Source: a virus
IMG/VR virus record: IMGVR_UViG_3300047319_000106
Location: 1-64,000 of that record
Length of the DNA stretch: 64,000 nt
Reading direction: 5' to 3' (one strand)
A model generated the notes under the pieces. That model was not told the origin of the DNA and searched no databases. It saw nothing but the letters and a program-made list of their open reading frames with translations. The position numbers and the translations under genes are program-made. This document shows positions 1 through 64,000 of the stretch, piece by piece. Numbering within the stretch: position 1 is the stretch's first letter; each line of letters begins with the position of its first letter.

Positions 1-185
1 TTGCCGACGCCGGCCGCACCTAGCGGAATCCAACCGGCGATTTCGACGCCTTCCGGCTGAATCTGCACCTTTACCGCGTGCTTCGCCGGGTCGTATGACG
101 TGATCGTTCCGGTTCGCGGCGCCGTGAGGTCGAGCATCGCGAGCGCCGCGCGCTGACTCATCGCGTTAGCGAGATGCCGGCTCAT
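1..185 (-). CDS. Baseplate assembly protein V (spike), partial
   Basis: Truncated by the left edge; about 61 codons are visible from ATG at 185. The fragment opens with a polar helix (MSRHLANAMSQRAALAMLDL) followed by a beta-rich stretch with RTGTITSYDPAKHAVKVQI, the pattern of the N-terminal OB-like domain of Mu gp45 / P2 gpV baseplate spike proteins. Its start overlaps the stop of the upstream hub gene (TAATG), the expected hub-then-spike order of Mu-like contractile tails. By family it would form the trimeric tail tip at the end of the tube. The spike tip itself lies outside the window, so the assignment rests on a short N-terminus and gene order. Confidence 0.6.
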   Translation of the reverse strand, partial: MSRHLANAMSQRAALAMLDLTAPRTGTITSYDPAKHAVKVQIQPEGVEIAGWIPLGAAGVG

Positions 186-1312
186 TAAGCCTCCTGCGTG
201 TCGGGTGAATGGTTCTTCGCGCTGACGTGCAGCGTGTAGCCGCTTTCGAAGTCGAGCGCGCGCCGGAGCGAGTCGGGGTAATATTTTTGATCGAACTTCG
301 TGCCGGTTCCGGTCAACTGGATAACGCTCGTCACCTGAAGGTCGTCGGCGTTCTGCGCGGGAATCGTGAACTCGCATTTCATCTCGTGCTCGATGATCTG
401 CTTGTATTTCGCCTGAGCGAGTTTCAAAACCTGCTCTTGCGTCAGGTTCGAGACGGTGTAGTAATACGTCTGTGAGCCGCTTCCGATTTGCGAGCCGCCC
501 GGCGTGATCGTCGTTTTCTTCGTCGGCGGAAAGGTCGCGCTGAACGTCTTTTGCGCGGCGTCATTCCATGACCGCACGATAACGACGATGCCTTTCGAGA
601 CGGTCAGCGCGCGATCGAGCTTCAGACCTTCGACGTTGCTCACCGAATACCCGGTTTCAGCATCAGGCGGCGTCCATTCGACTTTGAACGGCGTCACCGT
701 TGCCGGGTCGACCTTCGGGTGAAAGTTGAGCGCCTTGCCATCGACCCAGACGTTGAACTGCTCGTGTCGCGCAAGCTCGCACAGCAAATCCCATTCAGTG
801 CGCCCCGCGGTCATCTTGTCGTGATCAATCTCGTAAAACTTGCCGGCGAGCGTCGTTGTCGCCGTGACGCTGGCAGTCATGCCGTGCCGCTGTGCGAGGA
901 TTTGCACAATCTGCGACGCGGTTTTGTTCTGCCATTTTTCCGTTGTCTTCGAGTCGATGAAAACTCTCGTCATGTCGCGGCCGGAGATGTGAACGGTCGC
1001 CGCGCATGGGTCATATTCCAGCGTGTCGACCTGACCGTAAATCAGAGACGGCAATTCGCGCACGTCCCAATCGCTAGGATCGGCCGGCACGCCCGCGAAA
1101 ATCTCGACGTAAATCTCGGTTTGGCTCGTGAGCCAGTTCAAATCGCGGTCGGGCGGGAGTTTGCTTGCGGCGAACGTGACCGAGAATGTATCGGCGCTCA
1201 GGAAGTTGTTGTTGTCCACTTCAAGCGCCGTCCATCCTTTGATCGACGTCAGGGGTTGCCCCTTGCCCGCGAGCGTCACCCCGCCGCGCACCGCCTGCGC
1301 GGTGTTAGGCAC
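185..1312 (-). CDS. Baseplate hub protein (late control gpD / Mu gp44-like)
   Basis: 375 aa, GTG start at 1312 overlapping the preceding stop by 8 bases. It contains a beta-rich N-terminal half with strands typical of phage hub proteins (SADTFSVTFAA, IYVEIFAG) and a central helical segment (TEWDLLCELARHEQFNVWVDG) seen in the gpD/VgrG-like hub family, followed by a further beta domain near residues 200-300. Hub proteins join the tail tube to the spike. Neighbours fit: LysM tail protein upstream, spike downstream. No sign of truncation. Assignment is from family-like motifs and order, not from an alignment. Confidence 0.72.
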   Translation of the reverse strand: MPNTAQAVRGGVTLAGKGQPLTSIKGWTALEVDNNNFLSADTFSVTFAASKLPPDRDLNWLTSQTEIYVEIFAGVPADPSDWDVRELPSLIYGQVDTLEYDPCAATVHISGRDMTRVFIDSKTTEKWQNKTASQIVQILAQRHGMTASVTATTTLAGKFYEIDHDKMTAGRTEWDLLCELARHEQFNVWVDGKALNFHPKVDPATVTPFKVEWTPPDAETGYSVSNVEGLKLDRALTVSKGIVVIVRSWNDAAQKTFSATFPPTKKTTITPGGSQIGSGSQTYYYTVSNLTQEQVLKLAQAKYKQIIEHEMKCEFTIPAQNADDLQVTSVIQLTGTGTKFDQKYYPDSLRRALDFESGYTLHVSAKNHSPDTQEA

Positions 1313-2258
1313 TTAGAATCCCTCCTGAGTCTGAGCTATAGGGCGGAATCGTGACCGACTGATTGCCGCTGATGTTCGTGTCGTTGCCGAGTTGCGGATT
1401 CGCCTTCTGCAACGCCGTCCAACCGCTGACCTTGCCGTAATACTTCGAGGCGAGGTCGAACAGGTTGCCGCCGCTGACCTGCACCGTTTTGACGCCGCTA
1501 TTGATCTGCCCGATGTTCGAACCCATGCGACCGAGCACGCTGTCGAGTTGCACGAGCGCCGCCTGATTCTGCATGGCGTTGATCTGGGTGCTCAGTTTCG
1601 AAACCTGCGTCGAGAGCGGGTTATTCGGCAGGATGCCGCCGAGCGTCGTCACGCTTTGCAGCGTGTTCTCGGTCGATGCGATCAGCACTTTCACTTGCGA
1701 GCGCGCGGCGTTCAGCGGTTGCAGGACGCTATTGAGCGTGCTCTTTGCGGCGGTCGCGAACGACGAGACGGTGCCGATCGCCGAACTCAGCGACGCCATC
1801 GGCGCGGCGAGAGACGGGAAGCTAGACGAGAGCGTTGTCGCCGTCGAGAGGTCCGTATTGATCAACTCGTCGACGCCCGGCACCGCGCCCGCGCTGTCGT
1901 CGTTCAGATAGTCACGAACGACGGTGCAGGAGATGCGGTAGGGAATCTGATACTCGCGCTCGAACTGCGCTTCGAACTCGGTGATGACGACCGTGTAAAT
2001 GAACTCGGACCACGACAGCGTTAGCGGCAGGCCGTCATCGTGCATCGACTTCAGCGTAAGCGCGCGTTCGAGCGCGTTCGAGCCGACGAACCAGCCCGAC
2101 CAGTGAATCGGCGCGTGATCGGCGCCGAGCATGTCGACGACGCGCGCCCCGCCGACGAGCCGGTGAACGACGGCGCGGTGCTCGGTGCGAACGGCGATGT
2201 ATTCAGGAATCTCGGTATCCTGAAACGTCACATCGCCCAATGTGAGAACGGTCGCCAT
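1305..2258 (-). CDS. Baseplate/tail protein with C-terminal LysM domain
   Basis: 317 aa, ATG at 2258 in a TAATG overlap with the tape-measure stop. Residues 1-125 are a compact beta-rich domain (VTFQDTEIPEYIAV, HWSGWFVGS), residues 150-240 are helical and Ser/Thr/Ala rich, and residues 265-310 match a LysM-like fold (GGNLFDLASKYYGKVSGW then NPQLGNDTNISGNQSVTIPP). Similar LysM tail proteins (P2 gpX, T4 gp53 class) bind at the baseplate wedge or hub, where LysM acts as a protein-docking module. Position between tape measure and hub supports that. Exact counterpart in model phages is uncertain; Mu gp43 occupies the same slot. Confidence 0.65.
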   Translation of the reverse strand: MATVLTLGDVTFQDTEIPEYIAVRTEHRAVVHRLVGGARVVDMLGADHAPIHWSGWFVGSNALERALTLKSMHDDGLPLTLSWSEFIYTVVITEFEAQFEREYQIPYRISCTVVRDYLNDDSAGAVPGVDELINTDLSTATTLSSSFPSLAAPMASLSSAIGTVSSFATAAKSTLNSVLQPLNAARSQVKVLIASTENTLQSVTTLGGILPNNPLSTQVSKLSTQINAMQNQAALVQLDSVLGRMGSNIGQINSGVKTVQVSGGNLFDLASKYYGKVSGWTALQKANPQLGNDTNISGNQSVTIPPYSSDSGGILSA

Positions 2259-4099
2259 TAGTAAGCCATCCCTGCGGTTAGCTGACCCATCGAAGGATCA
2301 AACGTGTTCGAATTGCCGGGATTCGCCGCGCTCTTCGCGAGATGCTTGTCGAGCACCGCGCCGACCTTCTTGCCGTCGAGATAGACGTCGCCGGATTTAC
2401 CGCCTGCTGACGATTGGGCGCCGGTCTTGACGTTCGGGCCAAGCGCGCCAGCATCAACGCGCGCCTTTGCGCCGGGCGTCAGCTTTGCGCCGCCCTGATC
2501 CTTCACATCGTCGATTTCCTTCTGCGTGAGCGGGCTAAACGCATATGCCGCCGCCGCAAGCGTGCCGAGCGCGAGAACCGCAATGCCGATCGGGGATGCG
2601 ATCGCGCCGAGCGCACCGATGAGCGATGTTCCGCCCATTGCGCCGGCGACACCTATCGCGAGAGACACCCCCCTCATTGATGCCGCCAGAAGGTTGACTG
2701 TCCCACCGAACGCCATTGCGCCGGCCAGAATGATCAAGCCATCGGCCAGCAACTTGAACGGCAGAGGGTGCTTTTCGATAGTCTGCGCAAGCCAATCAAG
2801 ACCGCCCGCGATTTTCAGCAAGCCCTTGGTGATCGTCGGCAGGTACACCGAGCCGAACACCGCGAGGAAGTTTTTCCACGCCGCATCAGCCGCCACTTCG
2901 GCGCCTTCTGGCGACTTGATGTATTGCTGATATGCGCCGCTGAAACCCTTCGCGCGACCGAAAATGCCCGCGTCCTTCTCGAACTTGTGCGCGCCAGTGA
3001 TGAACGAGCCGATGAAATCCGATGTGCCGCGATTCAGGTTTTGCATGACGATGCCGGCGACTTGCTCATCCGTCATGTTCAGGCCGTACCGCTCGCGGAT
3101 GCGTGGCGCGACGACCTTCTGAATGAATTCGTCGGGGCGGTGCGTTGCCATCTCGATAAATTCAGGAGCCAAGCCGCCAATGATCGGCGTGAGCATGTGC
3201 TGCTTCTTCAGCGCAGCCTTCATCTCCGGGTCTTTTTGAACGGCGGCATTGACTGCCTGCTGCATCAGCTTTGCTTGCGGGCTTACCTTCAAATCCCAAA
3301 GGCCGAGGCTAGTCAGGAAGCCCTTGCCCTTGTTGTCCATGTGACCGCCGAGAATGCTGCTGATGTACGTCATCGCAGCGGTGCCGGCCGTCGGGCCGGT
3401 CTTCGCCTGCATGAACGCAGCAAACTGACCGTACAGAAACTTCGGGTCGAACAGCGTGTACGCCATCTTTCCCGTTTGCGACGCGTGGAAATAGTCGTTC
3501 GGACTGACCTTGCCGCGCGTGCCGAAATACACTTGCGACATCATGCCGAGTTCGCGGCGCATTTCTTCCGGGTTCTGCGACACGCGATCGCCGCGGTGTT
3601 CGAGCGACTTCACGGCGTTATAAACGAGGCCGTCGACCGGCTTGCCGTCGTTCTGAATGCGCGCGGCGATGCTGAACTTCTGAAAATCCTCGCTCATGCG
3701 AAGTGCGCCGGGCAAGTCGCCGAGCGCAGTGTGAAGGTCGGCGATAAGCGCGATATTGTCGCCAATCGTCGACCCGAGATTCTTGTGCGCGAGTTCTTGC
3801 GCCTTTGCGAAAGCGAGCGCGTTGTCGGACGCCGACAGATTCAACGCCTGAAACTTTTGTCGCTCCTGCTCGAGCTTCTTCGCCTGCTCATACGGCAACT
3901 TGAGTGCGCCGCCGATCGCCGCACCGAACGCGAACATCGCGACACCCTTGGCCGCTTGTTTTTGGATGCTTTCGATCCGTTTTTGCAATAAACTTGCTTC
4001 GGCTTCGGTTTTCAGGAAATCACGACCGAGAGCCGCTAGACCTAAAGACGCCTTGTTGATCAGGCTGATCTTTACGCCGATTGAAAATGCCTCAAAAAT
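2258..4099 (-). CDS. Tail tape measure protein, proposed AUU start
   Basis: Tape measure protein that sets tail length and fills the tube lumen. A TTG start at 3988 gives 576 aa, but the open frame continues upstream for 37 codons to ATT at 4097-4099, preceded at 5 nt by GGGAGG (4105-4110). The added N-terminus (FEAFSIGVKISLINKASLGL) has the amphipathic signature common at tape-measure N-termini, so 613 aa is proposed. The body is Ala-rich and helical, with hydrophobic segments around 430-520 (LADGLIILAGAMAFGG and following), as expected for a lumen protein with membrane-active stretches. It lies between the chaperone block and baseplate genes. The TTG start remains the alternative. Confidence 0.75.
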   Translation of the reverse strand: MFEAFSIGVKISLINKASLGLAALGRDFLKTEAEASLLQKRIESIQKQAAKGVAMFAFGAAIGGALKLPYEQAKKLEQERQKFQALNLSASDNALAFAKAQELAHKNLGSTIGDNIALIADLHTALGDLPGALRMSEDFQKFSIAARIQNDGKPVDGLVYNAVKSLEHRGDRVSQNPEEMRRELGMMSQVYFGTRGKVSPNDYFHASQTGKMAYTLFDPKFLYGQFAAFMQAKTGPTAGTAAMTYISSILGGHMDNKGKGFLTSLGLWDLKVSPQAKLMQQAVNAAVQKDPEMKAALKKQHMLTPIIGGLAPEFIEMATHRPDEFIQKVVAPRIRERYGLNMTDEQVAGIVMQNLNRGTSDFIGSFITGAHKFEKDAGIFGRAKGFSGAYQQYIKSPEGAEVAADAAWKNFLAVFGSVYLPTITKGLLKIAGGLDWLAQTIEKHPLPFKLLADGLIILAGAMAFGGTVNLLAASMRGVSLAIGVAGAMGGTSLIGALGAIASPIGIAVLALGTLAAAAYAFSPLTQKEIDDVKDQGGAKLTPGAKARVDAGALGPNVKTGAQSSAGGKSGDVYLDGKKVGAVLDKHLAKSAANPGNSNTFDPSMGQLTAGMAY

Positions 4100-4113
4100 G
4101 ATAGCCTCCCGCT

Positions 4114-4359
4114 ATGAAAACACGACAAAAAATGCAGGAATGGGCCGCTGACCGTTTCCAATGGGTTCAATATCCGCACGTCAAGCCGCTCAACGCGGCA
4201 GCGCAGACAGAATCGCCGGTCAGGTTTGAGCATCGAATGAATCCGCTCGCGCGCGTCTCTCTGTTGCTGATTAGCGTCAGCGGGGCGGTCGTCAGCCTGG
4301 CGCTGATGGCCGCATTGCTGTTCGTCTTTGGCGCGCTGATTTTGGCCGCGTTTAGCTGA
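4114..4359 (+). CDS. Small plus-strand membrane protein inside the tail operon
   Basis: 81 aa, opposite in strand to all surrounding tail genes. The N-terminal 45 residues are soluble and basic/aromatic (MKTRQKMQEWAADRFQWVQ), and residues 47-80 form a very hydrophobic tail (SLLLISVSGAVVSLALMAAL and onward) long enough for one or two membrane spans. It fills exactly the gap between divergent tape measure (start 4099) and convergent minus-strand gene ending at 4352 (8-base overlap). No good ribosome site precedes ATG 4114; an internal ATG near 4237 would give just the membrane part (40 aa). Function not recognised; context suggests a moron, such as an exclusion or toxin-like peptide, but this is inference. 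Confidence 0.5.
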   Translation: MKTRQKMQEWAADRFQWVQYPHVKPLNAAAQTESPVRFEHRMNPLARVSLLLISVSGAVVSLALMAALLFVFGALILAAFS

Positions 4360-4831
4360 TCTTCGTCTTCGCGATTTCCGAGCCGACCAAGCCCGCGACG
4401 AGCGCGGCACCGAGAACGCGCTTGATTTCGTGCTCGTTGTGCAGCACAGCCGGACCGAGGAAGGGGCGCGGCGGAATCTTTTCTGTGCCGAGTTCTTGAT
4501 ACTTGGCGATGTCGGATTCGGAGCCGATCACCGCGTCGAATGCGTGCACCTCGTTTTTTATCGAGTCGCGCAGATCGCCGGAGCGCAAGAGCGGGTCGTT
4601 CTCAGTGAAGCCTTTCGCGACGCGATCGGCTTTCGTCGAGTCTGCCAGTTCAGGCCACGCGCCGAACTGCCCGATTGCCGGCTGATAATGGCCGACTTCG
4701 CTTTTCGCCGTGTCGCGCACGGCGTTTGCCACGGTTTGAAGCCCCGCTCGCATGGCAAGCACGACCGCAGCTTCGCGTGCTACCAGGTGAGCGACGAAGC
4801 CGCCGATGCTTGTGAATTCTTTCGCGTTCAC
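4352..4831 (-). CDS. Tail/neck morphogenesis protein (HK97 gp10-like)
   Basis: 159 aa from GTG 4831. An N-terminal helix with AVVLAMRAGLQTVANAVRDTAK is followed by the LLRSGDLRDSI and YQELGTEKIPPRPFLGPA motifs that characterise the HK97 gp10 / Mu gpG virion-morphogenesis family (tail completion or neck proteins that bind the head-tail joint). C-terminus is helical (VLGAALVAGLVGSEI). It starts just after the stop of the frameshifted chaperone product (TGA 4833-4835). Position between chaperone and tape measure is unusual for a neck gene but occurs in Mu-like modules. Convergent 8-base overlap with the plus-strand gene ending at 4359. Confidence 0.65.
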   Translation of the reverse strand: MNAKEFTSIGGFVAHLVAREAAVVLAMRAGLQTVANAVRDTAKSEVGHYQPAIGQFGAWPELADSTKADRVAKGFTENDPLLRSGDLRDSIKNEVHAFDAVIGSESDIAKYQELGTEKIPPRPFLGPAVLHNEHEIKRVLGAALVAGLVGSEIAKTKIS

Positions 4832-4832
4832 G

Positions 4833-5392
4833 TCACTCCTTCACGAATTCCATTCGGTTGTAATCGAACTTGTTGCCTTCGAACTCGGAGAACTTGATAC
4901 AGAACGCGGCGCGCGTGACGTCATCGAGCGAGAACGCCAAATCGAACGGCACGCCGTTTTTCACAAGCCATAGCGCCTCGCTGATCGGAACGGAGCGCGC
5001 TAGTTTTTTACTTCAGCCTGCGCTTCTTCCGGGTCTTGCTGCGCGCCGAAGTTCTCCGACACCGCATTCATCACCGCCGCAACGCCTTCTTCGTCGAGGC
5101 GCGTAATCAGCGCTTCGATTTCGCGCTCGGTGTTCGGCGCGGCAACTGCCCGGCCGTCGATCGCGGTGATGTAGGTGAACGGCAGCACCATGTTCATATA
5201 GACCACGTTGCGCGCGGCGTCGCCTAGCATCTTCACGAGACGAAACGACGACAGAACGCCCGGCCGTTTCAGCGTCACCGCGAAGCCGTTCGGCGTTTGA
5301 ATCGTGACTTCGGCGGCGGCTTTCTTCACGAGCGCGTCGCTCGGCGTTTCGGTTCCTGCTGCGGCTTTCTTGCGGACGTTCACAGTCGTCAT
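4833..5392 (-). CDS. Tail assembly chaperone, -1 frameshift product (gpGT-like)
   Basis: Predicted 186-aa fusion: 130 aa of the short chaperone, then a -1 slip on A_AAA_AAC (5009-5003) into a 56-codon open frame (LARSVPISEALWLVKNG ... FDYNRMEFVKE) ending TGA 4833-4835. The downstream frame has no start of its own, stays open from the slip to the next gene, and has helix-forming, sensible protein composition (FDLAFSLDDVTRAAFCIKF). By family, the extended T domain recruits tube protein to the tape measure and the ratio of the two forms is set by slip frequency. Seen directly: heptamer, phase and both stops. Inferred: that slippage happens. Confidence 0.78.
5000..5392 (-). CDS. Tail assembly chaperone, short form (gpG-like)
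   Basis: 130 aa from ATG 5392. Sequence begins MTTVNVRKKAAAGTETPSDA and contains the VTLKRPGVLSSFRLVKML segment often seen in tail chaperones of contractile phages; the C-terminus is Glu-rich (EEAQAEVKN). It ends at TAG 5000-5002 directly after a slippery A_AAA_AAC heptamer, so it is the unshifted product of a frameshift pair. In lambda and Mu-type phages such proteins coat the tape measure before the tube polymerises and are absent from virions. It lies directly downstream of the tube gene and upstream of the tape measure, the canonical place. Confidence 0.8.
   Translation of the reverse strand: MTTVNVRKKAAAGTETPSDALVKKAAAEVTIQTPNGFAVTLKRPGVLSSFRLVKMLGDAARNVVYMNMVLPFTYITAIDGRAVAAPNTEREIEALITRLDEEGVAAVMNAVSENFGAQQDPEEAQAEVKN
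5003..5009 (-). promoter_or_regulatory. Programmed -1 frameshift site A_AAA_AAC
   Basis: On the minus strand the last codons of the short chaperone read GTA AAA AAC TAG, giving the classical X_XXY_YYZ heptamer in the right phase, immediately followed by the zero-frame stop. Slipping by -1 enters the 56-codon frame ending at 4833. No extended analysis of a downstream stem-loop was possible. Confidence 0.85.
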
Positions 5393-5408
5393 TTCGTTTC
5401 CTTATGGT

Positions 5409-5837
5409 TTAGAGCTTGATGCGTTGTTCGGCGACGAACGAAAGTTTCTGCTTCACGGTGGCGTCGCCCGCCCAATCGCCGGCGTCGTCGAGCTTGAAAA
5501 TCACGCCGACGAACTGGTATTGCGACACCGAGCCGTCGACTTCCGTGATCGTCTCGGTGATCGTCGAGCCGGTCAGATTCATGCCGGCGTAATAGTTCGC
5601 CTCCTGACTCGCAAAGAAGTCATCGAGCGTCGAATCGGTGCGCTCGATTTCGAACGAACCGGACCAGCCGTCCGGGAAAATCAGGTGACGCGTGCGACCG
5701 TCCAAGCCTTTCACTTTGACGTCGGTCGTGTCGGGCTTGGCGGTGAACTTGGTGATCAGCGAGAGCGACAGCGCGCCGTTCGGCGTCTGGATATTCGCAG
5801 AGAGGTCGCGACCGATGGTAAAGCCGTTGAGCGGCAT
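5409..5837 (-). CDS. Tail tube protein
   Basis: 142 aa from ATG 5837. Beta-rich sequence (LSLSLITKFTAKPDTTDVKV, WSGSFEIERTDSTLDDFF, VSQYQFVGVIFKLDDAGDW) with the length and strand pattern of contractile-phage tube subunits (P2 FII / Mu gpM class). It sits between the sheath gene upstream and the chaperone pair downstream, the usual sheath-tube-chaperone order. A transcription terminator lies between sheath and tube (5850-5874), which may help set tube:sheath stoichiometry. Confidence 0.78.
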   Translation of the reverse strand: MPLNGFTIGRDLSANIQTPNGALSLSLITKFTAKPDTTDVKVKGLDGRTRHLIFPDGWSGSFEIERTDSTLDDFFASQEANYYAGMNLTGSTITETITEVDGSVSQYQFVGVIFKLDDAGDWAGDATVKQKLSFVAEQRIKL

Positions 5838-5849
5838 GTATGCACCTCA

Positions 5850-5874
5850 AAAGAAAAGCCCGCGCGATGCGGGC
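5850..5874 (-). terminator. Terminator-like hairpin between sheath and tube
   Basis: Minus-strand hairpin with GCCCGC/GCGGGC arms (5858-5863, 5869-5874) and a 5-nt loop, followed by TTTTCTTTT. It lies inside the late operon, so it must be partial or be overridden by antitermination. Confidence 0.75.
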
Positions 5875-5881
5875 CGGGGTT

Positions 5882-7432
5882 TTACTGAACGCTCGACTGA
5901 ACTTGCACGGTCTGACCGCCTTGCAGGTTGACGACGAAGTACAGCACGACCGACAGGTATTTCACCTTCACGTCGGCCTGCATGTACCCGTTCGCAACCG
6001 CGCTGTCGGGGTTGTTGTTCTTGTCGATTTGCACCGAGAAGGGCGCGACCGTCGGGTTGTTGACGTCGCCGATCATGTCGAGGCGCCAGAGGTTCGACAG
6101 GAACGCTTGCATCGCCGACTTGACTTCGTTGCGCAGATCGACCGTCTGATTGCGACCGATCACCGTGCCGAACGCCGCCGCGAGGGTGATCGCGAGGTAG
6201 TTCGTCATGCGGGTGTAGTTGTCGCCATCCTGCCCCGCTGCGCTCGAAGCGTTGCCGCCCGTCTGCGTCGCGTAGTAGTTGCCGCCCGGCGACGGGTTGC
6301 CGATGACGTCGAGACGCGCCTGATTGATCGCGCCGATTTCCGCGCTCGTGTACGGCAGGTTTTGCGCGGTGCGCTGCGTGCCGACGATTCCGTACAGCGG
6401 CTTGTTCAAGCTCGACTGTTCCGGCGAGAGCGCCGCTTGCTTGCCCGCCCAGAACGTCGCGGGGCCGAGCAGACGGTTTTGGTTGTTCGTCGCGTCGAAA
6501 TACGTGATCCAGTCGCCGACGAACACTTTCAAGCCGTAGCCGTCCGCGCCGGCCGTATTCAGCGCGGTCGAGACGGTCGTGTAATTCGCGCTCGGTGCGC
6601 CTTGCATGCCGAAATAGATGCCTTCCGACAAGCCAAACGCGAGCACCGTCGATGCGGCGGTCAGGTCCGAGTGATCGACCAGGCAACCGACTTGCGCGCC
6701 CGTACCGCGCAGGCAATACATGCCCTTGCGCGTGCCGGCGTTGCCATCGACGCCGACGAGCAATGCGTCGGTGAGCGTCGTCGTGCCATCGGTGCCGCTT
6801 GCGAAGGTCGCGGGCGTCGTGACGTTCGGCGCGGCGGTTGCCGGGCCAGCGGTTGCGACGACGAGTGCCGACGGGCCGCGCACGTTGCTTTGGCCGTTGT
6901 TGATCGCGTTGACGATGCTCGTCCAGAGCGCCGCGCCAGTGCCGCCGATGTTGTCGAACACTTCGGCTTGCGTGCCGGGCAGCGCAATCGTCACCTTGAA
7001 CGTGCTCGCCTTCGTGCCGGCCGTCACCGCTGCGGTGATCGAGTTGCCGCGCGTGCCGGTGTAGAACGCCGTCAGGTTCGCGCCGATTGCGGGCGTCGCC
7101 GCCGTATCCATCAGCTTGCCGGTCGCCGCGACGTCGGTGCCGTCGGTGACGCGCACGTATTGGATCGCGGTCGCGCCTTGCAGGAAGAACACGTTCATCG
7201 CGGTCGCGAGGTCGTACTTGCGCACGACAGGCGAGCCGAGCCATTGCGCCACGTCAGCGGGCGAGCCGACGAGCACCGGCGCATTCACCGGCCCCCACGA
7301 GCCGACGCCGACAGCGCCGAGCACGTTCGACGGCACGCCGTTGATGATGAGCGGAGGCGCCTGAATCGAGAGATAGACGCCAGGCGCGGAGAGCGCCGAT
7401 AAATTAAGTGCCCCTGCTTGATAGATCGGCAT
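5882..7432 (-). CDS. Contractile tail sheath protein
   Basis: 516 aa from ATG 7432, the usual sheath length. The N-terminus (SAPGVYLSIQAPPLIINGVP, then VGSWGPVNAPVLVGSPADV) and the C-terminal region (AMQAFLSNLWRLDMIGDV, then VKVKYLSVVLYFVVNLQGG) are typical sheath signatures; the C-terminal strands form the interlocking mesh that holds the contracted sheath together. The middle (residues 110-260) is Ala/Thr/Gly-rich and probably the variable outer domain. Upstream is a 55-aa gene in a TAATG overlap; downstream a terminator then the tube gene. Confidence 0.88.
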   Translation of the reverse strand: MPIYQAGALNLSALSAPGVYLSIQAPPLIINGVPSNVLGAVGVGSWGPVNAPVLVGSPADVAQWLGSPVVRKYDLATAMNVFFLQGATAIQYVRVTDGTDVAATGKLMDTAATPAIGANLTAFYTGTRGNSITAAVTAGTKASTFKVTIALPGTQAEVFDNIGGTGAALWTSIVNAINNGQSNVRGPSALVVATAGPATAAPNVTTPATFASGTDGTTTLTDALLVGVDGNAGTRKGMYCLRGTGAQVGCLVDHSDLTAASTVLAFGLSEGIYFGMQGAPSANYTTVSTALNTAGADGYGLKVFVGDWITYFDATNNQNRLLGPATFWAGKQAALSPEQSSLNKPLYGIVGTQRTAQNLPYTSAEIGAINQARLDVIGNPSPGGNYYATQTGGNASSAAGQDGDNYTRMTNYLAITLAAAFGTVIGRNQTVDLRNEVKSAMQAFLSNLWRLDMIGDVNNPTVAPFSVQIDKNNNPDSAVANGYMQADVKVKYLSVVLYFVVNLQGGQTVQVQSSVQ

Positions 7433-7599
7433 TAGTTAGCCTCCTTTGCGACCTTCACGCACTTGTCGGCGTGACCTTCGTCGATGACCGCTTGAATCGC
7501 GGCCGGGTCACTGATGCGCGTGCCGCGCTCGGTGAAGCCGAACTGATGCAGCACGACGAGTTCGTAATCGAACGTCGGCGCGTCGTCTTGCTTTGCCAT
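7432..7599 (-). CDS. Small conserved-position protein before the sheath
   Basis: 55 aa (MAKQDDAPTFDYELVVLHQF ... CVKVAKEAN), ATG at 7599 and TAA overlapping the sheath ATG (TAATG). It has a beta-hairpin-like start and a helical end. Mu gp38 and similar short proteins occupy the same slot just before the sheath gene, but I cannot claim sequence relatedness. Codon third positions are G/C-rich, and translational coupling to the sheath supports it being real. Confidence 0.6.
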   Translation of the reverse strand: MAKQDDAPTFDYELVVLHQFGFTERGTRISDPAAIQAVIDEGHADKCVKVAKEAN

Positions 7600-7613
7600 G
7601 TGGAAGAGGGTTC

Positions 7614-8450
7614 CTAGACGGGTTTTAAAACGGCTCTGGCATCGGTGATGATGTTCAGGTCGCCGACAATGACTTGCGGCGCGTTCGTGACCTTCGTCGT
7701 CGCGTAATCGACGCGATAACGGAAGTCCCGACGAAACAGCCGCGCTTTCTCGCCGCTGTCCTGCTGCGGGCTATCCATGTAGACGATTCGCGCGTTGAAG
7801 CCATCGGGCATCGCGAGAAAAGTTAGGTCGGCGAGATTCGGATCGATCACGTTAGCGAGCGCCGTGCGTTGCGCCGGCGTGCTGCACCAAAGCGTGATTT
7901 GGAATGCGCGGTCTTGGTTTTTGATGACCTTGATCGCGGTTCCGGTGCCGCCCGTTCGAAGCGCGCCGATAGCGGCGTTCGCGGGCAGGGTGATGTTTGC
8001 GCCTGCGCTCGTCGTGCCGGGATAGTCCTGCGCGATGATTGCGGCGAGCGCCGCGGCGATGCTCGCAAGCGTGTCGGTCGGCTGCACCGAATACGAATAC
8101 GGCGAGTTGCCGACGAACACCGCGAGGTTTTGCGCGGAGAACGGAACAGGCATTGCGCCGCCGACTGTGACGACGTTGCCCGCCTTCGAAAGCGTGATCG
8201 TCGGGGCGAACGTCGCGAGCGGTTGCCAGCCTTGCATGTAGCGGGTCGTTTTGCGCTCGATCGCCGTTGCGTAGACCGAGACGTGCGCGATCCCTTGCGC
8301 GAGGTCCGTGTCGAGATTCGCTTGTGTCGGCCATCCGGCGCCGACGCGCACGTTGAAGCCGGTCGCCGACGGTTGATTGGTGCCGTTCGGATAGAGCCAG
8401 CCGGCGATTAGGCCGACGAGCACGTTCTGCACATCGGATAAATCCGCCAT
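7614..8450 (-). CDS. Tail terminator/neck-region protein, uncharacterised
   Basis: 278 aa from ATG 8450 (MADLSDVQNVLVGLIAGWLY); longer upstream readings are out of phase with the neighbouring gene. An N-terminal part (residues 1-75) contains GIAHVSVYATAIERKTTRY, resembling phage tail-completion proteins, followed by a beta-rich central domain with a LysM-like SVQPTDTLASIAAALAAII, and a C-terminal domain with RLFRRDFRYRVDYATTKV, a phrase typical of tail terminator or neck subunits. Position between connector genes and the sheath fits a tail terminator. Exact family not recognised. Confidence 0.55.
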   Translation of the reverse strand: MADLSDVQNVLVGLIAGWLYPNGTNQPSATGFNVRVGAGWPTQANLDTDLAQGIAHVSVYATAIERKTTRYMQGWQPLATFAPTITLSKAGNVVTVGGAMPVPFSAQNLAVFVGNSPYSYSVQPTDTLASIAAALAAIIAQDYPGTTSAGANITLPANAAIGALRTGGTGTAIKVIKNQDRAFQITLWCSTPAQRTALANVIDPNLADLTFLAMPDGFNARIVYMDSPQQDSGEKARLFRRDFRYRVDYATTKVTNAPQVIVGDLNIITDARAVLKPV

Positions 8451-9094
8451 TACGTTTGCCCCTGTTGCGCGGTGAGCCGCCATCCGAGGTCTGTGAGTTC
8501 CGCGCTCGAAATGATGTAGCGGCGCGAGAGGTCGTCGGTGATGATGTCGCCTGATCGCAGCACGACGCCCGGCGCTTGCGGCAGCAGGATCGCCCACCAC
8601 GCATCACGCACGTCACCCGGCAGCGCAACGCCGCCTTTCTCGCCCTTGGTGCCTTGCAGCACACTCGCAGGCCATCCGGTCATCAGCGGCGTCTCATTCG
8701 CCGCTGTCGTGCCCTCGTAGTCCGTCACCGCGCCGAATTGCGTCTGCGTATGCGGGCGGCTGACGTTGATCGTGCGATTGCACTCGACAACGAGGATCGG
8801 AAGAAGCGGCTGCTGTGCTGCGACGAAGAACTTGCCGGTGTCGCCGATCAGATAGTCGCCGACCTGCGTTTGCGAGCCATCCATGACCGCGTACCAAGTC
8901 GGTTTGCCGTACTTGTTCGGCCGGCGATAGGTCATATCCTCCGCGTTCAGACTGGCGAGCAAGTTCGTCGCGACGATCTGCGCTGCGCTCATATCCGCCG
9001 ACGTCGGCCGGTAGAGGGTGAAGGCGTTGCCGATGCGTTTTGCGACCTGCGCATAACCCTTGTAGAGCCTGCTTTGAAGTGTCGCGCCGTCCAT
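8450..9094 (-). CDS. Head-tail connector/neck protein
   Basis: 214 aa from ATG 9094. N-terminal helix (LQSRLYKGYAQVAKRIGNAF) then a beta barrel-like region including FVAAQQPLLPILVVECNRTINV and C-terminal RYIISSAELTDLGWRLTAQQ. Such proteins (resembling virion neck proteins in Burkholderia and Pseudomonas myophages) join portal and tail. Stop overlaps the next start (8450-8452), showing translational coupling. Function is inferred from order: capsid, small connector, this gene, tail terminator. Confidence 0.52.
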   Translation of the reverse strand: MDGATLQSRLYKGYAQVAKRIGNAFTLYRPTSADMSAAQIVATNLLASLNAEDMTYRRPNKYGKPTWYAVMDGSQTQVGDYLIGDTGKFFVAAQQPLLPILVVECNRTINVSRPHTQTQFGAVTDYEGTTAANETPLMTGWPASVLQGTKGEKGGVALPGDVRDAWWAILLPQAPGVVLRSGDIITDDLSRRYIISSAELTDLGWRLTAQQGQT

Positions 9095-9480
9095 CAGACC
9101 ACCAGTGCGATAGAGCCGCCGCTACCCGATACGTCAAACGCCGGGCCGGGCGGAATGCCTAAGAATCCGCACAGGCGGCGCCGCGTCGAGTCGAACAGAG
9201 CTTCGCGATCGCGCTGCTCGTTCTTGTTGTGCGTCCACACGGCGGCTTGATCGGTGTCGAGGTTGTCGCTCGTGCCGTAGATCGCCGTTTCGAGCGCGCC
9301 GAGTTGCGTGAGGTAGTTCACGACAACCGTCTCTTCGGCCGCTTGCATGTTGGATATGCGAAATTCGAGCGTGCCGTATTGCTGAAAGAATCGATACCCG
9401 AACGCCTGAACGGGTTGCCCGCCGTAGAGCGGATACCCGCAGAAGCGTCGAACGTCGACCCGTTGTGCGTCGGTGAGCAT
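9094..9480 (-). CDS. Head completion/connector protein
   Basis: 128 aa from ATG 9480 (MLTDAQRVDVRRFCGYPLYG), the start chosen because it overlaps the upstream stop in ATGA. Mostly helical with QAAEETVVVNYLTQLGALE and NEQRDREALFDSTRRRLCGF, in line with the helical gp15/gp6-type head-tail connectors that dock on the portal ring. C-terminus is Gly/Ser rich. Family identity inferred from size, helicity and location. Confidence 0.55.
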   Translation of the reverse strand: MLTDAQRVDVRRFCGYPLYGGQPVQAFGYRFFQQYGTLEFRISNMQAAEETVVVNYLTQLGALETAIYGTSDNLDTDQAAVWTHNKNEQRDREALFDSTRRRLCGFLGIPPGPAFDVSGSGGSIALVV

Positions 9481-9743
9481 CAGCCTTGCTCTCCATTGAT
9501 GCCGAGCAAGCGCGCGCCGCGCTCGATCAACAGTTTGATGTCCGCTTTCGCCGTCACCACTTCGCCCGCAAGCCATGCCTGCAAGTCGCCGGCTTCGTCA
9601 TAGAAGCCATGCGGAGCGGCGAGCGTTACGGAATCGGGCAGCGATGCGGTTTTTGCGGCCCTGGCGGGCTTCGCGACCTTCGGTGCAACGGTCGGTGCAT
9701 CCGAGGTTGAGCGAGCGCCCTCAGGCGCGTTTTCGTCACTCAT
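9480..9743 (-). CDS. Small head-associated protein
   Basis: 87 aa from ATG 9743. A low-complexity Pro/Ala/Ser/Lys N-terminal half (residues 1-40) precedes a short globular part with FYDEAGDLQAWLAGEVVTAK and DIKLLIERGARLLGI. Similar short proteins often follow capsid genes in proteobacterial phages, with unknown role. Separated from the capsid gene by a terminator-like hairpin (9752-9789). Confidence 0.55.
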   Translation of the reverse strand: MSDENAPEGARSTSDAPTVAPKVAKPARAAKTASLPDSVTLAAPHGFYDEAGDLQAWLAGEVVTAKADIKLLIERGARLLGINGEQG

Positions 9744-9751
9744 GTGTGCCT

Positions 9752-9789
9752 CGAAAGAAAAGGGCGAGCACCTTTTGAGCGCCCGCCCT
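9752..9789 (-). terminator. Terminator-like hairpin downstream of capsid gene
   Basis: AGGGCG (9761-9766) pairs with CGCCCT (9784-9789) around a 17-nt loop that can also pair internally; the minus transcript continues TTTTCTTT. Placed directly after the capsid gene. Confidence 0.6.
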
Positions 9790-9796
9790 AGACCGA

Positions 9797-11107
9797 TTAC
9801 GCCGATTCGATGATCACAGCGCGCTTGTAGACGCTGTTCGTCGCCGTCGGGATGATGTTTTGGTTCGCGGTGACGTCGGTCGGAACAGCGAAGCCGCCGA
9901 TCCAGTACCAGCTTTGCGCGATGATCTGTTGCAGGCGGTCGAGCGGCTCACGCGTAACCATCGCGATACCGTCGATCATCTCGATCAGGGCGTTGTCCTG
10001 GCCGATTTCGTTCTGCGTGATCGCCTCGAAGTCGCCTTCGATCAGCGCGCCTTGGCCGCACATGATGCCGCGGTGAACGTTGACGCCGCCGAGTGCTTGC
10101 TGCGGCGCTTCGGTCGTCGGGATGATGCGCAGGCCCATCAACTCCATCACCTGACCCGACTTGTACTCTTGCGAGCCGTACTGACCTTGATACAGCAGCT
10201 TGAAGTCTTGATCCTTGAACAGACCCTTCAACTGCGCGTTGTCGGCGTAGAAGTTATACAGGCCGCCGATGGTCGGGACGCGGTTGTTACGCAGCACCGT
10301 CACGCCGGCGAGCAGGTCTTGCATCGTGAGCAGGTCGGTTGCGACGAGCGCCGACGTTGCCGCCTTGCTGTTCGGACGCAGCACCGAAGCGGCGTTTGCA
10401 GCGACGACCGAGTTGCCGGCCGTGCCGTCGCCGACGCTGACGTTCGACGAGAACGTGAGCGTGCCGGATACGCCATTCGGAGCGGTCGAGACGTTCGTGC
10501 CGTCGACAGCGACGCCGGTCAGCGAGTACACGTTGCCGTTCGCGAACACGACGTTCAGCGGGTTCGAGCCGGAAACCGGCACCATCACGCCGTTCGAGGT
10601 CACGTACTGGAAGCCGCGCACGTCGTCGACGGCGACGGTTGCAGCGGGAGCGCCGAGGGTCGTGCGAACGCGGGTGTTGCCCGACAGGTATGCGCCGAAG
10701 AGCTTGTTGCGCGCGATGCGATCGAGCGATTGCAGGGCTTGCACGCCGTTCACGTAGGCGTTTTGCAGGAATTGCGACGCGATACCGACGCGGGTCGTCA
10801 CCATATTCAAATCCATGGTGTCACCGTACATATCGATGCCGAGCGTGTACTGCTCGATCGTCCAGCCCGACGGCGTGAGGCCGTTGTCGAGGTTGGTATT
10901 CGATGCCGGCGTGAGCGGCGACGTAACCGGCGCCTTCAAGCCGCGACGGGTCTTCGTGATCGTCTCACCGACCGCGTTCGCGAACTTTTCGCGATCTGCG
11001 ACAGCGCGATACGTCAGTTGCGATTCCAAGCCGCTCTGAAACTCGCGAGCCAGGAAACCTTGTTGGATTGCCGGTTGGAGAGCGGCGGGGAAATTGCTGA
11101 TCGGCAT
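9797..11107 (-). CDS. Major capsid protein
   Basis: 436 aa from ATG 11107. Long protein with an N-terminal helix (FPAALQPAIQQGFLAREFQS), a beta-rich insertion region (about residues 165-240, VVFANGNVYSLTGVAVDGTN) and a C-terminal domain with KLLYQGQYGSQEYKSGQVME and GIAMVTREPLDRLQQIIAQS. It follows a scaffold gene and is flanked on both sides by terminator-like hairpins, as is common for the most abundantly made virion protein. HK97-fold capsid is inferred from position, length and pattern rather than from alignment. Confidence 0.75.
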   Translation of the reverse strand: MPISNFPAALQPAIQQGFLAREFQSGLESQLTYRAVADREKFANAVGETITKTRRGLKAPVTSPLTPASNTNLDNGLTPSGWTIEQYTLGIDMYGDTMDLNMVTTRVGIASQFLQNAYVNGVQALQSLDRIARNKLFGAYLSGNTRVRTTLGAPAATVAVDDVRGFQYVTSNGVMVPVSGSNPLNVVFANGNVYSLTGVAVDGTNVSTAPNGVSGTLTFSSNVSVGDGTAGNSVVAANAASVLRPNSKAATSALVATDLLTMQDLLAGVTVLRNNRVPTIGGLYNFYADNAQLKGLFKDQDFKLLYQGQYGSQEYKSGQVMELMGLRIIPTTEAPQQALGGVNVHRGIMCGQGALIEGDFEAITQNEIGQDNALIEMIDGIAMVTREPLDRLQQIIAQSWYWIGGFAVPTDVTANQNIIPTATNSVYKRAVIIESA

Positions 11108-11124
11108 GTGATGCGGTCCTTAAA

Positions 11125-11151
11125 AGCAAAAAGCCCGCGATGTGCGGGCTT
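11125..11151 (-). terminator. Terminator-like hairpin between scaffold and capsid genes
   Basis: AAGCCCGC (11131-11138) pairs with GCGGGCTT (11144-11151), loop of 5 nt, followed on the minus strand by TTTTTGCTTTT. Immediately precedes the capsid gene. Confidence 0.75.
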
Positions 11152-11183
11152 CGGTTTAGTGGGTGCTGCTCGGTTCGGGCGGG

Positions 11184-11768
11184 TTAGCGCGCAGACTTCA
11201 GGAATGCGGCTTTTGCTGCCTCGTAATCCTTCGGGTCAGCGGTGCGGACGTCGACCGGCTTCGGGTCGCCTGCGGGCGGCGCCTTCTGCGTGCTCGATGT
11301 GCTCACCGCGGCGAACAGATACGGCTTCGCTTTCTTCGCGGCTTCGAAAAGCTCGTCGGCACCGACGACATCGCCGTTTTCGTCGAGCTTCACGCCGGAG
11401 AGGTCGAGCACCTTCAGCGCGTCGCTCACGTCGACAACGCCGTGTTTCGCTGCGACTGCCTTCAGTTCGGCGCGCAGCACGCGATCATTCGCGGCTTGTT
11501 CGGCCTTCGTGAGCGCGTCTTTCGTGCCGGCTTCGAGTTCGGCGATTCGCGCTTGCGCGGTGGCAAGTGCGGTGTCTTTTTCTGCCGCCTTCAGGCGGTA
11601 GGATTTCGCCTCATCGCGCAGTTCGCTCACGTACTCGCGCGAGAACGTCTCTTTCGATGCGGTCGGTGCGGGCGGCGTCGAGTTGCCGCCAGTGTCGCCA
11701 CCGTCCACGCCGAGGCGGAACGTTGCGGAGAAGCCGAGCAGGAAGGAAAGCAGGTTCGAGATTCGCAT
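11184..11768 (-). CDS. Capsid scaffolding protein
   Basis: 194 aa from ATG 11768. Residues 40-110 are a long charged coiled coil (EYVSELRDEAKSYRLKAAEK and following ALATAQARIAELEAGTKDAL), the hallmark of internal scaffolds (GP20-like). A Ser/Thr/Pro linker precedes it, and the C-terminal 40 residues are Lys/Asp-rich (AADPKDYEAAKAAFLKSAR-like), suited to capsid binding. Directly upstream of the capsid gene. Scaffolds direct capsid assembly and leave before packaging. Confidence 0.75.
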   Translation of the reverse strand: MRISNLLSFLLGFSATFRLGVDGGDTGGNSTPPAPTASKETFSREYVSELRDEAKSYRLKAAEKDTALATAQARIAELEAGTKDALTKAEQAANDRVLRAELKAVAAKHGVVDVSDALKVLDLSGVKLDENGDVVGADELFEAAKKAKPYLFAAVSTSSTQKAPPAGDPKPVDVRTADPKDYEAAKAAFLKSAR

Positions 11769-11802
11769 GTGTCAGATTCGGGCATCAGCCCGCCCTAGAA
11801 AT

Positions 11803-11826
11803 GAAAAAAGCCCGCATCGAGCGGGC
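11803..11826 (-). terminator. Terminator-like hairpin between HNH gene and scaffold
   Basis: GCCCGC (11810-11815) and GCGGGC (11821-11826) with a 5-nt loop; the minus transcript continues with six T. It would insulate the scaffold-capsid unit from the inserted nuclease gene. Confidence 0.75.
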
Positions 11827-11869
11827 CGGTTCGGTTTTGCGCATCTGCGCGGTATTTGCTGCGAGTGGA

Positions 11870-13000
11870 TCAGAACAAGCGCCCGACACTCGCCGCGAAT
11901 TCGTAAGGGTCTTTTGCGCTCTTGCGGAGATTGCAAGGAGGGCAGGCGATAACGAGATTCGAAACCTCGTGCCGCCCGCCTTTGGATAGCGGCCTGTAGT
12001 GGTCAACGTGATATTTCGCCTTGCACTTTGTGCCGCACCAGTGGCAGACCTTTTTGGCTGACTGAACCCAAGCGAAAATCACCGATGTCGGATCACCGTC
12101 TTTTTCAATGGCGCGGCGCTTGGCCTTGTTCGCCATTTTGATTGCCTTGACCTTCTCAGGATTGCGGCGAATCCAGTCCTTAGCTTGTTTGGCGACCTTC
12201 TCCGGATTATTCCGGTAGTACTCGCGGGAGCGAGCCAGAATCCGGGTAAGGTTGCGCTGCACGTATGCCGCGTCATATTCCTTCTTGGCCTGCGACTTCG
12301 CCAGTATCGAAGCGCACTCGACGCAACCTCCGCCAATCGTGTACCGCAAACCGTTGTGGCCGCTCTGGCAAATCTTGCCCAGATATGTTTTATCGCCGCC
12401 AGCAAATGCCGCCTGCCGAGCAAATCGCGCGGCGTGCCAGACCTTAGCCCTTTCTTTCTGTCGAGCACGGTCTTCGTCACGAACCCGCTTGCGCTCTGCC
12501 CTGGCTTCACGCATCGCCGCTTTGACGCTAGCAATCTCGGGGTTCCTATCAGCAAATCGGCCTAGAAAACCGAAGCGCAATCGGCAATTGATCTTGTTAC
12601 ACTCGACGCAATGACCGTCATTCACAAACCGAGTGCCGATGTGCCCCTTGCCACATGGGCGAGGCGATTCGTATTGTCCGAGTCCAATCCGCCTAGCATT
12701 CTCGCGTGCCGCTAGATCCTTCTCTCGAAGCGCAACCTTGGCGGCTAGCGCCGGATCTTTGCGATGCCGGTAGGCTTTTCGCTTCTCGTAATAGCCCGGC
12801 TTCTCGCGGGCGATCTTCTGCTTGAGAAGATTTCCTTCGCGGTCGGCGTGGTAGTTACGGAGTTGCTTGAGTCGGCTGCATTCGTGACACAGGCCATTTA
12901 CTGTCGCGCGTTCGGCAACGTGACCGTGCTTGCAGGGTTTTCCAGTGAAATAGCGCTTCAGGCCTGAGGCCTTCGCCTCGGCGCGCGAGATGATTTGCAT
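11870..13000 (-). CDS. HNH homing-type endonuclease with three zinc modules
   Basis: 376 aa from ATG 13000 (AAGG 8 nt upstream; GTG 13009 is an alternative). Three similar Cys/His modules are visible: residues about 21-41 (GKPCKHGH...CHEC), about 115-140 (PCGKGH...CVEC) and about 210-235 (CQSGH...CVEC). Linkers are basic helices rich in Arg/Lys. The C-terminal 60 residues carry a full HNH site: CHWCGTKC, HVDHYRPLSKGG, SNLVIACPPCN. Expected to bind and nick DNA, acting as a free-standing homing endonuclease. It is wedged between phosphoesterase and scaffold and followed by a terminator, consistent with insertion. Confidence 0.82.
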   Translation of the reverse strand: MQIISRAEAKASGLKRYFTGKPCKHGHVAERATVNGLCHECSRLKQLRNYHADREGNLLKQKIAREKPGYYEKRKAYRHRKDPALAAKVALREKDLAARENARRIGLGQYESPRPCGKGHIGTRFVNDGHCVECNKINCRLRFGFLGRFADRNPEIASVKAAMREARAERKRVRDEDRARQKERAKVWHAARFARQAAFAGGDKTYLGKICQSGHNGLRYTIGGGCVECASILAKSQAKKEYDAAYVQRNLTRILARSREYYRNNPEKVAKQAKDWIRRNPEKVKAIKMANKAKRRAIEKDGDPTSVIFAWVQSAKKVCHWCGTKCKAKYHVDHYRPLSKGGRHEVSNLVIACPPCNLRKSAKDPYEFAASVGRLF

Positions 13001-13100
13001 TGTGCTCACCTTGACTAGGGGTGATAGACCGTTTCGGAGGGCGCGGAAGGTTGGCGGTCAAACCAACCTTGTCGGGAGCTACCCTATCCGCGCCATTGCA

Positions 13101-14276
13101 TTATACCGCCCTGAACATCTCCGGCACCACTGTGTTGCGCGCTACTTGCCCGTATTCAGCGTGGTATGTGATCGCGGTCGCAGAACGCTCGGACAGCCAA
13201 CCGCCACGAGCAGCGTAAGCGTCGCGCGCGGAGAGCGTCGGGTGCTGAATCACGGTCATGCCAGAATGCTCCTTCTCTTCCAAGTGGTGCCTATGCCCGA
13301 CCGTGCAATACCGCTTGGTCGTGTTGCCCCACACCTTCGGGAACAGGCTCGCGAAGAGAAGCGGCAGATCGGCGTTTCGCTTCAAATGGCCGTGATGGAA
13401 CGCGAGCATCGTCTGACCGTGCTGATAGACGTAGTAGGGCAGTTCGGAGTCGATCACCTCGACGCGCGGCTCGTTCTCGTATAGCGCCTTGAACATCGCG
13501 CGAAGCCATATTGACGAAGCCATGTCGTGATTCCCCTCTGCGAGAAGAACGACAACGCGCTCATGCTTTTGGAGGGCGAAATCCACCATGCGCCGCAGGA
13601 TACGAACCGCAGCCGCAACAATCTTCGAGAACCGTCCATCCTGGTCGACGATGTGACCATGCATAGGCGTCACCGGCAGAAGGCCACCGCTACCATCGGA
13701 ATGCAGATAGTCGCCGCACTGCGCAACGAGGCCAACTTTGGCCGTTGGCGATGCGTTGACCATATGGAAAAACGCGGACGTCAGCGTGTCCTCCGCGATC
13801 TTCAAATCCCAGTCGGCGTTAAGCGTTTCCTTCGCGCTCGCCAACATGCCTACGTGAGCATCCGTGATCGTATAAACGTTGCACAGCGCTGCATCGGTGC
13901 TATCGGGAGGCGGAACATGATCGACGCGTGGCAACTCTTGCGCCATTGCCGCGAATGCCTCTTGCATTAGCGCGGCCTGGCGCTCGTTATCCACGCTCGA
14001 TTTCACCCATTGCGCGCGCGGCTTGCCTTCCGCGTCGAAGTACGTCGAGACGCCCTTGACGAGATACCCGTCGGGAACCGTGCGAGTCATCGCATGATCC
14101 GGCGAGTATCCCGACCGCGCCGCGCGCCTCTTCAGCGCGAGCAGTGAATTGCTGATCGTGCCGCGACTGACGCCGAGCGCCGCAGCCGCTTTGCGCTCCG
14201 AGCCGTACTTGTCGACGGCTTGGATGAACTCGATTTGCCGCGGAGTCGCCCATTCAATGAGACGTTGATCTGTCAA
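13101..14276 (-). CDS. Calcineurin-like phosphoesterase with N-terminal HTH
   Basis: 391 aa from TTG 14276, chosen because GGAGG lies just upstream inside the portal stop region (TTG 14291 is possible). Residues about 10-50 form a helix-turn-helix (RKAAAALGVSRGTISNSLLA). The rest shows the metallophosphoesterase motifs in order: TDAHVG, CGDYLHSD, AEGNHDM, HHGHLK and GHRHH, so the two-metal site looks intact. It could hydrolyse nucleotides or nucleic acid ends; substrate unknown. It is cotranscribed with portal and capsid genes, which is a strange home for such an enzyme. The HTH probably binds DNA. Confidence 0.78.
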   Translation of the reverse strand: MTDQRLIEWATPRQIEFIQAVDKYGSERKAAAALGVSRGTISNSLLALKRRAARSGYSPDHAMTRTVPDGYLVKGVSTYFDAEGKPRAQWVKSSVDNERQAALMQEAFAAMAQELPRVDHVPPPDSTDAALCNVYTITDAHVGMLASAKETLNADWDLKIAEDTLTSAFFHMVNASPTAKVGLVAQCGDYLHSDGSGGLLPVTPMHGHIVDQDGRFSKIVAAAVRILRRMVDFALQKHERVVVLLAEGNHDMASSIWLRAMFKALYENEPRVEVIDSELPYYVYQHGQTMLAFHHGHLKRNADLPLLFASLFPKVWGNTTKRYCTVGHRHHLEEKEHSGMTVIQHPTLSARDAYAARGGWLSERSATAITYHAEYGQVARNTVVPEMFRAV

Positions 14277-14287
14277 GCAGCCTCCGT

Positions 14288-15766
14288 TCAATCCCCGACG
14301 TTATCGGGAGCGGGTTTGAGTTGCTTCGCCTTCGCGACTTCTGCGGCGTCCGCTGCTGCGGATTCGTTGGCGATGCGGGCGAGTTCTTCCGGCAGGTCTT
14401 CGACGTCGTATTGCTCGATGAGCGATGCCGTCGCCGTCTCTTTCGAGAGCATGTTTCCTTGCGTGAGCGCCGTCAGCGCGTTCGCCTCGTTGAGCTTGTC
14501 GCTCCACGTCGGCGAATACCAGGCGGGCCATTTGAGCGCGAAAGGCTTGTCGGTGGCGATCGGCGCGATCTTTTGCCCCTCCGAGTCGACGAGTTGCGCT
14601 TTCTGCGACGCCTTCGCGATCATGCGATAGAGTTGCAGCAAGCCTTTCTCGCCGTAGGAGATGCGCAGTTTGTCGGCAAGCCAGATAAGCGCCTGATTCA
14701 TCAACTCCATCGCGCGCCCTGACTGAGCCGCCGCGATCTTGTCGGCGTCGGCCTTGTTGCCGTGGATCGATTCGAGCGCCACTTGCCGCGCGAGCCGCAC
14801 GTATTCGAGCAGCGCATTCGTGCCGTCGCCGCTCATTTCGAGCAACTTGGCGTCACCGTCCGGGCCGACCGTGATTGCGTTGCCCGCGCCCTTCGTGAGC
14901 GTGCCGCCTTGCCCGGTTGCCGGCTCTTTGATGAGTAGCGTCGGATCGCTCTGATACTTCAGCGCGCGCCCACCTTGCGAGAGCAGGTAATCAATCTCGA
15001 TGTTCGTGTCGATCGCCTTCGCGAACGTACACTTGCCGTCGATGTCGTCGCCGCCCGGCAGGTTCTTCATCCAGACGATCGGGACGAATCCGAGCTTGTG
15101 CGCGACCGAACGCGAGTCGTCGCGCGTCATTTTCTCCGGGTCGTTGTCTTTCGACACCGGCATCGGCACGAACAACGATTCGGCGGCAGCATCCCATTCG
15201 CGGCGAAACCAGTGCCACTGACTGAGCATGTCGTCGGCGATCGGGTAGCCGACCGACTTCAGCGCGCGGCCCTTCGTCTTGTAGAGTTCGACGACCTTTT
15301 CGAGCGTGTCGGGCGCGTCGTCCTTCCAGATCGGCGTGAGGAATTGCGTGTTCCGCACGTTGAAGAACAGACGGTTGTTCAGCACGCGCATCTGCACGGC
15401 AACCGAGCCGACCGAGCCGCGCGTTGCGGCGTCGATCATCACTTCGTTGAGATAGCAGTCTTTCGCGATCGCTTCGAGCGATTCGGCGGCTTGCGCGTTC
15501 TCGCTCGTCACCGTCGGAAAGTGCTCTTCGCTGAACAGCAGGCCGACCGAATCATCGACGACTTCGGAGCACAGCGCGAAGCGCACAGACGGGCGGCGCT
15601 CGCGCAGCGGTATGTATTCGTCGGCTTCCGATTTCTCGGTGTGGAACGAGTGAGGCAGCACGTCGTATTGCGTGCCGTCGAGAACAGCCGTTAAGCAGCC
15701 GACTGTGTGCGCTCGATCGGGAAGGTCGTTATCCTTCGGGTGTTTGTCGCGGAGCGTTTTCCACAT
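14288..15766 (-). CDS. Portal protein
   Basis: 492 aa from ATG 15766. Shows the usual portal layout: N-terminal wing with DDSVGLLFSEEHFPTV, mixed alpha/beta core (LEKVVELYKTKGRALKSVGY, WKDDAPDT), a stem/helix region (VRLARQVALESIHGNKADAD) and a C-terminal clip and crown (YDVEDLPEELARIANESAAA). The SGRAMELMNQALIWLADKLR segment resembles SPP1/P22-type portals. Directly downstream of terminase genes, with a 60-aa gene between. Twelve copies would form the packaging vertex ring. Confidence 0.8.
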   Translation of the reverse strand: MWKTLRDKHPKDNDLPDRAHTVGCLTAVLDGTQYDVLPHSFHTEKSEADEYIPLRERRPSVRFALCSEVVDDSVGLLFSEEHFPTVTSENAQAAESLEAIAKDCYLNEVMIDAATRGSVGSVAVQMRVLNNRLFFNVRNTQFLTPIWKDDAPDTLEKVVELYKTKGRALKSVGYPIADDMLSQWHWFRREWDAAAESLFVPMPVSKDNDPEKMTRDDSRSVAHKLGFVPIVWMKNLPGGDDIDGKCTFAKAIDTNIEIDYLLSQGGRALKYQSDPTLLIKEPATGQGGTLTKGAGNAITVGPDGDAKLLEMSGDGTNALLEYVRLARQVALESIHGNKADADKIAAAQSGRAMELMNQALIWLADKLRISYGEKGLLQLYRMIAKASQKAQLVDSEGQKIAPIATDKPFALKWPAWYSPTWSDKLNEANALTALTQGNMLSKETATASLIEQYDVEDLPEELARIANESAAADAAEVAKAKQLKPAPDNVGD

Positions 15767-15949
15767 TCAATGAATCCGGTATTTGGTGAGGTGCGTTGAG
15801 TCGATCAGCCCGCCGTCGGGTTTGCGAGTGAGCACCGCGGAAACCGTGTCGACGTCCGTCTCTTCGAACATGGCTTCGATGTTTGCCTGCGCGTACTCCG
15901 GCGCGATGTCATGCAGTGCATGCAGCGTCGAATAGGGGATGACTTTCAT
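15767..15949 (-). CDS. Small protein between terminase and portal
   Basis: 60 aa (MKVIPYSTLHALHDIAPEYA ... STHLTKYRIH), ATG 15949, starting 8 bases before the terminase stop region ends and ending next to the portal ATG. Acidic centre (EAMFEETDVDTVSAVL). No family recognised. Good codon bias and tight spacing with both neighbours support a real gene; it may be a packaging accessory. Confidence 0.55.
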   Translation of the reverse strand: MKVIPYSTLHALHDIAPEYAQANIEAMFEETDVDTVSAVLTRKPDGGLIDSTHLTKYRIH

Positions 15950-15956
15950 GCGCGCC

Positions 15957-17315
15957 TCATCGGTGAAGGTGATCGGACTGGATGCGTTTAGCCGGGATAT
16001 GCACGAATTTCGTGAACAGGTAGTAGCCGATCGCGTCGGGAACGTGATCAAAGCCGAGTTCCTTGTCCGGGTCGTTCGTGCCTTCCTTGTAGACAAGCTG
16101 TTCGAGGCACTTGACCGTCTCTTTGCACGACGGGTCGACGAAGTAATGACGTTTGCCGTCTGCCGACTTGATGCGCCCGTTGACGTAATTGATCCGGTCG
16201 CGCACCAGCGGGTGAGCGTCCATCGCGATGACCTTGAAGCCATACGAGCGAAGGATCGAAATATCCGTTTTGCCCTGCGCGCTCGTCTTGCGTTGTGCGC
16301 CGGCCGGGTCCGGATAGATCGTGATGTGATCGAGCTTCGGTTGCGTCGGGTCGAACGACGGCAGGCCGTAGGCATCGCGCAGCACGCCCGCCATTTCGTC
16401 GGTGTTCGACGTCGGGATTACGTGCTCGGCGATGCACCATATTTCGCCGTTCGCTTGCTCCTGATGCACAACAGCCGACATCGGATTAACGTTGAAGTCC
16501 ATCCCAATGTGAAGCGGGAGCGCCGGGTTATACGCGCACGGCTTGACCGATTCCTTACGATGGAAATCGTAATAGACGCGGCCCGAATAATTCTCGAATG
16601 AACCCTCATACTCTTGACGGAACGTTCGAGGGTCGAGGGTCCGGCGCGCAGCCTCAACTTCTTCTGGCGGGACGTTTCCGCCTTGAACCGAGGTGTAGAG
16701 CCATGATTTATGGTCCGGTTCACCGCCTTCTTGACCAGCGACGTATGAGTCATAGCAATGGTTGAAGCCCTTCGGCGTGCCGATGCGCAGGCAATGCCCG
16801 CCGACATACTTCACGCCGTCGATTTCGTATTTGCACGTCGAGAGCATCGGGCGCAGAACTTCCTTCCACGCCTCATAAGGGCAATCCGCCCATTCGTCGA
16901 CGAGCGCGAAGAACAGGCCGGAGCCGCGCAGGTTGTCGTATTCGTTCAGCCCGACAATCCGGATGATGTGGCCGGTCTTGAGCAGGATGAAACATTCCGA
17001 TTCGTTCGGCTTGCTGTCCATCCATGCGCGCGGTATAGCTCGCTTCAGGCGGCGCCAGAACACGCGCTTGGCCTGCTTGAACGTCGGCGCGGCGTACCAG
17101 ATTTCGTCGTCGGGGCTAACCTTCCAGCGTGCCGCCAATTGAGCCGCGCGCCGCATCTCTTTCGCGCCGAGGAACGTCTTGCCGAAGCGTCGGCCGCACA
17201 CAGCATCGCGGAAGCGGGCTTTCGGTTGCCATCCCCACGCGTAAATGTTCGCTTGCTTCGCCGTAAGCTGGATCGACTCGAATACGCTCGTCGGTCCCGT
17301 TGGTCGTTTCGCCAT
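15957..17315 (-). CDS. terL: Terminase large subunit
   Basis: 452 aa from ATG 17315; this start follows the small-subunit stop directly (TGACATG), while 17348 is a longer alternative. Walker A GRRFGKT at residues 41-47, Walker B ALVDEWAD near residue 130, and nuclease-domain acidic residues in GMDFNVNPM (about 235), TIYPDPAG (about 315) and GFDHVPDAIGYYLF (about 425). This is the ATP-driven DNA packaging motor and headful or cos nuclease. The order terS-terL-portal is standard. Confidence 0.88.
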   Translation of the reverse strand: MAKRPTGPTSVFESIQLTAKQANIYAWGWQPKARFRDAVCGRRFGKTFLGAKEMRRAAQLAARWKVSPDDEIWYAAPTFKQAKRVFWRRLKRAIPRAWMDSKPNESECFILLKTGHIIRIVGLNEYDNLRGSGLFFALVDEWADCPYEAWKEVLRPMLSTCKYEIDGVKYVGGHCLRIGTPKGFNHCYDSYVAGQEGGEPDHKSWLYTSVQGGNVPPEEVEAARRTLDPRTFRQEYEGSFENYSGRVYYDFHRKESVKPCAYNPALPLHIGMDFNVNPMSAVVHQEQANGEIWCIAEHVIPTSNTDEMAGVLRDAYGLPSFDPTQPKLDHITIYPDPAGAQRKTSAQGKTDISILRSYGFKVIAMDAHPLVRDRINYVNGRIKSADGKRHYFVDPSCKETVKCLEQLVYKEGTNDPDKELGFDHVPDAIGYYLFTKFVHIPAKRIQSDHLHR

Positions 17316-17316
17316 G

Positions 17317-17862
17317 TCAGAGAATCGGCCTTTCGGGGATCGGCTCATCCGGAGAGATGAACGTGTCCGTCGCGGTCATATCGCTGTCGTCGCCGCCGCC
17401 AGAGTCGCGCAGCATGTCCGCGCGCGTCTTTTCTAGCGACTCAATGCGCCGCGCCAGGCGTTCGACGTGCTCGCCATAGTCGACGCGTTTGCGCACCGTC
17501 TCGTCGCCCGGCCCAAACTCCGACGCCTCTCGGTCGTGCTTCTGGATGACTTCGAGGCCGTGTTTCGGGTCGTCTTTCCACGCCTTCGCTTCAGCATCGA
17601 GCGCGCGCTGCATCCGGAAGCGGAGCAGGGTAATTTCGTCGTCAAGCGAGCCAAGCCGCGCGCTCACGTCGTCGAAATCCGCCTTTTCCTCGTCGGTGAG
17701 GTGCCGGCCGTAGATGCCGTGTTTCCTCGCATTCTGGTTGCCTTCCGGCGCTCCGTCCGACAGCCCGCCATGCACGCGACAGACTTCCTTACCCGGAACC
17801 GCCTTTGCTGCGCACTGCGCGCCAGTGGAGCGCGCGAACGCTTTGCATTGCACGCGCTGCAT
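17317..17862 (-). CDS. terS: Terminase small subunit
   Basis: 181 aa from ATG 17862 with AGGAG 7 nt upstream. The N-terminus has a Cys-containing zinc-finger-like stretch (CKAFARSTGAQCAAKAV then CRVHGG) and the GAPEGNQNARKHGIYG motif widely found at the start of phage small terminases. The remainder is helical, with a coiled-coil oligomerisation segment (residues 60-150). It recognises the packaging site. Its start is divergent from a strong plus-strand promoter at 17875-17902. Confidence 0.78.
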   Translation of the reverse strand: MQRVQCKAFARSTGAQCAAKAVPGKEVCRVHGGLSDGAPEGNQNARKHGIYGRHLTDEEKADFDDVSARLGSLDDEITLLRFRMQRALDAEAKAWKDDPKHGLEVIQKHDREASEFGPGDETVRKRVDYGEHVERLARRIESLEKTRADMLRDSGGGDDSDMTATDTFISPDEPIPERPIL

Positions 17863-17874
17863 TGAAATCTCCTG

Positions 17875-17902
17875 TTGACATACGATCTCCTTCGGGTAGT
17901 AT
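17875..17902 (+). promoter_or_regulatory. Sigma70-type promoter for the plus-strand accessory genes
   Basis: TTGACA (17875-17880), 16-bp spacer, TAGTAT (17897-17902), about 35 bp before ATG 17938. A consensus -35 box suggests strong expression in the lysogen. Confidence 0.7.
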
Positions 17903-17937
17903 TTCAGGACATCACAACCCGAAAGAGAGAGCACGAA

Positions 17938-18279
17938 ATGAAACCGTTTGATTTGGAAGCCGCGAAAGCGGGGAAGAGACTGGTTACGCGCGACGGATCG
18001 CCGGTCGACGCATTCTCGAACGTCTCGTCTGGCTGCGACTTTCCGAGTAGCGCGCACATCGAGGGCTACGGGTGGGAGACATTCACGCGCAACGGCCGCG
18101 CCCGCAACGACGGCAGCCTGTCGTGCAACGATCTATTCATGGCGCCCGAGAGCTTCACGCGCTACGTGAACCTGTTTCCCGATGGCGTCGCGTACTGGTT
18201 CGACACCGAAGCCGAAGCCCGCGCGGGATTGAACGCTCGCGCGCTGAAAATTGCTGTGCCGGTTACTTGGGAGGTTTGA
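17938..18279 (+). CDS. Conserved phage protein, MKPFDLEAAKAG type
   Basis: 113 aa, ATG 17938 with a purine-rich AAAGAGAG site. Starts MKPFDLEAAKAGKRLVTRDG, a signature shared by many uncharacterised phage proteins that are read together with early genes. The rest is a small beta-rich fold with DLFMAPESFTRYVNLF and GVAYWFDTEAEARAGL. No catalytic motif recognised. First gene behind the promoter at 17875-17902, followed closely by two related proteins, and probably expressed in the prophage. Confidence 0.65.
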   Translation: MKPFDLEAAKAGKRLVTRDGSPVDAFSNVSSGCDFPSSAHIEGYGWETFTRNGRARNDGSLSCNDLFMAPESFTRYVNLFPDGVAYWFDTEAEARAGLNARALKIAVPVTWEV

Positions 18280-18281
18280 GC

Positions 18282-18707
18282 ATGGACGCGCAACAGGTAG
18301 CAAAAGCGATTGCCGCCGCTGATTGGAGCGGCGTGTCCATCGGAAACAAGGCGATTCTCTGCAAAGCCGTCGAGCTTCTCGCCGCCCCTCTCGCCAATCC
18401 GAGCGACACGCAGGAGGCGGCGCTAGCCGAGCGAAGAATTGGCTACATGGCAGGCGTCAAAGCAGAACGCGAACACTGTGCCGCTCTCGCCCAGTCCGCA
18501 GAGCAAGACAGGATTGATGCGGAGAGGTATCGCTTCCTCCGCGACAAGATGCGCTTTTCCTCGCCTCCCGGCGATATTCCGACCATGACGCTGAGCGCTC
18601 CGCTCGAAGCGCCGACGCATGACACGCATAAGGATTGGATCAGCGATCGCTTTGATGCCAGCGTGGACCGCACCATCGACGCAGCAATGGAGCGAGAAAA
18701 TGACTGA
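18282..18707 (+). CDS. Phage accessory protein with DAERYRFLR motif
   Basis: 141 aa, ATG 18282 with GGGAGG just upstream. N-terminal helical half (MDAQQVAKAIAAADWSGVSI, EAALAERRIGYMAGVKAERE), then a C-terminal domain DAERYRFLRDKMRFSS ... FDASVDRTIDAAME. The same C-terminal pattern recurs in the next protein, so the two share a domain. Such proteins are common in accessory stretches of proteobacterial phages; function unknown. Stop overlaps the next start by 8 bases. Confidence 0.62.
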   Translation: MDAQQVAKAIAAADWSGVSIGNKAILCKAVELLAAPLANPSDTQEAALAERRIGYMAGVKAEREHCAALAQSAEQDRIDAERYRFLRDKMRFSSPPGDIPTMTLSAPLEAPTHDTHKDWISDRFDASVDRTIDAAMEREND

Positions 18708-19386
18708 CGACGAACGTTTGGCGCTTGCCGAGCGCGCGTGGATGGAGAACCGGCACGATGAACGCGCGTATCTGCTTGCATTCGCCCGCGCCCTCGAATC
18801 CCGCGTATTGGCGGAGAGGCAGCCGAGCGCGAAAGATCAGGCGCGCCGCTTCGTGAGCGACTTCACGAGAGAAATGGGCTTCGCGATGAGCGACCATGCG
18901 CAAGAAGTGATGCTCAATCTGTTCCTGCGGAACGTCGCCCACCCCACGCCGGATGATGCAAGCCAAAGCGCGAATTCGAGTTCTGTCGCGGAATCAGTCA
19001 CTTGCGCTGCGCCGGATGATGCACTGAATAAGCTAACGGCCGAAATGCATCGCCTGCGCGGGGAGATTGAAAAGTATCAGGGCGTTTGCGCCGCCGCTTA
19101 TCAATTCGTCGGAGCTGTAGATGGCCCCGTGCGTTTCCTCGATGCGCTGTCGAATGCGGCCAATGGCGAGCCTGCTTCGGTAGAGGATTCGCTTGCTCTG
19201 CTTCCGGCTGAACCGAGCGAGCGGATCGCGGGGATGGAGAAGGATGCGGAGCGGTATCGGCACATCCGCGCAACGACGCGAGCCATCCGCGACGACAACG
19301 GCGAGAACCGAACGGAAGTCACGCCGGAGCAATTCGACGCCGCCATCGATGCCACCATCGCAAAGGAGCCGAAATGCGCAAGCTGA
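18700..19386 (+). CDS. Phage accessory protein, paralogous C-terminal domain
   Basis: 228 aa, ATG 18700 overlapping the previous stop. Residues 1-80 are helical (RLALAERAWMENRHDERAYL), 100-125 form a Ser-rich linker (ASQSANSSSVAESV), then a coiled coil (LTAEMHRLRGEIEKYQGVCA), and residues 185-225 repeat the upstream pattern DAERYRHIR ... FDAAIDATIAK. Coiled coil plus shared domain suggests oligomers with the neighbour. No enzyme motif seen. Confidence 0.62.
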   Translation: MTDDERLALAERAWMENRHDERAYLLAFARALESRVLAERQPSAKDQARRFVSDFTREMGFAMSDHAQEVMLNLFLRNVAHPTPDDASQSANSSSVAESVTCAAPDDALNKLTAEMHRLRGEIEKYQGVCAAAYQFVGAVDGPVRFLDALSNAANGEPASVEDSLALLPAEPSERIAGMEKDAERYRHIRATTRAIRDDNGENRTEVTPEQFDAAIDATIAKEPKCAS

Positions 19387-19460
19387 CCACGTTCGACTGG
19401 GCCTGCCTGGCGGTTCCAGTCGCGGCGGGAATTGCGTACCTGATCTCCGAGATTTTTTGA
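19374..19460 (+). CDS. 28-aa single-span membrane peptide
   Basis: ATG 19374, overlapping the previous gene by 13 bases, TGA 19458-19460. Sequence begins MRKLTTFDWACLAVPVAAGI, a basic start and one hydrophobic helix. Short membrane peptides are common between phage early genes. Real but unproven; a terminator follows at 19488. Confidence 0.4.
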   Translation: MRKLTTFDWACLAVPVAAGIAYLISEIF

Positions 19461-19487
19461 AGTGACCAGCAACATCGAAGAATTCAT

Positions 19488-19512
19488 GCGCGCTTCGGCG
19501 CGCTATTTTTTT
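19488..19512 (+). terminator. Rho-independent terminator
   Basis: Perfect GCGCGC-TTCG-GCGCGC hairpin (19488-19503) followed by TA and seven T. It separates the accessory genes from the excisionase-like and integrase genes, which then need their own promoter or read-through. Confidence 0.85.
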
Positions 19513-19523
19513 GGGGCATCGGT

Positions 19524-19802
19524 ATGATCCGCTGGCTGACAATATCCAAATTCGCCTCCGAGAGCGGCTACAGTGAGAAAGCGATCCGGCGCAAAATCGA
19601 AGATCGCATCTGGCAGGAAGGGAGCATCTGGCGCAAGGCGCCGGACGGCCGCATCATGATCAACACAGAAGGATATGAAGAATGGGTCGAGCGGGGCGGG
19701 GTGTTAAGGCAGGTTCAGCCACGAGTATCGAAATCACGTTCCAGTACAACGGAAAGCGCTGCCGCGAGCGCATCCCGTTGCCTCCTACAGCCGCTAACCT
19801 AA
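19524..19802 (+). CDS. xis: Excisionase-like DNA-binding protein
   Basis: 92 aa, ATG 19524. Residues 5-60 (LTISKFASESGYSEKAIRRK, then WRKAPDGRIMINTEGYEEWV) match the compact winged-helix pattern of phage excisionases that lie just before integrase genes. The C-terminal 30 residues are Ser/Arg-rich and overlap the integrase start by 121 bases in another frame, so the functional protein may be just the first 60. It would bend att DNA and direct excision. Confidence 0.7.
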   Translation: MIRWLTISKFASESGYSEKAIRRKIEDRIWQEGSIWRKAPDGRIMINTEGYEEWVERGGVLRQVQPRVSKSRSSTTESAAASASRCLLQPLT

Positions 19803-20887
19803 AGCGCGCCGAGCAGCACCGCGCAAACATCCTCTACGAGATCTCGCGCGGCACCTTCGACTATGCCCAAGTCTTCCCGAAGTCGGATCGCGCGCGCGAG
19901 CATGCGCGGCTCCCAGGCGACGTGTTGCTCACAGGGAAGTACCTAGAGGAATGGTTTGACAGGAAGAAACCGAAGCTGGCGGCAAGCACGCGCCGCGACT
20001 GGAACGGAATCGTCCTGAATCTGCTGATCCCGAAGTTCAAGGAAACAGCCCTCTCCGCGCTCACGCGCCGCGACATCAAGAAGTGGCTTGAGGATCTCGA
20101 CCTGACGCGCACCAAGGCGCTCTCGAACAAGCGCCTGGCGAACATCCAGACGGTCATTCGGGTGGCGCTCGGCGATGCCGTCGAAGACGGTCTAGTCGAG
20201 GCGAATGTGCTGGGCGGCTACACGTACTCGCGAGAGTTGCCGCAGCACATCGAGGAGCATGACGAGGACACCGTCGATCCGTTCTCGATTGAGGAGCAGT
20301 CGGCAATTCTCAAGGAGCTTGCACCTCAGACCGCGAACTTCATCAAATTCGCGATCTGGTCTGGGCTTCGAACGAGCGAACTCATTGCACTGAACTGGCG
20401 AGATGTCGATTGGCGAAAGGGATTTGTGCGCGTCAGAAAAGCGATGACGAAGGCGGCTAAGGGCGACGTCGAGACGACGAAGACGCGCGCGGGCCGACGA
20501 GATGTGAAGCTTCTCGCGCCGGCGCTGGAGGCATTAAACGCTCAGAAGGCATTCACCTATCTGCAGAACGATGCCATCTTCCATAATCCGAGAACAGGCA
20601 CGCGGTGGACGGGCGACAACCAGATATGGGACGTCTGGCAGACGGCGATCCGCAAGGCGAAGGTCCGCTACCGGAAGCCGTACAACACGCGGCACACGTA
20701 TGCCTCGATGATGCTGTCCGCTGGCGAGCATCCGATGTGGGTAGCGAAGCAGATGGGGCACGCCGACACGGCGATGATCATGCGAGTCTACGGGCACTGG
20801 ATGCCCGATGCCGACGCCTCTGCCGGCTCGAAGGCGGTCGCCATCTTCGCGGCGGTCCAGAAAAACGAGAATACCGGCACTGACTGA
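19682..20887 (+). CDS. int: Tyrosine-recombinase integrase of phage A
   Basis: 401 aa. The N-terminal domain (residues 12-65, SIEITFQYNGKRCRERIPLP) is an arm-site binding domain of the DUF3596 type. A core-binding SAM-like domain follows (about 80-170). The catalytic domain has Arg in GLRTSELIALNW, His-x-x-Arg in TRHTYASM, His in GHADTAMI and the Tyr nucleophile in RVYGHWM. The gene ends 56 bases before a tRNA 3' end, the usual relation between integrase and attP. ATG 19682 lies inside the excisionase-like gene. Confidence 0.9.
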   Translation: MGRAGRGVKAGSATSIEITFQYNGKRCRERIPLPPTAANLKRAEQHRANILYEISRGTFDYAQVFPKSDRAREHARLPGDVLLTGKYLEEWFDRKKPKLAASTRRDWNGIVLNLLIPKFKETALSALTRRDIKKWLEDLDLTRTKALSNKRLANIQTVIRVALGDAVEDGLVEANVLGGYTYSRELPQHIEEHDEDTVDPFSIEEQSAILKELAPQTANFIKFAIWSGLRTSELIALNWRDVDWRKGFVRVRKAMTKAAKGDVETTKTRAGRRDVKLLAPALEALNAQKAFTYLQNDAIFHNPRTGTRWTGDNQIWDVWQTAIRKAKVRYRKPYNTRHTYASMMLSAGEHPMWVAKQMGHADTAMIMRVYGHWMPDADASAGSKAVAIFAAVQKNENTGTD

Positions 20888-20942
20888 AATGACAACATAA
20901 GGACAACGAGAAGCCGGAGAGCCTTGCTGGCTATCAAGACGA

Positions 20943-20970
20943 GCGGGTTCGAGTCCCGCCCTGGGCACCA
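20943..20970 (+). other. tRNA 3' end (att core), Leu-like
   Basis: T-stem GCGGG (20943-20947), loop TTCGAGT, stem CCCGC (20955-20959), acceptor strand CCTGGGC, then A and CCA ending at 20970. No 5' half, D-arm or anticodon arm is present, so this is a displaced 3' fragment. The T-loop TTCGAGT and the acceptor strand resemble a betaproteobacterial leucine tRNA, though phenylalanine has a similar acceptor. It marks the right junction of phage A and the left border of phage B. Confidence 0.75.
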
Positions 20971-20973
20971 TAA

Positions 20974-20999
20974 GGCCATTGATTTAATTGGCTTTTTTC
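20974..20999 (+). terminator. Terminator behind the tRNA fragment
   Basis: GCCA (20975-20978) and TGGC (20989-20992) flank an A/T loop, followed by TTTTTT. Typical of the 3' flank of a tRNA gene. The 100 bases after it, to 21098, hold no recognisable feature. Confidence 0.55.
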
Positions 21000-21098
21000 T
21001 CCGGCGTTGTCAAAAAATGCCCCTCGATTTCCCTGTTTTTCCCACCGAAATGACAGCGTAGCGCCAACATCGAATAGGGCGAGATACACGGCGCGGAT

Positions 21099-21482
21099 TC
21101 ACGCCGCGGCTGACTCATCGGGCTGCCAGTGGCTGGCACCGCCGATGCGCACGCCGGCCCACATCAGCCATGCTCGCCACGACGGAACACCAGTCAGCAG
21201 CGACGCTTCCTTCAGCACTGCGTCAGCCACTTCACGCGTCACCCAATGAAAGGTGTAGATCGCGTCATGAATGACGGACGCGAGCGTGCTGGTGTCGCCG
21301 CACAACCAGTAGACGAGCGGAGCGCGCGGGACGGACGCATAGTCCGTGATGAAGCCAGCCGGCACGGTGAAGGTCTGGTCGGCGATGTCCGACTGATAGA
21401 CGAGCGGCGCGGTCAAGCGCCACTTCCCGTCATCCATCCAGCTGGCGTTCTCGACCTGAAGCTCGGTCAGGAACGCGCTCAT
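21099..21482 (-). CDS. DUF1353-type protein in the lysis region
   Basis: 127 aa from ATG 21482 in an ATGA overlap with the upstream lipoprotein gene. Contains WRLTAPLVYQSDIADQTFTV, AGFITDYASVPRAP and VIHDAIYTFHWVTREVADAV, the pattern of the DUF1353 family, which turns up beside phage lysis genes and has a predicted His/Asp site (VIHDAIY). Role is unknown; a cell-wall or packaging function has been guessed. Last gene of phage B's late transcript, next to the att region. Confidence 0.72.
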   Translation of the reverse strand: MSAFLTELQVENASWMDDGKWRLTAPLVYQSDIADQTFTVPAGFITDYASVPRAPLVYWLCGDTSTLASVIHDAIYTFHWVTREVADAVLKEASLLTGVPSWRAWLMWAGVRIGGASHWQPDESAAA

Positions 21483-21967
21483 TGAATCGGCGCGCCAGAA
21501 AGCGGAGTCGAACCGGAAGCAGCTGCGGCCGCGCTTGCCTTCGAAGCAGCTACGGCGTTCGTTACGACAGCCTGGACGATCGGCTGTGCCAGCTGCAGGC
21601 CGAGAAGCACGGCGGGCTGATTCGGAATGGCCGGAATCGCCGCAACGATCGCGATCAGCGCAGGAAACGCATCGGCATTGAACGACTGCAGATCGGCGAG
21701 ATCGACGGCCGCGGCTGTCGAGCAAGCGGCGGCGAATTTCGGCTGAATGGAAGTGACGACCGTGCTCTGCTGCGCCGGCGAAAGGAGCGCGAGACCGACT
21801 GCACTCGTCAGCACGTCGAGATCTGCCTTAACGATCGGGCAGACCTGCTGCGCGAGCTGCGCTGGCGGGATGACTGGAATCGAGACCGGCTTGACTTGTA
21901 TTGCGCCGCATGCGGAGAGTGCGAGCGCAACGAGGCCAGCCGCAAAAGCGGCGAGAATCTTCTTCAT
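21479..21967 (-). CDS. Phage lipoprotein, possible spanin component
   Basis: 162 aa, ATG 21967. Signal peptide MKKILAAFAAGLVALALSAC with a lipobox LSAC, Cys at residue 20, so it should be an outer-membrane lipoprotein. The mature part is Ala/Pro/Val-rich with two Cys (VCPIVK, AACSTA) and ends in a Ser/Ala/Pro tail. Its place beside a holin-like gene suggests a role in outer-membrane disruption, but it is larger than typical Rz1 and has no obvious inner-membrane partner next to it. Confidence 0.6.
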   Translation of the reverse strand: MKKILAAFAAGLVALALSACGAIQVKPVSIPVIPPAQLAQQVCPIVKADLDVLTSAVGLALLSPAQQSTVVTSIQPKFAAACSTAAAVDLADLQSFNADAFPALIAIVAAIPAIPNQPAVLLGLQLAQPIVQAVVTNAVAASKASAAAAASGSTPLSGAPIQ

Positions 21968-22006
21968 GGTGATTTCCTTCGATGAATGCCGCGCGCGGCG
22001 GAGGGG

Positions 22007-22228
22007 TTATTGCTGAACGGCTTGTTGCGGCGCCTTCGCTTCGGATCGAGCGAGAACGTAGTTGTATGCGGCGTGCACGGCGGACCCGAGCAGGCCCGTC
22101 ACCAAGACGGCAACGCTTTCCGGAACCGGCGCATGGAAGATTATCGACAGCGCCCAGCTAACGGCAGGCTCCAGCGTCGCCGCCGAGACGGCAATTCCGC
22201 CAGTTGGCAGGCTTGAGAGTTTGTTCAT
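22007..22228 (-). CDS. Holin-like membrane protein
   Basis: 73 aa from ATG 22228 (GGAG 5 nt upstream; GTG 22234 would add two residues). Two hydrophobic segments (EPAVSWALSIIFHAPV and VAVLVTGLLGSAVHAAY) and a polar tail (ARSEAKAPQQAVQQ) fit a small holin that forms inner-membrane holes for endolysin release. It lies between an HNH gene and the lipoprotein gene in the lysis cluster. Endolysin is 2.6 kb upstream in the same operon. Confidence 0.62.
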   Translation of the reverse strand: MNKLSSLPTGGIAVSAATLEPAVSWALSIIFHAPVPESVAVLVTGLLGSAVHAAYNYVLARSEAKAPQQAVQQ

Positions 22229-22230
22229 CG

Positions 22231-22590
22231 TCACTCCGTATCGGCCATAGGCCGGTGAGAAATCTTGTCGCTCCAGCGCGCAGCATCGGCCACGACGTCG
22301 ACGTTGAAACTCTTGAAGTTGCCCAGGTGCCCGGTGAAGAGGTGGCAGTTGACGCCGCCCTTGTTCGCCTCACAGAGAGTCACGAGATTGTTCGGGTCGA
22401 GCTCGAGATCCGGGTGCAAATGGAATGGCCGGATGTGATGCACTTCCAGCTTTTCGGTGCCGCCGCACACTGCGCACGCGGGCTGCAGCGTCAGGTGATG
22501 TTTTCGGATCGTCGGCCAATGCGACGACCGTTTAGCGGCGACTGGGTGCTTCCCCTTTGCCACATCGACGAGGTGCTTGATGATTGCCAT
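22231..22590 (-). CDS. Small HNH endonuclease
   Basis: 119 aa from ATG 22590. HNH core visible: CAVCGGTEKLEVHHIRPFHL, NNLVTLCEANKGGVNCH. Short HNH proteins of this kind are either packaging-linked nucleases or homing enzymes. N-terminal 35 residues are basic (HPVAAKRSSHWPTIRKHHLT). It sits between a terminator-insulated fibre region and the holin gene, far from the terminase genes, so homing or a lysis-linked role is as likely as packaging. Confidence 0.8.
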   Translation of the reverse strand: MAIIKHLVDVAKGKHPVAAKRSSHWPTIRKHHLTLQPACAVCGGTEKLEVHHIRPFHLHPDLELDPNNLVTLCEANKGGVNCHLFTGHLGNFKSFNVDVVADAARWSDKISHRPMADTE

Positions 22591-22598
22591 GTCGTAAA

Positions 22599-22622
22599 TG
22601 AAAAAACCGCCCGAAGGCGGTT
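22599..22622 (-). terminator. Terminator upstream of the HNH-holin unit
   Basis: AACCGCC (22605-22611), loop CGAA, GGCGGTT (22616-22622); the minus transcript ends in TTTTTT. A textbook intrinsic terminator inside the late operon. Confidence 0.88.
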
Positions 22623-22644
22623 GTCAGGTGGAGAGAAGCGGTTC

Positions 22645-22956
22645 CTACGCGACGCTGAGAAGCATGCGTGTGCCGACTGAAACGGCGAGCGTGCGGCTGT
22701 CGGTTGCGCCGCTGCTCGTGGTGATCGTGATTGTCACCATGTAGGTCGCTCCGCTCGTGCCACCGCCGAGCCAGAACGTGACGACGCCACCGGACGTCGA
22801 TGTCACCTTTCCGGACGGATTGACCGTGATCCCGACATCGGACGTGACTGTGGCGTCCGCGATCGTCTCGCCGGACGAGAGCCATGCAGACCAGTCGATG
22901 TCGTACGGAAGAATCGCGGCCGGCGCTTTCGGCGGCAGCTGCTGAGAAAGACTCAT
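22645..22956 (-). CDS. Small Ig-like fibre/tail-tip protein
   Basis: 103 aa from ATG 22956. Starts MSLSQQLPPKAPAAILPYDI then DWSAWLSSGETIADATVTSD; the rest is a beta sandwich-like sequence (KVTSTSGGVVTFWLGGGTSG, YMVTITITTSSGATDSRTLA). Similar short proteins are found next to tail fibres and have been called fibre-tail adaptors in related phages. Cys-free, secreted-virion style composition. Located after the large repeat-containing protein. Confidence 0.6.
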   Translation of the reverse strand: MSLSQQLPPKAPAAILPYDIDWSAWLSSGETIADATVTSDVGITVNPSGKVTSTSGGVVTFWLGGGTSGATYMVTITITTSSGATDSRTLAVSVGTRMLLSVA

Positions 22957-22964
22957 GACGCTCC

Positions 22965-24434
22965 TTATGCTTTAACGCGCCGCGACTCTGCCGGCACGAC
23001 GAACCTGCGCGATTCTGCCGCGACTGCAATGCGCCGCGGATCAGAGGCGACGACGATGCGCCGCGATTCCGCCTCGACGCCAAGCGCTCGGCTCTCTTCC
23101 GGCACCACAAGACGTGTCCCGGCGTGCACAACCTCGACGACCATCCACGCACGTATTTCACCGGTCATGCCATCGAGCACGCCCGAGATGGTCGCCGTCA
23201 CGCCAGGCGCTTCCTGCACCTGCGCGACGAATGCGCCCGACACGCCTACGAGCTCACCTGAGAGCGCCGCGCTGAGACTCTCCCCTGCTGAGATGGAGCC
23301 CGACGCACCATCAAGCACCCCCGCCAACGCGCCCGTAAGCGTCACTGACGCCGAAATCGAGCCGCCTACACCCGCCAGCACGCCAAATATCTCCGCGCCT
23401 ACGCTGTCGATCACGCGCACCGCGATGCTGCCTGTCACGCCCGTCAGTGCACCTGCCACAGCGCTGTCGATCGACTCACTCGCCGCAACTGCACCCGCGA
23501 CGCCTGCGAGCGCCCCGCTGATTGATGCCGGGATCACTTCGCCGGCCTGGACTGCACCGCTCACGCCGGACAGCGCGCCACTCACAGCCGCAACGACGGT
23601 TTCGCCCGCTGAGATCGCGCCCGATACTCCGGCCAGTGATCCCGACAGCGCAGCGCTGATCGCCTCGCTCGCCGAGATCGATCCGTTGACGCCCGAGAGC
23701 GCGCCCGAGATCGACGCCGCTATGGTCTGCGAGGCGGACAGCGCGCCGGTCACGCCTGATAGACCGCCGGCCATCGCAGCAGAGAGACGCTCAGACGCCG
23801 AGATCGAACCCGTTACACCTGCGAGCGTGCCCGCGAGTGTCGCGCTCAGGCTCGCCGCTGCCGCGAGGTACTTCACCGCGTGCAGCATCACGTTGAACGA
23901 AGACCCAACGTTCGTCGTGATCGTCGCTTTAATCGTCAGCGTCTGAGATGCCGAATTGGCCGCCCAGGTGATCGTCGTCGAGTAAAACTTCTGGTTGCCG
24001 CTGCCGGTCGTGCCGGGCGAGACGGTGTAGGCGGTCGCACTGCCGTCAGATAAGGTCGCGGTGAGCGTGCACGCGCTCGAATACGCCGCCCAATAGATCG
24101 TCGCCGTTCGGCTCGTCGTATCGGCGGGAAGGACGATTTGATAGCCCTGCCCCGTCGCGGTCGTGTTGTCGACGTAGATGCCGCCAGCCAGCGCCGTCGC
24201 CGATGCCGTGGGCGCGCCATCCGTCCACGTCATTTTTGGGCCGTCTGTGTAGCCCGTCCACGTCACACCTGAACCGATCAACGTCGGCAAGCCGATCGTC
24301 GAGCCGCCGCCGGACTTCCGGTTGACGGACGTCGCCGACTGTGGAAACTGAATCCAATCCGTCTGAGCCGGCGATGAGAGGTTGAAGGTCTCAGTGCCGG
24401 CGAGGACGGTATTAGAGCCGGTCAGAGTGCCCAC
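22965..24434 (-). CDS. Fibre-like protein with 21-residue repeats
   Basis: 489 aa from ATG 24434. Residues 1-185 are a beta-rich head (GSGVTWTGYTDGPKMTWTDG). Residues about 190-420 consist of roughly ten degenerate 21-residue repeats of the form S-A-x-x-SGxLxGVxGxIxAxE (for example AISAALSGSLAGVSGAISAG). The C-terminus has short ESRR/DPRR repeats (VVASDPRRIAVAAESRRFVV). No Cys. Likely a virion surface fibre or decoration, possibly a beta-solenoid; receptor binding is inference. Repeats can vary in number by recombination. Confidence 0.62.
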   Translation of the reverse strand: MGTLTGSNTVLAGTETFNLSSPAQTDWIQFPQSATSVNRKSGGGSTIGLPTLIGSGVTWTGYTDGPKMTWTDGAPTASATALAGGIYVDNTTATGQGYQIVLPADTTSRTATIYWAAYSSACTLTATLSDGSATAYTVSPGTTGSGNQKFYSTTITWAANSASQTLTIKATITTNVGSSFNVMLHAVKYLAAAASLSATLAGTLAGVTGSISASERLSAAMAGGLSGVTGALSASQTIAASISGALSGVNGSISASEAISAALSGSLAGVSGAISAGETVVAAVSGALSGVSGAVQAGEVIPASISGALAGVAGAVAASESIDSAVAGALTGVTGSIAVRVIDSVGAEIFGVLAGVGGSISASVTLTGALAGVLDGASGSISAGESLSAALSGELVGVSGAFVAQVQEAPGVTATISGVLDGMTGEIRAWMVVEVVHAGTRLVVPEESRALGVEAESRRIVVASDPRRIAVAAESRRFVVPAESRRVKA

Positions 24435-24443
24435 GGTTCGCCC

Positions 24444-24839
24444 TTATACGTTGCCTTCGGTGAGCGTGCCCGAGCTCACGGTAACGGTCGCGTTCGCGAC
24501 GATACTCGTCGTCGGCATTTGCACAACACCCGTTCCCGCCGCCGTCGTGCTCACGTCGAAGTCGGCAACGAACGTGCCGCCCGACGTGGTGAGCCGCGCC
24601 CATGTCGCCGTTCCGGTTGCCGACGCGGTCGCGTTCGCGATTGCATTGAAAGTCAGCACGCCATTCGAGACCGTGCCGAGCGTCGAGGAACAGGTATGCG
24701 CTGAGAGCGCGGTCGTCGCAGTGCCGCCGGTTGCCGGCTGCGTGCCGTTGTAGAGCGTGAGAATTGCGGAAGCGCCTGCGGCCGTGACGATGGCGGTCGA
24801 GCGCGTAGTGCGCAACGTGGAGGCAAGACCGATTTGCAT
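24444..24839 (-). CDS. Small virion-associated beta protein
   Basis: 131 aa from ATG 24839. Starts MQIGLASTLRTTRSTAIVTA, then Ala/Thr/Gly-rich beta strands (TATWARLTTSGGTFVADFDV) and a strand-rich end (IVANATVTVSSGTLTEGNV). Proteins of this composition accompany fibres in several myophages; no function known. Cotranscribed with the repeat protein and endolysin. Confidence 0.6.
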   Translation of the reverse strand: MQIGLASTLRTTRSTAIVTAAGASAILTLYNGTQPATGGTATTALSAHTCSSTLGTVSNGVLTFNAIANATASATGTATWARLTTSGGTFVADFDVSTTAAGTGVVQMPTTSIVANATVTVSSGTLTEGNV

Positions 24840-24853
24840 GAAGATCCTTTGGC

Positions 24854-25390
24854 TCAGATGCCGATTGCTTTCTTCGCGGCTCCGTACAGCGCGAGCCGGT
24901 CGGCCGCACCATTCGTCCCGCCGTTGATGATCTTGGTGATGCGATCGAACTGCTCGAGATCGGCGTATCCGTTCAAGCCGTGATTGGCCCACCACCAGCC
25001 GGCCGAGCTCGCCGCGTTCGCAGGCTGCTCGAGAAACTCGGGATGAGTGATCAGGTCGAGATCGAGTCCGATGCTCGCGAGCTGGTAATTTCGACGTCCA
25101 GTCACTTGGATTAAGCCGCGGCCCATGAAGCGTTTGCCGTCGCCTGGCTGGCTGTTGCCGAGATCCACCCGGCCTTCGTAGCGCGTCTGCGCGGGCGTCG
25201 GTCCCCAGATCTCGCGCACGTAGACAAGGCCGCCGCTCTCGTGGCCGATCTGCGCAAGGAACGCGGCCACGCGGCGCGGCGTGTTTATCGCGAAACGGTC
25301 GCACGTCGCCTGCAGATGCGGCAGCCATTGCGCGGCACGAAGCTGCGTCGCGCCGGTGCCGGCGGACACGATCGTCGAGTTCAGTTTCAT
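24854..25390 (-). CDS. Endolysin, glycoside hydrolase family 19-like
   Basis: 178 aa from ATG 25390. Chitinase/lysozyme-like GH19 motifs are present: FLAQIGHESGGLVYVREIWG with the first catalytic Glu (HESGG), RYEGRVDLGN with the second Glu region, RFMGRGLIQVTGRRNY, and WWWANHGLN. No signal peptide, so it needs the holin for export. It cleaves peptidoglycan glycan strands at the end of infection. A coiled-coil membrane protein lies just upstream. Confidence 0.85.
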   Translation of the reverse strand: MKLNSTIVSAGTGATQLRAAQWLPHLQATCDRFAINTPRRVAAFLAQIGHESGGLVYVREIWGPTPAQTRYEGRVDLGNSQPGDGKRFMGRGLIQVTGRRNYQLASIGLDLDLITHPEFLEQPANAASSAGWWWANHGLNGYADLEQFDRITKIINGGTNGAADRLALYGAAKKAIGI

Positions 25391-25391
25391 G

Positions 25392-25742
25392 TCAGTCCAG
25401 ATTCGGCCACTTGCCGTGAGCGAGCGCCCAGACAAGTCCGGCGAACGTCAGGAACGGCGCTAGATAGATGGTCGCGCTGCGAAGGAATCGAGCCGTGCGC
25501 GCGAAGAACGTCGCGCTTTGCCCCGCCCGATTGAAGATGTCGACCAGCGCTTGCGTGTTCGTCTCGATGCGCAGAGAGCGCTCATCGGCCGCTTTCGTCA
25601 GCGCTGTGTTCTCCTCGATCGATTCGTGAACCGCAGCGAATCGACGATCGATCTGCGCCTGCATGTCTCTGAACTGTTGGTCGATCACGGCAAACCGTTC
25701 CTCATGACTGAGTCGGCGCTCTGCATGCGCTGGAGGATTCAA
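25392..25742 (-). CDS. Coiled-coil membrane protein beside endolysin
   Basis: 116 aa; best start is TTG 25742 but no clear ribosome site is seen. Residues 10-60 form a charged coiled coil (EERFAVIDQQFRDMQAQIDR), and the C-terminal end has one hydrophobic segment (ATIYLAPFLTFAGLVWALAH). Similar hemolysin XhlA-like or spanin-like proteins lie by endolysin genes. Function in lysis is inferred from location. Ends one base before the endolysin start. Confidence 0.6.
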   Translation of the reverse strand: MNPPAHAERRLSHEERFAVIDQQFRDMQAQIDRRFAAVHESIEENTALTKAADERSLRIETNTQALVDIFNRAGQSATFFARTARFLRSATIYLAPFLTFAGLVWALAHGKWPNLD

Positions 25743-25755
25743 AAGATGGCCCCGA

Positions 25756-25781
25756 AAAAGAAAAAGCCACCCGAAGGTGGC
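25756..25781 (-). terminator. Terminator between tail-fibre and lysis units
   Basis: GCCACC (25766-25771), loop CGAA, GGTGGC (25776-25781), with TTTTTCTTTTT following on the minus strand. It would stop late transcripts before the endolysin cluster unless overridden. Confidence 0.82.
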
Positions 25782-25795
25782 CTTGGTTTTTGGTC

Positions 25796-25824
25796 TTGAC
25801 TGTTAGCCCCTTTGGGGCTAATGT
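25796..25824 (+). promoter_or_regulatory. Promoter with palindromic operator in its spacer
   Basis: TTGACT (25796-25801), 17-bp spacer, TAATGT (25819-25824). The spacer and -10 hold a perfect palindrome TTAGCCCC-TTT-GGGGCTAA (25803-25821). Likely drives the HTH gene at 25927 and the lipoprotein behind it, with autorepression. Confidence 0.75.
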
Positions 25825-25926
25825 AATTCTCACTGGGTAGCGCACATCGCGCGGCCCGTCATCCCGAAAGGACGAACATGAAACTCGCGTTTCCTGCGCT
25901 CGCGCGCGCCTTTGAGAGAACCTCGA

Positions 25927-26190
25927 ATGAAATACACTCCACCGTCGACGAGCGACTTGAATCGTTTGAAAGCGGATCTCGGCCTGACCGGCAAGCAAAT
26001 GGCCGAACTGTTCGGGCTTTCTGGCGATCAGCAGTGGCGCAAGTACACGGGCGGGGCCGAGCCGCGCCAGATGAGCGCGCAGATGTTGTTCTTTGCGATG
26101 GCAAGGCTGGAATTCGATCCGAAAACAATCGAGCGCGTGCTGGCGCGAATGCGCGCAGCCGGTGCGTCGGTGGACTTATCCGGGGAATAA
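25927..26190 (+). CDS. XRE-like HTH regulator of the cargo unit
   Basis: 87 aa, ATG 25927. An HTH is visible at residues 8-45 (DLNRLKADLGLTGKQMAELF, then GLSGDQQWRKYTGG), followed by a helical dimerisation part (QMLFFAMARLEFDPKTIERV). Length and pattern match short Cro-like regulators that occur near lysis modules in Burkholderia phages. The promoter 100 bp upstream has a palindromic operator, suggesting self-control. It lies on the opposite strand to the late operon and just before an SGNH lipoprotein gene. Confidence 0.72.
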   Translation: MKYTPPSTSDLNRLKADLGLTGKQMAELFGLSGDQQWRKYTGGAEPRQMSAQMLFFAMARLEFDPKTIERVLARMRAAGASVDLSGE

Positions 26191-26288
26191 AAGCCCATAT
26201 CGCCCTCTTTTCTGATCACGCTGCAATAACCGCCTACCGTACAATCCGTTCCTCTGACAAAAACAATTCTGGCACGGAGTCTACAAGG

Positions 26289-27014
26289 ATGAGAGAGAAG
26301 ACCCTGGGTGCATCGGTCCTAGCCGCTGCGATTCTGAGTCTTGCAGCGTGCGGCGGCGGTGGCGACGGACCGAGCAAATCGGCGCCCAATCAAGCTGAGG
26401 CAGCGCCCACTCCAGTCGCAGTAACGGTATATGGCGACTCCACAATGATCGGTTATACGTATCCTGACGGACCAGGCCAACCCTCGATCATCACACCGCT
26501 CAATGCCGCCTTCTATATGACGTCGACGCTGCAGCAAATGGGAAAACCGGTCGTCGTAACAAATAATGCCGTCAACGGGACTGAAGTAGGCGAACTGCTG
26601 AGCGGTTCGAACGGCTACGCCGCCCCCTGGTCCCAAGCTGTTTATGGCGTCTCAGGAAAAGTCGTGATCGCCAACTATGGCATCAACGACTCGTTTCGCG
26701 GCGATGAGACTCCAGAGCAATACGGCCGGAATCTGGTGACATGGGTCACCGTTGCAAGAGACGCTGGAAAAACGCCAGTGCTCGAAGAGCCCAACCCAGT
26801 GTGCCGAAGCGACATTTCGAATCTTGATGCGTACGTTGCGCAGATAGGTGCCGTTGCGACACAGATGAACGTACCGCTGATCAAGCAGTATGACTACATC
26901 AAGTCGTTGCCAACCTGGCAATCGCTGTTGAGCGATTGCATTCATCCAACCCCGAGTCTGTACCAAATCAAAGGCCAGAGAGAGGCTCAGGTTCTAGCCT
27001 CCCTCATTGGGTAG
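26289..27014 (+). CDS. SGNH/GDSL-hydrolase lipoprotein (moron)
   Basis: 241 aa, ATG 26289 with AAGG upstream. Signal peptide MREKTLGASVLAAAILSLAA followed by a lipobox Cys (LAAC), so lipid-anchored. Catalytic blocks: GDS in VYGDSTMIGY (block I), GIND in ANYGINDSF (block III) and D-x-x-H in SDCIHPTPS (block V). An esterase or deacetylase acting on cell-surface polymers is expected. Base composition is less GC-rich than neighbouring phage genes, pointing to separate acquisition. Expressed from the plus strand inside a minus-strand operon, likely in the lysogen, where it might alter surface glycans or block superinfection. Confidence 0.78.
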   Translation: MREKTLGASVLAAAILSLAACGGGGDGPSKSAPNQAEAAPTPVAVTVYGDSTMIGYTYPDGPGQPSIITPLNAAFYMTSTLQQMGKPVVVTNNAVNGTEVGELLSGSNGYAAPWSQAVYGVSGKVVIANYGINDSFRGDETPEQYGRNLVTWVTVARDAGKTPVLEEPNPVCRSDISNLDAYVAQIGAVATQMNVPLIKQYDYIKSLPTWQSLLSDCIHPTPSLYQIKGQREAQVLASLIG

Positions 27015-27045
27015 GGTCACGCTACTGAATGTGTCCGGAAGGATG

Positions 27046-27237
27046 TCACTCTCCCGGTGCCGTCAGCCCAGATCGCATGCTAGCGGGAATTGAATCGTAG
27101 TATGCAGCATAGCGCGTATCGGTTGACGGCACTTGCATAGCAAGCGGATGATTTTCCGCATCACCCAGGCCGGATGGATAAACCGTAACAACGGTTGTCT
27201 TCGCGCCGTCTGAAAACTCAACCCAGATGTCACTCAT
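27046..27237 (-). CDS. Small protein after tail fibre
   Basis: 63 aa, ATG 27237 with GGGAG upstream. Contains MSDIWVEFSDGAKTTVVTVY and ends SMRSGLTAPGE. Location directly after the tail-fibre gene is that of fibre-assembly chaperones, but the protein is shorter than usual and shows no known motif. Possibly a fibre cap or chaperone. Confidence 0.5.
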   Translation of the reverse strand: MSDIWVEFSDGAKTTVVTVYPSGLGDAENHPLAMQVPSTDTRYAAYYDSIPASMRSGLTAPGE

Positions 27238-27249
27238 TGGGATCTCCCT

Positions 27250-28251
27250 TCAAAATTCATAGGCTGAAAGCGTAATGATGAAACCTGGCGTACCGGTCGT
27301 AGCTGACGCGCCGTAGCGAATCAGCTGAGGCGTCAAGACCGCGATTTTTGCAAAAGTTCCATTTTGGGAAGTGCCCGCCGAAATCACGCCGCCGACACTT
27401 TGGCCGCCGGTGGGAGAGTCTGAATCGAGTATCGATAGTTGGGTGGTGGACGTAGCGGTATTCGTTACACCTAGCGCGCCATAAATGAATTTAGCGTTTC
27501 TCGGCATACCCGCAGCCGTAAATGTACTTCCCGCCGTAGTTGCCGACGTGTTCAGCAAAGATACGTTAGGTACTCCAACTTTCCGATCGATCTGCGTGAG
27601 AGGCGTGAACTGTCCGCTTGCGTTAGTTGGCGCGATGCTAATAAGTGCGCTAGCTGTGTAACCGGACGGCATATTAGCGCCGCCATATACACTCGGCTGA
27701 ACTGCGCTAGTCGCGTTCGTCGCCAGGATTGCGCTCGCCCCCGTAGTCGGGTTATAGATCGCATAGAGGGCGACGTATCCTGATGTCGGCGCGGTCCCTG
27801 CGTCCATCCCACCCGCACCTGTCGTCGCAAGGTTGATTGTCTTGCTGAAGCTCGAAAGCGTGTATTTCAAGCCGCCGAGCGCAGAACCGACTATGATCTC
27901 GTCGGCCAACATCGTCGCCGAAGCGGAAGCCGCCGGCACGCTCATCGAAAGATTGCGGACGTTCCCGATCGGAGCCTCCGATTGTGCGCTCACGGCCGCG
28001 ATGAGGTTGGCCAGCAGCGTCGCCGTCGTGCCGTCGTCGGTGGCGTTCTGTCCAGTCGTGTTCGCGATGAACTGGCCCAGCACGGCAGCCATGATCGACG
28101 ACTGACGCCATACCTTGTTCAGTTGCGCCGAAGTTGCGACGCCCGACGAGAAGCCGTTCTGAAGCGTAGACGCTAGCGCGAGGTATGCACTCTGCGAGAC
28201 GACGTTTGCCGAACCGCCATAGGCGAACGGCTGGAAATCATTCGTTGCCAT
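27250..28251 (-). CDS. Tail fibre protein
   Basis: 333 aa from ATG 28251. N-terminus with FQPFAYGGSANVVSQSAYLA and LNKVWRQSSIMAAVLGQFIA, common to phage tail fibres of this group; the middle (ASATMLADEIIVGSALGGLK) and Ser/Thr/Gly-rich C-terminal half are beta-rich and probably form the receptor-binding tip. Next to the DUF2612 baseplate gene, as fibres usually are. C-terminal 100 residues would vary with host range. Confidence 0.72.
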   Translation of the reverse strand: MATNDFQPFAYGGSANVVSQSAYLALASTLQNGFSSGVATSAQLNKVWRQSSIMAAVLGQFIANTTGQNATDDGTTATLLANLIAAVSAQSEAPIGNVRNLSMSVPAASASATMLADEIIVGSALGGLKYTLSSFSKTINLATTGAGGMDAGTAPTSGYVALYAIYNPTTGASAILATNATSAVQPSVYGGANMPSGYTASALISIAPTNASGQFTPLTQIDRKVGVPNVSLLNTSATTAGSTFTAAGMPRNAKFIYGALGVTNTATSTTQLSILDSDSPTGGQSVGGVISAGTSQNGTFAKIAVLTPQLIRYGASATTGTPGFIITLSAYEF

Positions 28252-28266
28252 TTATGCTCCGTATGT

Positions 28267-28929
28267 TCAGGCCGCGACGCCCCATGCGCCGACGTCGAAA
28301 CCAGAAATCAGATTGTTCTCGACGTCGAATCCGAACAGCGGGCCGCCGGGATTCGATGTCACGAAATAAACGTTGATGTGCACGGCTTCGGGCTTCAGCG
28401 GTATGTATCCGCCGCGCAGCAGCGCCATAAAGATCGCGCTCGGCACGTTTCCAGCGATGCCATACGTAATGGACATGTCGCCGTTGTCTTGGATGAAGAC
28501 GTACGTGCCGCCGTTAAAGATACTGTTGAGGATCGCGGCAGAAGTGCCGAGCGTTCCGTCCCAACTGTTCGCGCCGATCTTGGCGCGAATCAGCAACCGG
28601 TAGGTTTCGTCATCAAGCGAGACGACGCCAGTCGATGGATCGAACGGCCCTTGCCATACGCCCTGATCAAAGCCGAGTCCCGATGTATCAAGCGAGAAGT
28701 AGACGCCTGTCAGCGGCGTATTGACGTTGCGCGTCACGCCAACCCACAGGCCGACCGCATCGAGCTGCACACCCACTGCCGAATCGAGATCGAAGGCTGG
28801 CGGTGTTGCGGCGAGTTGGTTCTGAATGTCGACGAACGCCTGCGCGACGCCGCCGACCATCGCCATGAACTTGGGTGCGGCAGCGTGTTCCGAAGTAATT
28901 AGTCCGGTGTAGTCAGAGACGTCAGCCAT
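28267..28929 (-). CDS. Baseplate wedge protein, DUF2612
   Basis: 220 aa from ATG 28929. Characteristic DUF2612 stretch: FDLDSAVGVQLDAVGLWVGV, YFSLDTSGLGFDQGVWQGPF and YRLLIRAKIGANSWDGT. These proteins correspond to the P2 gpI / T4 gp7-like end of the baseplate wedge and attach fibres. Encoded between baseplate J and the fibre gene, separated from J by a homing endonuclease gene that overlaps its start by 8 bases. Confidence 0.8.
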   Translation of the reverse strand: MADVSDYTGLITSEHAAAPKFMAMVGGVAQAFVDIQNQLAATPPAFDLDSAVGVQLDAVGLWVGVTRNVNTPLTGVYFSLDTSGLGFDQGVWQGPFDPSTGVVSLDDETYRLLIRAKIGANSWDGTLGTSAAILNSIFNGGTYVFIQDNGDMSITYGIAGNVPSAIFMALLRGGYIPLKPEAVHINVYFVTSNPGGPLFGFDVENNLISGFDVGAWGVAA

Positions 28930-29707
28930 CAGCCGATCCTTCGGTCATCGCCTTGCGGCGGTCCCACACGAGTTTCATGGAGGCGGAGCGCTTTGCCAGT
29001 GTTTCCGGGCTAGCCTTCTTGCCGGTATGCCACGCGCGATTCTTCTCAATCGCCTCTGGCGTCCGATTCTTGCCCTTCGCGGCGTTCAACAAAGCCTGCA
29101 ACTGCTCCGGGTCCTGCATCCGACGCTTCGCAGTTGCGCTGAGTTTCGCTCGATGCTCTTCCGACATAACGCGCCCCTTCATCGCCCTACTAAGTGCCTC
29201 GCGCGTTTCCTGAGATATGGTCACTTTTGCGCGAGCTGCCGAAAGGTTCGCTTTGTGTTGGTCAGAGAACACGGCGCCTCGTCTTGCCGCACTGACGTTC
29301 TCCCGATGCGCCTCTGACAACTGCTTTCCGCGACGGGCATCTCCGGATCGCTTGCCCATGAGGATCCGAGTATCCACAGATAGCGCGGGAACCCCATCTC
29401 CGCCGTCAGTAAGGTTCGCCAAGGGGCCGTTTGGATACCGGCCGAACTGAGCTATCAACTCAGTTTCCAAGTTGAATGCTGCCTGCTCAGTCAGATTCTC
29501 AGCGACTTTCTTGACGGGAACGCGGATTCCGCGCTCCCTCATTTCGCAGATGATGTTGTCCTTGTAGGAGCGGCCATTTTTTGCCCACCGTTCGTGATGG
29601 GTCAACCTCGACCCCTTCCCCTTACCCACATAGAAAGGTGTCACGCCATCATCCCTATATAAGATGTAGACGTAAAAGATAGATTGTTCTTTTGGTTCGA
29701 TGTCCAT
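28922..29707 (-). CDS. GIY-YIG homing endonuclease with NUMOD3-like repeats
   Basis: 261 aa from ATG 29707. Catalytic domain at residues 10-95: YVYILYRDDGVTPFYVGKGK (GIY-YIG equivalents YVY and FYVG), followed by RLTHHERW and an ETELIAQFG acidic motif. Residues 115-250 carry four or five basic NUMOD3-type DNA-binding repeats (GKQLSEAHRENVSAARRG, FSDQHKANLSAARA, VMSEEHRAKLSATAKRR). Acts by cutting a cognate allele and copying itself. Inserted between the J and DUF2612 baseplate genes. Confidence 0.88.
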   Translation of the reverse strand: MDIEPKEQSIFYVYILYRDDGVTPFYVGKGKGSRLTHHERWAKNGRSYKDNIICEMRERGIRVPVKKVAENLTEQAAFNLETELIAQFGRYPNGPLANLTDGGDGVPALSVDTRILMGKRSGDARRGKQLSEAHRENVSAARRGAVFSDQHKANLSAARAKVTISQETREALSRAMKGRVMSEEHRAKLSATAKRRMQDPEQLQALLNAAKGKNRTPEAIEKNRAWHTGKKASPETLAKRSASMKLVWDRRKAMTEGSADG

Positions 29708-29756
29708 ATCAGAATTTTAGCTTCTGTCGGCATAACAAGGAACCAAGATCGCCATA

Positions 29757-30947
29757 TCAAGTAACCGTGAGAGTGACGCTTGCCGGCGTGCACGTTGCAG
29801 ACTGGTTGAAGGCAAGCGGCACGTCCGGTGTCCCTGCGCCGCCCGGACCCGTCAGAGTCAGCGACGTGATCTTGAACGTGTTGCCCCCGCTCACGCCTTT
29901 CGCCGCAGCGATGCACGAGTCCCATTCCACAGCGCCCGCAGCCCCGCCACCGATAGCGACAGAATTCACGTAGTCGGAGATCGCCTGCTGGACGGCCGCG
30001 CCTGTGACCGACGAATACCCCGCCAGCGCCTTCACCGAGACTGCGACCGTGATCGCCTGCGTCGTCGGCCGAAAGAAGTTGATCGGGTGCGGGATGCCGT
30101 AGACGTCCGTCACCGTGACAGTCGTCGTGCCGTACGTCCCGCCTCCGGGCGTCTTCTTTGCTGCGATGGCGTTTGCGATAGCGGTGGAGTCGCCGCCTTC
30201 GACCACCAGAGCGATCGTGTGCGGCGGCAACGTGTTCGAATCCGTCGAGTTCGTGTCGTTCTCGTATGCCGCGTAGCGCGTCACGCCCGAGACTCCTGCG
30301 ACGGCGCCGATGATGCCGGCGAGCACGGTCAGCGACGGGATAGCAACAGACGTCGCTTGACGCTTGCGCAGCGCTGCGTCCGCCTCGACGGGTGCGCCCG
30401 GATCTGCGTCGCTCGCGGCCGTTGCCGACTGCCAGCCGCGCGTCGGCGTCGAGATCTGCAGCGTCGTGCCCGATGCGAGCGTCACAGCGCCGTCCGTTTG
30501 GCACGTTGCTGTCGCCACGACAGAGCCGCCGGATGGGATCAGCACATTCGCCGGGAGCGCCCACTGATTCTGGTTCGCGTCCGTCACTATGCCGTTCGTG
30601 ATCGTCGTGCCGGCCTGCCCGACCAGCGTCACATCGACCGTCGATTGCGAAGACACGTTGCGCGCGATGCCGTTGATCTTGACGACGCTCGACAGATTCG
30701 CACCCTGAGCCGTTGCAGGCGAATACGCGTTGTAGCAGGCGACGGCGCCGTTGTTGCAGTCGTTGATCGCAGACGCAATCGTCGCGATCCACTGACCGTC
30801 CTGGCTGTCTGCCGTCACGACGACATCGGAGCCGTAGATGCTCTGGAACGTCGCGATCAGGCTCTGATAGACATCGTTGAACGAGGGGATCGAGATCCCC
30901 GCGCTCGTAATCGTCGGGCCGAGCGTTGCGAGAGGGTAAGTCGCCAT
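29757..30947 (-). CDS. Baseplate J-like protein
   Basis: 396 aa from ATG 30947. N-terminus FNDVYQSLIATFQSIYGSDV and SQDGQWIATIASAINDCNNG are classic baseplate J (P2 gpJ / T4 gp6) sequences; DADPGAPVEADAALRKRQAT and GVSGVTRYAAYENDTNSTDS with PPHTIALVVEGGD are the conserved core. C-terminal beta domain with Pro/Gly. Wedge backbone of the baseplate. Preceded by gp25-like gene with a 1-base overlap. Confidence 0.88.
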   Translation of the reverse strand: MATYPLATLGPTITSAGISIPSFNDVYQSLIATFQSIYGSDVVVTADSQDGQWIATIASAINDCNNGAVACYNAYSPATAQGANLSSVVKINGIARNVSSQSTVDVTLVGQAGTTITNGIVTDANQNQWALPANVLIPSGGSVVATATCQTDGAVTLASGTTLQISTPTRGWQSATAASDADPGAPVEADAALRKRQATSVAIPSLTVLAGIIGAVAGVSGVTRYAAYENDTNSTDSNTLPPHTIALVVEGGDSTAIANAIAAKKTPGGGTYGTTTVTVTDVYGIPHPINFFRPTTQAITVAVSVKALAGYSSVTGAAVQQAISDYVNSVAIGGGAAGAVEWDSCIAAAKGVSGGNTFKITSLTLTGPGGAGTPDVPLAFNQSATCTPASVTLTVT

Positions 30948-31300
30948 CAGAGAGCCGCCGTGATTGTCGTTTGGCCGTAGATCGTGTCGATGGTCGCCGC
31001 GACCGTGAACGAGCGCGTTGCAGGGTCGACGACGCTTGCGTAATCGGCGATGCCGGTCACACCCTGCGTTTCGAGGATGCGTTCCTGCACTGCGAGGTCG
31101 CGCGTCGCCGCGGTTCCCGTGCCGAGGATCTCAGTCGCGTAAGGCGTGCCCTCGGTCGTGTCGAGGAACCATTCGCCGGTCGAGAGCCGCAGCCGCGTCA
31201 GCACGAGCTGCGCGACAGCCGCGGGCGAGTCGACGAGGAAGTTCGCCGAGCCTTGTCCGAATGAGTAGTCGCCGTTTTCGTCGAGTGTTCGATAGCGCAT
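30947..31300 (-). CDS. Baseplate gpW/gp25-like protein
   Basis: 117 aa from ATG 31300. Contains VAQLVLTRLRLSTGEWFLDT, PYATEILGTG and ERILETQGVTGIADYASVVD, the layout of gp25-like wedge proteins with the EWFLD motif in place of the common EPRV region. Binds the base of the sheath and wedge. Lies between spike and J genes in the standard order. Confidence 0.8.
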   Translation of the reverse strand: MRYRTLDENGDYSFGQGSANFLVDSPAAVAQLVLTRLRLSTGEWFLDTTEGTPYATEILGTGTAATRDLAVQERILETQGVTGIADYASVVDPATRSFTVAATIDTIYGQTTITAAL

Positions 31301-31302
31301 GA

Positions 31303-32010
31303 TCAGTTCGGCGGGTTCGTATTGCTGCCTGCACCGTTTTCATGGTGCGTGTGTGTGCTAACGCTCTTGCCGGCCGCGGTGACGTCGTTGACGACCGTGA
31401 TCGGACCTTGCAGCGTCGCGGGGTATTTCGTCGAGCCGGTACCCTGAGCCAGTTGGCCGTTCAGAGTGATCGTCGGAGCGTCGACTTCGAAGCCGCCGGG
31501 AGCGACGACCTTCACCGCCTTAGAGGAAGGGTTCAGTTCGATGTACGCACTGCCGTCGTTGCTGCGAAGCTGAACCGCGCTCGTGCTGACTCCGCCGATC
31601 TTCGTTGCCTGCGAGAACGGCCCGAGAATCGCGAAGCCGTCCGACAGGTCATGCATCCGAAGCTCGGCCTGCACCTGAACACCGCCTGACTGCCACCACG
31701 CATCAATGCAGCGCGACGAGAACACCATCAGCGCCTCGTCGCCGGCCGTGACCGGAAACGTCATCGTGCAGCCGCCGCCGCGCGGAAAGCAGACCGGAAC
31801 GTCGACAAGCAACGGAAGCGTCACCCACGAAGTGCTACCATCCTGCGCGCGCACCTGCGCCTGAATGGCGGGTTGCGCAGTGCAGGTCAATGCGCTAGCG
31901 TCGAAGCTCTGGATGATCGCGGGGAGCGCCGTCCAGAGTCCCGCCTGGTTGCCGCCGAGCGCGGCGCGCAGCGCGTCTTCGATACTGGCGGAGCGTTCGG
32001 TTTGAAGCAT
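31303..32010 (-). CDS. Baseplate spike protein, Gp138/gpV-like
   Basis: 235 aa from ATG 32010. N-terminal OB-like domain (TCTAQPAIQAQVRAQDGSTS, VDVPVCFPRGGGCTMTFPVT, GDEALMVFSSRCIDAWWQSG), then a triple-stranded beta-helix region (SAYIELNPSSKAVKVVAPGG) and a C-terminal tip with His pairs (STHTHHENGAG), the metal-binding apex seen in membrane-piercing spikes such as P2 gpV. It forms the needle that pierces the outer membrane. Confidence 0.85.
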   Translation of the reverse strand: MLQTERSASIEDALRAALGGNQAGLWTALPAIIQSFDASALTCTAQPAIQAQVRAQDGSTSWVTLPLLVDVPVCFPRGGGCTMTFPVTAGDEALMVFSSRCIDAWWQSGGVQVQAELRMHDLSDGFAILGPFSQATKIGGVSTSAVQLRSNDGSAYIELNPSSKAVKVVAPGGFEVDAPTITLNGQLAQGTGSTKYPATLQGPITVVNDVTAAGKSVSTHTHHENGAGSNTNPPN

Positions 32011-32022
32011 AGGAACCTGATA

Positions 32023-32466
32023 ATGAAAATAACGACTTTGCTCTTCGTCATCCCGGTCACGGCCGCAGCCGCTTCGACTGACGTGCCCGAGATCACGATC
32101 GCCCCAGCCACCGTCGCGGAACAGCCTGCGAGAACTGCTCGAGTTCCGACCGCACGCGGCATCGATCTCGTGGACGGCGCGATAGTGTGCAGCTCGTACG
32201 ACCTTGCAGAATTCATGTACGGGCAGATCAACTCAGCGCGGCACGCGCGCCGGTCATTGCCTCAAGAACTTAGGCGACAGGCCACACTGGTCAATGGCTA
32301 CGACTACGGCGCAGAGCCGAGGCCGGCTGACTACGGATGCGTAATGGTCCCGGCCGGAACGAAGCTCTCTGTAGAGAAAGGCAACTTCGTGCCCGTCGTT
32401 TCTGGGAAGCTCCCGGACGGACGAAAATTCACTGGCGTCACGCTGCCGCAGATGATCGAGCGCTAG
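32023..32466 (+). CDS. Secreted protein on opposite strand inside the tail operon
   Basis: 147 aa, ATG 32023 with AGGA upstream. Signal peptide MKITTLLFVIPVTAAAAST with a likely cut after AAA. Mature part has two Cys (DGAIVCSSYDLAEFMYG and DYGCVMVPAGTKLSVEKGNF), possibly a disulphide, and ends FTGVTLPQMIER. It starts 13 bases from the divergent spike gene and overlaps the hub gene end by 4 bases, so it fits tightly into an operon of opposite direction. No family recognised. A periplasmic moron acting on the lysogen surface is likely. Confidence 0.65.
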   Translation: MKITTLLFVIPVTAAAASTDVPEITIAPATVAEQPARTARVPTARGIDLVDGAIVCSSYDLAEFMYGQINSARHARRSLPQELRRQATLVNGYDYGAEPRPADYGCVMVPAGTKLSVEKGNFVPVVSGKLPDGRKFTGVTLPQMIER

Positions 32467-33404
32467 CCAGCCGACTGCACAGAACTGCCCACTGGCGCGG
32501 ACGTGTCCACCGCGAGACAAGTCAGGTCGCAATACCACTCCTGCCCGCGCGTATCGCCGATGAACTCGGAGACCAGCACGCGGTAGAAGCCGGCGGCGGT
32601 CGTCTGCGCCGCGGCGGACAGGCCGGTGTACGAAAGCCCCTGCTGCTTGATTGTCAGCGTGTTGATGTCAGCCTGCGCGATCTGCACCAGGCATCCGATC
32701 CGCACTAGCGGGTTTAGCAGGATGCGCGCGTGCACGCCATCTTCAGTCGCCTCCGGCACGCCAATCAGTCCGGTCGTCGAAGAGAGCACCACCGCCTCTC
32801 CGGGCCGATAACCGGTGACCGGCACGACCACCGCCTGCCCGTTCTGAATGCTCCAGCGGAATCCGTTTTTCGCGGCCCAGTCTCGCGCATAGTCGCGCGA
32901 CATCCCGAAGAGCACCTTGCCGCGCGCGAGCGCTTGCGCGGGGATGCCGCCGACAAGGCCGTTCACATCCGTCGCGTACGGGAGATTCCCAGCATCGGCG
33001 TTCTGCTTCGTGATCGAATCGAGGATCTGCTTCGGCGTGCTGCCGGCCGCCAGCGTCTGATTGACCATCCCGAAGTTGTAGAACTCGTCCCCGTCCGCCG
33101 CCCAAATGTCGAGGAATGAATCGACGTTTCGCTCCTTTCCGCGCATGAACTGCTTGATCGTGCCTTGGAAGATGATGCCGAAGTTGCCGTTCTCGTATCC
33201 TGCCTGCAACGTGATCGTCGTGAACTCGCCTTGGATCGCCTTGACCGTGGCCGGCGCGAGATTGTAGATGCGCACGTAGAGCGTGTTTGGCGCTTGCGTG
33301 TCCGCCTGGCGCACCTCGAACTTGAAGCGGAGCTGAGACAGATCGAGCCCGTTCGATCCGGTCGAAACGATCAGCGTCGCCTTCCGGCCGAACTGGTTAC
33401 TCAT
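32463..33404 (-). CDS. Baseplate hub protein (gp27/gpD-like)
   Basis: 313 aa from ATG 33404. Starts MSNQFGRKATLIVSTGSNGL, then DLSQLRFKFEVRQADTQAPN and YVRIYNLAPATVKAIQ, the pattern of hub proteins in Pam3-like simple myophages; the middle has DIWAADGDEFYNFGMVNQTL and PKQILDSITKQN, and the C-terminus YRVLVSEFIGDTRGQEWYCD. It connects tube to spike. Lies after the plug and Dit-like genes. Confidence 0.75.
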   Translation of the reverse strand: MSNQFGRKATLIVSTGSNGLDLSQLRFKFEVRQADTQAPNTLYVRIYNLAPATVKAIQGEFTTITLQAGYENGNFGIIFQGTIKQFMRGKERNVDSFLDIWAADGDEFYNFGMVNQTLAAGSTPKQILDSITKQNADAGNLPYATDVNGLVGGIPAQALARGKVLFGMSRDYARDWAAKNGFRWSIQNGQAVVVPVTGYRPGEAVVLSSTTGLIGVPEATEDGVHARILLNPLVRIGCLVQIAQADINTLTIKQQGLSYTGLSAAAQTTAAGFYRVLVSEFIGDTRGQEWYCDLTCLAVDTSAPVGSSVQSAG

Positions 33405-33709
33405 GACGTGATGAAGTAAAGGTGCCCGGTCGAGCCGAGGTTATCGAACGTCGGGACGGCGTCCGGGTCATTGTCCGTCTGCACCACCAGTTGCCCGGTG
33501 AAGCCGAGATATGCGTATTGCCCAAGCAGATCGACGCCCGTCACGAGCGGGATACTCCCGACCATCAGGTTGCCCGTCGCATCGGCGATGTCGAGCATCC
33601 ATGCGGCAGCCGGAACGTTCCAGCGGAGTGTCATCTTGTAAGTGACGCCGCCGAGCGCGATGCTGAACGCCTGCGGCTTGGCCGACAGCGGAATCTCGTA
33701 TGCGGTCAT
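33401..33709 (-). CDS. Baseplate plug protein (Pam3 gp18-like)
   Basis: 102 aa from ATG 33709. MTAYEIPLSAKPQAFSIALG, then YKMTLRWNVPAAAWMLDIAD and GNLMVGSIPLVTGVDLLGQY match the short baseplate plug/DUF6983 proteins found between hub and tape measure in simple myophages. It is beta-rich and contains the typical W-x-x-D core. 4-base overlaps on both sides indicate tight coupling. Confidence 0.7.
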   Translation of the reverse strand: MTAYEIPLSAKPQAFSIALGGVTYKMTLRWNVPAAAWMLDIADATGNLMVGSIPLVTGVDLLGQYAYLGFTGQLVVQTDNDPDAVPTFDNLGSTGHLYFITS

Positions 33710-34389
33710 GAAAGTGCTGTCACGTTGATGTTCGGCGCCGGCACTGGCGATGTCACGCCTGCATCTTCGGGCGACGCGGTGCTCGCCGGGTTCGACATGT
33801 TGCTGGAGTCAGGAACCGTCACCGTCTGGGTCTGTGCCATCAGGATCTGACGGCAGACGATCCTGACGATGACAGAGTTCTCTGTCTCCGCTGTCGTCGT
33901 CGTCGACAGCGCCTTGATGATCATGTTCCGATACTGCCTCTTCCCCGTGTAGATGTTGAAGAGGAATCGGTTGTGGTACATATCGATCAGCTTCATGTAC
34001 GCCTTCTTAGAAGGCGTCCAGCCGGTTCCGAGCATGTTCATCACGCCGCTTGCCAGTTCGACGGCGCCGATGAGTGCGCGCGCGGCGCTGCTTTGCGCAG
34101 CAATGGCGCCCGCGACGCCACCTATGAGACTGGTCGAATTTGGGCTGTTCGACCAGGCCGCAGTGATGATCACTTCCGCCGGTCGCACGAATGCGTGATC
34201 CGCGATCACCGTGCCCTGCTCGACCGGATGCTCTGTGACTTCGAGCTCGTCGTTATGCACTTCCTCGAGAGTCGCATCAGGCACCGTGAAGGTGCCGTCA
34301 GTCGGGTCCAAGAAGCCTCGCTTCGGCTTGATGGTAAGAAGCTGAAGCCCGAGCTGCGCGCCAGATTCAATGAAGCCGAGAACGCTCAC
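33706..34389 (-). CDS. Dit-like/baseplate inner protein
   Basis: 227 aa from ATG 34389. N-terminal beta domain (EEVHNDELEVTEHPVEQGTV, IADHAFVRPAEVIITAAWSN) and RYMKLIDMYHNRFLFNIYTG-like strands that resemble Dit-like tail proteins of myophages; a middle Ala-rich helical insertion (GGVAGAIAAQSSAARALIGA) and a Pro/Thr tail. It would connect tape measure and hub. Order tape measure-this-plug-hub supports the call. Confidence 0.7.
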   Translation of the reverse strand: MSVLGFIESGAQLGLQLLTIKPKRGFLDPTDGTFTVPDATLEEVHNDELEVTEHPVEQGTVIADHAFVRPAEVIITAAWSNSPNSTSLIGGVAGAIAAQSSAARALIGAVELASGVMNMLGTGWTPSKKAYMKLIDMYHNRFLFNIYTGKRQYRNMIIKALSTTTTAETENSVIVRIVCRQILMAQTQTVTVPDSSNMSNPASTASPEDAGVTSPVPAPNINVTALS

Positions 34390-36002
34390 ACGTATGCTCC
34401 TGTCATGTTACGCACAAGGTCGGCGTTGACGCGCGCTTGCTCGCCCGCGACCGCGCGCCCGGTGCCGCCCGGGTCGGGCGAGCCATGCACGTGGACGTCG
34501 GTCTTCTGGCTGATGGTCACAGACTTTGACGCGGCCTGCGCGGAGTTCGTGCCGAGCTTGCCGTATGCCGAGCCGTTCTCGTGCTGGAAAATCGATCCGG
34601 CCACGCCCTGCAACTGATCGCCCGACAGCACGGTGTCAGCGGAAACGCCCAGTTGCTTCGCGACCGCAGCGATGTATGCCTGCGTGTCGTTCTCATTCGC
34701 TGGCGCCCAGCGCGAGACGATCTTTCGAATCGTGTTGAAGCCGCGCGCGGTGTAGCTTCGGAGAAGCTTCGCAGTCGCCTCGATGCCGGTTTGCATGTCG
34801 GAGAAGACCGCGAAGCCGCCGCTGTCTGCGCCAATTGCACCGGCGCTGCGCGCGAACTCGCCGTAGCGGATGTTGCCCGGATTGTTGTTCCGGATGCCGC
34901 GCGGAGCGTCCCAGTTCTTACTTCCGTTCCCGAGGTCAAGCGGAGCAGATCCGGCTTGCTGGCCACCGGACGGAGCAGCGCCAGCCCATTGCTGGAATGC
35001 GTGCCGCTTGCGCTTCACCCATGCGATGAAGGCGCTGTCATTCGGATCTGCGTCCGGCGGCGCATCTCCTTGCGTGGATTGGTCTGCTTGCGACCCGCCG
35101 CCTTCGCCACCGCCGAACCAACTCGCGACGCGCGCGAAGCTGCCGATGATGTTGCCGATCACCTCTGCGACTTTCCCGGCCTTATCGAGGAAGACATCGA
35201 CGTCCTTCCCGACCTTCTGCCAGTCGATGTCGCGCACCCACTTCGCAACTGCTTCCAGCGCGGTCGCGATCTTGCGTGCTGTCTCGTCGGCGTGACCGGC
35301 CGCCCACTTCTCGAACTCAGTCGAGATCTCCGCCAGAACGGGCGCGAGATGCTCCTGCAACAGCACCCAGAACAGGTGAATGTCGTTCGTGAGGTCGCGC
35401 ACCGAGTTGTCGAACTCGACGCCGGCCTGCGCCGCGCGCTCGGGATTGATGCCGAACGAGCCGAGCTTCTGGCGATACTTGTCCTGCGCGGCCTGAATCT
35501 TCGGCAGGCCGTTTTCGAGCATCAGCAGCGTGTCGGGATCGATGCCGAACAGACCCGCATACTGCGCCGCGATGTACGGCTGCATCTGCTTCATCTTGCC
35601 GATGAAGCTCTCGAATTGCTCGAGCGGACCGTTCCCGGTCACGCCGAGCTGCGTGAGCAACCCATTCATGCCAGGGTTCAGACGCAGCGTGCGGGTGAAT
35701 CCTTCGAGCGACGCCTGAGCCTGGTCAGCCGTCAGACCAATCTGGCCGGCGGCATACCGCAGCGCCATGATGTTGCCGACCGTCTCGCCTGTGCGCTGCG
35801 AGGCGTAATACAGGCGCTCCATCTCTACCGAGATGATCTTCACGCCTGCGACAACAGCGGCTGCCGTTGCGACGACCGCCGTGCCGAGCTTCATCACCGT
35901 CTTGGTGACGCTCTGGAGAGACAGCGTGAACTTGCGCAGGCTCGTCTCGTCGGTCTTATAGCCGATCGAGACCAGAAACTCCTTGATGACCTCTTCGTTC
36001 AT
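34386..36002 (-). CDS. Tail tape measure protein with peptidoglycan hydrolase domain
   Basis: 538 aa from ATG 36002. Residues 1-330 are helical tape measure (LRKFTLSLQSVTKTVMKLGT, VVATAAAVVAGVKIISVEME). Residues about 360-480 form a virion lysozyme-like domain: GIRNNNPGNIRYGEF, GGFAVFSDMQTGIEATAKLL and WAPANENDTQAYIAAVAKQL. Such domains, seen in several phage tape measures, locally cut peptidoglycan during injection. A Gly/Ser/Asp linker (residues 300-330) separates them. Short overall, so the tail is expected to be modest in length. Confidence 0.8.
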   Translation of the reverse strand: MNEEVIKEFLVSIGYKTDETSLRKFTLSLQSVTKTVMKLGTAVVATAAAVVAGVKIISVEMERLYYASQRTGETVGNIMALRYAAGQIGLTADQAQASLEGFTRTLRLNPGMNGLLTQLGVTGNGPLEQFESFIGKMKQMQPYIAAQYAGLFGIDPDTLLMLENGLPKIQAAQDKYRQKLGSFGINPERAAQAGVEFDNSVRDLTNDIHLFWVLLQEHLAPVLAEISTEFEKWAAGHADETARKIATALEAVAKWVRDIDWQKVGKDVDVFLDKAGKVAEVIGNIIGSFARVASWFGGGEGGGSQADQSTQGDAPPDADPNDSAFIAWVKRKRHAFQQWAGAAPSGGQQAGSAPLDLGNGSKNWDAPRGIRNNNPGNIRYGEFARSAGAIGADSGGFAVFSDMQTGIEATAKLLRSYTARGFNTIRKIVSRWAPANENDTQAYIAAVAKQLGVSADTVLSGDQLQGVAGSIFQHENGSAYGKLGTNSAQAASKSVTISQKTDVHVHGSPDPGGTGRAVAGEQARVNADLVRNMTGAYV

Positions 36003-36594
36003 CGCTTCGTCCGTTCCATGTGTTCCTGCACGCGGGCTTCGTTCTCGCGCTTGACCGAGAGCGCGTCATTCAGCAGCGCGACGTCGCAGAGATCCAGCGT
36101 GCCGTCGATCAGGGACTCGTACTTGATGAGCCCCTCCATGACCGGCAGCAGCAGCCAGTCTTCGCCATCAGGAAGGGAGACGAAGCTGATCCCGCTCAGG
36201 CCGCCGCGGTCAAAGTCGACGGCCCGCCGGGAAAAAAACTGCCGAGGTTTTGCTGGATGACCGCGACCGCGAGACGAAGCATCGTCGGCAGGTCGATGTC
36301 CTGAAACACCAGGCCGCCGCCCTTGACCATGACGTTCTGGAAGCCTTCGCCCTGCTGGCGCGCGACAACCATTAGACACGTGTCGAGCACGTAGTCGGTG
36401 TCCTCGTCGGACATCTTTGCGAGCGCTTCTGCGATTGGGCTGACGAGTTCCGCGAAACCCTTCGCCTCTGCTTTCAGCGCACCACCGAGGCCCGCGAGCA
36501 GCGGCGCGAGCCGCCGCGCGACGTGGAATTGCTTCTTCGCATCGAGGCGGCCGATCCGGTACGACTGGCCGTTAATTTCGACGATTCCGCTCAT
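35999..36594 (-). CDS. Tail assembly chaperone, -1 frameshift product
   Basis: Predicted 198 aa: 121 codons in the first frame up to the T_TTT_TTT heptamer (36238-36232), then 77 codons in the -1 frame (SRRAVDFDRGGLSGISFVSL, ESLIDGTLDLCDVALLNDAL, RVQEHMERTKR) ending TGA 35999, in ATGA overlap with the tape measure start. The second frame has no start codon of its own at the right place and is rich in conserved-looking helix residues. By analogy to lambda gpG/gpGT the long form bridges chaperone and tube. Confidence 0.75.
36196..36594 (-). CDS. Tail assembly chaperone, short form
   Basis: 132 aa from ATG 36594 (SGIVEINGQSYRIGRLDAKK); longer upstream readings are not needed because the tube stop lies there. 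Helical body FHVARRLAPLLAGLGGAL and DTDYVLDTCLMVVARQQGEG, ending SFFPGGPSTLTAAA at TGA 36196. It is the unshifted product of the chaperone pair. Family role: holds the tape measure soluble during tail assembly. Follows the tube gene by 3 bases. Confidence 0.78.
   Translation of the reverse strand: MSGIVEINGQSYRIGRLDAKKQFHVARRLAPLLAGLGGALKAEAKGFAELVSPIAEALAKMSDEDTDYVLDTCLMVVARQQGEGFQNVMVKGGGLVFQDIDLPTMLRLAVAVIQQNLGSFFPGGPSTLTAAA
36232..36238 (-). promoter_or_regulatory. Programmed -1 frameshift site T_TTT_TTT
   Basis: Minus strand reads AGT TTT TTT CCC in the chaperone frame, giving T_TTT_TTT in correct phase. The -1 product joins the 77-codon frame ending at 35999. A GC-rich stretch follows immediately and may form the stimulating structure. 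Confidence 0.78.
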
Positions 36595-36596
36595 GA

Positions 36597-37043
36597 TCAG
36601 ACGCCCGCGGCGAGTGCCGGATCGATGATGCCGGCGTTGAATTCCCATTCGATCATGCCCGCTTCCTTGGCGAAATCGTTCTTCGGGAACTTGGCGAACG
36701 CGACGCCCTGGCACGTGTACACATCACCGCGCACCGTGTCGGTCGCCGTGAAGATGTTCTGCGCCCAGTTCGCCGAGCTCGTGCGCTGGAAGTTGTACAT
36801 CGCCGACAGGAGAGCGTTCGTCGGCGAGGTCTTCTGCAGCCGCACGGTCAGCTTGCCGGCCTTGCTCGGGTTCAGGCTGTGCATCGGCGTACCATCGGCG
36901 CCGATCTTCATGTTGTCGGCGTCCTCGGAGAACTCGACCGTGAAGCCTTCCTCCGAAATGCCGCAGCCTGCGCCGAGCGAGATTGCGCCGCCGGGGCCGA
37001 TCAGCGACGCATTGAAATTCAGAAACGAGTACGTTGCGCTCAT
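36597..37043 (-). CDS. Tail tube protein
   Basis: 148 aa from ATG 37043. Sequence YSFLNFNASLIGPGGAISLG, GISEEGFTVEFSEDADNMKI, ADGTPMHSLNPSKAGKLTVR and a C-terminus NDFAKEAGMIEWEFNAGIID match DUF3277-type tube proteins of simple myophages. Directly after the sheath and before the chaperone pair. Forms stacked hexamers around the tape measure. Confidence 0.8.
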   Translation of the reverse strand: MSATYSFLNFNASLIGPGGAISLGAGCGISEEGFTVEFSEDADNMKIGADGTPMHSLNPSKAGKLTVRLQKTSPTNALLSAMYNFQRTSSANWAQNIFTATDTVRGDVYTCQGVAFAKFPKNDFAKEAGMIEWEFNAGIIDPALAAGV

Positions 37044-37052
37044 CTAAACCCC

Positions 37053-38537
37053 TTACTGGTTGACGGTGACAGCGATGTCCGCGCTGTGGATTGCGCCGGC
37101 TTCCTTCGCTGCGATCTGGAACTTGACCGACTTGCGCGCGGCGCGATCCGCCTGGCTCTGGTTTGCGATCGGCGGCGCAAACACGTAGAAGCCCTTCGGC
37201 ATGTAATCGCCTTGGCTCAGCGTGCCGAAGCCGCCGGAATTCCACGTGCCGGGCGCGAGGAAGCCGTTCGTGACGTACTGCGCGCAGACTTGCTCGAGCG
37301 TCGTCGCGATCAGGTGATTGCCCGCGTCGGTCTGCGGGATCTTCGTCGTGCTCGTGTAGAGCAGGTTGAAAACAGCGTTCTGCAGGTCGATTGCGAAGTT
37401 GTCCGCGCCGATCACCGAGTCGATGAAATCGCCCGAGCAGCAGACGCCCTGCTCGATGATCGCGGTGTTGTTGTCGTACGCCACGAACACGTTGCAGTTG
37501 AACGCTTCGAGCGCGTTCGCCTGCGTGCTGTTCAGGTTCTCCGCGGTGATGCCGGGTTGCTGCTTGAACTTCAGCGTGATGACCGTGTTGTTGCCGGTGT
37601 AGTCGGTCGTCAGGATGCGCGCGAGCAGCGACGCGACCGCGTACGCGTTCGAGCTCGAATACTGCACGGCCGTCTTCTTGTAGCCGAGGCCCTTAAGCTG
37701 ATACGCAATGTTCGTCGTATCGCTTCCGACGAGAACGCCGGCTTCTTGCGTCGTGACGCCGTAGAAGTGCTTCGTCGAGGCAGCCTCGATGTAGGCAGCG
37801 ATGGCGAGGTGATCGGCATCGACCGCGCTCGGCACGGTCAGCGCGTACCACTGCTGCCCGAAGTTCGCGTCGAACAGCGTCACCGCCGAGACAGCGGATT
37901 CGGCAGCCGCGCCCGCGGCGACGTAAGCACCCGACGTCGTCGACGTGAGGCCCATGAGTGCGGAAATGTCCGTGCCCGACGTCGGCGCCTGCGCGAAGCT
38001 CACCGACGACGTAGCGCCAGTCGTCGCGCTCGTGATCTCGAAGCGGCCGAACGTCGAGTTCCAGACGCAGGTGCCCGCGCTTGCGAGTGCGGTCGTCACC
38101 GCCGAGGCCACGCCGTTCAGGTTCGTGACGCCGGTGAGGCTGATGCCCGACAGCGTCTTGAGCGTGCCGTCGATCGTGATCTTCATGCCGCCAGACGAAA
38201 CCGCGGTGAAGTTCGCCAGCGCCTGCTGCGCGGCCGACAGCGTGCCGCCGAGCAACTGGCCGGCGGCGGCCGTCTTCGCCCACCGGCCGACCATGACGGT
38301 CGTCGGCTGCGGAGCCTGCTCGAACCAGAGCGCAGCCGCTTTGTATTCTTCGGCGGACGTGCCGAAGTCGGTCGCCAAGTCGTCGATGCTTTCGTATGTG
38401 CGGAAGCGCGACACAAGGTCGATGACGTTGGACGTGCCGAGGATCAGCAGCGTCGAGGTGTTTTGAGCCTGCGCAGCGGACTGCGTGAGCGTGATCGCGA
38501 CCTTGACCAGTCGGCTGATCGGCAGAGTGTTCGCCAT
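37053..38537 (-). CDS. Contractile tail sheath protein (DUF3383-like)
   Basis: 494 aa from ATG 38537 (the open frame continues upstream through the terminator and is not used). MANTLPISRLVKVAITLTQS, LILGTSNVIDLVSRFRTYES, and C-terminal MPKGFYVFAPPIANQSQADR and FQIAAKEAGAIHSADIAVTV fit the DUF3383 sheath family. Central Ala/Ser/Thr-rich outer domain (residues 90-220). Not closely similar to the sheath of phage A, showing two unrelated tail systems. Confidence 0.85.
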   Translation of the reverse strand: MANTLPISRLVKVAITLTQSAAQAQNTSTLLILGTSNVIDLVSRFRTYESIDDLATDFGTSAEEYKAAALWFEQAPQPTTVMVGRWAKTAAAGQLLGGTLSAAQQALANFTAVSSGGMKITIDGTLKTLSGISLTGVTNLNGVASAVTTALASAGTCVWNSTFGRFEITSATTGATSSVSFAQAPTSGTDISALMGLTSTTSGAYVAAGAAAESAVSAVTLFDANFGQQWYALTVPSAVDADHLAIAAYIEAASTKHFYGVTTQEAGVLVGSDTTNIAYQLKGLGYKKTAVQYSSSNAYAVASLLARILTTDYTGNNTVITLKFKQQPGITAENLNSTQANALEAFNCNVFVAYDNNTAIIEQGVCCSGDFIDSVIGADNFAIDLQNAVFNLLYTSTTKIPQTDAGNHLIATTLEQVCAQYVTNGFLAPGTWNSGGFGTLSQGDYMPKGFYVFAPPIANQSQADRAARKSVKFQIAAKEAGAIHSADIAVTVNQ

Positions 38538-38550
38538 GTGTGCGTCCCGA

Positions 38551-38576
38551 AAAGAAAAAGCCCGCACGCGGCGGGC
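38551..38576 (-). terminator. Terminator upstream of the sheath gene
   Basis: GCCCGC (38560-38565) pairs with GCGGGC (38571-38576), 5-nt loop, then TTTTTCTTTT on the minus strand. It lies 14 bp before the sheath ATG, so the leader of the sheath message would be very short if a promoter exists there. Confidence 0.78.
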
Positions 38577-38599
38577 CGATGAATCCGATGTGAATGGGC

Positions 38600-39184
38600 T
38601 TACTGCTCGACGACGAAGTCTGTCGTGTCAGGGTCGCGGTCGATCGTGCCGTGCGCCGACAGAAGATTGAGCACGCTGTACGTGCGCTCGACCTGACGAC
38701 GCACGCGGAACGGAAGATCAAAGCGCCGCAGCCACTGCTGATTGAGCAGCTCTGGCGCGGCGGTCACGCGACCGACGTCGACGAGGCCCATGCCGTCCAG
38801 CACGAGCATGCCGTGGTTCTGTGCAACGAAAATCCCGTCTCGCGCCTGCGCGGCGTATTGCATCGCGCTCGGCCCGTAGAAGCTGGCGAGCAGCGTGAGG
38901 ATCTCGTTCCGGTAAAGCTTGTCAGTGCCGTCCGTATCAGGCACGTGGACAATCGTCGGTGCGAAATCCTGATCGATGTCCGTGATGCCGATGGCGCACC
39001 AGTTCTGGTTCGGCTCCGGCATCTTCGGCACGGTCGGCTGCCATCGCGGCCGCACCATCGCGCCGGGCAAACCGGTCAGCCCGACAACCAACTGCTGAAA
39101 GACTGCGTCGAGCGCGGCATCTTCGAGCGGCGGCGACGGCGCGTCCGGCTGGAGATAGCCGACGGTGCTGGAATCGTTCGCCAT
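38600..39184 (-). CDS. Neck/tail terminator protein (gp12-like)
   Basis: 194 aa from ATG 39184. Contains LDAVFQQLVVGLTGLPGAMV, PRWQPTVPKMPEPNQNWCAI and RNEILTLLASFYGPSAMQYA, a pattern found in neck terminators of Pam3-like myophages, plus a C-terminal helix (WLRRFDLPFRVRRQVERTYS). Caps the tube at the head end. Lies between head-tail connectors and the sheath, where this function is expected. Confidence 0.7.
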   Translation of the reverse strand: MANDSSTVGYLQPDAPSPPLEDAALDAVFQQLVVGLTGLPGAMVRPRWQPTVPKMPEPNQNWCAIGITDIDQDFAPTIVHVPDTDGTDKLYRNEILTLLASFYGPSAMQYAAQARDGIFVAQNHGMLVLDGMGLVDVGRVTAAPELLNQQWLRRFDLPFRVRRQVERTYSVLNLLSAHGTIDRDPDTTDFVVEQ

Positions 39185-39185
39185 G

Positions 39186-39560
39186 TCAGCCTCCCGAGAA
39201 CGGGATCAGCGCGCACTGCGCGGCCACGAATCCCTGCCCATACGTCGACCAGTCGCGCACGTTGACGACGGTGTATTGCCTGCCCTGCCACGTCACGACG
39301 TCGGCGTCGAAGCCGATCTTTCCGTCGATCAGTTGGAAGCGCGTGTGGATCGTGATCGATCCGTCGATGCGCGCGCCGTCCGGGCCGCGCATCAATTGAT
39401 CGCCGGTGTCGTTCGTGACGACGCCGGAGAACGCCGAAACTGTCGGCGTGTTGACCGCCATGCCATCGTCGCCTACCGTCTGCGCGCTCCGCGTGCATGT
39501 CAGCGAGTTATCGACGAAATCCGGATCAGTCAGGAGGTCGGAGACGTCGAGTAGAGGCAT
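39186..39560 (-). CDS. Head-tail connector protein
   Basis: 124 aa from ATG 39560. Starts MPLLDVSDLLTDPDFVDNSL with the beta-rich core ARIDGSITIHTRFQLIDGKI and YTVVNVRDWSTYGQGFVAAQ, typical of small head-closure proteins (beta barrel stopper). Tightly coupled to its neighbours. Role inferred from size, fold-like pattern and order. Confidence 0.68.
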   Translation of the reverse strand: MPLLDVSDLLTDPDFVDNSLTCTRSAQTVGDDGMAVNTPTVSAFSGVVTNDTGDQLMRGPDGARIDGSITIHTRFQLIDGKIGFDADVVTWQGRQYTVVNVRDWSTYGQGFVAAQCALIPFSGG

Positions 39561-39562
39561 GG

Positions 39563-40045
39563 TCAGGTCTTTTTGCGGACCACGTACGTTACGGAGTTCC
39601 GCAACTGTCCGGTGTCCACTAGGGTGTTGGTTCGAGTGACGCCGCGCGCGCGCCGCGCCGCAAGCGTCGAGTCAGCCAGTTTCGGCTGGATGTTGCTGTT
39701 GATCTTCGCGCGCGCCGCGTTCTGCCCGATGAGGCCCGCGGAGTGCAGCGTTTGATCCGCCTGATCTTGACCGTTCAGCGCAGCCTTCGCGCCCTTGCCG
39801 AGCCGGTCGGCGATGCGGTCCTGCGCGTCCCGCACGCCCGGGACGAGCCAGGGTCGCGCGGGGATATTCGCCCCTGGCGCGCCGTTCTCTTGGATGTAAC
39901 CGATCTGCGCGTTGCTGATCGGCTCGTCATCCTTGCGCTCGGGCGCGCTGTCGGGGATGCCGACGAGCACGTCCTTCGTCGCTAGATCGCTCACTGCCTT
40001 GATGACGGACGCGATACGGTCGCGAGTGACCTTGACGCCGCTCAC
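39563..40045 (-). CDS. Head-tail joining protein (HK97 gp10-like)
   Basis: 160 aa from ATG 40045. Has the AQIGYIQENGAPGANIPARP motif and QDRIADRLGKGAKAALNGQD, ending LVDTGQLRNSVTYVVRKKT; the LVDTG-x-LRNSV phrase marks the gp10 family of neck/tail completion proteins. Starts 4 bases inside the upstream DUF4054-like gene. Confidence 0.75.
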   Translation of the reverse strand: MSGVKVTRDRIASVIKAVSDLATKDVLVGIPDSAPERKDDEPISNAQIGYIQENGAPGANIPARPWLVPGVRDAQDRIADRLGKGAKAALNGQDQADQTLHSAGLIGQNAARAKINSNIQPKLADSTLAARRARGVTRTNTLVDTGQLRNSVTYVVRKKT

Positions 40046-40431
40046 AATTGCATCCCGCCTGCGCCCATGAGGCGCGCCATGCCGAGGAAACGCGTGCCGT
40101 AGGAAGTGAGATTCCAGAAGCCCGCGTCGGCGAGGCTGGCCGCGCCAGTGTCGTAACTGGCGCTGACCTTGTCGACGGCCTTCGACGACATCGGCCCGGA
40201 GGATTGCCCCGGAATGCCGCCGCCGGCCGCCGCCTGCTGATCGCGCGCGGCGATCGCGAGATGATGCGCCGTGACGAGCTCAATCCCGATGTTGGTCAAC
40301 TCGCCCCAGCGGCACTCGTTCACGAGCGACGATCCAACCGTCAGCCACAGCGTGACCAGCGAATCGGGGTATCGCGTCGTGTCGGAGAACTCGGGGAAGT
40401 CGGATCGGAATTGATTGGCGTCCACGGTCAA
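40042..40431 (-). CDS. Head completion protein, DUF4054-like
   Basis: 129 aa from TTG 40431 (GTG 40425 is possible); the TTGA overlap with the previous stop favours 40431. FRSDFPEFSDTTRYPDSLVT, WRWGELTNIGIELVTAHHLA-like helix and C-terminal GLASLADAGFWNLTSYGTRF match DUF4054 connector proteins, helical head completion subunits on the portal. Order capsid, small protein, DUF4054, gp10-like is common in simple myophages. Confidence 0.75.
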   Translation of the reverse strand: MTVDANQFRSDFPEFSDTTRYPDSLVTLWLTVGSSLVNECRWGELTNIGIELVTAHHLAIAARDQQAAAGGGIPGQSSGPMSSKAVDKVSASYDTGAASLADAGFWNLTSYGTRFLGMARLMGAGGMQL

Positions 40432-40601
40432 GCCTTCGTCTTGGCGGTCTTCGTCTCGGGCTTCGCGACTTGCGCGTGCGCCTGGACGAACCAGTGATTG
40501 GCAGTCGAGTCGTCCACTTCATGCTCGCCGGCCGCGAACTCGCGTTGTTGGCCGGCGGCATCGGTGAGAACGAACGGCTTCTCAACGATGATCTTCGCCA
40601 T
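40428..40601 (-). CDS. Small head protein
   Basis: 57 aa from ATG 40601 (MAKIIVEKPFVLTDAAGQQR ... KPETKTAKTKA). Beta-hairpin-like start with FAAGEHEVDDSTANHWFVQA and a Lys/Thr tail. Short proteins like this follow the capsid gene in many phages; function unknown. Coupled by a TTGA overlap to the following gene and 3 bases from the capsid stop. Confidence 0.6.
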   Translation of the reverse strand: MAKIIVEKPFVLTDAAGQQREFAAGEHEVDDSTANHWFVQAHAQVAKPETKTAKTKA

Positions 40602-40603
40602 CG

Positions 40604-41635
40604 TCAGATACCGTCACGGTAGCCGATCGTCTCCGGATACACCACTTCCACCACGCCCAGACGGCCGAAATAGGTCGTCATTTGGCGGATGTCGCGGTAT
40701 TCCAGCGGCGTGCGCTGCAGCGGCACGAGCGGGAAGCGAACGCGCTCCGGATCCTTCGTGTACGCGACCATTCGGTTCGTGCTCGAAGTGCCGCGGCTCG
40801 TCAGCCACTTCGACGGCAGAATCTCCAGCGGACGGCCGTTGATGCTGTTCGACAACGAGTTCATCTTCAGGAACTCGAGCACGCTGATATTGCCGGCCGA
40901 ACTCACGAGCGTCGAGACGAGGCGCGAGTAGTTCAGCGGGTCGATCAGCAGACGATCCGGGCAAACGGCGTAAGCCGAGGCCGCCCACACGCTGTTCAAG
41001 AGTTCGTTGACGTCAGCGAGCTGCTGCGCCGCGGTCGCCGTGCCCCAGCCGCCCGTGACTGCGTTCGAGACGTTCGTCACAGCAGCGTTGTTGACGAGGC
41101 CCGTCACGCCGAGCACGGTGTCGCCGATGTAGACCTGCTCATCGACGTCCATGTTGTGCTTCAGGTTCATGCCGGCGAACTTCTGCTGATCCACCGGGCG
41201 GCCGAGCTTCTGAGCCGATTCCAGTTCCGGAATCGTCCAGCCGATCTGCATTGCCCAGAGGGTCAACGGGTTCGGCGTCTTGCCGATGTCCAGCGCGATG
41301 CCGGCGATTGCCGATGCATCCTTGCCGACCCACGACTTGCCGTTCGGCGATGCGCCACCGGCCGCCGCGAACGAGGAGTTCGTGAACGACGACGTTTCGT
41401 CGGCGATCGACACGTCTTCACGCAGGTCGATGTCGCGCGACCAGGTGACCGACGACAGCGGCATGTGCAGACGCTGATCGAGGCGTTCGAGTTCGCCGAT
41501 CAGGAATGCGCCAGTGCTGTCGATCGTGTGGGAGTCGAACGTCAGCATGCTGTCGCGCGTGCGCGAGCGGGTGATGATCGACGGCGCGCCAGCGATTGCC
41601 ATTGCCATCGCCAGCGGTTTGATGATTTTGCTCAT
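40604..41635 (-). CDS. Major capsid protein (DUF2184-like)
   Basis: 343 aa from ATG 41635. The stretch MLTFDSHTIDSTGAFLIGEL then RLHMPLSSVTWSRDIDLRED is the signature of DUF2184 capsid proteins; GKTPNPLTLWAMQIGWTIPE, DPLNYSRLVSTLVSSAGNIS and C-terminal QMTTYFGRLGVVEVVYPETI support it. The first 25 residues (IKPLAMAMAIAGAPSII) are unusually hydrophobic for a capsid N-terminus and may be removed or mark a wrong start. HK97 fold expected. Confidence 0.8.
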   Translation of the reverse strand: MSKIIKPLAMAMAIAGAPSIITRSRTRDSMLTFDSHTIDSTGAFLIGELERLDQRLHMPLSSVTWSRDIDLREDVSIADETSSFTNSSFAAAGGASPNGKSWVGKDASAIAGIALDIGKTPNPLTLWAMQIGWTIPELESAQKLGRPVDQQKFAGMNLKHNMDVDEQVYIGDTVLGVTGLVNNAAVTNVSNAVTGGWGTATAAQQLADVNELLNSVWAASAYAVCPDRLLIDPLNYSRLVSTLVSSAGNISVLEFLKMNSLSNSINGRPLEILPSKWLTSRGTSSTNRMVAYTKDPERVRFPLVPLQRTPLEYRDIRQMTTYFGRLGVVEVVYPETIGYRDGI

Positions 41636-41649
41636 GTGGTGATGGCCCC

Positions 41650-42138
41650 TTAGATGTTGAAGGCGATTTCGACGTTGCCGTTCGCGTCGCCCGCGTTCAT
41701 GAACGTCGCGCCGGTGATGGCGATCGTGTTGGTGGAGTCGGCCGCAGCTTCGATACCGCCGATCGGCTTTCCAGCACCCGCCGTTGCGACGCGCACATAG
41801 ACCTGACTGCCGAGCGCCGGCGTGCCTGCGTTGTTCTTCACGGTCATGTAGCCGCGGCGCAGGATGTCGGCCATGCCGGTCGTCGGCGGCGTCGACGTGC
41901 CGAGCGGGTCTTGCGACGACACGGTCGGATACGGCCGCACGAGCAGGCCGTAGACGACGGCAGCCGTATCACCCGCGCCCACCGGAACGAACTTGCCGCT
42001 CGACACCTTGCCGAACAGGCCGTAGCCGGGGAAAGCCGAAGCCGAGTTCAGTACGCCCGGCTCGACGGTTGCTTGCGACTGGCGCGAGATGTCGCCAGGG
42101 ATGCCCGAAGGCATGCGGAACAGAATTGCGTTGCCCAT
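41650..42138 (-). CDS. Capsid decoration/structural protein
   Basis: 162 aa from ATG 42138. GNAILFRMPSGIPGDISRQS, then beta-rich VYGLLVRPYPTVSSQDPLGT and DILRRGYMTVKNNAGTPALG; this type of protein sits between protease-scaffold and capsid genes and resembles phage capsid cement proteins. No Cys or catalytic motif. Identity inferred from order. Confidence 0.65.
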   Translation of the reverse strand: MGNAILFRMPSGIPGDISRQSQATVEPGVLNSASAFPGYGLFGKVSSGKFVPVGAGDTAAVVYGLLVRPYPTVSSQDPLGTSTPPTTGMADILRRGYMTVKNNAGTPALGSQVYVRVATAGAGKPIGGIEAAADSTNTIAITGATFMNAGDANGNVEIAFNI

Positions 42139-42149
42139 TAGGCTTCTCC

Positions 42150-43409
42150 TTACTTGGCGGACCGATCGGCCCAGTATTCGCGGTTGCGTTGGTTGATGTC
42201 GGCGACGGTCGAGCGCTTGCCGAAGTCCTTCGTCGGCGCAGCCGATGCGTGCGCACCGCCGTTGTTCTGCGCTTTCATGAGCTCAGAAGCACCCATGAAC
42301 GTGGCGTTGACCAATGCGACGGGCATCGCCTCGAAGTCGGCCGTCTTGCCACCGATGAACGGGGCGATCGCCGCGCGACCTGCATCGGTCTGGTACGCCA
42401 GATCGAGCGCCTTGCGTTGGCACTTGCAGAGCGATGCAGCCTGGTCGGCGGTGCTCGCCTTCGAGTCGAGCGTCGGCAGTTTGATGCCGGGCGACAGGAT
42501 CTCGGCGCGCGAGAGGATCGTCTTCGCGGAGTCGCCGGTATAGAGATCGACTTCCGACTGGTTCAGCTTGCCAGCCTGTTCAGCCTCGAGGACGTCGTCG
42601 CCGGTCTCAGCCGTCTCTTCTTCCTCGTCTTCGTCGTCGCCGTCTGCGTCCTTGGCTTGCGCCTTTACGAGCGTCGCGAGCGAGGCGAGGAGCGCGTCTT
42701 GCGCTTCCATGCGCTTCATCAGCGTCTTGAGCAGAGCGGCGTCGCCGGTCTTTTCCTTCTTCTCTTCGAGCTCCTCCGACTCTTCGTCGTCGGTCTCTTT
42801 CTTCTCTTCCATCTCGGCTTCCGCGTCCTTCATCAGAGCGCGAAGCTTGTCGAGAAAGGTGGGTTTCTTCTTCATGTCGAGTTCCTTATCGCCTATGGCG
42901 CAGCGGCTGCCGCACCGACCGCGCTCAACGAGCGCAACGTGATTGCCAACAATTTCGCGCTGCACTCCGCGCCCTGGCTCTACCTGCTCATACCCCGCGT
43001 CGTATCCGCACGAAACCTCGCGCAGACCGGCGCGCACATCATCGATTGCTTTCTGGTTCGTCAGCATCAGATCCGCGAGCAGCAGATCGTTCTCGATACC
43101 AGTGCCGCGGCGCACGTTCATCACGGTGCCGACAGCGAGTTGATTCCAGTTCGACGGGTTCACAAAGTCGTCGGGGTGATCCATCGTCACCGCCGCGCCT
43201 TCGAAACTGGCGATGGTCTCAGGCCGGAAGACTTCGGCAGCATCGCGCGAGACGCGGATCAGGCCGTCGCGGCTCGGCTCGACCGGCACTTCACCGGCGC
43301 CGTAGAGCATTTCTCCAGTCCGCGCGATCGGGACGTCATGGCACACGAGGAATCCGGACGGCGTCACGGACTGCTTCGGGCCGAGTGTTTCGACGGTGTA
43401 AAAGCGCAT
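42150..43409 (-). CDS. Capsid protease-scaffold fusion (DUF2213-like)
   Basis: 419 aa from ATG 43409 (the frame continues upstream but overlaps the neighbour). Residues 1-165 form the protease part: AGEVPVEPSRDGLIRVSRDA, VTMDHPDDFVNPSNWNQL (the MDHP motif) and REVSCGYDAGYE (GYS-like). Residues 180-290 are a highly acidic coiled coil (EEKKETDDEESEELEEKKEK and a second Asp/Glu block) that should act as an internal scaffold. The C-terminus is helical with KCQRKALDLAYQTDAGRAAI. Both functions in one protein explain the lack of a separate scaffold gene. Confidence 0.75.
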   Translation of the reverse strand: MRFYTVETLGPKQSVTPSGFLVCHDVPIARTGEMLYGAGEVPVEPSRDGLIRVSRDAAEVFRPETIASFEGAAVTMDHPDDFVNPSNWNQLAVGTVMNVRRGTGIENDLLLADLMLTNQKAIDDVRAGLREVSCGYDAGYEQVEPGRGVQREIVGNHVALVERGRCGSRCAIGDKELDMKKKPTFLDKLRALMKDAEAEMEEKKETDDEESEELEEKKEKTGDAALLKTLMKRMEAQDALLASLATLVKAQAKDADGDDEDEEEETAETGDDVLEAEQAGKLNQSEVDLYTGDSAKTILSRAEILSPGIKLPTLDSKASTADQAASLCKCQRKALDLAYQTDAGRAAIAPFIGGKTADFEAMPVALVNATFMGASELMKAQNNGGAHASAAPTKDFGKRSTVADINQRNREYWADRSAK

Positions 43410-43410
43410 A

Positions 43411-44160
43411 TCAGTCAGGAATGACCGGTTCCGGATAGCACCGGCAGTTGTAGATCTGGCCGGCGTGCGTGACCGTGCCATCGGATAGCCGCGGTGGCGT
43501 ATCCCATCGCACGTACTTGCCGTTCATCTCGCGGTGCGAGTGGCGCACGTCCGAGTCGTTCGACGTCCGCCAGATGTAGCCTTCAGAGCCGATGTGCTCG
43601 GCGCGCGCCTGCGTCAGCACTGAGGCGGTGCGGGCGACCTCGGTCCGCGCGATCAGGTTGGCGCGGTTCTTCGAGACCAGGCCAGAGCGCTGGATCTCTT
43701 TCGAGATCTCCTTCGCGCGCGTGCTGTCCTCGATGCCTTTCAGCGTCAGGTCGTGCACGCGTTGCGCGGCGTCGAGCGGCAGGCTCTTAATCAGCGTCAC
43801 CTGCTCGGCGAGCAGCGCGCGCATGATCTCGCCAGTCGGCGCCGTGCGCAGTTCTTCGCGCAGCGCGCGCGACATTTCTTTCGCCTGCTCAGCCCACGCA
43901 GCCTCATCGCGCCGGTTGACGTCGAACAGCATGCGCGCGGCGGTCGCCTCGGCCCACGGCGTGAGCGCTTCGGCGTAGCGCCGCAGCATGTCGGTCATCG
44001 TCGGCACGACGGACGGATCGCCCGGCGGGAACCCGTTGATCAGATCGCCGACTTGTTGCGCGACGCGGCGCAGCTTTAGCGCGTATTGCGTTTCCGCTCT
44101 ACGCGTTTGCGGCTGGCTGCTCCGGCTCCGGCTGCGTTTCTTGTCCTGCGTTCGGAGCAT
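43411..44160 (-). CDS. Minor head protein (Mu gpF / SPP1 gp7-like)
   Basis: 249 aa from ATG 44160 (TTG 44169 possible), overlapping the portal end. The C-terminal half has the family motif LIARTEVARTASVLTQARAE, RTSNDSDVRHSHREMNGKYV and AGQIYNCRCYPEPVIPD, all typical of minor head morphogenesis proteins. The N-terminal half is helical and basic. Brings protease or ejection functions to the portal vertex. Confidence 0.82.
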   Translation of the reverse strand: MLRTQDKKRSRSRSSQPQTRRAETQYALKLRRVAQQVGDLINGFPPGDPSVVPTMTDMLRRYAEALTPWAEATAARMLFDVNRRDEAAWAEQAKEMSRALREELRTAPTGEIMRALLAEQVTLIKSLPLDAAQRVHDLTLKGIEDSTRAKEISKEIQRSGLVSKNRANLIARTEVARTASVLTQARAEHIGSEGYIWRTSNDSDVRHSHREMNGKYVRWDTPPRLSDGTVTHAGQIYNCRCYPEPVIPD

Positions 44161-45547
44161 TGGGGTCAATCTCGGTCAGGTCCGGCAGTTCGTCGTCGGC
44201 CTCGTTGATCATCTCGTCGGTGATGTTCGACCAGACGCCGGTGATGTGGCTCGACTGGCGCAACTCCTTCAGCGCGGTCTGCTGACTGATCAGGCCGTCG
44301 TCGTACGCGCCGGTGACTGTCTGCGTCGTCTTCTGCGCGATGTCCGCCTTCTCGCTGTCGGACAGTTGCCACAGCGGGTTGAACCCGAACTGGAAACCTT
44401 CCGGCGGCTCGATGCCTAGCTCAGAGCGCACGATCACCTCAAGCAGGCGCGTCAGCGGAAGGCGAAGCCTGCGCTCTTGCTGCTGCTTGATGTTGTCGTA
44501 GTAGTTGCGGACGTCCGACTCGCCGGTGCTGTTGAGGCCGGCCGGCGACTGACCGAACAGACGAACTAGCGGAATTCCGGTCGCGCCGGAAAGCTGCTGC
44601 CCGAACTGCAGAAGCACGTTGTCGAGGCCAGAAAACGAATACTGGTGAGACTCGAACTTGTCCTTCGCGTCGATGAGGGTGATCCCCTCGTTCGACTGGA
44701 AGCGCCGAATCATCTCGACGTTCTTCAGCAGAGCCTCGAGCGCAGGGCCGCCCATGCCGATCACTTCGCGCAGGCCATCGACAGCGAGCGTGCGCAGATG
44801 CGCCTTGTAGACGAGCTGCGCCGCGCCGGCCGTTGTGCTGTCGAAGGCGATCAGCCGATCGAACAAGCGCTCAACGACCGATTGGCCCCACAGGTTTTCG
44901 CTGATCTTCTGCCAGTACGGTAATTCGACGCCGTCGAGCCGGATCACGCGGCTGTAGTGGATGCGCTGACGCGCGAGCGCCATCGAATCCGCGACGATGT
45001 CGTAAAACTTCGGCTGCCCGAGATCGGGGCCGAAATCGGTCACGAGATCGTTGAGCGACGGCTGAACAAGCCACCGGTCGAGCACGAGAATGCCCTTGAA
45101 CTGATCCTGTGCGATCGAATCCAGCTTCAGCGGCGTACGCATGTTCTGGCCGTCGATCATCATCACGCCGATGGCGCCACCGTAGAGGCGCGACCACTTG
45201 ACCGTGTCGTTGATGCGATCCCAGATCGCCATGCGCTCGAACGCCGCATGAATCTGGTCCATCTGATCCGGCGGCAGGTCCGATTCGATCTCGATGCCCG
45301 CGCGCGTCATGTCGTCGGCGACACAGTCCACGACCGCGCCCACAACCCACGACGAGCGATACATCGCTTCGAGTTGGATGCGATTCCGACTGATGAAGTC
45401 GAATCCGTATCCCGAGCCGGACGTTTGGTTGTTCGTGCCGTAGCCGACGCGCGCTTCGAAGTTCTGGAAGCTGTCGCCGGCCACCCATCGCTTGGCAGTC
45501 TCTGCCTTTGCGACGCGCGCGACCGTATTTCCTCGTTTGCGTGTCAT
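44099..45547 (-). CDS. Portal protein (DUF1073 family)
   Basis: 482 aa from ATG 45547. SGYGFDFISRNRIQLEAMYR, WVVGAVVDCVADDMTRAGIE, FKGILVLDRWLVQPSLNDLV, LFGQSPAGLNSTGESDVRNY and QQERRLRLPLTRLLEVIVRS are hallmark DUF1073 portal motifs. C-terminal 40 residues are acidic and Pro-rich. Databases sometimes label this family Acb1-like; the length here leaves no room for the extra anti-CBASS hydrolase domain. Overlaps the minor head gene by 62 bases. Confidence 0.85.
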   Translation of the reverse strand: MTRKRGNTVARVAKAETAKRWVAGDSFQNFEARVGYGTNNQTSGSGYGFDFISRNRIQLEAMYRSSWVVGAVVDCVADDMTRAGIEIESDLPPDQMDQIHAAFERMAIWDRINDTVKWSRLYGGAIGVMMIDGQNMRTPLKLDSIAQDQFKGILVLDRWLVQPSLNDLVTDFGPDLGQPKFYDIVADSMALARQRIHYSRVIRLDGVELPYWQKISENLWGQSVVERLFDRLIAFDSTTAGAAQLVYKAHLRTLAVDGLREVIGMGGPALEALLKNVEMIRRFQSNEGITLIDAKDKFESHQYSFSGLDNVLLQFGQQLSGATGIPLVRLFGQSPAGLNSTGESDVRNYYDNIKQQQERRLRLPLTRLLEVIVRSELGIEPPEGFQFGFNPLWQLSDSEKADIAQKTTQTVTGAYDDGLISQQTALKELRQSSHITGVWSNITDEMINEADDELPDLTEIDPNAPNAGQETQPEPEQPAANA

Positions 45548-45590
45548 GTAAGAAAAATCCTTGCTTGCCACGCGGGAGGCGTCAGCATGT

Positions 45591-47000
45591 TTAACCAGCC
45601 AGCCTCGACCAGACGTCGAGCGCACCGGCGTTCGGCGGGAAGCACATCACGAAGGCGTCAGCCAAGTTCGGAGACGGCACCGGGCCGCCCTCGCGGTTCG
45701 CCTTGGCGAGATCCTTTTTGCTTTCCACCTTCACGCGCCCGTTCTGGTCGTAGTCGCGCTTCGGCGTTGCGAGCTCATCAATCAGGCGGTCGAGGAACGG
45801 CGTCTCGCTGGAGATGCTGATAAGTTGGTCGTCCGAGAACTTCTCGCCGTTGCGCACCGCGTTGAATGTGTTGCGGAAGCGGTCAGCGACCAGCCACCAC
45901 GCCTGCGCCTTGATGTTCGAGAACATGTCGCCGTTCTTGATGCCAGGCTGATAGTTCCGATCTGGCTCCCACACGGCGCCGCCGGCGTTGAACTTGTCGT
46001 AGCGCACCATGAAGGTTTCGCCTTCCGCGCGCCGCGCCTCGTTGATCTCAGCGAACTTGGAGCCGGCAGTTGCACCGACGCCGATCGAGTCGTAGGTGAC
46101 GGCGGCCTCGCGCTCCTTCGCAGCGTTGTACGTCCGCTTGCACGACTTCATCAACTCATCTTCGCCAGCCTTCCATTCGTCGACCCAGTCGACTACGGAG
46201 CCGTGTGCATAGACGTTTGCGCACTTGTCCGAGCCGCTGTCTGCGACGTCGAAGCCAATGCGCTTGATGCCGCGCGCCTCGAAACCGAGCACCTTGTGCG
46301 CGTCGATCGCGGCCATGATCCAAGAGCGCTTGATGATCGATCCTTCGTCGTCATCGCGCGGCACACCCAGATAGATGTGCTCGAAGTCCTCGTAATCCTC
46401 AGCCTTGGCCGCCTCGATCAGCTCGAGCATCGTGCCGGAGAGGAACGGGTTCTCCGTATAGTTGATTTGCCGGACGATCGTCTTCGGCGGCGGATTCTTG
46501 ACGAACCGCTTGTAGACAAAGTCCGTAGAGAGCTTCGGGTTGAAGATGATCCAGAACTGCGAGCCGGATTTCCGCAGCGTCGGGTTCAGGATTTCCCACT
46601 GTTCCTCGGTGAGGTTGTGAGCCTCCTCGATCCAGCAAACGTCGATGCCTTCGAGCGATTTGATTTCATCGATCGAACGCCACAGACCGTAGAACAGGAA
46701 TTCGCTTCCCGTAACCCGGTTGATGATCTTGTCACGCTGGATGTCGAAGCGATCCAACATGCCGAACCGCTCGATCTGCACCTTCAGCAGCGAATAGACC
46801 GACTCCGCGATCTTGTTCTGGAACTGCCGCGCGCAGAGGAAACGGATCTTGTACGTGTTCGTCAGGAACACGGCGAAGCCCGCCGCATCCCATGACTTTG
46901 AACTCGCCCGCCCGCCGTGCAGCACGCGGTTACGCGCCGGAGCCAACCAGAACTTGCGTAGCGCCGGGTTAAGCGTCGCCCTCTTCGTCTGAGCCTGCAT
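45591..47000 (-). CDS. terL: Terminase large subunit (PBSX-like)
   Basis: 469 aa from ATG 47000, overlapping the small subunit by 32 bases. Walker A region HGGRASSKSWDAAGFAVFL (about residues 28-46), Walker B GIDVCWIEEAHNLTEEQWEI, coupling motif IIFNPKLSTDFVYKRF, nuclease residues in KRIGFDVADSGSDKC, TYDSIGVGATAG and PNLADAFVMCF. PBSX/P22-type headful motor. Confidence 0.9.
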   Translation of the reverse strand: MQAQTKRATLNPALRKFWLAPARNRVLHGGRASSKSWDAAGFAVFLTNTYKIRFLCARQFQNKIAESVYSLLKVQIERFGMLDRFDIQRDKIINRVTGSEFLFYGLWRSIDEIKSLEGIDVCWIEEAHNLTEEQWEILNPTLRKSGSQFWIIFNPKLSTDFVYKRFVKNPPPKTIVRQINYTENPFLSGTMLELIEAAKAEDYEDFEHIYLGVPRDDDEGSIIKRSWIMAAIDAHKVLGFEARGIKRIGFDVADSGSDKCANVYAHGSVVDWVDEWKAGEDELMKSCKRTYNAAKEREAAVTYDSIGVGATAGSKFAEINEARRAEGETFMVRYDKFNAGGAVWEPDRNYQPGIKNGDMFSNIKAQAWWLVADRFRNTFNAVRNGEKFSDDQLISISSETPFLDRLIDELATPKRDYDQNGRVKVESKKDLAKANREGGPVPSPNLADAFVMCFPPNAGALDVWSRLAG

Positions 47001-47601
47001 AGAAGTGATCCAGCCCCGCGGGCGCTTCGGTTCCGCCGCCGTCGTGCGCGCCGGTGATGCCGTACGCCTCACGCTCCAGGCCGATCAAGGTTTTGAGCGT
47101 CTCCGAAAGCTGCTTCATGCTGCTCACGCGGCCAGTGCTAGAGATGACCTTCTGATAGAGGTCGTTCCGCTTGTCGTTGCCACGCTCATCTGGCGAGCGG
47201 AGCATTTCGCCGAGCTGCTCGAACAGTTCGCGGTTCTCGGTGACGCTCTCCAGTTCTCCGAGCAGCGCCATCGCCAGGCGGCGAGAGCGCGCGATGTCGG
47301 AGCGATGAGCCAGCCGAATATTCGCGATGACCTCGGCATTACCCTCGACGATCACCCTGTCGGTTACCGCCTGTTCGTTGGTAACCTCAGTGGTAACCGT
47401 GCGCGTGGTAACCAGCGCCTCAGCCTTTGCCTGTATGCGTTTGGCGAGATCGCGGTCCCATCCGTCACGCTTGGCGCGCTTCGAGATGGCAGCGTGCGAA
47501 ATACCTTGGGAGGCGGCGATCTCCCGCACCGACAGGACGCCGGCCCGGTAATCCGCTTCAATGCGCTCCCAGTCCGGCGCGGCCTTCTTTTGCTGCGCCA
47601 T
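46969..47601 (-). CDS. terS: Terminase small subunit
   Basis: 210 aa from ATG 47601. N-terminal HTH (residues 12-50: WERIEADYRAGVLSVREIAA, SQGISHAAISKRAKRDGW) followed by a helical oligomerisation domain and a Gly-rich end. DNA for residues 62-80 holds four GGTNACC heptamers, a possible packaging recognition site inside the gene. Standard position upstream of terL. Confidence 0.82.
   Translation of the reverse strand: MAQQKKAAPDWERIEADYRAGVLSVREIAASQGISHAAISKRAKRDGWDRDLAKRIQAKAEALVTTRTVTTEVTNEQAVTDRVIVEGNAEVIANIRLAHRSDIARSRRLAMALLGELESVTENRELFEQLGEMLRSPDERGNDKRNDLYQKVISSTGRVSSMKQLSETLKTLIGLEREAYGITGAHDGGGTEAPAGLDHFYAGSDEEGDA
47362..47413. repeat. Four GGTNACC heptamers inside terS (possible pac site)
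   Basis: GGTTACC at 47362 and GGTAACC at 47380, 47392 and 47407, spaced 18, 12 and 15 bp. They encode VT/TT residues in the small terminase. Palindromic sites clustered in terS resemble pac recognition sites, but codon repetition could also explain them. Confidence 0.4.
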
Positions 47602-47613
47602 TGCGAATTCTCA

Positions 47614-47650
47614 AAAAGAAACGCCCGCCCGGAGTTACCCGGCGCGGGCG
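47614..47650 (-). terminator. Terminator-like hairpin upstream of terS
   Basis: CGCCCG (47622-47627) pairs with CGGGCG (47645-47650), with inner pairs around TAACT, and TTTCTTTTT follows on the minus strand. It separates small genes from the packaging genes. Confidence 0.68.
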
Positions 47651-47688
47651 CAAACCCTCTGACGAGGACTGGAGGAGACTACGAGGAT

Positions 47689-47889
47689 TCAGATTTCCGG
47701 CAGCAGCTTGCGCAGTCGATCGAATTTCGCATCGAGATGAGCGCGGGCGTCTGCCGACAAGACGCGGATGTTGCCTACGAACCGCTCCAGGCTGTCGACG
47801 ATCGCATGCATCTCAATCGCATCTTCGCCCGGCGCTTCAGCATAGCCCTTTGGGTCGTACCACTCGGTGCTGCTGGGTTCTGCGGACAT
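47689..47889 (-). CDS. Small phage protein
   Basis: 66 aa from ATG 47889 (AGGG 9 nt upstream); ATG 47898 would add three residues. Sequence AEPSSTEWYDPKGYAEAPGE, then a helical end (AHLDAKFDRLRKLLPEI). No motif recognised. Placed between late regulator region and terS; coupled by overlap to the next small gene. Confidence 0.5.
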   Translation of the reverse strand: MSAEPSSTEWYDPKGYAEAPGEDAIEMHAIVDSLERFVGNIRVLSADARAHLDAKFDRLRKLLPEI

Positions 47890-47894
47890 GACTA

Positions 47895-48158
47895 TCATCC
47901 CTGGAAAACTGCACAGATTGCGCCGCCGAGGCCAGTCGGGCACCCAGCGTTCGGGCAGACGTAGCCCATAACCTCGCCGAGCTTCAGCCCGCACTTCACG
48001 CACCAGGGGAGCGGAAGCTGGTACGGCTCGGGATATGGCAGCGGCTGCGTCGCCGGCTTTGCCTCAAACGGCCCGAGCACGCGGCGTGTCGCGTCTCTCC
48101 TCTCAAGCTCCGAGACGCGGCGTTCGAGATCGGCGATACGCTGTTCTGCGTCAGACAT
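47895..48158 (-). CDS. Coiled coil plus zinc-ribbon protein
   Basis: 87 aa from ATG 48158. Residues 4-24 are a heptad coiled coil (AEQRIADLERRVSELERRDA), then a Pro-rich linker and a C-terminal Cys cluster (WCVKCGLKLGEVMGYVCPNA, GCPTG) with four Cys placed for one zinc. Such small zinc proteins occur between replication and late genes in phages. Function unknown. Confidence 0.6.
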   Translation of the reverse strand: MSDAEQRIADLERRVSELERRDATRRVLGPFEAKPATQPLPYPEPYQLPLPWCVKCGLKLGEVMGYVCPNAGCPTGLGGAICAVFQG

Positions 48159-48167
48159 GCGTTGCTC

Positions 48168-48287
48168 CTACTTCACTGCGAAGAACGCCGACGCGTCGTC
48201 GAGCGCCCGAGTCCAAGCGTGCGTCATGCGCGCGCAGGCGTTGAGCCAGATGCTGATGCCTTCGAGCACGTCTTCGACGTCTAACAT
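48168..48287 (-). CDS. 39-aa phage peptide
   Basis: ATG 48287 with GAGG 6-7 nt upstream (start chosen for this; the frame is open to 48353). Sequence MLDVEDVLEGISIWLNACAR, then MTHAWTRALDDASAFFAVK. Amphipathic helix; no family recognised. Confidence 0.42.
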   Translation of the reverse strand: MLDVEDVLEGISIWLNACARMTHAWTRALDDASAFFAVK

Positions 48288-48362
48288 GGCGCGCCTCGCA
48301 ACTTGCATCAAAGGGAAATGCGACCTAGGCTCGAAGAGCCTACCGCGCGCCACATAGCCACA

Positions 48363-48473
48363 TCACAGATGAGCCATCTCGTCCGGGTCGTGACACTTCC
48401 TGCCATCGTAGATCGGCTGATCGCACCAGAAGCATCGATTGGGCGAGATACGCGAGAAGTATCGATTCGACAT
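48363..48473 (-). CDS. 36-aa zinc-finger-like peptide
   Basis: ATG 48473, TGA 48363-48365. MSNRYFSRISPNRCFWCDQP, then IYDGRKCHDPDEMAHL. The CFWC ... KCHDPDEMAHL pattern recurs in many small phage zinc proteins, which argues for this frame over the two longer overlapping readings. No strong ribosome site. Function unknown. Confidence 0.5.
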   Translation of the reverse strand: MSNRYFSRISPNRCFWCDQPIYDGRKCHDPDEMAHL

Positions 48474-48606
48474 TGGGCGAGAGCTTGAACCGCGTCTTCC
48501 GGAGTTGGATTCGCGGGGCGAGCGGAAGGGGTTGCGCTCTCATGCGCGCTCACTGCCCCGTATGTGATCCGGGTTCCTGCCCTGAGCAGAAAGCGCACAT
48601 CAGAAC

Positions 48607-48631
48607 GCAAAAAGCCCGCTCAGTGGCGGGC
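48607..48631 (-). terminator. Terminator between early-left and late genes
   Basis: GCCCGC (48614-48619) and GCGGGC (48626-48631) with a 6-nt loop, then TTTTTGC on the minus strand. A second perfect hairpin, CGGTAGA/TCTACCG (48709-48728), lies at the end of the next gene upstream but has no T-run. The 245 bases between 48473 and 48718 hold nothing else I recognise; a late promoter may be here. Confidence 0.78.
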
Positions 48632-48717
48632 TTCTCTATCGACGACTATGCCTCCCATTCCGGGAAGCTAAGATCACGCACAAGGCGGCAGATAGTCATC
48701 TCGAACAACGGTAGATC

Positions 48718-49158
48718 TCATTCTACCGCCGTTTCTTCTCGTTTACAACGCATATCAGACACATTCTTGAACAGCGCATCAGCAGTCTTCAGCGCAGAGA
48801 TATTCCGGCTCAGCGCCGTGCGCGCGTCGGCCAGTATCAATTCCAACTTTCGTCCTCGGATGTTTGCCTTATGCGTCTTGAACATGCGGGTCTGCACCTG
48901 CTGAGGGCTCATGTTCCAGACCCACGTGTATTTGAGCACCCACTTGAAGATGTGATTCGGCAGCATCGCCCACGCGCGCTCGACGAGCCATCCATCCGCC
49001 TCGTCCTTAGTCATCGCGGGCGTGTCGAGCGTCTTGCCCGAGTCTCGGATCGCGACGTAGAGCTTCGCCCACGCTGCGCATTCGCCAGACTGGAAACGCG
49101 GCGAACGCACCACGCGGCCCCAATTCGCCAACCGCTCGTCCATCGTCTTAAATTCCAT
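48718..49158 (-). CDS. Putative late-gene regulator in the Q position
   Basis: 146 aa from ATG 49158 in an ATGA overlap with the upstream gene. Mostly helical: MEFKTMDERLANWGRVVRSP, DEADGWLVERAWAMLPNHIF, KWVLKYTWVWNMSPQQVQTR and a basic end (TRMFKTHKANIRGRKLELIL). The LxNWGRVVR start and spaced Trp residues resemble phage Q/antitermination-like proteins, and the place, last before the late genes and followed by a terminator, is that of lambda Q. Presence of many terminators in the late operon supports a need for one. Confidence 0.5.
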   Translation of the reverse strand: MEFKTMDERLANWGRVVRSPRFQSGECAAWAKLYVAIRDSGKTLDTPAMTKDEADGWLVERAWAMLPNHIFKWVLKYTWVWNMSPQQVQTRMFKTHKANIRGRKLELILADARTALSRNISALKTADALFKNVSDMRCKREETAVE

Positions 49159-49352
49159 CAAGCCCCCGTATCGTATTGCCTGCACCTGCGGCTTTTCCAC
49201 TCGTCCCGCCAATGCTTGTCGCGGAAGCGTTTGCACGCCATGTAAGAGACGTCGAACACCCGCTGTTCAACGAAGTGGCGACAGCCGCGACACGTGCGCG
49301 ACTCACGTTCTTCAATGATCACAGCCGGGTCTCGATAGTCACCGCGCCGCAT
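49158..49352 (-). CDS. Cys-rich small phage protein
   Basis: 64 aa from ATG 49352 with GAGAG upstream. Contains four Cys (RTCRGCRHFVEQRVFDVSYM, ACKRF, RRCRQYD), probably one zinc site. Common type of small phage DNA-metabolism protein of unknown function. First gene behind the promoter at 49379-49407 and coupled to the putative late regulator. Confidence 0.62.
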   Translation of the reverse strand: MRRGDYRDPAVIIEERESRTCRGCRHFVEQRVFDVSYMACKRFRDKHWRDEWKSRRCRQYDTGA

Positions 49353-49378
49353 GCTTTTCTCTCATTTAGGACGCCTAC

Positions 49379-49407
49379 ATTTTACTTGAATTATCGTATG
49401 TAATCAA
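49379..49407 (-). promoter_or_regulatory. Promoter for the late-regulator unit
   Basis: On the minus strand TTGATT (49407-49402), 17-bp spacer, TAAAAT (49384-49379), in an A/T-rich stretch just after the HNH gene. Start of transcription about 49372, 20 bases before ATG 49352. Confidence 0.65.
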
Positions 49408-49414
49408 TTGATTC

Positions 49415-49948
49415 TTATGAATTTACGACCTCAATTCGCTTCCAGTTTTGCCCAAGCCGAACGGCTCGTATTGTCGAACTAGCGACGCCGTATTCTTTCG
49501 CGAGAAGTATTGAGTTCTCCGGCCGCACGCGTATCGCATCTACCTGAGCCTGGGTGAGCCGAGCCTTTCCTGATCGCTCTCCATGCGACGACGTGCCATG
49601 CTGGATTCTGTCCGCGCTGTTTGCAGCCACAGTGTCCCAGCGCAGGTTTCCGATAACAGGATTGAGGCGGTTTCCATCGTTGTGGCATGCCTGCAAGCCA
49701 TCCGGACGAGGTCCTACAAACGCAGATAGCACTAGCACGTGAACGGCTATCTTTCTCGCGGTCTTACCAGCACTGAGGTTCACGTAGAGGTATCCGTTCC
49801 TGTCAACGAACGGCGAAAGTTCACGTCCCTTCCACGTTTTCAGGCCCTGCGTTGTCAGCCTAGAACGCGTGAATGAGCGCACGCGTCCGCGGTTCGACAC
49901 CTCGTAAAGTGCCTCATACTCGGGCACCGGCCTCCATACTTCATCCAT
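49415..49948 (-). CDS. HNH homing endonuclease (NUMOD4 + HNH)
   Basis: 177 aa from ATG 49948. N-terminal NUMOD4 (MDEVWRPVPEYEALYEVSNR, GRVRSF), HNH core (AVHVLVLSAFVGPRPDGLQA then CHNDGNRLNPVIGNLRWDTV), and a C-terminal HTH (LTQAQVDAIRVRP, LLAKEYGVASSTIRAVRLGQ). Free-standing homing nuclease of the I-HmuI-like class. Its base composition is slightly more A/T-rich than its neighbours, and it sits between the replication operon and the late-regulator promoter. Confidence 0.85.
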   Translation of the reverse strand: MDEVWRPVPEYEALYEVSNRGRVRSFTRSRLTTQGLKTWKGRELSPFVDRNGYLYVNLSAGKTARKIAVHVLVLSAFVGPRPDGLQACHNDGNRLNPVIGNLRWDTVAANSADRIQHGTSSHGERSGKARLTQAQVDAIRVRPENSILLAKEYGVASSTIRAVRLGQNWKRIEVVNS

Positions 49949-50216
49949 TGAGTTCCCCGATAGTCAGTGCCAACAGATCCATTTCATCGACACGCGCCCG
50001 TTTGAGCGCTTCGCGGTCGCCATGCACACCATGCTTGCCGCGGTGATGTTCTGGACAAAGAGGGACGGCCAACCAGTTTTCCGCGCGCTGCGCCATTCCC
50101 TGCCCCTCGCGCACGTGGTGGATTTCGGCCGGCGTTTCCCCGTATCCGATGACCTTGCAGAGCACGCAACCGATGCGCGCCACGCGATCTAGGTATCGCT
50201 TTTCGCTTTTCGTCAC
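49941..50216 (-). CDS. Ref-like recombination nuclease
   Basis: 91 aa from ATG 50216. CVLCKVIGYGETPAEIHHVR, EGQGMAQRAENWLAVPLCPE and HHRGKHGVHGDR form an HNH-type zinc nuclease matching the P1 Ref family (recombination enhancement, RecA-directed). Located directly after NinB in the replication-recombination operon, the usual context. Confidence 0.72.
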   Translation of the reverse strand: MTKSEKRYLDRVARIGCVLCKVIGYGETPAEIHHVREGQGMAQRAENWLAVPLCPEHHRGKHGVHGDREALKRARVDEMDLLALTIGELNG

Positions 50217-50632
50217 CGATCGAACTCCACACCGAGCTCGCCTGATCCATATGCTTGCACCTGCTCGATGAATTCCGAGAACTCGCCGACGCTCATCTGC
50301 GTCGTGGACTTACGCCGGGTGACGATCTCGCCATCGGGCAGCACCAGCTCGTCGAGCACGCCGAACTTGCGCGCGAAGAACTCGTGCCACGCGTCCTTAT
50401 CGAACTGGCGGCCGTCGACCCATGCCTTCTCGGCGATTTGCTTCAGGATGCCGCCCCAGTAGAAGCGGTTCTGCTGCGCGTTGCGCTGCTTCTCTTCGGC
50501 AGTGACAATCACGCGGAGCGGCTCGCCGCGCTCGGCGTACGCGCCGCAGTTAGCCTTCAGGAACGCGACGAGGTGATGCCCGACGCCTGGCGTGTGCATC
50601 AGGAACTCGCGGTATAGGATTGGCGTGCTCAC
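50213..50632 (-). CDS. ninB: NinB/Orf-like recombination mediator
   Basis: 139 aa from GTG 50632 in a GTGA overlap, with GAGGAG upstream. VIVTAEEKQRNAQQNRFYWG, ILKQIAEKAWVDGRQFDKDA and WHEFFARKFG are typical of NinB (lambda Orf), which loads recombinases onto SSB-coated DNA. The C-terminal MSVGEFSEFIEQVQAYGSGE fits the family. Part of the minus-strand replication operon. Confidence 0.85.
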   Translation of the reverse strand: MSTPILYREFLMHTPGVGHHLVAFLKANCGAYAERGEPLRVIVTAEEKQRNAQQNRFYWGGILKQIAEKAWVDGRQFDKDAWHEFFARKFGVLDELVLPDGEIVTRRKSTTQMSVGEFSEFIEQVQAYGSGELGVEFDR

Positions 50633-50835
50633 CCTTTTCTCCTCAGTCGATCCCATGCTTCAGCGTCGATCGGCCCCTGCTCGTGCAGATACCGCATCTC
50701 GACGACCGGACCCTTCGCCGCGAGAAGCGCCGCCTGCGCGGCCTGCCACGTCTGCCAGTGCTTCTCTTTCACCGTAGCGAGGAGGCAGCCACCGGCCGCC
50801 TCGTAGAACGCGTCGAATTGCTCGCGCTCGGTCAT
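50629..50835 (-). CDS. Small replication-operon protein
   Basis: 68 aa from ATG 50835 (MTEREQFDAFYEAAGGCLLA ... AWDRLRRKG); ATGA overlap upstream, GTGA overlap downstream. Helical, with EKHWQTWQAAQAALLAAKGP. Similar short proteins appear in phage replication operons; function unknown. Confidence 0.55.
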   Translation of the reverse strand: MTEREQFDAFYEAAGGCLLATVKEKHWQTWQAAQAALLAAKGPVVEMRYLHEQGPIDAEAWDRLRRKG

Positions 50836-50939
50836 TGCTCGCTCCCATGCTGAGAAAGAGCCGCCATCGCGGCGATGCAGAGAACGCCCCACAGGACGGG
50901 AAAGAAGAGGCTCATGGCGTCTGCGTTCGCGGCGATCAT
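50832..50939 (-). CDS. 35-aa membrane peptide
   Basis: ATG 50939 with AAGG upstream; ATGA overlap with the previous stop. MIAANADAMSLFFPVLWGVL, CIAAMAALSQHGSEQ: one membrane span. Function unknown. Confidence 0.42.
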   Translation of the reverse strand: MIAANADAMSLFFPVLWGVLCIAAMAALSQHGSEQ

Positions 50940-51028
50940 TGCGTCACCTTCGATTGAGCGAGAGCGGACCAATCCTTGCGCTTGATTCCCAGCGCAATCC
51001 AGAGAGGGTCGAAGTTGTCGGCGATCAT
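50936..51028 (-). CDS. 30-aa peptide
   Basis: ATG 51028 in an ATGA overlap with the gene upstream, TGA 50936-50938. MIADNFDPLWIALGIKRKDW, SALAQSKVTQ. Overlap chain and codon bias support translation. Function unknown. Confidence 0.38.
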   Translation of the reverse strand: MIADNFDPLWIALGIKRKDWSALAQSKVTQ

Positions 51029-51606
51029 GCGGCCTCCTGCACGTAGATGCGGCTCTGATAGCGGCCCTTGCTCGGCTTCGGCGTCTCTTGGCCCATGACC
51101 TGCGCCATTGCGACGGCAAATACGTTGCCGATCCGCTTCCCTTCCTTGATGCGCTTGTTGACGTAGCGAGTGCGGTTGTATTCCTGCTTCGTCTTGGCGC
51201 TCGGACGCTCGGCATCGGGCAAGTTTCCGAGCCCGTAGACGGCGATGTAGCAGCCACCCGGACGGCTGCGGCGCCAATCCTGAATGTGGATTTTTCCGGC
51301 CTTCTTCGCATCGGCGATAAGATCGCTAGCGTGCTTGAGCGTGCAGGCGTACTTGTTCGAGATGTCGCGCGAGCTGAAGGTGTAGCCTCGATCCATCTCG
51401 GCGAGAACCATCTTCAGAATCACTGACTTTGCACGCCGGTTCATTTCCGGACGCGGCCCGAGCTTCAGAGCCCACACGCGCGTCAGGATTGCCCGCTCGC
51501 TGCGCCCCGGCAAAAGATCGATGCATTCCTTGATCAGTCGCTCGCTCGACCACATGTCGCGGACGATTTTGTCCTCCGCTTTCGACCACACTTTTCCGCC
51601 CGCCAT
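51025..51606 (-). CDS. DNA-binding protein of the replication operon
   Basis: 193 aa from ATG 51606. N-terminal SANT/Myb-like helix bundle (KVWSKAEDKIVRDMWSSERL, then IDLLPGRSERAILTRVWALK), and a second winged part (FSSRDISNKYACTLKHASDL). Residues 120-190 are basic. Similar domain order is found in phage replication accessory proteins. Function not known; DNA binding is inferred. Confidence 0.55.
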   Translation of the reverse strand: MAGGKVWSKAEDKIVRDMWSSERLIKECIDLLPGRSERAILTRVWALKLGPRPEMNRRAKSVILKMVLAEMDRGYTFSSRDISNKYACTLKHASDLIADAKKAGKIHIQDWRRSRPGGCYIAVYGLGNLPDAERPSAKTKQEYNRTRYVNKRIKEGKRIGNVFAVAMAQVMGQETPKPSKGRYQSRIYVQEAA

Positions 51607-51607
51607 T

Positions 51608-51895
51608 TCATCTGCTCCTCGTAAGACACTCAATCGCTTCGGTCGCCGTCTCAACCACGTACGCTTCGCCCTTCCATGCCCCGAACCACACTGCCTCGTC
51701 ATCCGTGAGCTTTCGCTTGCTTGGCGGCTGCTTCGGGTCTTTCACCTCCAGCAGGACGTTTCGCCCTGCCAGCGCCGCCAACAGATCCGGACATCCCTGC
51801 CCGACTGCATGCAGGTGTTGAACGCTCGCCCCGATTGCCCGGAGCGCCTTTACGATCTCTGCCTGATTCCCATCGACTCGTGCCGCTCGCCTCAA
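51608..51895 (-). CDS. VRR-NUC-type nuclease
   Basis: 95 aa from ATG 51895, overlapping DnaB by 4 bases. VGQGCPDLLAALAGRNVLLE, VKDPKQPPSKRKLTDDEAVW shows the PD-x-x-E-x-K pattern (PDLL ... EVKD) of minimal VRR-NUC enzymes, branch-specific nucleases. Placed next to the helicase in the replication operon. Confidence 0.78.
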   Translation of the reverse strand: MRRAARVDGNQAEIVKALRAIGASVQHLHAVGQGCPDLLAALAGRNVLLEVKDPKQPPSKRKLTDDEAVWFGAWKGEAYVVETATEAIECLTRSR

Positions 51896-53262
51896 TCAAA
51901 ACCCCTCGTGCGTGAAGACTTCGTTACCGTTGCAGTCGGCCATGCGCCCGAGTGGTTCTCGAACCGCATGAACTCGCCGCGATAGGTCAGCGGAATGTCG
52001 CCGGTGCGGCCGTGGCGGAACTTCGCGACGCGCAGTTGCGCGAAGCCGAAGAACTGCTCGCCGCAGTCAGGATTCGAGATTTCCTCGCGGTGGATGAACA
52101 TCACGGCGTCGGCGTCCTGCTCGATGGAGCCGGAATCACGCAGGTCCGAGAGCATCGGCTGGCGGTTGCTTCGTTCCTCGACCTTCCGGTTGAGCTGCGC
52201 GAGCGCGATGATCGCGACGTTCAGTTCCTTGGCAAGCGCCTTCAGGCCGCGCGAGATCCCTTCGATCTCGGCATTGCGGTTTGCGCCGTCGCCCGTCATC
52301 AGTTGCAGGTAGTCGACGATGATCACGTCGAGCCCGGCCTTGCGCTTCACGAGACGCGCCTTGGAACGCACGTCGAGCATGCGCAGCGCAGCCTGGTCGT
52401 CGATGTAGAGATTCAGATCCTTGATCTTCATCGTCGCGGCCGTGACGCGGTTCCAGAACTCGTTGTCGTCTTCCGGAGCCTGCATCACGGTGTCGAGCGG
52501 CACGCGGCCGAGCGAAGCGATGTTCCGGTCGTGGATCTCCGACTCGGGCATTTCCATCGACAGGAAGAGCGCGCTGTGATCGACGGCGACGTGAGTCGCG
52601 ATGTTCAAAGCCAGTGCCGTTTTTCCCATGCCCGGACGCGCGGCGAGGATCACAAGCCAGCCGGGACGCAGCCCGCCGTTTAGTTGACGGTCGATGTCGT
52701 CGAGTCCAGTCGAGATGACGCGGTCGGAACCAGTCGAGCGGCGCTCGAGCGCGCTGATGTGATCGACCAGCCCTTGCGCGGCCAGCTTCGGCTCGCGCTT
52801 AATCGTTGCCTCGCCGAGCGCCTCGAGCTTTGCCGCCGCGCGGTCGATCAGCACGCCAGCGCTATCCGGCGTCGCACCGACCGAATCCTGAATTTCGGCA
52901 GCCACCGAAAGCAGGCCGCGCTTCTGCGCGCGGTCGCGGACGATCTCGGCATAGCGCGCGATGTTGGCGGAGCTCGGCGTCGACTGAGCCAAGTCGTTCA
53001 GATACTTGAGGCCGCCGACGTCTGCCGCGCGCCCTTCTGCGTTAAGCCGCTCGAACACGGTGATGACGTCGGCGCCGATTCCCGACTCGATCATCTTCAC
53101 GATCTGGACGAAGATCGCGCGGTGGTCGCCGCGGTAGAAGTGCTCGGCGCGCAGATCGCCCATGCGATCGATCGCGTCGTTGTCGATCAGCAGCGCGCCG
53201 ATGACGCTCTGCTCGTGCTCGATGCTGTGCGGGGTGGCCCGCTGAATGTCGTTGGCGCTCAT
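51892..53262 (-). CDS. dnaB: Replicative DNA helicase, DnaB-like
   Basis: 456 aa from ATG 53262. N-terminal domain (HSIEHEQSVIGALLIDNDAI), linker and RecA-like core: Walker A LAARPGMGKTALALN, motif H1a EMPESEIHDR, Walker B VDVIIVDYLQLMTG-like (DVIIVDYLQLM), LAQLNRKVEERSNRQPMLSD and the arginine-finger region RHGRTGDIPLTY. Full-length replicative helicase. The phage does not need to recruit a host helicase through lambda P. Confidence 0.92.
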   Translation of the reverse strand: MSANDIQRATPHSIEHEQSVIGALLIDNDAIDRMGDLRAEHFYRGDHRAIFVQIVKMIESGIGADVITVFERLNAEGRAADVGGLKYLNDLAQSTPSSANIARYAEIVRDRAQKRGLLSVAAEIQDSVGATPDSAGVLIDRAAAKLEALGEATIKREPKLAAQGLVDHISALERRSTGSDRVISTGLDDIDRQLNGGLRPGWLVILAARPGMGKTALALNIATHVAVDHSALFLSMEMPESEIHDRNIASLGRVPLDTVMQAPEDDNEFWNRVTAATMKIKDLNLYIDDQAALRMLDVRSKARLVKRKAGLDVIIVDYLQLMTGDGANRNAEIEGISRGLKALAKELNVAIIALAQLNRKVEERSNRQPMLSDLRDSGSIEQDADAVMFIHREEISNPDCGEQFFGFAQLRVAKFRHGRTGDIPLTYRGEFMRFENHSGAWPTATVTKSSRTRGFD

Positions 53263-54107
53263 GCGGCCTCCGCGTCGTGGAATCGGCCTTCACGGATCTT
53301 CGCGAAGTTCTCAGCCTTGCAAATCCAGTCGAGGCCAGGCGTGAACGGCTTGCGATCGCCGGACGTTGCGCGGCCAGTCAGAAACTCAGACTTGGCGATG
53401 TAGCCGAAGAACCGGCGCCACCATTCGAGGCTTTGGCGCTTCTGGTCTTCGTTCCAGCGGCAGCGGAGATGCTCAGCGCGCGCAGCGGTCCAATCGCGGA
53501 TCATCGGGCTTGCAGGCAGAAGCTCGTGATACAGGGCGATGATTTCCTGATGCGGGCAGGAAGGCTTGGACGACTTCGAGCGCTGCTCGGGCTGGTCGTC
53601 AGCCGGGCTGGCGACAACCAACCCGATAGGGTTGGTAAGGTTTATCTCTTCTCTAATCTCCTCTTCTCTGTCGTTGCATTGCGTTGCATCGCGTTGCATG
53701 TCGTCCCCGATCGTCTCGACGTGTTTCTTTCGTTCACGATGGATGCGACTGCGTTCGGTGCTGGAAAGCGCGCCAGTATTGGGATTGCCGGAATCTTCAC
53801 GTTTCGGCTGACGGTTCTCCCAGCCAGCAATGCGACCGTCGATGAGCAGCTTTTTCTCGACCATCGCATCCCAAACCTTCTGAGCAGAGCCGTCATCGAG
53901 GCCGAGCAGGACGTCGTAGTCGTTGCAGTCGAACGATGCAACGTTGCCGCGCGTTGCATCTGCGTTGCATTGCGTTGCATTGCTGCCGCATTCGAGAAGG
54001 CACGCCCAAACCGAGATCACGATCGGGAGAGACTGACCACTGCGGCGCGCCACCCACTGGAACTTCGGGTCTGTGACGGTGCCATGCCACCAACGGAACC
54101 AATCCAT
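53259..54107 (-). CDS. Replication initiator, O-like
   Basis: 282 aa from ATG 54107 (MDWFRWWHGTVTDPKFQWVA). N-terminal winged-helix part (VWDAMVEKKLLIDGRIAGWE) as in O/DnaD-like phage initiators, an acidic linker (NDREEEIREEINLTNPIGLV) and a C-terminal helical part ending RKPFTPGLDWICKAENFAKI. Two clusters of CGTTGCAT repeats lie inside the gene and probably form the origin, like lambda ori in gene O. Repeat-coded peptides appear as NATQCNADATRGNVASF and MQRDATQCND. Confidence 0.78.
   Translation of the reverse strand: MDWFRWWHGTVTDPKFQWVARRSGQSLPIVISVWACLLECGSNATQCNADATRGNVASFDCNDYDVLLGLDDGSAQKVWDAMVEKKLLIDGRIAGWENRQPKREDSGNPNTGALSSTERSRIHRERKKHVETIGDDMQRDATQCNDREEEIREEINLTNPIGLVVASPADDQPEQRSKSSKPSCPHQEIIALYHELLPASPMIRDWTAARAEHLRCRWNEDQKRQSLEWWRRFFGYIAKSEFLTGRATSGDRKPFTPGLDWICKAENFAKIREGRFHDAEAA
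53637..53980. repeat. Iteron clusters and pyrimidine-rich tract (candidate replication origin)
   Basis: Cluster 1: three CGTTGCAT units (53672, 53682, 53692) at 10-bp steps. Cluster 2: CGTTGCCG (53942), then CGTTGCAT at 53952, 53963 and 53973. An inverted pair CGTTGCA (53921) / TGCAACG (53937) precedes cluster 2. A pyrimidine, A/T-rich stretch (53637-53670) borders cluster 1 and could be the unwinding element. Confidence 0.65.
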
Positions 54108-54108
54108 G

Positions 54109-54291
54109 TCAGGCTCCGACCGCGACGAGCGCTTCATTCAGGCGAGCCAGGCGCTCGTCATTGAGCGCCTTGATCTCGCGCTTCAGTTCTTCGCAGAGCC
54201 GCACGCGGGCATCGCGCGCGTCGCACACAGTCATGCGGTGGCAGAGTTCGCGGATGTGCGCTTCGCGCTGGGAGTCGCGGTTCGGCGTCAT
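54109..54291 (-). CDS. Small early protein
   Basis: 60 aa from ATG 54291 with AAGG upstream (MTPNRDSQREAHIRELCHRM). Helical and charged (KREIKALNDERLARLNEALV). It follows the winged-helix gene and precedes the initiator. No family recognised. Confidence 0.52.
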   Translation of the reverse strand: MTPNRDSQREAHIRELCHRMTVCDARDARVRLCEELKREIKALNDERLARLNEALVAVGA

Positions 54292-54293
54292 GG

Positions 54294-54626
54294 TTAAGCC
54301 TTCGAGCGTTCGAAGAGCTCGCGCTGCGCCTTCGTGGGCAGTCCGAGCAGTTGTTGGTCGTGGCCGGTGTAGATGCACTCGACCGAGCCGCGCACGGCCA
54401 GACGGCCGGCGTCCTGCAGCTCGCGAGCGACGCGGCAAACGCTGGAAAGAGGAATGTGAGCTTGGCGCTCGATCTCGTGACGCGTGAGAAGCGTCTCTTC
54501 GTTTTCGAAGAGCGCCATCACGATCTCGTTCTGCGTCGAGCGCTTGGCGACGCTGATGCGGTGGAAAGCGACGTGCTGAGTTTCGGCAACACGTCGGCCG
54601 CTGCGTCCGCTGTACAACTGGTTCAT
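54294..54626 (-). CDS. Winged-helix regulator
   Basis: 110 aa from ATG 54626. Residues 30-85 form a wHTH (QNEIVMALFENEETLLTRHE, IERQAHIPLSSVCRVARELQ, DAGRLAVRG), so a MarR/IclR-like minimal DNA-binding protein is expected. Replication operon. Role unknown, perhaps early regulation. The 116 bases upstream (54627-54742) hold a GCGTCT/AGACGC hairpin and no gene. Confidence 0.6.
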   Translation of the reverse strand: MNQLYSGRSGRRVAETQHVAFHRISVAKRSTQNEIVMALFENEETLLTRHEIERQAHIPLSSVCRVARELQDAGRLAVRGSVECIYTGHDQQLLGLPTKAQRELFERSKA

Positions 54627-54742
54627 GGGCCAACTCCAAGCGGCACTGCCGCGTAGGACAACTAAAAGGAGAAAATAGAAGGCGCCCCGTTGGCGACTTT
54701 TATTTGCTTCTTTCTCGCGTCTTCGTATTGAGACGCTTAGTT

Positions 54743-54937
54743 TTAGGCCCCGCCGTTCCCCGCTCTATTTCTTTCAAAAGCCACTACAACCGGGTGAGAC
54801 ACACCAAATGCTGAGCGAAGCACGTGGTACCCGATGAATTCCTGAATCGACACACCCATCCGAACGGCGTCGAGCGCAAGCTTTTCCAGTTCTGCAACAG
54901 GAATCTGTGCCGGAAGGACGGTATTGCCGACAGTCAT
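54743..54937 (-). CDS. Small helical protein
   Basis: 64 aa from ATG 54937 (MTVGNTVLPAQIPVAELEKL). KLALDAVRMGVSIQEFIGYH suggests a helix pair similar to short DNA-binding proteins, but no family is recognised. ATGA overlap with the gene upstream. Confidence 0.52.
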   Translation of the reverse strand: MTVGNTVLPAQIPVAELEKLALDAVRMGVSIQEFIGYHVLRSAFGVSHPVVVAFERNRAGNGGA

Positions 54938-55152
54938 GCGTGCTCCGCGATCCCCATTACGGACTCTTGGGAAGCGACAGAGACGAGGTTCTTCGGCAAA
55001 GTGCCAACTGTGCCAAAGAGAAACAGCCGGGTTACCCGTTCGAGCGCGCCAGAAACGTGCTCGATGCCGTTTAACGCCATGTAGGCCAGAAGACCCTCGT
55101 AGGTGTCATCGTCAAGACGCGTCTTGACTTCGTTCGGTGCTCGGCGCGACAT
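54934..55152 (-). CDS. Ribbon-helix-helix-like protein
   Basis: 72 aa from ATG 55152 with GAGGAGG upstream. VKTRLDDDTYEGLLAYMALN, GIEHVSGALERVTRLFLFG: a short strand followed by two helices, like Arc/CopG proteins. Likely DNA-binding regulator in the early-left operon, second after cro. Confidence 0.58.
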   Translation of the reverse strand: MSRRAPNEVKTRLDDDTYEGLLAYMALNGIEHVSGALERVTRLFLFGTVGTLPKNLVSVASQESVMGIAEHA

Positions 55153-55242
55153 GCTTTACCTCCTCAGTTAAGAAAAAGAACAACGATGAAACTCACTCAG
55201 AAGCGCGTGCGCTCCATGATGAGAACCCGCAGACAAAATCAG

Positions 55243-55446
55243 TCAGGCAGCGACTTTGGCCCGATCTCGCATAAGGCGACGGTGCAAGGCGACGAGCTTC
55301 CGCCCCTTCTCGTACCCGAAGGTCTTTTGTCTGGTTTGCCTCAGAACGTGGTTGACGGATGCCTGAGAAGCGCCGATGTTGACGGCGATCTCGGTTTGCG
55401 TCAGGCCCGCGTCGAGGCAGTCGCGGATGAGTTGGCTCCAGTTCAT
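55243..55446 (-). CDS. cro: Cro-like repressor
   Basis: 67 aa from ATG 55446 (MNWSQLIRDCLDAGLTQTEI); ATG 55455 lies inside the promoter -10. HTH at residues 10-40 (LTQTEIAVNIGASQASVNHV) and basic tail. Divergent from cI; its promoter (TTGACA 55481-55476, TAATAT 55459-55454) places transcription start almost at the ATG, so the message appears leaderless. Expected to repress cI and open the lytic path. Confidence 0.78.
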   Translation of the reverse strand: MNWSQLIRDCLDAGLTQTEIAVNIGASQASVNHVLRQTRQKTFGYEKGRKLVALHRRLMRDRAKVAA

Positions 55447-55452
55447 GAGCGT

Positions 55453-55508
55453 CATATTAGCACGCTAATAGGCGGTGTCAATAGCTATCTACTTGAGAAA
55501 ACTAATAT
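55453..55508. promoter_or_regulatory. cro/cI divergent promoters and operator
   Basis: Minus strand: TTGACA (55481-55476), 16 bp, TAATAT (55459-55454) for cro. Plus strand: TAATAT (55503-55508) for cI with a weak -35. A perfect palindrome TATTAGCACGCTAATA (55455-55470) overlaps the cro -10; a weaker copy is at 55479-55494 and a CTAATA half-site at 55502-55507. Confidence 0.72.
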
Positions 55509-55518
55509 GATTCGCGCC

Positions 55519-56181
55519 ATGAGCATAGGTGACCGAATCCGTCAATTAAGGGAAAAGGCCGGACTTTCCCAGTCAGATCTCGCAATGAAAGCGGGCGTAT
55601 CGCAAGGTACGATCAGCCAACTCGAGAAAAACCCCAATCAGAAGACGAAACACCTAGTCGCCATCGCGCGCGTCCTAGATTGTTCCGTCGATTGGCTCGA
55701 GAAAGGAACCGGCCCGATCGAGCGCCCCAAGAAGGTAGCAATCGTCCCGGACGAATCGGACGAGTTCATTGCAATAAGAAAAGTCGTGTTCAGAATCAGC
55801 GCTGGTGTAGCAGGCTTCGCCGTCGATTTCCTCGACGATGGTGACGGAGCGCCCCTTTTCTTCCAGAAGGCGTGGTTCGACGCTCGCGGTTACAGCCCGG
55901 ACGAGCTGTACGCGATCAAGGTCCGTGGCGCCAGCATGGAACCCTCTCTGACTGACAGCGACACGGTTGTCGTGAACACCGCTGACAAAGAGCCGACCGA
56001 CGGCGACGTCTTCGCCGTCAACTACGATGGCGAGCTCGTAATAAAGCGGCTAGTGCGCGACGCCGGTGACTGGTGGCTGTCTTCCGACAACCTGGACGCT
56101 CGGCGGTATCCGCGAAAGCGGTGCGACGACAACACGTTCGTTCTAGGCCGGATCGTCCACAAGCAGAGCGAACGCATTTGA
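55519..56181 (+). CDS. cI: CI-like repressor with S24 autoprotease domain
   Basis: 220 aa from ATG 55519 (ATG 55507 possible). HTH at residues 4-60 (IGDRIRQLREKAGLSQSDLA, GVSQGTISQLEKNP). C-terminal LexA/CI protease domain: Ser in VRGASMEPSLTDSD and Lys in DGELVIKRLVRDA, with a candidate cleavage site in ISAGVAGFAV. So RecA-stimulated self-cleavage and SOS induction are expected. No Shine-Dalgarno is visible and the predicted start of transcription is only about 4 nt upstream. Confidence 0.88.
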   Translation: MSIGDRIRQLREKAGLSQSDLAMKAGVSQGTISQLEKNPNQKTKHLVAIARVLDCSVDWLEKGTGPIERPKKVAIVPDESDEFIAIRKVVFRISAGVAGFAVDFLDDGDGAPLFFQKAWFDARGYSPDELYAIKVRGASMEPSLTDSDTVVVNTADKEPTDGDVFAVNYDGELVIKRLVRDAGDWWLSSDNLDARRYPRKRCDDNTFVLGRIVHKQSERI

Positions 56182-56276
56182 TTGGCACGGCAGCAGCGCG
56201 GCGGGGCCAATCCACATAACAACCAAATCTAAGATCGCGCGGACGCGAAAGCGCGACCAGCACACCTCCCTTCCAA

Positions 56277-56298
56277 GCCCGCCCTGCGCGGGCTTTTT
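56277..56298 (+). terminator. cI terminator
   Basis: GCCCGC (56277-56282), 5-nt loop, GCGGGC (56288-56293) and TTTTT. Ends the cI message. From here to 56477 I see no gene. Confidence 0.88.
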
Positions 56299-56477
56299 GT
56301 CGCTTTCGTACGACGGTAGGCAAAAGTTAGACGTTTGTTTGTATCCATCCGTAAATTCTTCGCTTCGAAAGAAGCCCTGCCGGTGGCATTTTTCTGGCGC
56401 CCCTCTGTTTCGCTGGATTCGCTAAACGCGGCGAATTGTTGCGCTCAGCACAAAGTTCAGCAGCCGCTAAAATCAAT

Positions 56478-56519
56478 TATTAGTTTGCTATTGACGCGTT
56501 CCTATTAGCCGTCTAATAT
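56478..56519 (+). promoter_or_regulatory. Rightward early promoter with two operators
   Basis: TTGACG (56491-56496), 17 bp, TAATAT (56514-56519). TATTAGCCGTCTAATA (56503-56518) overlaps the -10, and a degenerate copy TATTAGTTTGCTATTG (56478-56493) overlaps the -35; spacing is 25 bp. Both match the cro/cI operator. Confidence 0.78.
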
Positions 56520-56562
56520 TCGTTCATGCGCCGAACGAACAGCGCAACGCCACAAGTGGCGA

Positions 56563-56617
56563 CGCTCTTTAACACGACTGGAAACGATAGAACACGCCGA
56601 TGGCTCTTCGGAGCGGC
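56563..56617 (+). promoter_or_regulatory. nut-like antitermination site (boxA and hairpin)
   Basis: CGCTCTTTAACA (56563-56574) equals the bacterial rRNA boxA in 11 of 12 bases, about 37 nt after the predicted transcription start. A GCTC-TTCG-GAGC hairpin (56603-56614) follows and could act like boxB. Confidence 0.6.
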
Positions 56618-56663
56618 TAGGCGCAGGACGTAACCCTCGACTCCTGATGAAAGACCCGAGGCT

Positions 56664-56713
56664 ATTCACGCGGCGCCTGGCTGACAGATTCAGCTATAGA
56701 ACGCCGCGTGAAT
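56664..56713 (+). ncRNA. Long stem-loop in the early leader RNA
   Basis: Perfect 12-bp arms ATTCACGCGGCG (56664-56675) and CGCCGCGTGAAT (56702-56713); the 26-nt loop has an inner stem GCTGA/TCAGC. It lies between the boxA-like site and the first gene (56773) in a 246-nt leader without genes. Function unknown. Confidence 0.6.
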
Positions 56714-56772
56714 TGAACTGTTTTACCAGTGTGCGTTCATCGAGCGTGCACCGATAAAACACGGAGGACGAC

Positions 56773-56913
56773 ATGTCCACATTGGCGAAGGATCTGATCG
56801 AACTGGTGAGGCTCTCGCAAGGCGGCGCCGGCGCGCTCACGCAGCATCTGTTGCGCGAGATCGCGATCAACATCATCGCACCAGGCGTGCGAGACCAACG
56901 GGAAGGAGGTTGA
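56773..56913 (+). CDS. First small protein of the rightward operon
   Basis: 46 aa, ATG 56773 with GGAGGA 7 nt upstream. MSTLAKDLIELVRLSQGGAG, ALTQHLLREIAINIIAPGVR. Helical, with one amphipathic stretch. Position is that of lambda N or kil-like genes, but no Arg-rich motif is seen. Function unknown. Confidence 0.55.
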   Translation: MSTLAKDLIELVRLSQGGAGALTQHLLREIAINIIAPGVRDQREGG

Positions 56914-56914
56914 G

Positions 56915-57256
56915 ATGGGAGCAGTAACCCCTTTCCTTGCGACGCGAGCCGGCGAGTTCGTGATCGACAAGGAGCTTGCAGCACTTGACCGCGACGAGAC
57001 CGCAAGCCTGAACCGCGGCGAGTACGTGAACAAGCGGTCCGATGAGATCTACCAGAAGCGGATCTCGAACCTGAGCGACGAGGATTTCATCATCGCGCTC
57101 GAGCGAATCACGACGCTTCGAACTGAAGTCGCGCTGCTGAAATACAAGGTCTTCTCAGACGAAACGAAACTCGGCTCCGAGCTGCGCGGAATGATCAAAG
57201 CCGCCCTTCTCGGCGACAGCATCGACATCGCGATCACCGAGTCGAACGCACTCTGA
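56915..57256 (+). CDS. Early protein, coiled-coil type
   Basis: 113 aa, ATG 56915 with AAGGAGG upstream. Helical, charged (DKELAALDRDETASLNRGEY, SNLSDEDFIIALERITTLRT). No family recognised. The 123 bases after it have a TTGACT box (57282) and an odd palindrome TTAGTACTACTAA (57329-57341), possibly a secondary promoter/operator. Confidence 0.52.
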   Translation: MGAVTPFLATRAGEFVIDKELAALDRDETASLNRGEYVNKRSDEIYQKRISNLSDEDFIIALERITTLRTEVALLKYKVFSDETKLGSELRGMIKAALLGDSIDIAITESNAL

Positions 57257-57379
57257 ATTTGCAGTAGCGAGCGACAGTGCATTGACTGATGAGCATTCAA
57301 AGAGTGCTTATTTTTCAGTGTATTGCGATTAGTACTACTAAAACCTAACGCCCTGCTCAGTCTGGGGCTGGAGAACAAG

Positions 57380-58513
57380 ATGGAAGCGAATCAACTGACA
57401 GTGATTCAGCGCGCGGCTGTCGCGCTGGGCGCAGCCGAGCACGAACGGAACATGATCGCGCTGTCGACGAAATACGCCGATCTGGTCGAGATCAAAAACG
57501 CGCCGGCACGCGATCAGGTTCATTCGGCCTATATGGAACTGAAGAACACGCGCGTCGCGATTCAGAAGGCAGCGAAGGACGCTCGCGAGGATGCGAACCA
57601 GTTCTCGAAGGCAGTGATTGCCGAGGCAGAGCGACTGACGTCCATCACTACGGCCGAGGAAGTTCGTTTGCAGGCTCTGAGAGACGAATGGGACGAAGCG
57701 CGCGAGGCTGAGAAGCGCGAGAAGGCAGAAGCAGAGGCCAATCGCGTCGCGGAGATCAAGGCGAAGATCGAAGCCTTCATGCTGAATGCGGTCACGGTGG
57801 CGTCGAAGTCGGCCGCAGAAATCGCCGCGCACGCCGACAGCCTCGACAAGATGGAGATCTCCATCGACGAGTTCGCTGAGTTCACCGGCGAGGCGCAGGC
57901 TAAGCAATACCAGACGGTCAAGTGGCTGCGTGAGCGGCACGCCGACGCGGTCGCGAAGGAGGCTGAAGCCAAGCGTCTTGAAGACGAACGCGCTGAACTC
58001 GCCCGACTGCGCGCCGAGCAGGAAGAGCGCGAGCGCAAGGCTGCAATCGCCCGCGCCGAAGAGGAGCGCCGAGCACGCGAGATCCGCGAGCAGGAGGAAG
58101 CCGATCGACGCGAAGCGCAGCGCCGTGCTGACGAAGCGCTCCGCGCAGAACGCGAAGCGGCAGAAGCGAAGCTCCGCGCCGAGCGCGAGGCACACGAAGC
58201 CGAGATGCAGGCGCAGCGCGACGAGATTGCGCGGCAGCAGGCAGAGATCGCAGCAGAGCGGCGCAAGCAGGAAGAGGAATCCGCGGCTAAGCGTCGGGCC
58301 GAAGAGGCAGCAGCGCGCGCAGAAGCCGATCGAATCCGTGCCGAGCAAGACGCCAAGATCGCCGAGCAGAATCGCCGAGAGCTCGAACAGTTCATCGAGA
58401 ACGGCCCGAGCGCAGACGACATCGTCGACGTGCTCGCCGCGCATTACGACGTCGAGCGAAAGCATGTCTTCCGCTGGCTACTGAATCTCACCACTGAAAG
58501 CATCCCCGCGTAA
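57380..58513 (+). CDS. Long coiled-coil recombination-operon protein
   Basis: 377 aa, ATG 57380 with GGAGAA upstream. Residues 1-110 resemble DUF1351-type phage proteins (DLVEIKNAPARDQVHSAYME); residues 110-345 are almost pure Glu/Arg/Ala coiled coil (EEERRAREIREQEEADRREA), and a small C-terminal domain follows (DDIVDVLAAHYDVERKHVFR). Proteins of this class are common just before RecT in phages and may scaffold recombination or bind DNA ends. Repetitive charged sequence, so weak database matches to many coiled coils are expected. Confidence 0.6.
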   Translation: MEANQLTVIQRAAVALGAAEHERNMIALSTKYADLVEIKNAPARDQVHSAYMELKNTRVAIQKAAKDAREDANQFSKAVIAEAERLTSITTAEEVRLQALRDEWDEAREAEKREKAEAEANRVAEIKAKIEAFMLNAVTVASKSAAEIAAHADSLDKMEISIDEFAEFTGEAQAKQYQTVKWLRERHADAVAKEAEAKRLEDERAELARLRAEQEERERKAAIARAEEERRAREIREQEEADRREAQRRADEALRAEREAAEAKLRAEREAHEAEMQAQRDEIARQQAEIAAERRKQEEESAAKRRAEEAAARAEADRIRAEQDAKIAEQNRRELEQFIENGPSADDIVDVLAAHYDVERKHVFRWLLNLTTESIPA

Positions 58514-58552
58514 ATCTACGACGCCCGACAGAGTCTCGGGCAAGGAGAAATC

Positions 58553-59362
58553 ATGTCTGACCTGATCCCGGCACAGTCCTTTGACCTGTCGCCCAAGTCG
58601 CTCGATGAAGCGCTGAAGTTCGCCGATTACCTCGCCGACTCCAGCATCGTGCCGAAGGACTTCATCGGCAAGCCCGGAAACATCCTCGTCGCCATCCAGT
58701 GGGGTATGGAGCTCGGCCTGAAGCCGATGCAGGCGATGCAGAACATCGCCGTCATCAACGGCCGCCCGTCGCTCTGGGGCGATGCCGTGCTCGCGCTGGT
58801 CCGTGCGTCGCCGCTCTGTGAATACGTCTACGAGACGTTCGAGAACGGCACCGCGACCTGCCGCGTGAAACGACGCGGCGAGGAAGAGCAGCTCCGGACG
58901 TTCGGCGAGGCTGATGCCAAGCAAGCCGGTCTGATCGGTAAGCAAGGGCCATGGGCGCAATACCCGAACCGCATGAAGCAGATGCGCGCGCGTGCGTTTG
59001 CGCTGCGCGACGTCTTTCCTGACGTGTTGAAGGGCATGCCGATCGCCGAGGAAGTCGGCGACTACATGGAAGAGAAGGACATCACGCCGCGCGGAAAGCC
59101 GTCACCTACGCAGATCGCTCAGAACGCCGCGCAGTCGTCGCGCCCGGAACGCACCGAACACCACGAGAAGATCATCAAGCAGCTCGAGGCGGTCGCGAAA
59201 CAGTTTGGCTTCGAACCGTTTAAGGAAGAGTGGTCGAAGCTGCCGCGCGAAGATCGCGCCGCGATCGGCCTCGAAGAGCGCAACCGCATTGGCAACCTCG
59301 CGAATGCGACGCCGGTCGAGCCGATGCAAACGCAGCGCGAACCGGGAGTGGACGATGAGTGA
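58553..59362 (+). CDS. recT: RecT-like single-strand annealing protein
   Basis: 269 aa, ATG 58553 with AAGGAG upstream. SIVPKDFIGKPGNILVAIQW, GMELGLKPMQAMQNIAVING, RPSLWGDAVLALVRASPLCE and RMKQMRARAFALRDVFPDVL are classic for this RecT group. Anneals complementary strands after exonuclease resection. Stop overlaps the exonuclease start. C-terminal 70 residues are a linker and acidic tail, as expected for partner binding. Confidence 0.87.
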   Translation: MSDLIPAQSFDLSPKSLDEALKFADYLADSSIVPKDFIGKPGNILVAIQWGMELGLKPMQAMQNIAVINGRPSLWGDAVLALVRASPLCEYVYETFENGTATCRVKRRGEEEQLRTFGEADAKQAGLIGKQGPWAQYPNRMKQMRARAFALRDVFPDVLKGMPIAEEVGDYMEEKDITPRGKPSPTQIAQNAAQSSRPERTEHHEKIIKQLEAVAKQFGFEPFKEEWSKLPREDRAAIGLEERNRIGNLANATPVEPMQTQREPGVDDE

Positions 59363-59984
59363 GCAAATAGAACAGCGGACCGAGCAATGGTTCGCGCAAC
59401 GCGCGGGGAAGGCTACGGCCTCTCGCTTCATCGACGTGGTCAGCCTGACAAAGGCTGGCAAGCCAACGGCAGGCCGCGAGCGCTACATGCGCGAGATCGT
59501 GTTCGAACGACTGAGCGGAACGCCGAAGCACTCGGTCGGCGCGCTGTCGCTGAAGTGGGGAACGGACGTCGAGCAGTTCGCTCGCGAGGCATACGAAGTT
59601 GAGTCGGGCGACGTCGTGAGCGAAACCGGCTTCGTGACGCATCCAGACTATCCGTTCATCGGCGGATCGTGCGATGGACTGATCGGCGACGACGGGATCA
59701 TCGAAATCAAGTGTCCGCACGACGAGCAGGTTCACATCGAAACGTGGCTGAACGGCATGTCGCCGGATCACCGTCCGCAAGTGCAAGGAAACCTCCTCGT
59801 GACGGGCCGCAAGTATGCGGTCTTCATCAGCTACGACCCGCGGCAGAACGAACGCTTCCGCCTCTACCACCAGCGCATCGAACGCGATGACGCATATATC
59901 GATGGCGTGCTGCTGCCCGGCCTCCTGCAATTCAATGCCGAGGTCGAGCAGATGATCGCCGAACTGAACCGCCGAGCAGCTTGA
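59355..59984 (+). CDS. YqaJ/lambda-exonuclease-like alkaline exonuclease
   Basis: 209 aa, ATG 59355 overlapping recT. EQWFAQRAGKATASRFIDVV, KWGTDVEQFAREAYEVESG, PFIGGSCDGLIGDDGIIEIK, CPH and QVQGNLLVTGRKYAVFISYD show the catalytic D-G-L ... E-I-K motif. Digests 5' strands to give the RecT substrate. Together a Red-like recombination pair. Confidence 0.9.
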   Translation: MSEQIEQRTEQWFAQRAGKATASRFIDVVSLTKAGKPTAGRERYMREIVFERLSGTPKHSVGALSLKWGTDVEQFAREAYEVESGDVVSETGFVTHPDYPFIGGSCDGLIGDDGIIEIKCPHDEQVHIETWLNGMSPDHRPQVQGNLLVTGRKYAVFISYDPRQNERFRLYHQRIERDDAYIDGVLLPGLLQFNAEVEQMIAELNRRAA

Positions 59985-59991
59985 GGTCGAC

Positions 59992-60201
59992 ATGAGCGAG
60001 ATCGCCAACAAACGCGCGCTTCTGGAAAGCGCGAACGCACTGGTCAAGACGAATCAACCGACGATTGAGCACCTGAGCGCAGTTGCGGACGCTCTCGCTC
60101 GTGTCGCCAGCGACCTTATCGGCGCGGATTGCACGGCACTCCTGCGCGTGCGCCGTGGCGCCGTCGAGGCAGCAATCGAACGACTCGGGAGCGCATCGTG
60201 A
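59992..60201 (+). CDS. Small early protein
   Basis: 69 aa, ATG 59992 with GAGG upstream (MSEIANKRALLESANALVKT, NQPTIEHLSAVADALARVAS). Helical, C-terminal RVRRGAVEAAIERLGSAS. GTG start of the following gene overlaps its stop by 4 bases. No family recognised. Confidence 0.55.
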   Translation: MSEIANKRALLESANALVKTNQPTIEHLSAVADALARVASDLIGADCTALLRVRRGAVEAAIERLGSAS

Positions 60202-60314
60202 GCGCCGTGGAAATCAGAAAGGCAGCCGCGCTTCAGAGCGCCGTGCTCGTCGTCTCCGTCGTCGGCTTCACGACGAGCGTCATCGTCTTCCTCTCTCCGG
60301 GGATTCTGCAATGA
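60198..60314 (+). CDS. 38-aa membrane peptide
   Basis: GTG 60198, TGA 60312-60314. VEIRKAAALQSAVLVVSVVG, FTTSVIVFLSPGILQ. One membrane span; coupled by overlaps on both sides. Function unknown, a Kil-like or regulatory peptide is possible. Confidence 0.48.
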   Translation: MSAVEIRKAAALQSAVLVVSVVGFTTSVIVFLSPGILQ

Positions 60315-60511
60315 AAACGCCCGCACGAAACATGGATCTGCGCCACGTCGACACGTCCGCTCTGCTCTCGCCGTCCGAACGCCTCGCCGCGCGCAACGCC
60401 GGACGTCTGCAGAAGCTTCCGCGCCAGCCGATCAAGGTCGCAATCGGAAAGCTCTGGGTTCCCCCGAGCGTCGCCCGCCAGTTCGCCTACTTAAACGTCG
60501 GCGCCAAGTAA
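60311..60511 (+). CDS. Small basic protein
   Basis: 66 aa, ATG 60311 in an ATGA overlap. MKTPARNMDLRHVDTSALLS, PSERLAARNAGRLQKLPRQP. Basic, Pro-containing, ends VPPSVARQFAYLNVGAK. Function unknown. Confidence 0.52.
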   Translation: MKTPARNMDLRHVDTSALLSPSERLAARNAGRLQKLPRQPIKVAIGKLWVPPSVARQFAYLNVGAK

Positions 60512-60530
60512 CTCCCGAAGGCTCTCACCT

Positions 60531-60683
60531 ATGACCGGCTATCTCGCCATCGCAGCGATGTGGATCTTCTTCGCCACCCTAGTCTGCTTGTTCATACACG
60601 GCGCGAAGAAAACGAAGCGCTCCATGAAGGCGATCGACGAGGCTCGCCGGGGCATTAAGTGGCCCGCGCCGCATAACGAATAA
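60531..60683 (+). CDS. 50-aa membrane protein
   Basis: ATG 60531. MTGYLAIAAMWIFFATLVCL then FIHGAKKTKRSMKAIDEARR: one N-terminal span and a basic cytoplasmic tail. Found among early small genes. Function unknown. Confidence 0.48.
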   Translation: MTGYLAIAAMWIFFATLVCLFIHGAKKTKRSMKAIDEARRGIKWPAPHNE

Positions 60684-60694
60684 ACGAGGAACAC

Positions 60695-61057
60695 ATGAAA
60701 TTCATGAAAAACACGATCCGCGCGGCGCTCGTCGCGCTTGCCGCGTCCGCAGCAGTTCAGGCAGCTCACGCGGACATCATCATGTACGCGAACAACGAGG
60801 CCGGCGGCCTCATTCAACTCTCGGATATGCCGTGCAGCAAGATCACCGGCTATCCCTCGCTGTCGAGCATGAGCGGATACGCCGCTTCGATCATCGATTC
60901 TGCTGGTGTTGCGCGCTTCATCGGCTGCTACCACTACGCCGAGCCGAACTTCTACGTCACCTGGAGCAATGGCAGTCAGCGCTTCTACCGCGCTGAAGGA
61001 ATGACGCTCACGGCCGCCGGCAAGCGACTGCTGAGCCAGTTGAACTCTGGAAGCTGA
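60695..61057 (+). CDS. Secreted protein in the early operon
   Basis: 120 aa, ATG 60695 with GAGGA upstream. Signal peptide MKFMKNTIRAALVALAASAA with cleavage likely after AHA. Mature part has two Cys (LSDMPCSKITGYP and FIGCYHYAEP), possibly paired, and a beta-rich end (FYVTWSNGSQRFYRAEGMTL). No enzyme motif. A periplasmic protein made early suggests an effect on the host envelope or exclusion of other phages. Confidence 0.62.
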   Translation: MKFMKNTIRAALVALAASAAVQAAHADIIMYANNEAGGLIQLSDMPCSKITGYPSLSSMSGYAASIIDSAGVARFIGCYHYAEPNFYVTWSNGSQRFYRAEGMTLTAAGKRLLSQLNSGS

Positions 61058-61064
61058 GGGAGCC

Positions 61065-61532
61065 ATGCAGCGCGAATTAGAGGTTCTCCGTCATGCGATC
61101 GGCTCCGACATCTACGGTCGAACACGCAGCGACCGGAACTACTTCATCACCGGACCAGGCTCGACCGATTACACGACGTGCGTCGCACTGGTCCAGCGCG
61201 GCCTGATGAACCGCACACCGGGCAATGCGATCACCGGCGGCGGCGATGTCTTCCGCGTGACCGACACGGGCCGACTCTTCGTACGCGAGAACAGCGAGGT
61301 CGATCCGAATCGCGACTGGCTGGTGCTCGCACCGTGGAATGAGCCTTGGCAATACGACATGTGGTTCACGATTCGAGCGACCACACGAGGCAAGGCGCGG
61401 TATCAGGCGTTTCTATACCTCAGAGAGGTCAACGACATGCCGAAGAGCGATCTGATCCGCATCCGCGTGAAAGCGGTGCCGCGCCCAAAAGCAACCGCCG
61501 ACGACGCGGCGGACGACGACATGCCGTTTTGA
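61065..61532 (+). CDS. Early protein with SSB-like C-terminal tip
   Basis: 155 aa, ATG 61065. Winged-helix-like N-terminal part (CVALVQRGLMNRTPGNAITG, GGDVFRVTDTGRLFVRENSE), then a basic stretch (IRIRVKAVPRPKATAD) and an acidic end DDAADDDMPF that matches the tip of bacterial SSB (DDDIPF type). The tip could recruit host repair proteins that normally dock on SSB. Function otherwise unknown. Confidence 0.6.
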   Translation: MQRELEVLRHAIGSDIYGRTRSDRNYFITGPGSTDYTTCVALVQRGLMNRTPGNAITGGGDVFRVTDTGRLFVRENSEVDPNRDWLVLAPWNEPWQYDMWFTIRATTRGKARYQAFLYLREVNDMPKSDLIRIRVKAVPRPKATADDAADDDMPF

Positions 61533-61573
61533 CACCCCTGGCCCTGCGCCGGATAACGATTAAAGAGGACAGC

Positions 61574-62518
61574 ATGACTAAATCTCTCGTGCTTCGCACC
61601 TGCCGTGCAGACATGACTTCGCAGAACGGATTCGTATGGCCCAACGTCGGCGGGATTGCGGAAGCGCCTGATTGGGAGGCAACGCCCGAATGCGGGAATG
61701 GCCTGCACGGATGGCTCTATGGACAAGGCGACCATTCATGCAGCAGCTATCTCGACAGCACAGCGAAATGGCTCGTCGTCGAGGTCGATTCAGACCGCAT
61801 CGCGATGCTCGGTGGTAAGTGCAAGTTTCCGATGGCAAAGGTTCTTTTCGTCGGAGGCAAGAAGGACGCCACCGATTACCTGCGCGAACATGAGCCGCGC
61901 TCTCGTGAGGTTGCGGTGATCGGCGCTCAACTCGTCGTCGGCGATGACGAAGCAGTGACTGTCGGCGCCCTCGGCACGGCAACGGCTGGCGACAGCGGCA
62001 CGGCAACGGCTGGCGACAGCGGCACGGCAACGGCTGGCGACAGCGGCACGGCAACGGCTGGCGACAGCGGCACGGCAACGGCTGGCTACAGAGGCACGGC
62101 AACGGCTGGCAACAGCGGCACGGCAACGGCTGGCTACAGAGGCACGGCAACGGCTGGCGCCCTCGGCACGGCAACGGCTGGCGACAGCGGCACGGCAACG
62201 GCTGGCGACAGCGGCACGGCAACGGCTGGCGACAGCGGCACGGCAACGGCTGGCGACAGCGGCACGGCAACGGCTGGCTACAGAGGCACGGCAACGGCTG
62301 GCGACAGCGGCACGGCAACGGCTGGCTACAGAGGCACGGCAACGGCTGGCGCCCTCGGCACGGCAACGGCTGGCGACAGAGGCGAAATCAGAATTCGTTA
62401 TTGGGATTCGAAGGCCGAACGCTATCGCACAGTCATTGGCTACATCGGCGAAGACGGTCTGCTCCCCGGCGTCAAATACCGTCTCGACGACAACCATAAG
62501 TTCGTCAAGGCCGAATGA
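61574..62518 (+). CDS. Octapeptide-repeat protein (DUF7666-like N-terminus)
   Basis: 314 aa, ATG 61574 with GAGGACA upstream. Residues 1-128 form a globular domain (LVLRTCRADMTSQNGFVWPN, ECGNGLHGWLYGQGDHSCSS, DYLREHEPRSREVAVI). Residues 134-269 are 17 tandem octapeptides GTATAGxx with xx = DS, YR, NS, AL or DR. A 45-residue C-terminal domain (IRIRYWDSKAERYRTVIGYI) follows. The repeat likely makes a beta-solenoid rod. Function unknown. The reverse strand also has an open frame, which is a by-product. Confidence 0.68.
   Translation: MTKSLVLRTCRADMTSQNGFVWPNVGGIAEAPDWEATPECGNGLHGWLYGQGDHSCSSYLDSTAKWLVVEVDSDRIAMLGGKCKFPMAKVLFVGGKKDATDYLREHEPRSREVAVIGAQLVVGDDEAVTVGALGTATAGDSGTATAGDSGTATAGDSGTATAGDSGTATAGYRGTATAGNSGTATAGYRGTATAGALGTATAGDSGTATAGDSGTATAGDSGTATAGDSGTATAGYRGTATAGDSGTATAGYRGTATAGALGTATAGDRGEIRIRYWDSKAERYRTVIGYIGEDGLLPGVKYRLDDNHKFVKAE
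61973..62380 (+). repeat. 24-bp tandem repeat, 17 copies
   Basis: Unit GGCACGGCAACGGCTGGC plus six variable bases. Order of unit types: DS DS DS DS YR NS YR AL, then the same eight with a single base change (N to D), then DR. So two copies of a 192-bp block. No spacers, so not a CRISPR array. Confidence 0.95.
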
Positions 62519-62730
62519 TCCGCCACCTTCACGCTTTCCGCGCCCTGCTCGAATCCCTCGAAGCGCTCGGGCTCGCTCGGAAGCCGACGACACAACAGAC
62601 GCACGCGCTCTGTCAGAGATTCGTGGAGATGGTCGCGGAGCTGATGGGGCAGCGCGTGACGATCTGGATTGGCGAAACACCTATTGCGAGAACACCAAAT
62701 GAAATTCGGAAGCGTGTGCAGCGGTATTGA
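62515..62730 (+). CDS. Small helical protein
   Basis: 71 aa, ATG 62515 in an ATGA overlap with the repeat gene. MIRHLHAFRALLESLEALGL, LCQRFVEMVAELMGQRVTIW. Overlaps the methyltransferase start by 32 bases. No family recognised; could assist the methyltransferase. Confidence 0.52.
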   Translation: MIRHLHAFRALLESLEALGLARKPTTQQTHALCQRFVEMVAELMGQRVTIWIGETPIARTPNEIRKRVQRY

Positions 62731-63934
62731 AGCGGCGAGCTGCGCCTGGCATCCGCTCGGATGGCAAACGCAGTTCGTCAGCGAGATCGAGCCGTTTCCC
62801 TCCGCCGTGCTCGAGAACCACTACCCGACCGTGCCGAACCGCGGCGACATGACCCAATTCAAGGAATGGCCTGATGCAGCTATCGATCTTCTCGTCGGAG
62901 GAACTCCCTGCCAAAGCCTCAGCGTCGCCGGACTCCGAAAAGGACTGGCTGACCCGCGTGGCAATCTCATGCTCACCTATCTTGCCATTGCTGCACGATT
63001 CGCTCCCCGCTGGCTGGTCTGGGAAAACGTCCCCGGTGTCCTGTCTTCAAACGGCGGACGGGATTTTGGAACCTTGCTCGGAGGGTTGGCAGAACTCGGG
63101 TATGGGTTCGCCTACCGCGTTCTTGACGCTCAATTCTTCGGAGTGGCCCAGCGACGCCGCCGTGTGTTCGTTGTCGGACATCTTGGAGACTGGCGACGTG
63201 CCGCAGCGGTACTTTTTGAGCGCGAAAGCCTGCTCGGGCATCCTGCGCCGCGCCGGGAATCGCGGCAAGGAGTTGCCCCGACCCTTAGCGCACGCACTAA
63301 AGGCGGTGGCGGACTCGGAACCGACTTTGAGTGCGATGGCGGCTTGATTGCGCACTCGCTGCGCGGAGAAGGCTTTGATGCGAGCGAGGACGGAACCGGG
63401 CGCGGTACGCCGCTCGTGCCGTGTCAACCATACACGCTCGCGATTCGAGGCCGTGACGATGGGCACGCGCTCGAGTATCGACAGGACGGGACTGCGAACG
63501 CGATCCTGACGCCGAACGGCGGTCGTGGCGGCATTGGCGTTGGTGCAGTTGCATTCGACCTTCAGCAGATCACCAGCGCTGAGAACCGGTCGCGCGTCGC
63601 ACCAGGCCCGACGCCGACGCTGACAAAGGGAAGCGCGCTTCATGCGATCGCCGACACGCTAACGAGCTCGTGGCACAACTCGAACGGCGCGAGCGCCGGG
63701 AACAACGCGGGCGTCATCAACCCGGTCTTTCAGGGGTCGGCCGTGCGCCGCCTGACGCCCCGCGAGTGCGAGCGGCTTCAAGGCTTCCCAGACGACTACA
63801 CGCTGATCAATGTGCGCGGCAAGCCTGCCGCTGACGGACCGCGATATAAGGCGCTCGGCAATAGCATGGCCGTGCCTGTGATGCGCTGGATCGGCGAGCG
63901 TATTCAAAAGGTCGATGCGCTCAGCGCGTCTTGA
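62699..63934 (+). CDS. dcm: DNA cytosine-5 methyltransferase
   Basis: 411 aa, ATG 62699. Motif I FGSVCSGIEAASCAWHPLG, motif IV GGTPCQSLSVAGLRKGL with the catalytic Cys, motif VI VWENVPGVLSSNGG, motif VIII AQRRRRVFVVG, and motifs IX-X in RLTPRECERLQGFPDDYT and KALGNSMAVPVMRWIG. Target recognition region (about 200-340) is Gly-rich. Protects phage DNA from host restriction or changes host methylation. Another frame (62874-63347) is also open and better coding-like over part of the gene. Confidence 0.88.
   Translation: MKFGSVCSGIEAASCAWHPLGWQTQFVSEIEPFPSAVLENHYPTVPNRGDMTQFKEWPDAAIDLLVGGTPCQSLSVAGLRKGLADPRGNLMLTYLAIAARFAPRWLVWENVPGVLSSNGGRDFGTLLGGLAELGYGFAYRVLDAQFFGVAQRRRRVFVVGHLGDWRRAAAVLFERESLLGHPAPRRESRQGVAPTLSARTKGGGGLGTDFECDGGLIAHSLRGEGFDASEDGTGRGTPLVPCQPYTLAIRGRDDGHALEYRQDGTANAILTPNGGRGGIGVGAVAFDLQQITSAENRSRVAPGPTPTLTKGSALHAIADTLTSSWHNSNGASAGNNAGVINPVFQGSAVRRLTPRECERLQGFPDDYTLINVRGKPAADGPRYKALGNSMAVPVMRWIGERIQKVDALSAS
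62874..63347 (+). CDS. Nested gene inside the methyltransferase (alternative frame)
   Basis: 157 aa from ATG 62874 with AAGGA 8 nt upstream, TGA 63345-63347. Starts MQLSIFSSEELPAKASASPD; a Ser/Pro-rich middle (GWSGKTSPVSCLQTADGILE, NSGMGSPTAFLTLNSSEWPS) and a helical end (SLSDILETGDVPQRYFLSAK, ACSGILRRAGNRGKELPRPL). Between 63162 and 63278, 34 of 39 codons end in G or C in this frame against 20 of 39 in the methyltransferase frame, so this frame looks like the dominant coding one there. I recall similar phage proteins, but cannot verify. Function unknown. Confidence 0.6.
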   Translation: MQLSIFSSEELPAKASASPDSEKDWLTRVAISCSPILPLLHDSLPAGWSGKTSPVSCLQTADGILEPCSEGWQNSGMGSPTAFLTLNSSEWPSDAAVCSLSDILETGDVPQRYFLSAKACSGILRRAGNRGKELPRPLAHALKAVADSEPTLSAMAA

Positions 63935-63964
63935 CGATTGGACAGACTGTTATTGCGAGAGAAC

Positions 63965-64000
63965 ATGGCAACCGTACAAATCCGAGTCGTTCAGTGGGAA
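63965..64000 (+). CDS. Start of a further early gene, partial
   Basis: ATG 63965 after GAGAGA; 12 codons (MATVQIRVVQWE) run off the right edge. Location suggests another early gene before an excisionase-integrase block, which would be the right end of phage B. Confidence 0.4.
   Translation, partial: MATVQIRVVQWE

Follow-up and report, generated by a model that had tools for sequence, protein, structure and literature searches.

The MTase locus and its nested reading frame

The window, the whole stretch of DNA analysed here, comprises 64,000 nucleotides (positions 1 to 64,000) of IMG/VR virus record IMGVR_UViG_3300047319_000106, which has a total length of 65,482 bases. A gene encoding a C5 cytosine DNA methyltransferase (MTase) was identified with a second open reading frame nested in its +1 frame. 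The features of the locus are as follows.

62699..63934, + strand: C5 cytosine DNA MTase, the host gene of the overlap, 411 codons, motifs I-X, frame 0 (PF00145, E=1e-52; TIGR00675, E=6e-52)
62850..62852, + strand: TGA in the nested frame, formed from the conserved GDM(T) of the MTase, just 5' of the nested start (71% of loci have a stop in this column)
62861..62865, + strand: AAGGA, Shine-Dalgarno (SD)-like, 8 nt before the nested ATG (read from the sequence)
62874..63347, + strand: nested gene, 157 codons and a stop, ATG start, +1 frame of the MTase (ORF list and conservation in homologues)
62877..62891, + strand: QLSIF, N-terminal pentapeptide of the nested protein resembling a beta-sliding-clamp-binding motif (clamp-like motif in 65 of 75 distinct loci)
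63120..63329, + strand: C-terminal conserved domain of the nested protein, with three helices predicted from about 63171 (conservation in 145 proteins, structure model and in-frame fusions)

The MTase carries motifs I, IV (PCQ), VI (ENV), VIII (QRRRR) and IX-X of the C5 family (PF00145), and the nested gene overprints motifs IV-VIII. A preliminary description made from the letters of the window had reported a 157-codon ATG frame wholly inside the 411-codon MTase and an AAGGA ribosome site; both were found as described, at an offset of +1 and with a spacer of 8 nt, respectively. Its counts of codons ending in G/C over 63162-63278 were also exact, with 34/39 for the nested frame against 20/39 for that of the MTase. 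Along the whole MTase, codons ending in G/C amounted to 46/58 before the overlap, 89/158 within it and 144/195 after it. When the MTase amino acids were fixed and synonymous codons were resampled, 157 stop-free codons occurred with P ~0.09-0.13. The nested frame is thus unremarkable from the window alone and stands out beyond chance only with its homologues.

The nested protein is most closely related (94% identical) to one on a Caballeronia grimmiae contig (L090), a likeness which suggests that the window derives from a temperate phage of Burkholderiaceae. Just upstream of the MTase, the ORF at 61346-62518 contains a 24-bp tandem repeat (window 61972-62383, 17 copies, 92% match) that encodes GTATAGDS repeats and also creates long antisense ORFs.

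Conservation and distribution of the nested gene

The comparative tests used 80 viral loci which were picked by the MTase frame and not by the nested frame. These were close relatives of the window MTase, and the P1-type, Bacillota and mycobacteriophage members were looked at separately. From motif IV to VIII+40, the +1 frame was stop-free in 79 of the 80 loci, and the single stop observed compares with 124 expected when codons were permuted within the region or 383 expected from codon usage outside it. In the +2 frame of the same loci, 422 stops were observed against 388 expected. The pair difference at fourfold-degenerate sites of the MTase was 0.67 upstream, 0.35 in the overlap, and 0.69 and 0.67 downstream; in the overlap tail it decreased to 0.18 over residues 166-203 (0.10-0.22, minimum 0.10). 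In this tail, MTase codons varied most at position 1 rather than 3, and position 1 corresponds to the nested third position. In addition, nested residues L158, L162, L173, A177, G180, I181, L182, R184, A185, R188 and L192 (MTase numbering) were invariant, with 18-45% expected from the MTase frame alone.

Substitution rates in 72 close pairs (dNN 0.0109, dNS 0.0238, dSN 0.0335 and dSS 0.153) showed purifying selection on both frames. Constraint on the nested gene was dNN/dNS 0.46 (0.42-0.51) and dSN/dSS 0.22 (0.19-0.25), with intervals slightly too narrow since a few pairs repeat one contig, and constraint on the MTase was 0.33 (dNN/dSN) and 0.16. As in other overlapping pairs, one frame is older and more widely spread, with 1660 phage records matched by the MTase and 134 by the nested protein. 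The preliminary description had proposed a real overlapping gene and had named two results that would speak against it, stop codons in the nested frame of homologous loci and no drop in synonymous variation of the MTase over 62874-63347; the near absence of stops, the fourfold drop and the two-frame selection all support the gene, and neither contrary result was obtained. Together, these comparisons establish the nested ORF as a real protein-coding gene, widely conserved and nearly unannotated.

An ATG or TTG was present at about the same position in 78 of the 80 loci, mostly with an SD-like site. A site of at least 4 nt was found in 86% of homologues compared with 48% under synonymous resampling, which is an upper estimate as the best of several candidate starts was taken. 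A nested-frame stop lay a few codons 5' of the start in 71% of loci. The conserved start, the SD-like site and the nearby upstream in-frame stop favour internal initiation over frameshifting.

A tblastn search with the nested protein matched 134 phage records, 119 genome stretches, at least 597 IMG/VR stretches and 529 plasmid records, the last mostly from Escherichia and Salmonella with P1-like annotation. Matches came from Pseudomonadota, Acidobacteriota, Bacteroidota, Bacillota and others, and the family was found in the +1 frame in P1 dmt, mycobacteriophages, and Vibrio and gut phages. Each of the first 170 loci gave a +1 match within a C5 MTase, and three additional frame-0 matches traced to contigs that were damaged or N-masked. 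Of a further 120 loci, 106 were read on the + strand and proved to be +1, and a single one, the ordinary MTase L375, has a similar segment in frame; the loci on the opposite strand were mostly +1 too and included one fusion (L351). Among the examined homologues, those outside the +1 placement were fusions in frame and a small number of loci with damage or indels. Neither the loci examined nor a search of about 1,200 genomes yielded a stand-alone copy.

Nested-frame products are already in databases as PHROG 16143 ('DNA methyltransferase') and Thibault gp104 (uncharacterized, 81 aa). The name of PHROG 16143 does not suit the nested protein, which has no catalytic motifs in its own frame and falls outside the C5 methyltransferases. 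Searches of Pfam and NCBIfam gave no match to it, and its invariant residues are not MTase motifs. Matches to PHROG 1008 were discarded as they were weak and their alignment crosses a stop. The literature covered, with most subscription papers outside that coverage, gave no description of a nested gene in phage cytosine methyltransferases. Among the individual records, the annotated CDS at 1687-2178 of Escherichia phage vB_EcoM-813R1 is the nested frame, and in that record RdgC and the MTase are in pieces, possibly through sequencing errors. Two Bifidobacterium moukalabense loci (L162 and L164) lie at the two ends of one contig and have the same MTase, with frameshifts that join the MTase and nested frames differently.

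The nested protein, its clamp-like motif and its fusions

Residues L100, L104, L115, A119, C120, G122-R126, R130, L138 and L142 of the nested protein were invariant in 145 proteins. The full-length structure model was poor (pLDDT 62) with only the C-terminal domain confident, in which residues 98-150 form a three-helix unit. The N-terminal two thirds, modelled with low confidence, are probably disordered. The C-terminal domain had no match among solved structures by PDB sequence or Foldseek searches. Matches in BFVD were an uncultured-phage 'cytosine methyltransferase' of 521 aa, which matches the domain in its own frame, and Thibault gp104, a nested-frame product that is annotated. The sequence GKTSP of the nested protein was set aside as evidence because it is dictated by WENVPG of the MTase.

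The consensus for binding to the beta sliding clamp is Q-L-x-L-F, with Gln at position 1 and hydrophobic residues at positions 4 and 5, as in IS transposases (PMC4549789). Nested N-termini of the window clade read QLSIF, QMSMF, QLTFL and similar. A clamp-like motif was present in 65 of 75 distinct loci against 1.0% in a null with resampled MTase codons, and a narrower pattern in 46 of 75 against 0.25%; the search patterns were composed after viewing the sequences, and the consensus itself is external (PMC4549789). Since the Q moves by one codon between subgroups and the motif is nevertheless retained, selection on the motif is suggested. Some Bacillota nested proteins also carry QLTLF or QMTLF. 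The motif was absent from P1-type nested ORFs and from 62 distinct Bacillota ORFs of the MENIQ type, so clamp binding would not be a universal function of the family. The MQST start of the P1 type was ruled out as a homologue of MQLS because it lies later in the MTase. One nested protein (L372) bears clamp-like motifs at both ends (QLSLF and QLTLF), and a C5 MTase without the nested gene (L385) has QVNLF near its C-terminus.

In two loci, one from a genome of the class of Caballeronia (L351) and one from the Bacteroidota search (L384), the MTase is complete, the +1 frame has 14 and 8 stops, respectively, and the nested domain follows motif X in frame (LNSSAFPNN...LADIVQTDEVPEKFYLSPQACKGILRR). 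Seven IMG/VR loci (L387-L392 and L431) showed the same fused architecture, and the +1 frame of the fused clade has 6-16 stops. Alignment of the nested with the fused domain by hhalign gave a probability of 97.8% (E=7e-13). Four of the fused proteins (L388, L390, L391 and L392) end in QLSLF, QLTLF, QMSIF and QISLF, respectively, a few residues before the stop, and the fused forms bearing the clamp-like motif are one clade. In a maximum-likelihood tree rooted at the midpoint, the fused clade (support 100/99) lies within P1-like nested relatives (95/93), and for this reason un-nesting is, on this tree, the derived state.

In P1-like elements, the nested ORF was intact in all seven examined (L001 and L470-L475). 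A reading of the P1 match as an in-frame N-terminus of Dmt was ruled out, as its frame is +1. The P1-like alleles differ at the nested 3' end (KRRKSLPPLLQMAL, ARGRKLPDILQTSL and ARGRKLPEMLEMAL), where two or three alleles have apparently been exchanged with the MTase target-recognition region; sequence replacement there thus still encodes a similar K-x-LP-x-x-L in the nested frame. In Thibault (L007), KashFlow (L263) and FP_Toutatis (L264, 1581-2198), an indel or insertion has altered the MTase and the nested C-terminal domain survives, either as a tail in frame or as an ORF of 82 aa. Because the domain persists in Thibault and FP_Toutatis despite a disrupted MTase frame, it may act without an intact MTase.

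Proposed role and alternative readings

The nested gene was overprinted on a phage C5 MTase, in its +1 frame, and has been conserved across phyla. Its protein is probably translated from its own start inside the MTase message, as the conserved start, SD-like site and upstream in-frame stop suggest. Most likely this product serves the same MTase as an accessory subunit, its C-terminal three-helix domain contacting the MTase or its DNA. Fusion of the same domain in frame to the MTase C-terminus argues that it works with the MTase, and the suggestion of the preliminary description that the product is a methyltransferase partner is favoured by these fusions and appears somewhat better than even. 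In the window clade, the disordered N-terminus with QLSIF would dock on the beta sliding clamp, through which newly replicated phage DNA could be methylated at the fork. The clamp would be that of the host, since no beta clamp gene was detectable in the phage record. A QLxLF-type pentapeptide occurs in the window and its clade at the level of sequence, and a clamp tether there is plausible, if slightly short of an even chance. In one derived clade the nest was broken, the domain now being a C-terminal extension of the MTase with the clamp-like motif in several members. Taken as a whole, an accessory MTase subunit whose C-terminal domain serves the MTase and whose N-terminus docks on the clamp in the window clade is a reading evenly balanced between right and wrong. 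Eukaryotic DNMT1 is recruited by PCNA. By analogy, a nested clamp-binding adaptor might couple methylation to the fork in tailed phages of many phyla, with one lineage having un-nested and fused it; this wider extension is tentative and rather unlikely.

A real nested gene could also encode a product acting on the host, for example by occupying the clamp to slow host replication or by anti-restriction, with the nesting being a physical tie only. A QLxLF motif suits an inhibitor of the clamp no less than a tether, and the domain is retained beside the disrupted MTase frames of Thibault and FP_Toutatis. Against this, the de-nested clade carries the domain in an MTase fusion, the searched genomes and loci gave no stand-alone copy, and no defence or anti-defence model of PADLOC matched the nested protein; for the anti-restriction role raised in the preliminary description, PADLOC, Pfam and PDB likewise gave no match. 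This reading is unlikely, with perhaps half the weight of the accessory subunit model.

Less probable still, the C-terminal domain may be a displaced target-recognition segment of the MTase, supplied in trans after its loss from the main frame. Other C5 MTases have a similar in-frame stretch after motif VIII (EKYYFSAKAVQGML), and L375 and its relatives match in frame at the homologous place. That match is statistically weak (hhalign probability 38%, E=3e-4). Because the nested domain overlaps motif VIII itself in its first part, a simple frameshift cannot account for it. The proposal concerns origin and is compatible with the accessory subunit.

That the frame is kept open for effects on MTase translation (coupling, ribosome decoy or frameshifting) with a functionless peptide would fit the start and SD signals within the MTase message, but it is very improbable given that the nested amino acids are strongly conserved and that the domain has been relocated into a protein fusion. 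A chance ORF of G+C-rich MTase codons, which the resampling of the window sequence alone would have allowed, is refuted by the homologues in every comparative test and by the in-frame fusions.

As in phiX174 E in D and tombusvirus p19 in p22, a second protein occupies the other frame of an older gene and both are selected. Unlike in those pairs, the nested gene is found in dsDNA tailed phages with spare room, its host gene is a DNA methyltransferase, and it is conserved over several host phyla with an in-frame fusion in one clade. The m5C half of P1 Dmt, a bifunctional m5C/GATC methyltransferase (AF234172), bears a homologous ORF in the same +1 frame, which differs from that of the window by its later start and lack of a clamp motif and is unannotated. 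PHROG 16143 and Thibault gp104 are nested-frame products too, but they are labelled methyltransferase or unknown, with the overlap and frame unrecognised in annotation. The terminal Q-hydrophobic pentapeptide on a DNA-modifying factor is shared with QLxLF clamp binders such as IS transposases (PMC4549789). The DNMT1-PCNA pair offers the same likeness; in contrast to both, the motif here, a putative clamp binder, would sit on a separate nested protein.

Overall, a protein of well over 100 aa lies concealed in the gene of a textbook enzyme, P1 included, and nearly all annotation misses it. Methyltransferase mutants of such phages hit the nested gene too. As an overlapping gene of large DNA phages it is unusually clear, with far-reaching conservation and a natural un-nesting whose position in a tree can be given. 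Should the clamp tether prove right, phage replication and DNA modification would be connected in a way open to testing.
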